Shown: piece by piece, positions 1 through 33,485 of the stretch
Numbering within the stretch: the stretch's first letter is position 1
Layout: each line of letters begins with the position of its first letter
DNA from: Aquificales bacterium
GTDB taxonomy: Bacteria > Aquificota > Aquificia > Aquificales > Aquificaceae
Direction of reading: 5' to 3'
DNA length: 33,485 nucleotides
NCBI GenBank assembly: GCA_027078675.1
Contig: JALWWX010000243.1
Location: forward strand, 1 to 33,485
Position numbers and translations under genes: made by a program
Notes under the pieces: generated by a model
What the model was told of the DNA's origin: nothing
The model's input: only the letters and a program-made list of their open reading frames with translations
Database searches by the model: none

Positions 1-2
1 CC

Positions 3-317
3 GGAAGGGTTGATGAAGCAAAGATAGAAACAACCAAGGTACAGATGAAAGCAATAAAGGACGCATTAGAGCAGTACAGACTTGACAACGGAAGATATCC
101 CACAACGGAACAAGGTCTTAAAGCCCTTGTTGAAAAACCTACCGTTCCTCCAATTCCGCCGAGATGGAAAAGGTATCTTGATTCTGTACCCAAGGATGCA
201 TGGGGCAATGATTTTATTTACATATCACCCGGTGTTAATCGTCCCTATGAGCTTAGATCACCTGGACCTGATGGAGAGGAGGGAACAGAAGACGACATTG
301 ATATATGGGAACAATAG
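3..317 (+). CDS. gspG: Type II secretion system major pseudopilin GspG, C-terminal part (5' truncated by window edge)
   Basis: Open frame from base 3: [42 protein letters not shown]...[13 protein letters not shown]...DIDIWEQ; typical GspG core. Confidence 0.9.
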
Positions 318-585
318 AGGCTTCACCCTTATAGAAACCCTCATAGCCCTATCCATAATTGTTATAGCCTTTACAGTATTTCTTGACCTGCTTGCAAGAG
401 CAAGATATATGCTTGAGGAAGAAGCACGCAGATATGAGGATATGATCGTACTTGATAACAAGATAAAAAGGGGGGAGTTAAAGGATGTTAAAATAAGGGA
501 AAAGGCGGTTAAAGATTTTCCCGGTTTAAGGGAAGTCATTTACATTTACAACACAGTATCCTTCAAAAGATATGAACAGAGATAA
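298..585 (+). CDS. Type II secretion minor pseudopilin (GspI/GspH-like), prepilin-type N-methylation signal
   Basis: Prepilin motif [28 protein letters not shown]. Start uncertain: TTG at 298 (overlapping the gspG end) or ATG at 271. Confidence 0.75.
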
Positions 586-1081
586 TAAGGCTTTTACACT
601 TGTAGAAATACTTATCGTACTTACCCTGTTCGGTCTTATCTTCGGACTGATAGCCTTTTCCTTCCATAATATGGTAAAGAACAGCATAAATCTTGTGGAT
701 CTGGGAGAGGATATAAAAAGTAAGGCAAGGCTTTTTTGGGACATACAAAGGGCTATATTGTCCGCAAAGGATATGTATATTGAGGAGGATGGAGAAAACT
801 CAAGACTTTATTTGATTACCGCGGGGGGCTTATTTGAAGAAGGTGTGGTTAAAGCTGTGTTTTTTGTTGAAGAGGGGTTTCTTAAATATGAAGAATTCCC
901 GTATGATTATGGAGACATAAGATATACTGGGGAAGGCAAAATTTATAACCTCGCCAGGGTAAAGGAATTCAGGGTGGAAGCCTATAACGGCAGGAGAAGA
1001 TTAACGAACTTTAAGGGTATTCCCGAATTTGTAGTTATAAGAATAAATGGCCAGGAATTTACAGTAATCCCAATAAAGTAA
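572..1081 (+). CDS. Type II secretion minor pseudopilin (GspJ/GspH-like)
   Basis: N-terminal prepilin motif [29 protein letters not shown] directly after two other pseudopilin genes. Confidence 0.75.
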   Translation: MNRDNKAFTLVEILIVLTLFGLIFGLIAFSFHNMVKNSINLVDLGEDIKSKARLFWDIQRAILSAKDMYIEEDGENSRLYLITAGGLFEEGVVKAVFFVEEGFLKYEEFPYDYGDIRYTGEGKIYNLARVKEFRVEAYNGRRRLTNFKGIPEFVVIRINGQEFTVIPIK

Positions 1082-1607
1082 GAAGAAGTCTCGGGGACAT
1101 ACCCATCACCGTATAAAAGTCCCCTTCTATCCTTTCTATGAAGGAAGCCCCGTAATCCTGTATACCGTAAGAACCTGCTTTATCAAGAGGAGACCAAGAT
1201 TCTACATATTTTATAATTTCATCCTCTCCAAGCTTTCTGAATTTTACCCTCGTAATATCGTGACCTATTCTCCTGTAAGATTTTCCCACCACAGCTATAG
1301 CAGTAACCACATTGTGCCATCTGCCTGAAAGGTCCTTCAGCATATTTATTGCATCTTCTTTGTCCCTGGGTTTACCGAAGGTTTTATTATCAAAGAAAAC
1401 TATTGTGTCAGAACCTATAACTACCGCATCTTTGTGTTTAAGCCATACCTTATAAGCCTTCTTAAAAGCAAGCTTCCTCGCATTTATGACTGGATGCCAA
1501 TGGACAGGTTCCTCTTCTATATTAGGATCTACAGCCTCAAAGCTAAAACCGAGCATACTCATTATCTGTTGTCTCCTCTTTGATGATGAAGCGAGTATGT
1601 ACCTCAT
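1059..1607 (-). CDS. maf: Maf-like nucleoside triphosphate pyrophosphatase
   Basis: MRYILASSSKRRQQIMSMLGFSFEAVDPNIEE...VIGSDTIV...GRWHNVVTAIAV...YGIQDYGASFIERIEGDFYTVMGMS; classic Maf motifs. Start moved to M18 of the listed ORF, with GGAGG upstream. Confidence 0.92.
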   Translation of the reverse strand: MRYILASSSKRRQQIMSMLGFSFEAVDPNIEEEPVHWHPVINARKLAFKKAYKVWLKHKDAVVIGSDTIVFFDNKTFGKPRDKEDAINMLKDLSGRWHNVVTAIAVVGKSYRRIGHDITRVKFRKLGEDEIIKYVESWSPLDKAGSYGIQDYGASFIERIEGDFYTVMGMSPRLLLTLLGLL

Positions 1608-1696
1608 TATGTGCCTCCGAATATGAGGAGATATATAAGGTAAGCTATCAACACACACAAAGAACAGGCAACAATAAGCTTAATTAACTTAGTCAT
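1607..1696 (-). CDS. Putative 29-aa single-TM small protein upstream of maf
   Basis: Reverse-strand reading: MTKLIKLIVACSLCVLIAYLIYLLIFGGT*; the TAA stop overlaps the maf ATG (TAATG) and its 3' end contains the maf SD (GGAGG). Below the ORF track size cutoff. Confidence 0.45.
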   Translation of the reverse strand: MTKLIKLIVACSLCVLIAYLIYLLIFGGT

Positions 1697-1717
1697 CCTT
1701 TATAATTAAGTATACCA

Positions 1718-2680
1718 ATGATAAACAAATTGGTAGAAAAACTGAAAGGCAAACTTATTCAAACCCACACATCCTGGGTTATACTTCTTGATGATATAGT
1801 TTATAAGATAAAGAAGCCCGTAAACTTCGGCTTTCTTGACTATTCAACCCTTGAAAAAAGGAAACTTTTCTGTGAAAGGGAAGTTGAACTTAACAGAAGG
1901 CTATGCAGTTATATATATCTGGGAGTTGTTCCCATAAGTATGGTTAACGGAGATCCCCAGATAGAAAATTCCTCAAACGTAGTTGAATATGCGGTGAAGA
2001 TGAGAAGGATAGATGATAAAAACTTGTTAATAAACAGACTAAATGATATAAAAGATGAGGAAATAAGAAGTATCGCAAGAAAGATTGCATGTTTTCACAA
2101 GAATGCGCGCAAAACCCCTGAGTACGGAAGAATAGAAGTTATGAAATTTAATACGGATGAAAATTTTGAGCAGGTTAAACCTTTTATAGGAAAAACCATT
2201 TCTGCAGAAGATTATGAATATATAAAAGAGAAGACAAATTCATTCTATGAAAGATACAGTTATCTTTTTAACAAGAGAATTTCCGAAGGGAAAATTGTTG
2301 ACGGACACGGAGATATAAGGCTGGAACATGTTGCCTTCCTTGATGAAGGTATATGTATATTTGACTGTATTGAATTTAATGAGAGGTTCAGATGCGGTGA
2401 TATGGTAAATGATATGTGTTTCTTGTCAATGGAATTGGAATTCATGGATAGAAGGGATTTGGCTAAAGTATACGAGGAAACATACTTCGGGGAAACAAAA
2501 GATGAAGAGTTTTATACAGTACTACCTTTCTTCAAAACTTACAGAGCCTTTGTAAGGGGAAAGGTTTACAGTTTTATGCTTAATGATCCTCACATAAAGG
2601 GAGAAGAAAAAGAGATGGCTTTAAAAAAAGCAAAGGGATTTTTTTCTCTAAGTAGAGAATATGCGGTAGAAATAAGTTAA
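1718..2680 (+). CDS. Aminoglycoside phosphotransferase-like kinase family protein (COG2187-like)
   Basis: QTHTSWVILLDDIVYKIKKPVNFGFLDYSTLEKRKLFCEREVELNRRL...VDGHGDIRLEHVAF...IFDCIEFNERFRCGDMVNDMCFLSMEL; kinase-like HGD and D motifs typical of this family. Confidence 0.75.
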   Translation: MINKLVEKLKGKLIQTHTSWVILLDDIVYKIKKPVNFGFLDYSTLEKRKLFCEREVELNRRLCSYIYLGVVPISMVNGDPQIENSSNVVEYAVKMRRIDDKNLLINRLNDIKDEEIRSIARKIACFHKNARKTPEYGRIEVMKFNTDENFEQVKPFIGKTISAEDYEYIKEKTNSFYERYSYLFNKRISEGKIVDGHGDIRLEHVAFLDEGICIFDCIEFNERFRCGDMVNDMCFLSMELEFMDRRDLAKVYEETYFGETKDEEFYTVLPFFKTYRAFVRGKVYSFMLNDPHIKGEEKEMALKKAKGFFSLSREYAVEIS

Positions 2681-2703
2681 AATAATGAAGCGGGAGGTAG
2701 AAG

Positions 2704-3939
2704 ATGAAGGGCAGGGGCAAGCTATTACTGTTTATAGTTGTGGTTTTCCTATGCTTTAAGTATTCGGAGGCTGTTCCTTCTTTTGCAAGACAGATGAATA
2801 CATCATGTAATACATGTCATTCACCTCACAGCTTTCCGTCCCTTAATTCTTACGGTAGGTTTTTCAAAGCTTCTGGATACACACAAATAAGACAACCCAC
2901 CATAAAGGAAGCGGATTTTCTTTCTATACCTAAGGTGTTGAATTTATCAATTGTTGCAAAGCTTAAAGTGACAGGAGAAAGTAGAAAAGTAAACAGAGAT
3001 GAGATTTTCGAAAGAAGAATACAACTTCCAGACGAATGGACACTTTTCTCTGGAGGTAGGATTAGCAAAAACGTTGGATATATAGCAGAAGGAGCTGCAG
3101 ATGCTTTTACCCTGCGTATACCTTTCGTAATAGGAACGAAGAAAAACTACTTTGGTATAGTTCCCTATACCACTTATACGCTCGGTGCACCTGCTGTTTT
3201 TGAAGTAATGAACACAGGTGCGATAAGTAATTTAGTAATACTTGAAACCTCAGAAGTCATATCAGCGCAACAGTATATAGGCACTGGTACACCTGCAACA
3301 GGTATAGGGTTTTACTATTACAGCAATCTGTTTTATGTAACGGGAGCATTGTGGGCACCCTTTTACGGAAGGGATATAACAACCCTTGATATAAAAGAAC
3401 TTTCCAATTATGGGCGAGTGGCATTTACTCCAAACGTCGCGGGGTGGGATATAGGTGTAGGGTTGCAGTACTGGGGTGGTAAAACTGTTGTTAGGAACAA
3501 TACAGGGGAGACAATTATAGTAAATTCACCCGTGGGTAGTATAAGTATAGATCCGGGCAAAGAGGAATCCCTGTTCACCCGGGCGCTAGCACTGGATTTC
3601 CAGGCTATGGGTTACATAAGAAACATACCCTTGGGTGTATTTCTTACCTACGGTCAGTCTCCCTTATCAAAAACAGGAGAACCAACAAACATATTTAATA
3701 CAAATCCACAACTTGAGAAGACGGTAATAACAGGCCTCGTTGAACTCGGTGTTATTCCTGATATTATAAACGTTTCTCTCGGCTATAGAAAAGCAAGAAA
3801 TGAAGGCAGGGATGATAATGCGTATATCTTCGGAGCAAAGTATCATCTCCACAGGAATGTCCAATTCCAGGTCAATTACATATCCGAGACGGATAGGAAG
3901 GCAAGTACATTCATGTCTATGCTTTACACAGCCTTCTAA
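2704..3939 (+). CDS. Cyc2-like fused monoheme c-type cytochrome / outer-membrane beta-barrel protein
   Basis: Signal peptide MKGRGKLLLFIVVVFLCFKYSEA; PSFARQMNTSCNTCHSPHSFPSLNSYGRFFKASGY with a CNTCH heme motif (2806-2820), then an amphipathic strand-rich C-terminal region ending in a terminal F. Confidence 0.65.
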   Translation: MKGRGKLLLFIVVVFLCFKYSEAVPSFARQMNTSCNTCHSPHSFPSLNSYGRFFKASGYTQIRQPTIKEADFLSIPKVLNLSIVAKLKVTGESRKVNRDEIFERRIQLPDEWTLFSGGRISKNVGYIAEGAADAFTLRIPFVIGTKKNYFGIVPYTTYTLGAPAVFEVMNTGAISNLVILETSEVISAQQYIGTGTPATGIGFYYYSNLFYVTGALWAPFYGRDITTLDIKELSNYGRVAFTPNVAGWDIGVGLQYWGGKTVVRNNTGETIIVNSPVGSISIDPGKEESLFTRALALDFQAMGYIRNIPLGVFLTYGQSPLSKTGEPTNIFNTNPQLEKTVITGLVELGVIPDIINVSLGYRKARNEGRDDNAYIFGAKYHLHRNVQFQVNYISETDRKASTFMSMLYTAF

Positions 3940-3941
3940 TC

Positions 3942-4358
3942 ATGCCCATAGATGAGAAGCTTAAAGAAGAGGTCTACAACAAAGTAAGGGAATTTGGAAG
4001 AGAGTTGGATAGGATTATAAAGGCAAGGATTAAACAAGAGGAGAAGGAGGATCTTGAATTTGGAATCATTTTTGAGATAGAAGATGAGAATATTATAAAC
4101 TTGTGGAGGGAGGCGGTAACAGAAAATGCTTATATGGATATAGGGGATGTTGAAATAATGGAACACCATGACGGGGTTTATCTGAAAACAAAGTTTATAA
4201 ACCATGTAAAAAATTTCAGGGCGGAGAGAAATATAAGTATATGGAGCAACGGAAGGGTAGAGAAGGTTCACAACTTTTATATAGACACAGATAATATAAG
4301 GGGAAGAGTTGAAGAATCAGAAAGAAAACTGAGGGTAACAGTTAGGACAAAAGATTAA
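3942..4358 (+). CDS. Conserved hypothetical protein (138 aa)
   Basis: ORF in tight operon spacing (2 bp after the upstream gene, overlapping the lpxB start); no family recognised. Confidence 0.75.
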   Translation: MPIDEKLKEEVYNKVREFGRELDRIIKARIKQEEKEDLEFGIIFEIEDENIINLWREAVTENAYMDIGDVEIMEHHDGVYLKTKFINHVKNFRAERNISIWSNGRVEKVHNFYIDTDNIRGRVEESERKLRVTVRTKD

Positions 4359-5467
4359 TGAAGATAACCCTTTCTATAGGAGACATTTCAGCCTCAAACT
4401 ATATTTATCATATATTTAAAGAGGGTTTTGAAAGTTTTGATATATACGGTATAACTGATAAAAGACTGAAAGAGATAGGTATAAAAAGCTTAGGTAGTAT
4501 TGAAGATATTTCAGGCTTCGGTCTTTTTGAACTACTACCGAAACTTAAGAGAATATGGAAAGTTAAAAGGAATATGGAAAAACATCTTAAAAATACAGAT
4601 GTGCTTATAGTATGTGATGCTCCGGGTTTTAACATACCGCTTATAAAAAAAGCAAAAAGCTTTGGAGTTAAAAAGATCATTTACTTTATATCCCCCCAAA
4701 TTTGGGCATGGAAGGAAGAGAGGGTTCACGATATTGTCAGCTTTACAGATCATCTTATAGTTATCCTGCCCTTTGAGTTGGATATATATAAGAGTTTTGA
4801 AAATAAACATTTTAAAGTCCATTATGTAGGACATCCACTGGTTGACCTTGTAAAACCCCGTTTTGAAAAGGAAGAGTTTTTAAATATAACCGGAACGGAA
4901 GGGAAAATAGTAGGCATATTCCCCGGAAGCAGGGAGAGTGAGGTAAAGAGGATGGCACCCTATCTGTGTGAGATTTACAAAAGGGTATTTTCAAGAAAAG
5001 GCATTAAAGGTGCGGTACCTACATTTAAAAGTTACAGGTCAATTTTAAACAGATATTGCCAAGGCGACATAAGAATATTTGACGATACGGATTATAATTT
5101 AAGCTACGATATTATGAAGTACTCCGAATTTTCCCTTATAACATCGGGTACAGCATCCCTTGAAGCAACCTTACTAAAGAATCCTCATATAGTATTCTAC
5201 AGGATAAATCCCCTTACTTACAGGATAGCCAGGCTTGTTGTAAAATCAAGGTATATAAGTTTGCCCAACATAATAACAGGAAGTGAAATAGTGCCGGAAA
5301 TAATTCAGAAGGATGTAGATTTTGCCTGCGGTGTAGTTGAGGAATATTTTGGGAAAAAGGATTGGTATGAGAAATTTTATGAAGCCTCGGATTATATAAA
5401 GAAAAAACTAGGAGAGGAGGGAGTTATAGAAAAACTTAGGAACCTATTTTTAGAACTCATAAATTAG
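4358..5467 (+). CDS. lpxB: Lipid-A-disaccharide synthase
   Basis: DAPGFNIPLIKKAKSFGVKKIIYFISPQIWAWKEERV...YVGHPLVD...IVGIFPGSRESEVKRMAP...TSGTASLEATLLKNPHIVFYRINPLTY; LpxB signature motifs. Confidence 0.93.
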   Translation: MKITLSIGDISASNYIYHIFKEGFESFDIYGITDKRLKEIGIKSLGSIEDISGFGLFELLPKLKRIWKVKRNMEKHLKNTDVLIVCDAPGFNIPLIKKAKSFGVKKIIYFISPQIWAWKEERVHDIVSFTDHLIVILPFELDIYKSFENKHFKVHYVGHPLVDLVKPRFEKEEFLNITGTEGKIVGIFPGSRESEVKRMAPYLCEIYKRVFSRKGIKGAVPTFKSYRSILNRYCQGDIRIFDDTDYNLSYDIMKYSEFSLITSGTASLEATLLKNPHIVFYRINPLTYRIARLVVKSRYISLPNIITGSEIVPEIIQKDVDFACGVVEEYFGKKDWYEKFYEASDYIKKKLGEEGVIEKLRNLFLELIN

Positions 5468-6080
5468 AGCTTTTTTCTATAACAATTTCACCGAAAGGTT
5501 CATCCTGATAAATGTCAATAACACCGTCATAATAAAGATGCATAAGAGCCATAAACTGAGGAACAAATTTCATTCTGTCAAGAAAGGTTATAAAAGCTAT
5601 CCTCTTTCCTATGTCCATATCTTTCAAAAATTCCATGACCTCTTTAAGCACATCCTCAAATCTTGAAATATTAAGTGGTATCTTCCTTGTTGTAGATGTA
5701 CCTTTCCTTCTTTTACCCTCAGTCTTACTCTTTTTCCTTTTAATAATCCTTCTAACATTATTTTCTATCTCCGACCTTATATGAGGTTCTTCTTCCTCAA
5801 ACATCTCCACTATTTCCTTCAATGTGTATTCTTTTTTCCTTCTTGGTTTTCTTTCCGGCTTGGGAAATATTACCTCAACCTTCTTTTTAAGCAAGAATGC
5901 TGCAGCAACCACAGCCCCTGCAGGTATCCTAAGGTCCAGAATTTCCCTCCTCTTCAATTCCGCTATATACATGTTACTTAATTCAACTATATCAACCTTC
6001 CACGGATCAAGTTCACCCCTTTCTACGAGAGGCAAAACTAAGGAAAAGGGATGATCCTCAGCAAGGGCTTCTATCTTCAT
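5457..6080 (-). CDS. scpA: Segregation and condensation protein A
   Basis: FSLVLPLVERGELDPWKVDIVELSNMYIAELKR...AGAVVAAAFLLKKKVEVIFPKPE. Start at M6 of the listed ORF, preceded by GGAAAGG. Confidence 0.85.
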   Translation of the reverse strand: MKIEALAEDHPFSLVLPLVERGELDPWKVDIVELSNMYIAELKRREILDLRIPAGAVVAAAFLLKKKVEVIFPKPERKPRRKKEYTLKEIVEMFEEEEPHIRSEIENNVRRIIKRKKSKTEGKRRKGTSTTRKIPLNISRFEDVLKEVMEFLKDMDIGKRIAFITFLDRMKFVPQFMALMHLYYDGVIDIYQDEPFGEIVIEKSSNL

Positions 6081-6915
6081 AACACCTTTCCCCATAGAAG
6101 GTGAGATCCAGCAGATTTTTTAATGTATTCCTGAGATCTTTTCTGTGAACCACCATATCAATCATACCCTTTTCAAGTAAAAATTCTGATCGCTGAAAGC
6201 CCTCGGGCAAGCTCTGTTTTATTGTTTGCTCTATAACCCTCGGACCCGCAAATCCTATTAAAGCCTTCGGTTCCGCAATAATGATGTCTCCGAGAAAGGC
6301 AAAGCTTGCAGATACACCACCCATTGTGGGATTTGTTAATACAGTTATATAAGGAATTCCTTTTGATTTAAGCATGTTAACACCCATCGTTGTTTTAGCC
6401 ATCTGCATAAGGGAAAGTATTCCTTCTTGCATTCTTGCACCGCCAGATGCAGTGACCGCTATCAAGGGTGTACCTTCCTCACTTGCCAGCTGACATGCCC
6501 TATAAAACCTCTCTCCCACCACCGAACCCATACTCCCACCTATAAATTCAAAATCCATCAGGGCTACTATTACCCCCCTGCCGAGTATGGAACCTTTATA
6601 AATACTCATGGCTTCAGTACTACCTGATTTTTCCTTAGCTTCTTTCAATCTATCCTTATAACTCTTTTTATCTTTAAATTCCAAAGGATCTTCTGGTAGT
6701 ATATTCTCAAAGAGTTTCTCATAGCTGTTTTCATCCAGCAGAGACTCAACCCTTTCAGATATGTTCATGGGAAAATGATAATCACAACGAGGACAAACCT
6801 TAAGATTCATTAAAAGCTCCGGTATGTAAAGTATGGTTTTACACTCCGGACATTTTGTCCACAAGTTTTCCTTCCTTTTTTCCCTCTTCTTTAAAAATTT
6901 GTCAAATATTCCCAT
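6058..6915 (-). CDS. accD: Acetyl-CoA carboxylase carboxyltransferase subunit beta
   Basis: Zn finger CPECKTILYIPELLMNLKVCPRCDYHFPM and ASGGARMQEGILSLMQMAKT...TNPTMGGVSASFAFLGDIIIAEPKALIGFAGPRVIEQTI. Confidence 0.96.
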   Translation of the reverse strand: MGIFDKFLKKREKRKENLWTKCPECKTILYIPELLMNLKVCPRCDYHFPMNISERVESLLDENSYEKLFENILPEDPLEFKDKKSYKDRLKEAKEKSGSTEAMSIYKGSILGRGVIVALMDFEFIGGSMGSVVGERFYRACQLASEEGTPLIAVTASGGARMQEGILSLMQMAKTTMGVNMLKSKGIPYITVLTNPTMGGVSASFAFLGDIIIAEPKALIGFAGPRVIEQTIKQSLPEGFQRSEFLLEKGMIDMVVHRKDLRNTLKNLLDLTFYGERCYEDRSPC

Positions 6916-8206
6916 TCCTAACTATTATATTGAGATCATCATAAAACCTCGGATAAGATACCTTTACACATTCCGCGTTATCTATATGGGTTTCACCTTC
7001 CGCCACAAGTCCTGCAACAGTAAACGCCATTGCAATCCGATGATCCCCGTAAGTGTTTATTAAAGCTCCTTGAAGCTTACCCTTACCTTCTATACAAAAA
7101 CCGTCATCAAATTCTTCAACATTTACACCCATTCTCCTCAAATTAGTAACCACAGCCCTTATCCTGTCGCTCTCTTTTACCCTCAGCTCTTCCGCCTGCC
7201 TTACACAAGAGACACCGTCCGCAAACGCCATAACGATCGCAAGAATGGGTATCTCATCTATAAGTGAAGGCAGAATATCACCTTTTATGGTAACGGGTTC
7301 AAGCTTGTCCGCGGATTTTACCAATATATCCGCTACGGTTTCCCCGGAAATCTCCCTTACATTGATGTATTCTATTTTGCCCCCCATTCTTTTTAAAATA
7401 CGGAAAAATCCGTCCCTTGTAGGATTTACGAGTACATCCTTTAAAAGTATCTCGCTTCCCTCAAGAAGTGTAGCCAAACCCGCAAAGAAGGCTGAAGAAG
7501 AAGGATCCGCTGGACAGTAGATCTCCTCACCGTTTGGGATCTGACCCCCTCTAACTTTGATTATGTGCCCCTTCTCCGTTTCCATCTGCACAACCTCAAC
7601 ACCCATGTACTTAAGCATTCTCTCCGTGTGATCCCTGGACATGAAAGGTTCGGTAATCTCTGTTATACCTTCTGCAAACAGACCAGCTATCATAAGGGAA
7701 GACTTAACCTGTGCGGAAGACTTCTTATTAAAAAAAGAAATACCCTTAAGATTACCGCCCCTTATCGCTACGGGTAATCTATTACCACCTTCCCTTCCAT
7801 CAATAGTAGCACCCATTTCTCGCAAGGGCTTTACCACCCTAAGCATGGGTCTGTTTCTCAAACTTTCGTCACCCGTTATAACGCTGAAGAAGGGCTGGGT
7901 TGAGAGTAATCCTATTGTTAATCTTGCGGTTGTTCCAGAATTGCCCGCATCAAGGATATCAGCAGGTTCTTTAAATACACCCTTCCTACCTTCTATTAAA
8001 AGTTCCCTTCCCTTCTCTTCCACATTCACACCCAGCATCTTAACTATACTTAAGGTGGATCTTGTATCAGCGGAATCCAGCCATTCCCTTAAAAGTGTTT
8101 TCCCATTACCTATGGTACCGAGCAATATACCCCTGTGGGTTATGGATTTGTCAGAAGGTACTCTAAGCTCCCCTTCCACCTTTTTTATCCTACTTATCTT
8201 CATCAA
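6902..8206 (-). CDS. aroA: 3-phosphoshikimate 1-carboxyvinyltransferase (EPSP synthase)
   Basis: PSDKSITHRGILLG...LDAGNSGTTARLTIGLL...NRPMLRVVKPLREMGA...RVKESDRIRAV...YGDHRIAMAF. Confidence 0.96.
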   Translation of the reverse strand: MMKISRIKKVEGELRVPSDKSITHRGILLGTIGNGKTLLREWLDSADTRSTLSIVKMLGVNVEEKGRELLIEGRKGVFKEPADILDAGNSGTTARLTIGLLSTQPFFSVITGDESLRNRPMLRVVKPLREMGATIDGREGGNRLPVAIRGGNLKGISFFNKKSSAQVKSSLMIAGLFAEGITEITEPFMSRDHTERMLKYMGVEVVQMETEKGHIIKVRGGQIPNGEEIYCPADPSSSAFFAGLATLLEGSEILLKDVLVNPTRDGFFRILKRMGGKIEYINVREISGETVADILVKSADKLEPVTIKGDILPSLIDEIPILAIVMAFADGVSCVRQAEELRVKESDRIRAVVTNLRRMGVNVEEFDDGFCIEGKGKLQGALINTYGDHRIAMAFTVAGLVAEGETHIDNAECVKVSYPRFYDDLNIIVRNGNI

Positions 8207-9047
8207 TCATCAACCTCTTTTCCCTTATCCTCTCCAAATATTTACATAGCTTTTCCGATTCTCCTTTTTCAATCATCCTCTTTATATCAGAAAGGACATC
8301 CATATAAACATCTATAGCTTCTATTACATTATTGCTATTCTCCATAAAAATATCCCTCCACATCACTGGGTTACTTGCTGCAATCCTTGTAAAATCCTTA
8401 AAACCCGCGCCGGGGTACTTGAACAAATCAATCTCCTTGGACATTCTGTCTATGGTTTCTATTAAACCAAAGGCAACAGCATGAGGAAGATGGGAAACCG
8501 CACCGAATACATAATCGTGGGTAAAAGGATCCATAAATTCAACACGTGAGCCTATGGATCTCCACATATCAATAACCCTGTTCATAAATGCACCGTTTGT
8601 ATTTTCCGTGGGCGTTATTATCACCTTTTTACCTTTATATAGGTCCGATCTGCTGTATTCCACCCCTGATTTTTCCGTTCCCGCAATAGGATGACCGCCT
8701 ACAAATCTACCACCTAAAAAGGATTCCATTTTATAAACTATATTTCCCTTAACACTACCTATATCCGTAACTATCACATCCTCCTCTATCAAATCCTTTA
8801 AACATTCACCTATTTCTGTAAAGGTTCCAACGGGTGTTGCAATAATTACAATATCTAACTCTATACCTTTTATACAACCGAGATCCGTATAGCCGTAGTC
8901 TATTATTCCGAGATCCAGCGCCTTATCAATGGAATTCTTATCTATGTCTATACCGTAAATACTGTTACACAAACCCGCCTCCCTCAAAGAAAGGGCAAGC
9001 GACCCTCCCATAAAACCTACACCTATTATGCACACATTACCGAACAT
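8190..9047 (-). CDS. tyrA: Prephenate dehydrogenase
   Basis: VCIIGVGFMGGSLALSLREAGL...VGGHPIAGTEKSGVEYSRSDLY...AVSHLPHAVAFGL...GAGFKDFTRIAASNPVMWRDIF. Confidence 0.93.
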   Translation of the reverse strand: MFGNVCIIGVGFMGGSLALSLREAGLCNSIYGIDIDKNSIDKALDLGIIDYGYTDLGCIKGIELDIVIIATPVGTFTEIGECLKDLIEEDVIVTDIGSVKGNIVYKMESFLGGRFVGGHPIAGTEKSGVEYSRSDLYKGKKVIITPTENTNGAFMNRVIDMWRSIGSRVEFMDPFTHDYVFGAVSHLPHAVAFGLIETIDRMSKEIDLFKYPGAGFKDFTRIAASNPVMWRDIFMENSNNVIEAIDVYMDVLSDIKRMIEKGESEKLCKYLERIREKRLMIDEDK

Positions 9048-9070
9048 GCTTTTTTATTCTATCAGAAGCC

Positions 9071-10165
9071 CTATCCTAATAAGCTCAAAAAGAAGTCAAT
9101 TAAACCCCTTCTGTAGATATGCTTGTATCCCCTTATACCTTTAAGCAGATCTATATAACGCTCAAGTGCTTTACCCCTTCCCATCCGGAATGCAACCTTC
9201 TGAAATCTGTAGGCTAAGGAGGCAATCTTTCCTGCGTAAACGAACTCAGGAACCATCTCCTTCCTTACATAATCCATATAATATTCCCACACATAATCAA
9301 AATCCTTCAAAGCACTTTTAAAAAGCAGTTCACCTCCCCACAGTCCGTAAAATATACCCTCACCGAGCAAAGGATCGGTCATATTTGCACTATCGCCCAC
9401 AAGGAGTATGTTACCCTTACCCGTATTTATGTCCTCCGCCTTTTCCGAAAAAGGTATAAACCACCCTTTACATCTTACATCTTTAACACCGAATTTCCTT
9501 TCTACATAATCCCTTAATATAAGGGCTATATTTTCAGAGCCTGTACTGGCTATACCCACACTTACTGTACCTTCTCCGCTGGGAAAAACCCACAAATATC
9601 CCCTTTTTACATAACCGAGCTCTATAATGACCCTTTCCGACAGTTCACCTTTAATGAACACCTCCACAGCTCTGTAATACTTCCTCCTCTTAAAACCAAG
9701 TCTCTTTAAGACCTTTGAATAAAAGCCATCCGCCCCTACGAGGTATTTGGTAAAAAAAACTCCCTTAGATGTATGTACCTTAATCCAGTCCTTATCCGTT
9801 ATAAAACTTTCAAATTCGCATGCAGGTATGAACTCCGCCCCCGATTCCCTTGCACTTTCCAAAAGAAAATTATCAAAGTCCCTTCTGTGTATAATGTAGG
9901 CAATAGTATCATCTGAAAACTTGGTAATATAGGAAGATCCTCTGTAACCGATAGTTCCCCCCTTTATTTCATTCTTTACCAGATTCTTCAATCCCTGTGG
10001 TATAAATCCCTCAATCCTTTTTGATAAACATCCTCCGCACAGTTTATCCCTTGGAAATTCGTATTTGTCAATAACAAGGACCTTAAAACCCACCCTGCTA
10101 AGTTTAAAAGCTGTATAGGAACCCGAGGGACCAGCGCCGACAACAACAAAGTCATATATTTTCAT
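9071..10165 (-). CDS. Geranylgeranyl reductase-family FAD-dependent oxidoreductase
   Basis: MKIYDFVVVGAGPSGSYTAFKLSRVGFKVLVIDKYEFPRDKLCGGCLS...GADGFYSKVLKRLG...GNILLVGDSANMTDPLLGEGIFYGL. Start at M17 of the listed ORF. Confidence 0.85.
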   Translation of the reverse strand: MKIYDFVVVGAGPSGSYTAFKLSRVGFKVLVIDKYEFPRDKLCGGCLSKRIEGFIPQGLKNLVKNEIKGGTIGYRGSSYITKFSDDTIAYIIHRRDFDNFLLESARESGAEFIPACEFESFITDKDWIKVHTSKGVFFTKYLVGADGFYSKVLKRLGFKRRKYYRAVEVFIKGELSERVIIELGYVKRGYLWVFPSGEGTVSVGIASTGSENIALILRDYVERKFGVKDVRCKGWFIPFSEKAEDINTGKGNILLVGDSANMTDPLLGEGIFYGLWGGELLFKSALKDFDYVWEYYMDYVRKEMVPEFVYAGKIASLAYRFQKVAFRMGRGKALERYIDLLKGIRGYKHIYRRGLIDFFLSLLG

Positions 10166-10490
10166 CGGACATTTCTGTCCATATCCTCTCCCACACTTTA
10201 AGTTCTTTGTCAATTCTGAACTCTAAGGAAGGGATTATCCTCGCCCTTATGCTTTTTTTAAGCAAGTGTCTTATAAATCCTGCGGAATTTGAAAGGGCTT
10301 TTAGGGTTTCCTCCTCTTTCTCCTCTGGTATAACCCTGAAATAAACCTTTGCCTTTGTGTAATCCGGTGTAACCTCAACCCTTGTTATAGTTACCAATCC
10401 CACATTCGGATTTTTCACCTCGCGGGAAATTATATTGCTTATTTCCTCCTTCAATAAGCTTTCAAACCTTGCCTTCCTTCTGTCCTGCAT
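10152..10490 (-). CDS. rbfA: 30S ribosome-binding factor A
   Basis: RRKARFESLLKEEISNIISREVKNPNVGLVTITRVEVTPDYTKAKVYFRV...RHLLKKSIRARIIPSLEFRID. Confidence 0.93.
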   Translation of the reverse strand: MQDRRKARFESLLKEEISNIISREVKNPNVGLVTITRVEVTPDYTKAKVYFRVIPEEKEEETLKALSNSAGFIRHLLKKSIRARIIPSLEFRIDKELKVWERIWTEMSDENI

Positions 10491-10524
10491 GTTTCTCTAA
10501 GCAGGTATGATAACATAAATCACC

Positions 10525-12104
<1,580 letters not shown>

Positions 12105-12132
12105 TTATTTCGTAAATAAGGAGGAAAACCGA

Positions 12133-12783
12133 ATGAAAAAAACCCTTGCACTCCTACCTTTTTTATCATACATGATTTCATGCGCGGGTCTCACCGCCAA
12201 TCAGGGGGAAGACAGAATATCCCTGCTGGAGAGAAGGATTGAAGCCATGGAAGATAAAATAACAAAGATTGAAGAGGATATCTATAAGACTAATGTAAGA
12301 ATAGATAATATATCAAGAAATATAACTGACCTGAGGGTTGAGTTAGAAAAATTAAAACTGCCGAGTACGGGAAAAATTGAAACGGTAGAAGAGGAAGAAG
12401 AGGAATACGAAGAAGATTACAGAAAAGCCTACAACAGGGCTTTCAAATTGTATAACCTCAAAAGGTTAAACCAAGCTGTGGAAGCCTTTGCCAATTTTAT
12501 TGAGAACTTTCCAGACAATGATCTTACGGACAATGCCTACTTTTGGAAAGGTAGAGCATATTTTGAACTTGGCAATACAGAAAAGGCAAAGGAAGAATTC
12601 AAAAAGCTTATTGAGATGTGTGAAGAAGGAAGGTTACCCAACTGTAACAAAGCCCCGTCCGCCTATCTGATGCTTGTAAGAATATACAGGATGGAAGGCA
12701 ATGAAGAAGAAGCCAATAAAACATTAAAAGAGCTAAGGGAAAAATACCCCACATCTGAAGAGGCGCAGAATATAATTGAGTAA
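12133..12783 (+). CDS. Lipoprotein with coiled coil plus TPR repeats (CpoB/YbgF-like, Tol-Pal associated)
   Basis: MKKTLALLPFLSYMISC lipobox-like signal, coiled coil, then YNRAFKLYNLKRLNQAVEAFANFIENFPDNDLTDNAYFWKGRAYFELGNTEKAKEEFKKLI. Start at internal ATG preceded by AAGGAGG. Confidence 0.7.
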   Translation: MKKTLALLPFLSYMISCAGLTANQGEDRISLLERRIEAMEDKITKIEEDIYKTNVRIDNISRNITDLRVELEKLKLPSTGKIETVEEEEEEYEEDYRKAYNRAFKLYNLKRLNQAVEAFANFIENFPDNDLTDNAYFWKGRAYFELGNTEKAKEEFKKLIEMCEEGRLPNCNKAPSAYLMLVRIYRMEGNEEEANKTLKELREKYPTSEEAQNIIE

Positions 12784-12789
12784 AGTAAT

Positions 12790-13488
12790 ATGGAAAAAAC
12801 AAAGATTCCAAGACATATAGCAATAATAATGGACGGGAATGGCAGATGGGCAAGGGAAAGAGGTCTGCCAAGAATAGCAGGGCATTATAAAGGTGTTGAG
12901 GTTGCGGAAGATATAGCACGATACTGCATAGAAATAGGTGTAAGCTATCTTACCCTCTTTGCCTTTTCTACGGAAAACTGGTACAGACCAAAGGAGGAAG
13001 TTGAATTACTCTTCGGTTTGCTAAAAAAATATCTTACAGATAAAAGGGATGAGCTTATAGAACTGGGAATATATACAAGGTTCATAGGCAGAAGGGACAG
13101 GATTGATAAAGATATTTTGACCCTCATGGAAGCCATGGAAAGGGATAAACCAAAGGATATTAAGCTCAATCTCATCCTTGCCATAGACTACGGGGGAAGG
13201 GATGATATAGTAAGAGCTGTAAGGAAATTGATAAATAAAGGTTTGAAAGAAGTTGATGAAATAAGCTTTTCCAAGTTTCTTGATCTTGGTTCCGTCCCGG
13301 ACCCCGACCTGCTTATAAGAACTGCGGGAGAAAAGAGGATATCTAATTTCCTTCTTTGGAACATTGCATACACGGAACTTTACTTCACCGATGTATGTTG
13401 GCCTGACTTTAATAGGGATATACTTGATGAAGCTATAGAGGACTTTTCCAAAAGAAAGAGAAAATTCGGCAGGATTCTTAATGAGTAG
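12790..13488 (+). CDS. uppS: Polyprenyl (undecaprenyl) diphosphate synthase
   Basis: PRHIAIIMDGNGRWARERGLPRIAGHYKGVE...LTLFAFSTENWYRPKEEVELLF...DLLIRTAGEKRISNFLLWNIAYTELYF. Confidence 0.96.
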   Translation: MEKTKIPRHIAIIMDGNGRWARERGLPRIAGHYKGVEVAEDIARYCIEIGVSYLTLFAFSTENWYRPKEEVELLFGLLKKYLTDKRDELIELGIYTRFIGRRDRIDKDILTLMEAMERDKPKDIKLNLILAIDYGGRDDIVRAVRKLINKGLKEVDEISFSKFLDLGSVPDPDLLIRTAGEKRISNFLLWNIAYTELYFTDVCWPDFNRDILDEAIEDFSKRKRKFGRILNE

Positions 13489-14191
13489 GGAATTTACGGG
13501 AATAATCATAGGTATAGTAACATTAGCACTCGCCTTTATAAGTATCTATACGGTTGCCATAGGAGTACTGATACTCTCCTATTTTATGTCAAGGGAAATT
13601 TTTATAACCTTTGGCATAAGATATGCCCATCTTTTTATACCCCTTATAGTAATTTCCACGTGGATAAACCCCGCCTTGGGTATATTACTATCCTTCCTCT
13701 ATTGTTTTTCTTACGGTTACATACGCTGGGACATGGATGTATTTTTGAAAGTTTTTTTTACAAGTATATATGCGGGTGTTCTTCCCGTATATCTCATCTT
13801 TATAAGAGAAATGGGTTTTGATGAACTTTTAGCCCTCATTGTAACCGTATGGGCGGTTGATATATCCGCTTACTATATAGGCAAGACATTGGGTAAAACA
13901 CCTTTGGCACCGAGATTATCTCCTAAAAAGACTGTTGAAGGATTGATAGGAGGATTGATATCCGCAGTAATAGTATTTCCCTTGATCTCCGATATGGATA
14001 TAATACAGTCAATGCTTTCCGGATTGATAATAGGTATATCCGCAGTAATAGGAGATCTACTTAAAAGTTTTATAAAAAGACAAGCAGGTATAAAGGATTT
14101 TTCAAACATATTCGGAGAACACGGGGGATTTGTTGATAGATTTGACTCCCTTGTTTTTACAGGTGCTTTATACTATTGTATTTTGTTATGA
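13481..14191 (+). CDS. cdsA: Phosphatidate cytidylyltransferase
   Basis: Polytopic protein with AVDISAYYIGKTLGKTPLAPRLSPKKTVEGLIGG...GDLLKSFIKRQAGIKDFSNIFGEHGGFVDRFDSLVF (CDS signature). Confidence 0.95.
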   Translation: MSREFTGIIIGIVTLALAFISIYTVAIGVLILSYFMSREIFITFGIRYAHLFIPLIVISTWINPALGILLSFLYCFSYGYIRWDMDVFLKVFFTSIYAGVLPVYLIFIREMGFDELLALIVTVWAVDISAYYIGKTLGKTPLAPRLSPKKTVEGLIGGLISAVIVFPLISDMDIIQSMLSGLIIGISAVIGDLLKSFIKRQAGIKDFSNIFGEHGGFVDRFDSLVFTGALYYCILL

Positions 14192-15096
14192 GTTTTTTTA
14201 TAAGGGAAGATCCCCTAACGGGGAAGAAGATAATAATATCATCCCTGAGAAGCAAAAGACCGCAACTTATCAAAGGCCTTTCTAAGGAAGAACCAATCCA
14301 ATGTCCCTTTTGCCCAGGTAATGAAAGCCTTACCGCGGAACCCGTTGATATATGTGAGGAGGAGGGTAAATGGATAGTAAGGGTTGTACCCAACAAATTT
14401 CCCGCAATCCAAGGCTTACACGATGTGATTATAGAAGCACGGGAACATAGCGCGGATATTGATACAATTGATCATTTTGAAAAGGTCCTTGAAGTTTATC
14501 AGAGAAGGATGAAATACTTTTATAACATAAATGGCATTAAGTATGTAGCGGTTTTCAGAAACAGAGGAAAGGAAGCGGGAGCATCCATCCAACATCCTCA
14601 CTCCCAGGTACTTGGTCTCCCCTTTTATCCAGAGAGGTATCTCTTGGAAAAGAAAAAATACGAAACATCAGAAAAACACCCGATGAAAAACCTTATAGAA
14701 AAGGAAAAGGAGGAAGGTTTAAGACTTATAAAAGAAACGGATAATTTTGTCGCCATACTTGCCTATGCTCCCACAACTCCTTACGAAACATGGATAATAC
14801 CCAAAAACGTAACATGTTGTTTTCTTGAAGAAAAGAAACTTGATGAACTATCCTACATAACTAAATACATAGTTAAGTTACTAAAGACTGTCTTAGGAGA
14901 AAACATGCCCTACAACCTCACACTTCAGTCCGGAAGTCCTTGGGATAAGGATTACCATTACTACTTCAGAGTAATGCCAAGAATCTCCGTTTTTGGCGGT
15001 TTTGAAATGGAAACAAATAACATTATAGTGGGAATATTGCCTGAGGATGCATCAAAGGAGTTAAAACTGGCAAAGTCTAAGGTTGATATCCTATAG
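14188..15096 (+). CDS. galT: Galactose-1-phosphate uridylyltransferase family protein
   Basis: REDPLTGKKIIISSLRSKRP...CPFCPGNESLTAEP...FRNRGKEAGASIQHPHSQVLGLPFYP. Start at M5 of the listed ORF (ATGA overlap with cdsA stop). Confidence 0.88.
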   Translation: MSFFIREDPLTGKKIIISSLRSKRPQLIKGLSKEEPIQCPFCPGNESLTAEPVDICEEEGKWIVRVVPNKFPAIQGLHDVIIEAREHSADIDTIDHFEKVLEVYQRRMKYFYNINGIKYVAVFRNRGKEAGASIQHPHSQVLGLPFYPERYLLEKKKYETSEKHPMKNLIEKEKEEGLRLIKETDNFVAILAYAPTTPYETWIIPKNVTCCFLEEKKLDELSYITKYIVKLLKTVLGENMPYNLTLQSGSPWDKDYHYYFRVMPRISVFGGFEMETNNIIVGILPEDASKELKLAKSKVDIL

Positions 15097-15736
15097 ACTC
15101 AAGGGCTTCCTTCCTTTGGAGACATGTAGGACACTCACCGCAAGGAGGTAATGTACCCTTGTAGCATGAATAGGTCTTTTCAAATGGTACACCCAGTTCC
15201 TTTCCCAATTTTGCTATTTCTTTCTTTGTCATGCCAAGAAAGGGTGCGTATATGTGAATCCTTTCCTTCTTCTTAGCTACATAAGTAGATCCAGCATTTA
15301 TAGCAGCCTCCGCTGAAGCTATAAACTCAGGTCTACAATCGGGATAGGGAACATCCAATGCATGAACACCTATGCCTATGTGGTTAATCTCAAGTATATC
15401 TGCAAATATGGAAGCTATTGAAAGAAAGTTTATATTTCTCATGGGTACAGTAGTAATGGGTGGTTCCTCCGTATATTCACCCGATGGTATATCTATTTCT
15501 TCATTCAATAGGGCGGATTCCCTAACAGCCTTGTAAACGGGAATATCCACCACTATATGATCCTTAACACCAGCGATTTTTGCAATCTCCTTTGCATAAG
15601 TAATTTCAACACTATGCCTCTGTCCGTAGTTAAAAGAGATTGCATACACTTCAGAAAACTCCCTCTTAGCATACCATAATAGCGTTGCACTATCCATCCC
15701 CCCTGAGAGCAAGACGATTATATTCTTTTTCTCCAT
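15077..15736 (-). CDS. queC: 7-cyano-7-deazaguanine synthase
   Basis: NIIVLLSGGMDSATLLWYAKREFSEVYAISFNYGQRHSVEI...VPMRNINFLSIA...IGVHALDVPYPDCRPEFI...SCYKGTLPPCGECPTCLQRKEAL. Confidence 0.96.
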   Translation of the reverse strand: MEKKNIIVLLSGGMDSATLLWYAKREFSEVYAISFNYGQRHSVEITYAKEIAKIAGVKDHIVVDIPVYKAVRESALLNEEIDIPSGEYTEEPPITTVPMRNINFLSIASIFADILEINHIGIGVHALDVPYPDCRPEFIASAEAAINAGSTYVAKKKERIHIYAPFLGMTKKEIAKLGKELGVPFEKTYSCYKGTLPPCGECPTCLQRKEALESIGYQP

Positions 15737-15762
15737 CGGAAATAATATTTTATTATAAAAAT

Positions 15763-16248
15763 ATGGAACTAAGGGAGACAGATCTGCCAGGTATAGGTAA
15801 AAAATATGATCTTATACTTGAAAACGGTAAAGAAGTGGCAATAATCATATATAGTACTGGTAAAAGGGAAATATATCTTATGGAAGACGAAGAACCCCTA
15901 TGCACAATTGAACTTTCCGATGAAGAATCAAGGGAAATAGGTTTTTTGCTCGCGGGTGCAGTTTACCAGCCAATACCCTCAAGCAAGATGGAACTCATAA
16001 TGAAAGAAATGGTAATGGAATGGATAAAGGTGGAAGAAGGATCAAATTTTGAAAATAAAACCATAGCGGATCTGCAGGTAAGGAAGAGAACTGGTGCTTC
16101 AATTATAGCTATTGTTAGGGGAGACAAAATAATACCAAGCCCTGATCCTTATAAGGAAATTATAAGAGCTGGAGATACCCTGGTGGTTGTTGGTACAAGA
16201 AATCAAGTTAATCAAGTGATCTCATTCTGCAAAAAGTGTAAAGACTAA
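15763..16248 (+). CDS. TrkA-C domain regulatory protein of K+/H+ antiporter (KhtT-like)
   Basis: ETDLPGIGKKYDLILENGKEVAIIIYSTGKREIY...IADLQVRKRTGASIIAIVRGDKIIPSPDPYKEIIRAGDTLVVVGTRNQV; adjacent to an antiporter gene. Start at M27 of the listed ORF. Confidence 0.85.
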   Translation: MELRETDLPGIGKKYDLILENGKEVAIIIYSTGKREIYLMEDEEPLCTIELSDEESREIGFLLAGAVYQPIPSSKMELIMKEMVMEWIKVEEGSNFENKTIADLQVRKRTGASIIAIVRGDKIIPSPDPYKEIIRAGDTLVVVGTRNQVNQVISFCKKCKD

Positions 16249-17393
16249 TGGAACATACAATACCCATAGAAATATCCATCCTCTTCATATTGGTATTTAT
16301 ATTAACCTATATACTTAAAAAAGTAGGAATACCTGCAATAATAACATTCCTTGCCGCAGGATTTCTTGGCAAGATATGGATAGATTCGTCCCATATTGAC
16401 AATCTTTATATCTTCAAAGAACTCGGCATTATACTTTTGTTTTTCTTCATAGGACTTGAATTTTCCTTTGACAGATTGAAAGGTATGCTAAACACATTTA
16501 TGCCCGCAATGGTTGATCTTATATTTAATCTTGGAATACCTTTCGTACTTCTTGTACTTATAGGGTTTGATTACCTTTCCGCCTTTATTATCGCAAGTGT
16601 TATATACCCATCAAGTACCTCCATAGTTGCAAAACTACTTGTGGATTACAGAAGGCTCGTAAATCCAGAAGCGGAATTACTACTCGGTATTCTCATATTT
16701 GAAGATATAATTGCAATAGTAATACTTACCTTCCTGTCCTACCTTACAAGTGGTTCCGAGCCGAGTTTACTTTCCGTGGGATTAAGCCTGCTAAAGATGT
16801 CCTTAATACTTATAGGCTTTTTCCTTTTGTACAAGTTTGTACTCTCAAAATTAACAAACCTAATGGATAAAGTCTCAGATGATGAAAACTTTATATTTTT
16901 GGTCTTGGGTATCGTACTTTTATTCGGTTCCTTCTTTAAAATGCAGGGTATATCTGAGGCATTGGGAGCCTTCCTTATAGGAGTAGCCATACCCCAAACA
17001 AAGATAGCCCATAACATTGAACAACATCTGTCAAGCCTCAAAGAACTCTCAATAGGTATATTCTTCTTCTTTTTCACCTACGATATAGATTTTCAATTAC
17101 CAGAAAACAAGTTCCTACTATTGCTACTTATAGTACTAAGCATATTACTTAAAGGTATATCAACATATATAGGAGCTTACATTTATGGTCTTAAAAGTAA
17201 AGCAAGGCTAAGGGCTTCCCTCTCATTTCTCTCAAGAGGTGAATTCTCAGTCATAATATCAGCACTTAATCCTTTATACAGCGGTATAACAGTACCCCTA
17301 ATACTTGTAACCGCTGTTATAGGTACCTTACTCTTTGCGGTAGCTGGTGATATAGCCAATTTTATTTATCGGAGTAAACGAAAGACCTCATAA
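16248..17393 (+). CDS. CPA2-type cation/proton antiporter (Kef/KhtU-like)
   Basis: Polytopic; ILKKVGIPAIITFLAAGFLGK...ELGIILLFFFIGLEFSFDRLK...YPSSTSIVAKLL...GISEALGAFLIGVAIPQTK...SFLSRGEFSVIIS. Confidence 0.88.
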   Translation: MEHTIPIEISILFILVFILTYILKKVGIPAIITFLAAGFLGKIWIDSSHIDNLYIFKELGIILLFFFIGLEFSFDRLKGMLNTFMPAMVDLIFNLGIPFVLLVLIGFDYLSAFIIASVIYPSSTSIVAKLLVDYRRLVNPEAELLLGILIFEDIIAIVILTFLSYLTSGSEPSLLSVGLSLLKMSLILIGFFLLYKFVLSKLTNLMDKVSDDENFIFLVLGIVLLFGSFFKMQGISEALGAFLIGVAIPQTKIAHNIEQHLSSLKELSIGIFFFFFTYDIDFQLPENKFLLLLLIVLSILLKGISTYIGAYIYGLKSKARLRASLSFLSRGEFSVIISALNPLYSGITVPLILVTAVIGTLLFAVAGDIANFIYRSKRKTS

Positions 17394-17991
17394 CTTCCTC
17401 AAGTTCTTTTCTCTTCTCCTCTATATCATCATCCTCTTTAACATATATAAGCTTTCCGAACTCTATAGTACCCCTTGTAAAAGGAAAGGGTATAAGAAAT
17501 CTGTCCCATGTATTTAATGTTTTAGCTTTGTCAAATCTAACATACATTGGCAGTATAGGACATCCGGTTTTTTGAGCAAGAAATATTATCCCTTTTCCTA
17601 CACTCAGATAAGGTCCCTTTGGGCCGTCAACAGTAAGAGCCATCTTCCCTCCCTTCTTTAAAACCTTTATTAATCTTAGCGCACCGAATCTGCCTCCCTT
17701 TGAAGGATCACCGTCTTCCGTGGAACCCCTTATGACATTGTAGCCAAGAGATTCAAGAAGGCGGGCGGAAATTTCCCCGTCTGGTGATCTGCTTGATAGT
17801 ACATATATATCCTTATCAACACCGTGAAGGGCAAGTCCCAGTGCATGACCGTGCAGAATGGCGTATATCTTCCTTCTGTCATTTTTAAAGTCATAATCCA
17901 CGTCCCATTTTATTGATTTTGACCACCACCGCAATATCTTAGCCACTATAGGAACCGCACACAGGGCTAATTTGTACTCTATATAATTCAT
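17362..17991 (-). CDS. DUF374 / lysophospholipid acyltransferase-like protein
   Basis: IYAILHGHALGLALHG...VLSSRSPDGEISARLLESLGYNVIRGST...GGRFGALRLIKVLKKGGKMALTVDGPKGPYLSVGKGIIFLAQKTGCPILPMYV. Confidence 0.85.
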   Translation of the reverse strand: MNYIEYKLALCAVPIVAKILRWWSKSIKWDVDYDFKNDRRKIYAILHGHALGLALHGVDKDIYVLSSRSPDGEISARLLESLGYNVIRGSTEDGDPSKGGRFGALRLIKVLKKGGKMALTVDGPKGPYLSVGKGIIFLAQKTGCPILPMYVRFDKAKTLNTWDRFLIPFPFTRGTIEFGKLIYVKEDDDIEEKRKELEEVMRSFVYSDK

Positions 17992-18036
17992 TATGTGTTA
18001 ATATTTTAAGTTAATAACTAACAAGGGAGAGTGGTC

Positions 18037-18285
18037 ATGGAAGAACAGTATATCGCTGTACCTTTTAGCCTGGTAGGTTTTTTCATGACGAACAAGTCAA
18101 TTGAGGAGAGTATAAGAAACGACATAACACCTGAAGAAATGGAGAAGCTCCAGAACATCATAGCTTCACTTCTCTTTAGAGAAGGAGTAAAAGTGGCTGT
18201 TTACCCGTCCGTTGTACCCCCGGATCAAGCGGAGGAAGCAGCAAAGGAACTTGAAGATCTAATTTTCGGAGAGGCGGGAGAATGA
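18037..18285 (+). CDS. Hypothetical protein (82 aa) upstream of dapB
   Basis: GGGAGAG SD before the ATG; ORF ends overlapping the dapB start (ATGA). No family recognised. Confidence 0.7.
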   Translation: MEEQYIAVPFSLVGFFMTNKSIEESIRNDITPEEMEKLQNIIASLLFREGVKVAVYPSVVPPDQAEEAAKELEDLIFGEAGE

Positions 18286-19076
18286 CAAAGGCGGTTATAT
18301 GCGGTGCCCTGGGAAGGATGGGTAAAGCAATTCTGGAGGTTGCGGAAGAGGATCCGGATGTTGAAATTGTAGCAGGTGTTGAACACCCAGATTGTATCAG
18401 AAGTAAGGATCTCGGTGAGGCAACCGGTATATCTTACTATAAGGGTAAGCCTCTCACCTCAAGGCTTGAAGAAGTCCTTGAATATACAGATGTTGTTGTT
18501 GATTTCTCTGGGAACCCAGCATCCGCTGTGGGTCATACCGCCCTCGCAACAGCTGACGGTAAAGCTGTAGTCATAGGTACAACAGGTTTCTCTGAAAAGG
18601 AAATAGAAGATATTAAATCTATGTCAAAGCAAGCACCCATCCTACTCTCGCCCAATATGAGCTTGGGAGTTAACTTGTTATTTAAGCTCGTTGAAATAGC
18701 ATCAAGCGTTCTAAAAGATAAGGATTTTGATATTGAACTTACGGAAATTCATCATAGATTTAAAAAGGATGCACCAAGTGGTACCGCCATGAAACTGCTT
18801 GATATAATAAAAAACTCCACGGGCAAGAAAGATATAGTTTTTGGGAGACAAGGTTTTGCAAATAGGCAAGATAAGGAGATAGGTGTTTTTGCACTTAGGG
18901 GAGGAGATGTTGTAGGAGATCATACGGTCCACTTCCTTGGCATGGGTGAAAGGATAGAGCTTACCCACAGGGCAACGAGCAGGAAAACCTTTGCAAAGGG
19001 TACTGTTGAAGCTATCAAATGGATAAAGGGAAAGTCCCCTGGTTTTTACAGTATGTTTGATGTTCTCGGACTATGA
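18282..19076 (+). CDS. dapB: 4-hydroxy-tetrahydrodipicolinate reductase
   Basis: AVICGALGRMGKAILEVAEEDPDVEIVAGVEH...VVIGTTGFSEKE...LSPNMSLGVNLLFKL...ELTEIHHRFKKDAPSGTAMKL...LRGGDVVGDHTVHF. Confidence 0.96.
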   Translation: MTKAVICGALGRMGKAILEVAEEDPDVEIVAGVEHPDCIRSKDLGEATGISYYKGKPLTSRLEEVLEYTDVVVDFSGNPASAVGHTALATADGKAVVIGTTGFSEKEIEDIKSMSKQAPILLSPNMSLGVNLLFKLVEIASSVLKDKDFDIELTEIHHRFKKDAPSGTAMKLLDIIKNSTGKKDIVFGRQGFANRQDKEIGVFALRGGDVVGDHTVHFLGMGERIELTHRATSRKTFAKGTVEAIKWIKGKSPGFYSMFDVLGL

Positions 19077-21358
19077 GGGAAGCGGACCTTGAAAAACTTG
19101 AATTCTGGAAAATAAAAGAATATCTGAAAAAATTTACAAACTCGGAAGCTACGGAGAAGTATATAGATAAGATAAGACCTTTAAAAAGTAGAGAAGCAAT
19201 AAATGAAGAGATTGAGCTTTCAAAAACCTTTTTTAACATAGCGGAAAGGATTGAAATTTATAGATTTGAAGATATAGAGGATATTATTGAAAAATCAAAA
19301 ATACCTGGTGTATTCTTAAGCGTTAATGAACTGCTTAAAATACTTAACATAATTAAACTTATAAAGATAGTAAAATCGGGCATATCCGCATTTTTAGAGG
19401 AATTTCCTCATTTAAGAAAACTTCTCAAAAGTTTATATTCATTTCAACCCATTGAAGCGCTTATAGAAACAACCATTGATCCACGGGGGTTCGTTAAAGA
19501 TGAAGCAAGCGATGATCTGTACAATATAAGGTCAGAATTAAGAAAACTTGAAGAAGAAGTAAAGTCACGATTGGAACGTCTTTTTGAAAGGCCTGATACA
19601 TCCTACATATTCTCCGATAGAGTTATAACCTTAAGAAACAACAGATATGTTGTACCCGTCAAAACATCCCACTATAGAAAGTTATACGGCATAGTTCACG
19701 GTACATCCTCCACCGGGTACACAACCTATGTAGAACCACAATTCGTGGTGGAGCTTAACAACAGAATAAGCGTACTTAGGGAGAAGGAAGAGAAGGAAGT
19801 AAAGAAAGTTCTGCAGAGAATTACGAGATATGTGGGTGAAGACGGTGATAGGCTTTTAAGGAGCTTTCAAACCCTCGTTTACATAGATTACATAAAAGCA
19901 AAGTACATGTTCGCCAAAACAATAAAAGGTGTGTTTCCGCACATGGGAGATAAGGTTATCCTTAAAAATGCCAAACACCCTCTTCTCGTTTTAGAAAAAG
20001 AAAATGTTGTACCCGTTAATATAATCCTTGAAGAAAAAAAGGGGTTAATACTTACCGGTCCTAATACAGGAGGTAAAACCGTTTCCCTTAAAACACTGGG
20101 ACTACTTGCCCTTATGTTCCAATCCGCTATACCCATACCCGCGGATCCCGAAAGTGAACTACCCGTATTTGAAAATATCTTCGTTGATATAGGAGATGAA
20201 CAGAGTATACAACAAGATCTATCCACCTTCTCCTATCACATATCAAATATTGTTGATTTCCTTGATAAAGTTAATGAAAAAACACTTGTGCTTATAGATG
20301 AGCTTGGTGCAGGAACTGACCCGGTTGAAGGTTCAGCTATAGGCATAGGCCTGCTTGAATATCTTAAGGAAAAAAAAGCTTATGTATTCGTCAATACACA
20401 CCATACACCCATTAAATTGTATGCAATAAGCTCTGAATACTACATACCTGCAAGTGTAACCTTTGATAAAACTACTCTAAAACCAACCTACCAGATAATA
20501 TATAACACAATAGGTCAGAGCATGGCACTATACATAGCAGGAAGATTAGGATTGCCAGAAGAGATACTTAATATAGCAAGGAAAAAGATAGGATCTACAG
20601 GCGAAGAATATCTCAAAGCTGTTGAACTTCTTGAGGAATATACACGTGAGTATCATAAGAAACTGGAAGAAGTTGAGTCCCTTAAAGAATCCTTGGAGAG
20701 GGAAAAGGAAAAGTACAAAAGATTAAGCGAGGAATTGGAAAGAAAGAAAAAAGAAAACTGGATAAGTATAGCATCTGAAGCCTATAATTTCCTTGAAAAT
20801 CTTAAAAAGGAAGCAAGGAAATTGCTATCTGGGAACAATATAAATGAGCTTGAACGGTTTATAGAAACAAAGAAAAAGGAAATTGCTACAAAAATAGGTG
20901 ATGAAAGGATATTAAAATTCTCGGTAGGAGACTGGGTTGAGCTTGCCACAAATAGAGGTAAAAAAGGTAAGATTGAAAGAATAGAGGGTAATATAGCCAT
21001 AGTTTCTTTTGGTCATATAAAGCTAAGAGCAAAGCTAAAAGAACTTATACCCGTTAACAATAACACCAAACAATCCGACACAGAAAATGGCATATACATA
21101 AGAAAGGTTTTACCTTCTGAGTTATATCTAAAAGGCCTTAGCATAGATGAGGCATTGTTTAAGCTTGAAACCTTCTTAGAAGAGGCACACGCATCTGGTG
21201 TAAAGATGGCAAAAATTATACACGGCGTCGGAACGGGAGCAATAAAAAATGCCATAAGGGAATATTTGAAGAAGTCCCCCTATGTGGTATTTTTCAGGGA
21301 TGCATATCCCCAAGAGGGAGGTTCTGGAATAACGGTAGTATTCTTAGATAAGGAGTGA
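19073..21358 (+). CDS. mutS2: Endonuclease MutS2 (MutS ATPase with C-terminal Smr domain)
   Basis: GLILTGPNTGGKTVSLKTLGLL...DIGDEQSIQQDLSTFSYHISNIV...LVLIDELGAGTDPVEGSAIGIGLLEYL and C-terminal Smr-like VKMAKIIHGVGTGAIKNAIREYLKKSP. Confidence 0.95.
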   Translation: MREADLEKLEFWKIKEYLKKFTNSEATEKYIDKIRPLKSREAINEEIELSKTFFNIAERIEIYRFEDIEDIIEKSKIPGVFLSVNELLKILNIIKLIKIVKSGISAFLEEFPHLRKLLKSLYSFQPIEALIETTIDPRGFVKDEASDDLYNIRSELRKLEEEVKSRLERLFERPDTSYIFSDRVITLRNNRYVVPVKTSHYRKLYGIVHGTSSTGYTTYVEPQFVVELNNRISVLREKEEKEVKKVLQRITRYVGEDGDRLLRSFQTLVYIDYIKAKYMFAKTIKGVFPHMGDKVILKNAKHPLLVLEKENVVPVNIILEEKKGLILTGPNTGGKTVSLKTLGLLALMFQSAIPIPADPESELPVFENIFVDIGDEQSIQQDLSTFSYHISNIVDFLDKVNEKTLVLIDELGAGTDPVEGSAIGIGLLEYLKEKKAYVFVNTHHTPIKLYAISSEYYIPASVTFDKTTLKPTYQIIYNTIGQSMALYIAGRLGLPEEILNIARKKIGSTGEEYLKAVELLEEYTREYHKKLEEVESLKESLEREKEKYKRLSEELERKKKENWISIASEAYNFLENLKKEARKLLSGNNINELERFIETKKKEIATKIGDERILKFSVGDWVELATNRGKKGKIERIEGNIAIVSFGHIKLRAKLKELIPVNNNTKQSDTENGIYIRKVLPSELYLKGLSIDEALFKLETFLEEAHASGVKMAKIIHGVGTGAIKNAIREYLKKSPYVVFFRDAYPQEGGSGITVVFLDKE

Positions 21359-21359
21359 T

Positions 21360-22250
21360 ATGAATATCATACACAATGCGGATCTTTCCCACTTAACGAC
21401 AATAAAAATAGGAGGAAGATGTCATACACTTGCCTTTCCTGAAACAGAAGAAGACATACGCTACCTTATAAATCTTTCAAGGGACAAAGATATGCCCGTA
21501 TATATACTCGGAAGAGGATCAAACACAATTTTCGGAAGTATAAAGGGTGTTGTTATAAATATGTCCAGATTGAGAAGTACACCGATAATAAAAGAAGGCA
21601 ACAACCATATTGAAGTAACTTTAAAAGGGGGAAATCCCTTAAGTGATCTTATAAACATATCCGTGGAAAAAAATATGGACGGTGTATATAGACTATACGG
21701 CTTTCCCGCAACAATAGGCGGTGCGGTATCAATGAATGCGGGAGCATACGGTTATGAAATTTGTAAATCTCTTAAAAGAATCAAATTTATAACATGGGAG
21801 GGTAACACCGAAGAGGCGGAAGTCAGTGACCTTTCCTTCGGTTACAGAAAATCTCCTTTTCCACACTTAGGTGTAGTTATAGAAGCAACCTTTGAGCTTT
21901 ATCCATCCTCAATTTCCGTAAAAGAAGAAATAGCAAAGATTAAAACAGACAGGATAAAAAAACAACCCATAAATATGCCCACATCCGGTTCAACCTTTAA
22001 GAATCCTAAGGAAGCCCCGGCAGGTTTATTGCTTGAAAAGTCGGGAGTTAAAGGCTTAAAAAAGGGTAATGTAATGTTCTCACAAAAACATGCAAACTTC
22101 TTAATCAACCTCGGAGGTGGAACCTTTGAAGATACGGTTTATCTGATAAAAAGGGCGGTAGAACTTGTGAAAAATGAAACGGGTATAGTACTTGAAGAGG
22201 AGGTGAGATTGGTTGAGGATAGTGGTACTGATGGGTGGAAGATCCTCTGA
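21360..22250 (+). CDS. murB: UDP-N-acetylmuramate dehydrogenase
   Basis: LSHLTTIKIGGRCHTLAFPETEEDI...VYILGRGSNTIF...LYGFPATIGGAVSMNAGAYGYEI...FGYRKSPF...PTSGSTFKNPKEAPAGLLLEKSGVKG. Confidence 0.95.
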   Translation: MNIIHNADLSHLTTIKIGGRCHTLAFPETEEDIRYLINLSRDKDMPVYILGRGSNTIFGSIKGVVINMSRLRSTPIIKEGNNHIEVTLKGGNPLSDLINISVEKNMDGVYRLYGFPATIGGAVSMNAGAYGYEICKSLKRIKFITWEGNTEEAEVSDLSFGYRKSPFPHLGVVIEATFELYPSSISVKEEIAKIKTDRIKKQPINMPTSGSTFKNPKEAPAGLLLEKSGVKGLKKGNVMFSQKHANFLINLGGGTFEDTVYLIKRAVELVKNETGIVLEEEVRLVEDSGTDGWKIL

Positions 22251-23082
22251 AAGGGAAATATCACTGAAAACTGGCAAGGCTGTTGCGGAAGGCTTAAGGG
22301 AACTCGGACATGAGGTTGTAGAAATGGACCTTGACAGCAACACACCCTGTAAACTCCTTGAAATAAAACCGGACAAGGTATTTATAGCCCTCCACGGTGC
22401 CTACGGAGAGGACGGACGTATTCAAGGTATGCTTGATATACTTGGCATTCCTTACACGGGAACGGGTGTACTCGGGAGTTCTATATGTATGAGAAAGGAT
22501 ATAACAAAAAAACTCTTAGAATATCACGGTATAAAGACTCCGAGGTGGCTTGTTCCAGAGGACGAAGAGGAAGTAAAAGCATGGGATATATTTCCTTGTA
22601 TAGTAAAGCCTGTTGACGAAGGCTCAAGTGTGGATCTTTATATCTGCAACGGTAAGGATGAGCTTGTAGAAACAATATCAAATCTTCTCAATAAAGGAAA
22701 AAGGGTAATGGTTGAGGAGTTTATAAAAGGTAAAGATGTAACAGTAGGTCTTTTAAAAGGAAAACCGCTACCCCCCATAGAGATAAGACCCAAGAAGGGA
22801 ATATATGACTATGAAAGTAAATACACAAAAGGGAAGACAGAATATGTGTTTTTGGAGGACAAAGAGTTGACTGATAAGCTTTATAAAATATCTTCTTTAA
22901 TAAACGATATATTTGAGTTGAAAGATATGGCAAGGGTTGACTTTAGGATTACCGATAAAAAGGAAATATTCACCTTAGAAATCAATACCATACCAGGTAT
23001 GACTGAATTAAGCTTACTACCTATGGCTTCCGAGAAGGTAGGTATAGATTTTCGGGAGTTGTTGCATATAATTATTAGTTAA
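22213..23082 (+). CDS. ddl: D-alanine--D-alanine ligase (TTG start)
   Basis: RIVVLMGGRSSEREISLKTGKAVAEGLRELGHEV...VFIALHGAYGEDGRIQGMLDILGIPYTGTGVLGSSICMRKDITKKLL...VKPVDEGSSVDL...ARVDFRI...LEINTIPGMTELSLLPM; GAGGAGG SD. Confidence 0.95.
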   Translation: MRIVVLMGGRSSEREISLKTGKAVAEGLRELGHEVVEMDLDSNTPCKLLEIKPDKVFIALHGAYGEDGRIQGMLDILGIPYTGTGVLGSSICMRKDITKKLLEYHGIKTPRWLVPEDEEEVKAWDIFPCIVKPVDEGSSVDLYICNGKDELVETISNLLNKGKRVMVEEFIKGKDVTVGLLKGKPLPPIEIRPKKGIYDYESKYTKGKTEYVFLEDKELTDKLYKISSLINDIFELKDMARVDFRITDKKEIFTLEINTIPGMTELSLLPMASEKVGIDFRELLHIIIS

Positions 23083-23097
23083 CACGGAGGTGGGACA

Positions 23098-23838
23098 GTG
23101 CAAAGTGAGGGAAAAAGCAGGATAAAAATATATACGGGGGTTCTTTTAGGATTACTGTGGATAGCATCAATGGCTGTTCTTGGATATACACTACCCTTTT
23201 TCCTTGATAATATAAATTTTTTCAAGGCAAAGAAGATAGAAGTTTATAAAAGCAGATACATTAATGATAAAAAGATAGAGGAAGTACTAGCTCAATTCAA
23301 TTGGAATTGGCTTTTTCTGAAAGAGTCAACTGTAAAAAAACTGTTGAATGAATCGTTAGGCGGTATAGTAAAAGATGTGAGCATTGACAGGGACATTACA
23401 AAGGAAGGCATTGTATTAAAGATAAAGGTATATGAAAAGGAGCCGGTAGCTATAATTAAGGAAAACAATAAAATATATTTAGTTGACGAAAAGGGTAATA
23501 TTCTGCCTTACAGGTATATTAATGGCAAATACCCAGTTATATTCACTAATAATATTGACAACCTAAGGGAAAAGTTCGTCTTCTTTTACGAAAACATATT
23601 ATCAAGGTCTAATATAAGGGAGACTTATGTGTCCGATAATAAAATTATATTGTACTTAACCAATCCTAACGTAAAACTTCTGCTTCCGCCTCTTGAAGCA
23701 CTTAACTCCGCTGTGATAGAAAGATACTATAGTGTTATAAATATAATAATGAGCAGTAATCTGGAGAATGTAAGCGTTGACTTAAGATTCAAGAAGTTTG
23801 CCAGCCTTAAGAAACTTATAGGTATGGAGGATTTATGA
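23098..23838 (+). CDS. ftsQ: Cell division protein FtsQ/DivIB-like (GTG start)
   Basis: Single N-terminal TM, POTRA-like region (FFKAKKIEVYKSRYINDKKIEEVLAQFNWNWLF...VSIDRDITKEGIVLKIKVYEKEPVAIIKENNKIYLVDEKGNILPY), between ddl and ftsA; GGAGGTG SD. Confidence 0.85.
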   Translation: MQSEGKSRIKIYTGVLLGLLWIASMAVLGYTLPFFLDNINFFKAKKIEVYKSRYINDKKIEEVLAQFNWNWLFLKESTVKKLLNESLGGIVKDVSIDRDITKEGIVLKIKVYEKEPVAIIKENNKIYLVDEKGNILPYRYINGKYPVIFTNNIDNLREKFVFFYENILSRSNIRETYVSDNKIILYLTNPNVKLLLPPLEALNSAVIERYYSVINIIMSSNLENVSVDLRFKKFASLKKLIGMEDL

Positions 23839-25082
23839 AGGTTTTTGCTTCTCTGGATGTAGGAACAAGCAAAATAGTAGCACTCATAGGAGAACTTGAC
23901 AGTCAGAAGGAATTGCATGTTATGAGCAAGGGGGAGGTGCCTTCAAGGGGTGTTGATCGCGGTTCAATAATATTTCTGAGGGACGCGAGCCATGCAATAG
24001 GCGAAGCTATAAAGGAAGTTTACAGGAAATCCGCCTTTGATATATCTGATGTAATCCTTGGTATATCCTCATCAAAGATGACAAGCCAAAATGATACGGA
24101 AGGTATAACCCTCACCTCCCAGTCCAACGAAATAACGGAAGAGCATATAAACAAACTTTTGGAGGCTGGCAGAAATAAGTTAAAGCAGGAAGGATATGAT
24201 ATACTGCATATTATCCCTAAAAGATACAAGCTTGACGATGCGGAAGGAATAATAAACCCATTAGGTCTTGTAGGATCAAAGCTTTCAGTTGACCTGCATG
24301 CTATAAAAGTTCCAACGACAGTTGTGCTTAATATGAAGAGGGCTGTTGAAGAAGCAAACATAGGTGTATCTGATACAGTTCCGAGCATTATAGCTTCAGC
24401 AGAAGCGGTTTTATTAGAAGAAGAGAAAGAAGCAGGTGTGCTTTTGATAGATATAGGAGCAGGTCTGACGGACTTCATCTTATACAGGGACGGAAGTCCC
24501 GAAGTTGTAGGTTCCGTTAATCTTGCAGGCATAAATATAACAAAGGATATATTGCAGATTATGAAACTACCCTTTGAAGATGCGGAAAGGCTTAAAAAGG
24601 AGCATGGTTATGCCATGGCAGAACTTATAAGAAACGATGAACATATAAGCATATATCGTAGGGGAGAAGATAAAGAGATAACCATAAATAAGAGTGAAAT
24701 AGCAAGTATAATACAGGCAAGGCTTGAAGAAATAATGGAAAGGGTGGTATCAAAGCTTGAAGATGCAAATGTTTCCCTTGACTATGCTAACGCCGGAGTG
24801 GTTATAACAGGCGGAACCGCAAATCTGAAGGGTATTAAAGAATTTGCAGAAAAGTACTTTAGCACATCGGTAAGAATAGGCAAACCCATAAATATAGGCA
24901 GTATAGACAACAGTATCAAAGATCCAGCCTATGCAACAGCGGTAGGTCTGCTTATACATAAGGTAAGGAATCTTGATAAGCAGGATTTCTTGGTAAGAAG
25001 TGACAACGGCATAAGAAGAAGGGAGGGTGCTTTTGTAAATCGCATTAAAAAATTTTTTGAAGACATAAAAAATATGCTCTAA
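23835..25082 (+). CDS. ftsA: Cell division protein FtsA
   Basis: MKVFASLDVGTSKIVALIGEL...SRGVDRGSIIFL...AGVLLIDIGAGLTDFILYRDG...GVVITGGTANLKGIKEFAEKYF. Confidence 0.95.
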   Translation: MKVFASLDVGTSKIVALIGELDSQKELHVMSKGEVPSRGVDRGSIIFLRDASHAIGEAIKEVYRKSAFDISDVILGISSSKMTSQNDTEGITLTSQSNEITEEHINKLLEAGRNKLKQEGYDILHIIPKRYKLDDAEGIINPLGLVGSKLSVDLHAIKVPTTVVLNMKRAVEEANIGVSDTVPSIIASAEAVLLEEEKEAGVLLIDIGAGLTDFILYRDGSPEVVGSVNLAGINITKDILQIMKLPFEDAERLKKEHGYAMAELIRNDEHISIYRRGEDKEITINKSEIASIIQARLEEIMERVVSKLEDANVSLDYANAGVVITGGTANLKGIKEFAEKYFSTSVRIGKPINIGSIDNSIKDPAYATAVGLLIHKVRNLDKQDFLVRSDNGIRRREGAFVNRIKKFFEDIKNML

Positions 25083-25094
25083 AGGAGGTTTAAA

Positions 25095-26192
25095 ATGGCT
25101 CCAGTAAACCCTGCAAGAATTAAGGTCTTTGGGGTAGGTGGTGGTGGTTGCAATATGGTAAACAGCATGTACAATCTTGCCGAATATCCTACGGAAGGAA
25201 TAGAAATCTACGCTGTTAACACGGATAAACAGCATCTTGAAATGCTTAATGTACCCAACAAAATCCAGATAGGGGAAAAAATAACAAAGGGACTGGGGGC
25301 AGGTGCGGATCCGTCAGTCGGCGAAAAGGCTGCTCTTGAGGACAGGGACAGGCTTCAGGAAATAATGAAGGATGCGGATATGGTTTTCATATCCGCGGGT
25401 CTTGGTGGAGGTACAGGAACGGGAGCAGCACCTGTAATAGCAGGTTTGGCTAAGGAGATGGGCATCCTAACTGTTGCAGTAGTTACACTCCCTTTTAGCT
25501 TTGAGGGTACATGGAAGATGGAAAGGGCGCTTAAAGGATTGGAAGAGCTTAAAAAGAATGTGGATACATATATAGTTATACATAATCAAAAACTCAGCGA
25601 GCTTGATTTACCAGAAACGAAGAATATGACCATAGGTTCCGCATTCAGAATGGTTGACTCCATTTTAGCAAAAACTGTTTATGGAATTACAAATACCATT
25701 GTGGTACCCGCCCTTATAAACGTAGACTTTGCGGATGTAAGAACCATAATGCACAACGGAGGCCTTGCCCTCATAGGAATAGGTGAAGGAGAAGGACCTG
25801 ACAAGATAGAAGAAGTTGTTCAAAAGGTAATAAACAGCCCACTTCTTGAAGGAAACACTATAGCAGGTGCAAGAAGGCTCCTGCTTACCATATGGGTAAG
25901 CGAAGATACACCTTACAGCGAAGTTGAAGAAGCTATTAACAGAATAAGGTTAAATGCTGACGAAAACGCCTTCCTTATTTTTGGTGCAATACTTGATAAC
26001 TCAAGAACGGATTATATAAGGATAGCAACCATAGCAACGGATTTCGGAGAACCACAGCAAAATAAACAACCAGAACTGAAGGTTGTGGAAAAACAAACGG
26101 AAACCTATAGGATACCAGCAGTAAATCAAGGATACAACAATGAAGACATAGAAAACATTCCTGCAATAGTGAGGAGATCAAGAAGGATATAA
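25095..26192 (+). CDS. ftsZ: Cell division protein FtsZ
   Basis: [18 protein letters not shown]...[12 protein letters not shown]...[42 protein letters not shown]-terminal [12 protein letters not shown] tail; AAAGGAGG SD. Confidence 0.98.
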
Positions 26193-26198
26193 ATTTTC

Positions 26199-26207
26199 TG
26201 ATATAAT
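26199..26207 (+). promoter_or_regulatory. Candidate extended -10 promoter for rpsB-tsf-pyrH
   Basis: TGATATAAT (TGnTATAAT) just after the ftsZ stop; no convincing -35, as expected for an extended -10. Confidence 0.55.
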
Positions 26208-26226
26208 TTACTTAAATTAAAACGCA

Positions 26227-26288
26227 CCTTTCCCTCTTGGGTTGCCCGCATGTGCGGGTGCGGGAAAGGGTGGCGAAACCCAAGGAGG
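26227..26288 (+). ncRNA. Putative pseudoknotted cis-regulatory RNA leader of rpsB
   Basis: Helix A CCTTTCCC (26227-26234) with GGGAAAGG (26262-26269); helix B CTTGGGTT (26236-26243) with AACCCAAG (26277-26284); internal hairpin CCCGC (26245-26249) with GCGGG (26254-26258). A and B cross (H-type pseudoknot); B' runs into the AAGGAGG SD. Confidence 0.65.
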
Positions 26289-26296
26289 TATATGTT

Positions 26297-27124
26297 ATGG
26301 CAGTTATCTCAATGAAAGATCTGCTTGAAGCTGGGGTCCACTTTGGCCACGGAAAGGGAAGGTGGAACCCCAAAATGGCACCTTACCTCTACGGGGTAAG
26401 GAATGGCATCCATATAATTGACCTTAACAAAACCGTTGTGTACCTGGAAAATGCCTATCATTTCGTTGCGGACAGTGTGGCAAAAGGAGCGGAGATACTT
26501 TTCGTTGGGACAAAAAAACAGGCAAGGGATGTAATAAGGGAAGAGGCAGAAAGATGCGGTGCCTTTTATGTATGCGAAAGATGGGTGGGTGGACTGCTTA
26601 CAAACTTCAGAACAGTAAGAAAGAGCATAATGAAACTTAGAAAACTTGAAATAATGGAAGAAGAAGGAATATTTGACGTCCTCCCCAAAAAGGAAGTAAG
26701 AAAGCTTAAAAGAACTATGGAAAAACTGAAAAAGCTGTACAGTGGGATAAGAGATATGGAAAGGATACCCGATATACTCTGGATAGTTGACACAGTAAGG
26801 GAAAGGATAGCTGTGGAAGAGGCAAAGAAACTGGGAATAACCATAGTTGCAATAGCGGATTCAAACTGCGACCCCGACGATATAGACTACATCATACCAG
26901 GTAACGATGATGCCATAAAATCTATCAAGCTTCTTACCTCAAAGATAGCGGATGCGGTTATAGAAGGTAAAACAAGGAAAGAAAGTGCGGAAGAGGTTGA
27001 AACAGAAGTTGTCAAAAGGCAAGTTGTTACCGTTGCGGAAGACGAAAGGGCCCTCTTTGAGAAAGCCATGGAAATGTCGGAAAAGTATGAGGAAATTGAT
27101 AAAGATACAATAGAGTACGAATGA
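26297..27124 (+). CDS. rpsB: 30S ribosomal protein S2
   Basis: [46 protein letters not shown]...[12 protein letters not shown]...[12 protein letters not shown]. Start at M21 of the listed ORF with AAGGAGG SD. Confidence 0.97.
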
Positions 27125-27139
27125 TAAGGAGGTGCTTTA

Positions 27140-28740
<1,601 letters not shown>

Positions 28741-28752
28741 GGGGGTATAAAA

Positions 28753-30366
28753 ATGAAAATACTCGGAGAAGGAGTATTTGATCTAAATAAATTGATTGGT
28801 GAACTCTACAAAGGTAACGATAAAGATACCGCAAGTATTTTCAAAATATTCAAAATAGGAAAAAAGTTTGACAAACTTCCAAGGGGAATATGCGGACGTA
28901 GTAGAAATTCAACATCTCTAACGGTTACGGATAAAGTGGAATTAGAAATGAGTCTTCACTTTGAAAATGTAAAAATAGAAGGAAAAGAACCCCACAGCAC
29001 GATAATTATTAAAGGAGGTAGAGTAACCTTTGAAAATGTTTGCTTTGAATCTGTATCAATAGAGGTTTTAAAGGATGCTTATGTACTTTTATCTGGATGC
29101 GTATTTAAAAGAACAGAGCTACCTATAATAGGCAAAGACAATGCAAGGATAAAAATAGACGGCGGTGAGATATTCAGATATATAAAGGGAAGAAAAGTAA
29201 AACTATACGACAAAGCAATGCTTCTTAATGCAAAGGAACTTATGCATCCCCTTAAGCTGGATCCTTTAACAGTATTACAAAGCCTTTCCCTTGAGACACT
29301 TACGGCGGTTCCCTATATAGAGGTATCTGAACCTATTATTATTGAAGAAGATACTGAAATAGGAAATCCAAAAACTCCTATAGTAATAAAGTTTAAAACC
29401 GCACCCGCTATAGTAGTTCCAGACGGAATCAGCCTAAGGTTAAAAAATATATTCATAGAAGGTTCGGTTCACAGGGAAAGGAATATATCACCCCTTATAT
29501 ACCTTGAACCCAAAGCACATCTTGAGATAAATGAATGCCATATAAACAACGGAGAGACCGCCTTCTTATTAAAGAATGCACATCTATTAATAAATAGATC
29601 TGAGATAAAAAACTTCAGGGATTACGCCATTAAATGCACAAACTCTTCGGTTCTTGAAGTAAAAAATTCAAACATTACAGGATGCAAAGGTTTCATTTAC
29701 TCTGAATACAGCTCGCACATTTCTATAGTAGATTCAATAATCATTAACTGCGAAACACCTGTATTTAACATAAATAGCGGTTCAAAACTAATCATTAAAT
29801 CCACACAAATAAAAGAGTTTAAAGGATCAAATTATTGCATAGATATGGACGAGTCCACAGCTTACTTAGAAAGGATTAACCTCTCTTCCATGAGAGAGGG
29901 AACCGGAGGAGTTTACGCGGGCAACATGTCAAATATAAAAATAATAAATTCTATAATAAAAAACATTGATGCCCATTGTATTTCCATGCATAACAATACG
30001 GTTGGGGAGATCATAAAATGCAGTTTAACAGGTAACTCAAGAAAGTCTGGTTCACACGCCCAAATATGGTTAAAGGCATCAAGGGCTAATGTATTACACA
30101 CAAATATAGAGAGGTCTCCTGCTGGTAACGGTATAGCAGTAACAGAGTGGTCAAAAATTTACATAGCAAATTCAAAAATAACCAACAATAAGGGCTTTGG
30201 TATCTTCGTTGATAAAACGTCAAGTATCATAGGTGAAAATATAAAAACGGAAGGCAATAGAAAGGGCCTTTTATCAGAAATAGGGTCAAAGATACAACTT
30301 GGATCTGGATGTGTTATTAAAGATGAAATTCAGGAAGAAATACCTGTTAATTTGAATAAAAAGTGA
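28753..30366 (+). CDS. Predicted cytosolic right-handed parallel beta-helix protein (537 aa)
   Basis: Many short strand-turn repeats (LEVKNSNITGCKGFIYSEYSSHISIVDSIIINCETPVFNINSGSKLIIKSTQI...IYIANSKITNNKGFGIFVDKTSSI); GGGGGT SD; no signal peptide or TM visible. Confidence 0.7.
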   Translation: MKILGEGVFDLNKLIGELYKGNDKDTASIFKIFKIGKKFDKLPRGICGRSRNSTSLTVTDKVELEMSLHFENVKIEGKEPHSTIIIKGGRVTFENVCFESVSIEVLKDAYVLLSGCVFKRTELPIIGKDNARIKIDGGEIFRYIKGRKVKLYDKAMLLNAKELMHPLKLDPLTVLQSLSLETLTAVPYIEVSEPIIIEEDTEIGNPKTPIVIKFKTAPAIVVPDGISLRLKNIFIEGSVHRERNISPLIYLEPKAHLEINECHINNGETAFLLKNAHLLINRSEIKNFRDYAIKCTNSSVLEVKNSNITGCKGFIYSEYSSHISIVDSIIINCETPVFNINSGSKLIIKSTQIKEFKGSNYCIDMDESTAYLERINLSSMREGTGGVYAGNMSNIKIINSIIKNIDAHCISMHNNTVGEIIKCSLTGNSRKSGSHAQIWLKASRANVLHTNIERSPAGNGIAVTEWSKIYIANSKITNNKGFGIFVDKTSSIIGENIKTEGNRKGLLSEIGSKIQLGSGCVIKDEIQEEIPVNLNKK

Positions 30367-30381
30367 TAAAATCTATGGGCG

Positions 30382-31389
30382 ATGGGATACAGAGTAGCCA
30401 TTGTAGGAGCAACCGGTGAAGTAGGAAGAAAATTTTTACAAGTCCTTGAGGAAAGGAATTTCCCCGTCAATGACATTGTGCTTTATGCATCTTCAAGATC
30501 CGCAGGTACAAAACTGACCTTTAAAGGAGAAGCAATTGAGGTAAAGGATTTATCCAAAGAAAATAATTTCAGAGGAATTGATATAGCCTTATTTTCAGCG
30601 GGAAGCGGAGTAAGTAAAACCTATGCACCTCTTTTTGCAAGGAATAACGCGGTAGTTATTGATAACTCATCCGCTTGGAGATTGGAAAAAGATGTTCCCC
30701 TCGTTGTACCAGAGGTAAATCCAGAGGATGTTAAAAACCATAAGGGTATAATAGCCAATCCAAACTGTTCAACAATACAAATGGTTGTTGCCCTAAAACC
30801 CATATATGATAAAGTGGGTATAAGCAAGATAATAGTTTCCACCTATCAATCCGTATCTGGCGCGGGTGCAAAGGCTATAAGGGAACTTGAAGATCAAGTA
30901 AGGGCGTGGTGCAGAGGTGAGGAATTTCCTAAGGAGAATTACATACCGAGGAGGATAGCCTTTAATGTCGTACCCCATATAGACATCTTCTTAGAAAACC
31001 TTTATACAAAGGAAGAAATGAAGATGGTTAACGAGACGAGAAAAATACTGCATGATCCGGATATCAAAATTAATGCAACTACTGTCAGAGTCCCGGTATT
31101 TTACGGGCATGCGGAGGCAATAACCATAGAAACAAAGGAATTTATCTCTCCTCAAGAGGCAAGGGATATATTAAGCAAAGGTAAGGGCATAGTTGTTATG
31201 GATGATCCTGAAAACAAGGTATACCCCACACCCATAGATGCGGAAGGAAAGGATGAGGTTTTTGTAGGAAGGATAAGAGAATCCTTAGTTTTTGAAAGGG
31301 GATTGTCAATGTGGGTGGTTGCGGATAATATAAGGAAGGGAGCTGCAACTAACGCTGTTCAAATAGCGGAGTTAATTATAAATCAATGA
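30382..31389 (+). CDS. asd: Aspartate-semialdehyde dehydrogenase
   Basis: YRVAIVGATGEVGRKFLQVLEERNFPVNDIVLYASSRSAGTKLTFKG...IANPNCSTIQMVVALKPIYD...STYQSVSGAGAKAIREL...RVKE-equivalent C-terminal catalytic region. Confidence 0.96.
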   Translation: MGYRVAIVGATGEVGRKFLQVLEERNFPVNDIVLYASSRSAGTKLTFKGEAIEVKDLSKENNFRGIDIALFSAGSGVSKTYAPLFARNNAVVIDNSSAWRLEKDVPLVVPEVNPEDVKNHKGIIANPNCSTIQMVVALKPIYDKVGISKIIVSTYQSVSGAGAKAIRELEDQVRAWCRGEEFPKENYIPRRIAFNVVPHIDIFLENLYTKEEMKMVNETRKILHDPDIKINATTVRVPVFYGHAEAITIETKEFISPQEARDILSKGKGIVVMDDPENKVYPTPIDAEGKDEVFVGRIRESLVFERGLSMWVVADNIRKGAATNAVQIAELIINQ

Positions 31390-32077
31390 GTCCTTCATAA
31401 ATAGCTTTCCCGACAACAACAAAATCCACAACATTGCTCAATTTTTTTACATCTTCCAAAGAAGAAACACCGCCGGAAGCTATTAAGGGCTTTGAAGTCA
31501 TTGATCTTATAACCCTATAAGGTTCAACATCAATACCTTCAAGGGTTCCATCCCTTTCCACTATAGTATAAAGATAACCCCATATAGGAAGGTTATCATA
31601 ACGCTTTACAAGATCATAAGGCTTAAAATCGGATGAGGTTTGCCATCCAGAGACTGCCACCTTACCACCTTTACTGTCTATCGCAAGTATAATCTTATCT
31701 CTAAATTTATAAACCATACGCTCAAAGGTATCTGCATCAGTAATAGCAATAGTTCCAAGAACAAAGTAGTCTATACCCATGTCTTCGTAAAGTGATATAT
31801 GTTCGCATGTCCTGAGTCCTCCGCCGACTTCAATTTCCCCGCGAAAATTCTCCCTTATACGCTTTATTGCTTCACCATTTATAGGTTTACCATTCTTGGC
31901 ACCATCAAGATCCACCACATGTAGCCTCTTAAATCCGGAAGAATCAAAAAGCTCTGCCACGGAAGACGGATCATCCCTGTACTTTTTTATCTTTGAAAAA
32001 TCTCCCTTTTCCAACCTTACAACCTTACCGTCCTTTAAATCAATGGCGGGTATTATAAATTCCCTTAAATTTACCAT
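31376..32077 (-). CDS. hisA: Phosphoribosylformimino-5-aminoimidazole carboxamide ribotide isomerase
   Basis: IIPAIDLKDGKVVRLEKGDFSKIKKYRDDP...RLHVVDLDGAKNGKPING...IEVGGGLRTCEHISLYEDMGIDYFVLGTIAI...LIASGGVSSLEDVKKL. Confidence 0.94.
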   Translation of the reverse strand: MVNLREFIIPAIDLKDGKVVRLEKGDFSKIKKYRDDPSSVAELFDSSGFKRLHVVDLDGAKNGKPINGEAIKRIRENFRGEIEVGGGLRTCEHISLYEDMGIDYFVLGTIAITDADTFERMVYKFRDKIILAIDSKGGKVAVSGWQTSSDFKPYDLVKRYDNLPIWGYLYTIVERDGTLEGIDVEPYRVIRSMTSKPLIASGGVSSLEDVKKLSNVVDFVVVGKAIYEGLIDL

Positions 32078-32104
32078 TGTCAGGAAAAGATTATATTGTA
32101 AAAT
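32077..32104 (+). promoter_or_regulatory. Candidate sigma70-type promoter of nuoE (leaderless)
   Basis: TTGTCA (32077-32082), 16-bp spacer, TAAAAT (32099-32104), then 7 nt to the nuoE ATG at 32112; no SD. Confidence 0.5.
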
Positions 32105-32111
32105 TTAAAAC

Positions 32112-32576
32112 ATGTTTGAAAAAGAGCTTGAGGAGAAGCTTAAAAGTCACATAAATTATTTTCCCAGAAAGGAACAGGCCATACTAATGTGTCTTCATGA
32201 AATTCAGAATCACTACGGTTATATACCCAAGGAAAGCCTCAAGCCGTTATCTGATATGTTAGGATTGCCACTTAACCATGTGGAAGGCGTGGTCGCCTTC
32301 TATGATATGTTTGACACAGAAAGCCCAGCCCGTCATAGGATAAGGGTATGTGTAAGTATAGTATGTCACTTCATGCAGAAGGACAAACTCATATCCGCTC
32401 TTAAAAAGAAGCTGGGTATTGATATGGGTGAGGTTACGGAGGACGGAAGATTCAAGCTGATCCCCGTTCAGTGTATAGGTGGATGTTCAGAAGCTCCCCT
32501 ATTTATGATTGATGAAGATACTTACAAATTTGAAGGAGAGGAGAAGTTAGATGAAATACTTGCCAAATATACTTGA
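32112..32576 (+). CDS. nuoE: NADH-quinone oxidoreductase subunit E (24 kDa, 2Fe-2S)
   Basis: YFPRKEQAILMCLHEIQNHYGYIPKESLKPLSDMLGLPLNHVEGVVAFYDMF...RVCVSIVCHF...VQCIGGCSEAPLFMI; CxxxxC...CxxxC 2Fe-2S ligands. Confidence 0.95.
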   Translation: MFEKELEEKLKSHINYFPRKEQAILMCLHEIQNHYGYIPKESLKPLSDMLGLPLNHVEGVVAFYDMFDTESPARHRIRVCVSIVCHFMQKDKLISALKKKLGIDMGEVTEDGRFKLIPVQCIGGCSEAPLFMIDEDTYKFEGEEKLDEILAKYT

Positions 32577-33485
32577 TATTAAGGCGGAAACAACCCTTAA
32601 CCTTTTGCTTGCAAGGGCTAAAAAGGTAAAGACTCATTCAATAGATGAATATATAGAATCAGGAGGATACAACGCACTTAAAAAGGCACTAAGTATGGAT
32701 CCTAAGGAGATTATTGATTGGGTTGATAAGAGCCAGCTGAGAGGAAGGGGAGGAGCAGGTTTTCCCACTGGAAAGAAATGGCAGTTTGCGGTGCAAAATC
32801 CTCCTCCCAGATACTTTATATGTAATGCGGATGAATCGGAACCAGGTACCTTTAAAGACAGGGTATTAATTGAAAGGGATCCACACCTGCTTATAGAGGG
32901 AATGATAATATCCTCTTACGCTATAGGAGCGGAAAAGGCATTCATATACATAAGAGGAGAGTATCCAGCTGGATACTATATACTCAGAAATGCCATAGAA
33001 GAGGCAAAAAGTAGAGGATTCCTTGGGAAGAATATACTCGGTTCAGGATACAGCCTTGATATATATGTGGCACGCGGTGGCGGTGCATACATATGCGGTG
33101 AGGAAACAGCTCTTATAGAGTCATTGGAGGGTAAAAGGGGACACCCCAGATTAAAACCACCCTTCCCAGTTCAAAAAGGCTTGTGGGGATGCCCCACCGT
33201 TGTCAACAATGTGGAGACAATATGTAACATACCTATCATTGTTGAAAAGGGTTGGGAAGAGTACAGATATATAGGACCCTCTGAATATCCAGGACCCAAG
33301 CTGTTCCCAGTAAGCGGGAAGGTTAAAAAACCAGGTGTTTATGAGCTTCCTATGAATACGACCTTGAGGGAACTTATATTTAAGTATGCGGGAGGAACAT
33401 TGGGAAACAAGAAGATAAAGGCTATACTATCGGGAGCCCTTGATTGCTTTTCAGCGGATGAACTTGACACACCTATGGATTATTC
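32551..33485 (+). CDS. nuoF: NADH-quinone oxidoreductase subunit F (51 kDa), truncated by window end
   Basis: My translation from ATG 32551: MKYLPNILDIKAETTLNLL...LRGRGGAGFPTGKKWQF...CNADESEPGTFKDRVLIERDPHLLIEGMIISSYAIG...RGGGAYICGEETALIESLEGKRGHPRLKPPFP...GLWGCPTVVNNVET; NuoF signatures. Not in ORF track (runs off the edge). Confidence 0.95.
   Translation, partial: MKYLPNILDIKAETTLNLLLARAKKVKTHSIDEYIESGGYNALKKALSMDPKEIIDWVDKSQLRGRGGAGFPTGKKWQFAVQNPPPRYFICNADESEPGTFKDRVLIERDPHLLIEGMIISSYAIGAEKAFIYIRGEYPAGYYILRNAIEEAKSRGFLGKNILGSGYSLDIYVARGGGAYICGEETALIESLEGKRGHPRLKPPFPVQKGLWGCPTVVNNVETICNIPIIVEKGWEEYRYIGPSEYPGPKLFPVSGKVKKPGVYELPMNTTLRELIFKYAGGTLGNKKIKAILSGALDCFSADELDTPMDY

Follow-up and report, generated by a model that had tools for sequence, protein, structure and literature searches.

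The 33,485-nucleotide stretch of Aquificales DNA analysed here (the window) carries, between ftsZ and rpsB, an H-type pseudoknot that very probably serves this lineage as its cis-acting S2 (rpsB) leader and is a shortened homologue of the rpsB motif and t44, from which we infer autorepression by ribosomal protein S2. All parts of the element lie on the + strand. The 5′ strand of helix A, or P1, CCTTTCCC (26227-26234), forms a perfect 8 bp helix with GGGAAAGG (26262-26269), a pairing that recurs across 75 leaders. The 5′ strand of helix B, the pseudoknot helix, is CTTGGGTT (26236-26243), which forms another perfect 8 bp helix with AACCCAAG (26277-26284); the final 3 nt of this 3′ strand fall inside the Shine-Dalgarno sequence (SD) AAGGAGGT (26282..26289, placed from the sequence), an overlap that the sequence-only reading had recognised. 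The P3 hairpin GCCCGC-ATGT-GCGGGT (26244..26259; core CCCGC-ATGT-GCGGG, 26245-26258) sits between the strands, and a check of the sequence showed that the order 5′A-5′B-hairpin-3′A-3′B is that of a true H-type pseudoknot and that all coordinates given in the earlier reading were exact. Directly 5′ of helix A is a conserved CGCA (26223..26226), seen in alignments A1 and A2 and in the t44 alignment, where E. coli has CACACA. The single-stranded linker GTGGCGA (26270..26276), which leads from P1 to the pseudoknot strand, is also conserved and is aligned to E. coli by t44; together with the preceding G it forms a GGWGGC core, whose E. coli counterpart is GGAGGCAT, and this is a candidate S2-recognition element. 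In addition, GGGTTGCCC at 26239-26247 (AAAGGGTTGCCCTTT in family f2) could fold into a local hairpin at the expense of the pseudoknot and P3, giving the leader a possible second conformation.

The leader precedes rpsB (26297..27124, ATG 26297-26299; Pfam PF00318, E 3.2e-94), which is followed on the same strand by tsf, encoding elongation factor Ts (27140..28015; PF00889, E 8.7e-70), and by a gene of the amino-acid kinase family (28018..28740; PF00696, E 5.3e-39) that we take from gene order to be pyrH (UMP kinase). An extended -10 element, TGATATAAT (26199..26207), had been proposed ahead of the leader, and conservation bears this out: TGNTATAAT, allowing one mismatch at most, occurs within 45 nt upstream in 75/88 order-level leaders, against 9.7 expected, with a median spacing of 15 nt to the CAC anchor. 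The distance to this -10 element predicts a 5′ untranslated leader of about 83 nt (26214..26296). The gene on the 5′ side varies: it is ftsZ in the window and Hsp33 in genus g2, inspection pointing to Hsp33 in g4, g7 and g9 as well, with Ffh on the opposite strand in g10 and DUF2103 on the opposite strand in g3. Since the 5′ neighbour changes while rpsB is constant, the element belongs to rpsB.

Among 20,000 dinucleotide-shuffled versions of 26199-26299, only 8 produced two perfect 8-bp Watson-Crick helices that cross, and no second such pair turned up in the window when 101-nt stretches of either strand were scanned; the pseudoknot at 26227-26284 is not a product of chance. The minimum-energy fold gives helix A and the hairpin with an unremarkable energy (z -1.26), so the case for the pseudoknot is comparative and not thermodynamic.

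For this comparison, rpsB was located in 60/64 genomes of the family and 127/136 of the class, and about 120 upstream regions were inspected. The same layout (CAC, P1 5′ strand, GGGUU, P3, P1 3′ strand, linker, AACCC, SD) was found in nearly all members of the family, spanning 10 genera, and, in sister family f2, in almost every member that could be read; the short form is also present in Aquifex, Hydrogenobacter and Thermocrinis records. Within the window's own genus, RpsB of L201 shows 98.5% identity. In a MAFFT alignment of f1 and f2, the P1 of f2 was displaced by about two columns, and an anchor alignment was used instead, comprising 75 leaders from 19 genera in which strands were placed by their flanking anchors without pairing information. 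The sequence-only reading had proposed a pseudoknot leader for rpsB and would have counted a lack of covarying substitutions as a refutation; the alignment revealed covariation in both helices. In P1, 594/600 cells pair, compared with 482 ± 6.7 after permutation (maximum 506 in 5000), and in the pseudoknot 511/525 cells pair, compared with 442 ± 8.0 (maximum 477); the permuted values come from dealing the 3′ strands among the sequences, and kinship inflates such permutations. Sliding the strands by one base cuts pairing to roughly two thirds. Even so, the types of pair recur in different genera: pair P1_2 is CG in eight genera, GC in seven, AU in four and UA in two, while pair PK_6 is UA in seven, AU in ten and CG in four. 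Genus g5 has wholly different helix sequences with pairing kept (CUCUAAUC/GAUUAGAG; AAAGGGU/ACCCUUU). The extension of helix B to the SD is partly conserved, with pair PK_8 formed in 40/75 leaders.

Other alignments gave concordant results. The GGGU of the pseudoknot 5′ strand is invariant in A1, while in A2 P1 is 100% paired, with seven pairs showing double changes (0/500 shuffles). In the outgroup alignment A3, 98.7% of cells are paired and 15 pairs show double changes; here, in families f4 and f5, P1, an inner helix and P3 covary and a 3-bp pseudoknot is nearly invariant. Every one of the 55 family leaders counted has a P3 of at least 4 bp, and 33 sister-family leaders have one of at least 3 bp. 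The linker from P1 to the pseudoknot strand measures 7-9 nt in the family and 8-11 nt in the sister family, reading G(U/A)GGC-AA in the former and GAAGAAUA-like in f2, and the gap before the pseudoknot 5′ strand is 1-4 nt in the family. Such short linkers fit an H-type fold.

The sequence-only reading had regarded this architecture as unlike the known S2 leader, a view that did not survive comparison with the rpsB motif (Meyer et al. 2009). In the description given there (PMC2704228), a junction closes P1, P2 and P3 vary in length or are missing, and the J2-3 strand pairs with a 3′ extension past P1; the pseudoknot 5′ strand of the window corresponds to J2-3. On this description the rpsB motif (Rfam RF01815) and the window element are identical in topology and share their position 5′ of rpsB, a long P1 and P3, whereas P2 is absent from the window. 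The form found throughout the order differs from the motif in that the inner part of P1 is missing, and Aquificota are not among the taxa named in the available part of PMC2704228. A similar relationship was seen with t44/tff (RF00127) of E. coli and other gammaproteobacteria, which aligns in register with the window at CAC, GGxUGCC, P3, the P1 3′ strand, GGxGGC and AAC, and whose inner helix (the second segment of P1) is deleted in the alignment. By inspection, the leaders of family f3 (L061-L067) have, ahead of the pseudoknot strand, a large additional stem that resembles the optional P2, and their pseudoknot strand, ACCCGAGG, leads directly into the SD.

Although no Rfam family matched the window leader better than t44, the t44 score of 23.2 bits lies well below the cut-off of 44, and nothing in the leader was reported by Rfam at the gathering threshold. 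Neither RF01815 nor RF00127 scored above cut-off in any of the 136 class genomes, and permissive Rfam scans of 20 Aquificaceae loci did not recover t44. With t44 also missing most leaders of the family, direct Rfam detection is unreliable here and the link of homology rests on a covariance model, R2, which was trained only on f4 and f5, Aquificota families outside the order that have the full form. R2 recovers the rpsB leader of E. coli at 30.1 bits (E 3e-7) and scores the window at 24.1 bits (E 3.6e-5); the inner helix present in f4 and f5 is deleted in those Aquificaceae alignments to R2 that were printed. Over 64 whole genomes of the family, all 21 matches with E below 0.01 lay directly 5′ of rpsB; under stricter genome-scale filters, R2 gave no match in the window's genome or in about half of the family. 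The reciprocal model R1, trained on Aquificaceae, finds the E. coli leader only marginally (15.7 bits, E 0.048). The core common to f4 and f5, E. coli and Aquificaceae comprises GGxUGCC and GGAGGC-AAACC. Judged from these alignments, the Aquificales element is a shortened homologue of the rpsB motif and t44 that falls outside Rfam's curated criterion. The proposal of a lineage-specific S2 leader thus needs to be divided: the form is specific to the lineage, with the inner helix lost and the pseudoknot adjoining the SD, but the element is not separate from the known S2 leader.

A scan of contigs for the short form, using a pattern built on the Aquificaceae core, gave 113 matches, of which 51 precede rpsB; the 62 without rpsB downstream are probably mostly due to chance. 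Among these matches, judged by eye, the short form was confined to Aquificota-like records, and those from gammaproteobacteria carry additional pairing sequence on their 5′ side. The pseudoknots in the leaders of S15 (rpsO) and S4 (alpha operon) likewise lie near the ribosome binding site and serve autogenous control (PMC10931766), but they belong to other r-protein genes and Rfam suggests no sequence relation to them.

In E. coli, S2 represses rpsB-tsf through the leader with the assistance of bS1 (PMC10931766, which cites Aseev et al. 2008 for the S2-responsive leader). Translational autorepression by S2 is also the most likely function of the Aquificales element. Free S2, in excess over 16S rRNA, would bind the folded leader and lock the pseudoknot between GGGUU and the AACCC just 3′ of P1. 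As the 3′ strand of the pseudoknot adjoins and partly overlaps the SD, 30S subunits would be kept off rpsB, and expression of tsf, and perhaps of pyrH, would fall too if these genes share the transcript. The S2 operator of E. coli excludes the ribosome binding site, so that its mechanism of repression has been described as unclear (PMC10931766). In 43/56 family leaders, 2 nt separate the pseudoknot strand from the SD core, compared with 12 nt in E. coli, and this spacing makes direct competition with the 30S subunit plausible; blocking of the SD in Aquificales is accordingly suggested by adjacency. A fuller scenario, which we advance only tentatively, is that in Aquificales the S2 leader shrank to a minimal ~60-nt knot with its closing strand fused to the SD, that direct occlusion of the SD thereby replaced control from a site remote from the ribosome binding site, possibly without bS1, and that some Aquificaceae later discarded the element cleanly. 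Local alignment for mimicry of the S2 site in 16S rRNA (h35-h37) was not significant, with 174/2000 shuffles as good. As a lead only, UUGGGUU, CCCGC and AACCC occur in E. coli 16S rRNA at 1085-1114 (L241) in the same order as in the window leader.

Alternatively, the main role of this same homologous leader could be to enhance translation or stabilise the mRNA, for instance by docking 30S subunits or S1 with the SD kept open, and with little or no S2 feedback. Pseudoknots are known high-affinity targets of bS1 (PMC10931766), the SD core GGAGG lies mostly outside helix B, and three genomes of genus g3 have lost the leader yet keep the promoter and SD. We nevertheless consider this role unlikely, given that the element is attached to rpsB only and is homologous to a leader for which repression by S2 has been demonstrated in E. 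coli. That homology would itself be called into question had the Aquificales pseudoknot arisen apart from the proteobacterial S2 leader, as the Rfam scores below cut-off and the missing inner helix might suggest; such convergence is improbable because the full form of f4 and f5 bridges the two and a single model finds both E. coli and Aquificaceae.

Compact H-type pseudoknots beside the SD are typical of some riboswitches, and the sequence-only reading had entertained a metabolite-responsive element here. We regard a metabolite riboswitch, or another ligand-responsive element, 5′ of rpsB-tsf-pyrH as very improbable: no riboswitch family in Rfam was matched, the strong matches of the Aquificaceae model R1 lie only before rpsB, with one in the window's own genome, and the element is homologous to an S2 leader. 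Still less credible is that the stretch encodes an N-terminal extension of RpsB or terminates ftsZ. The extended frame is indeed open through the element from TTG 26237, but loop lengths ignore the frame, compensatory changes track pairing and not codons, and both a strong SD and an ATG follow further downstream. Likewise, P1 is a GC-rich hairpin, but a candidate ftsZ terminator was rejected in the absence of a terminator-like site or a T tract.

Cis-acting control by S2 thus remains our preferred reading, and it extends the S2 leader to Aquificota, where it is unrecorded in the accessible literature and at Rfam cut-offs. The main text of a survey of Aquificales ncRNAs (PMC4227106) mentions neither rpsB nor leaders, and the main text of a 2020 list of new ribosomal leaders mentions neither uS2 nor Aquificota. 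The finding is solid and useful, and is unsurprising to a specialist in r-protein leaders. It supplies a compact, presumably heat-stable candidate S2-binding RNA, and a combined RF00127/RF01815 model would annotate a class that is now missed in 136 Aquificota genomes. Together, the SD-fused form, the full-length sister families and the deletion genomes make the question of the E. coli mechanism testable by comparison.

The deletions are found in L045, L047 and L054 (genomes G014, G024 and G017, respectively, all of genus g3), where the leader structure is gone and rpsB is intact. In these loci the promoter GATATAATAGGATAGCTTA and the SD persist, and the start codon comes within about 16-30 nt of the promoter, while the R1 model finds nothing in the three genomes. 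With L024 (genome G026, genus g4), the g3 losses provide natural tests of whether the leader is dispensable. In L024, an insertion of ~250 nt (about 1200-1480), which contains an apparent open frame, parts the rpsB promoter from a 3′ remnant of the leader, GGTGGCAAAACCCAAGGAGG.
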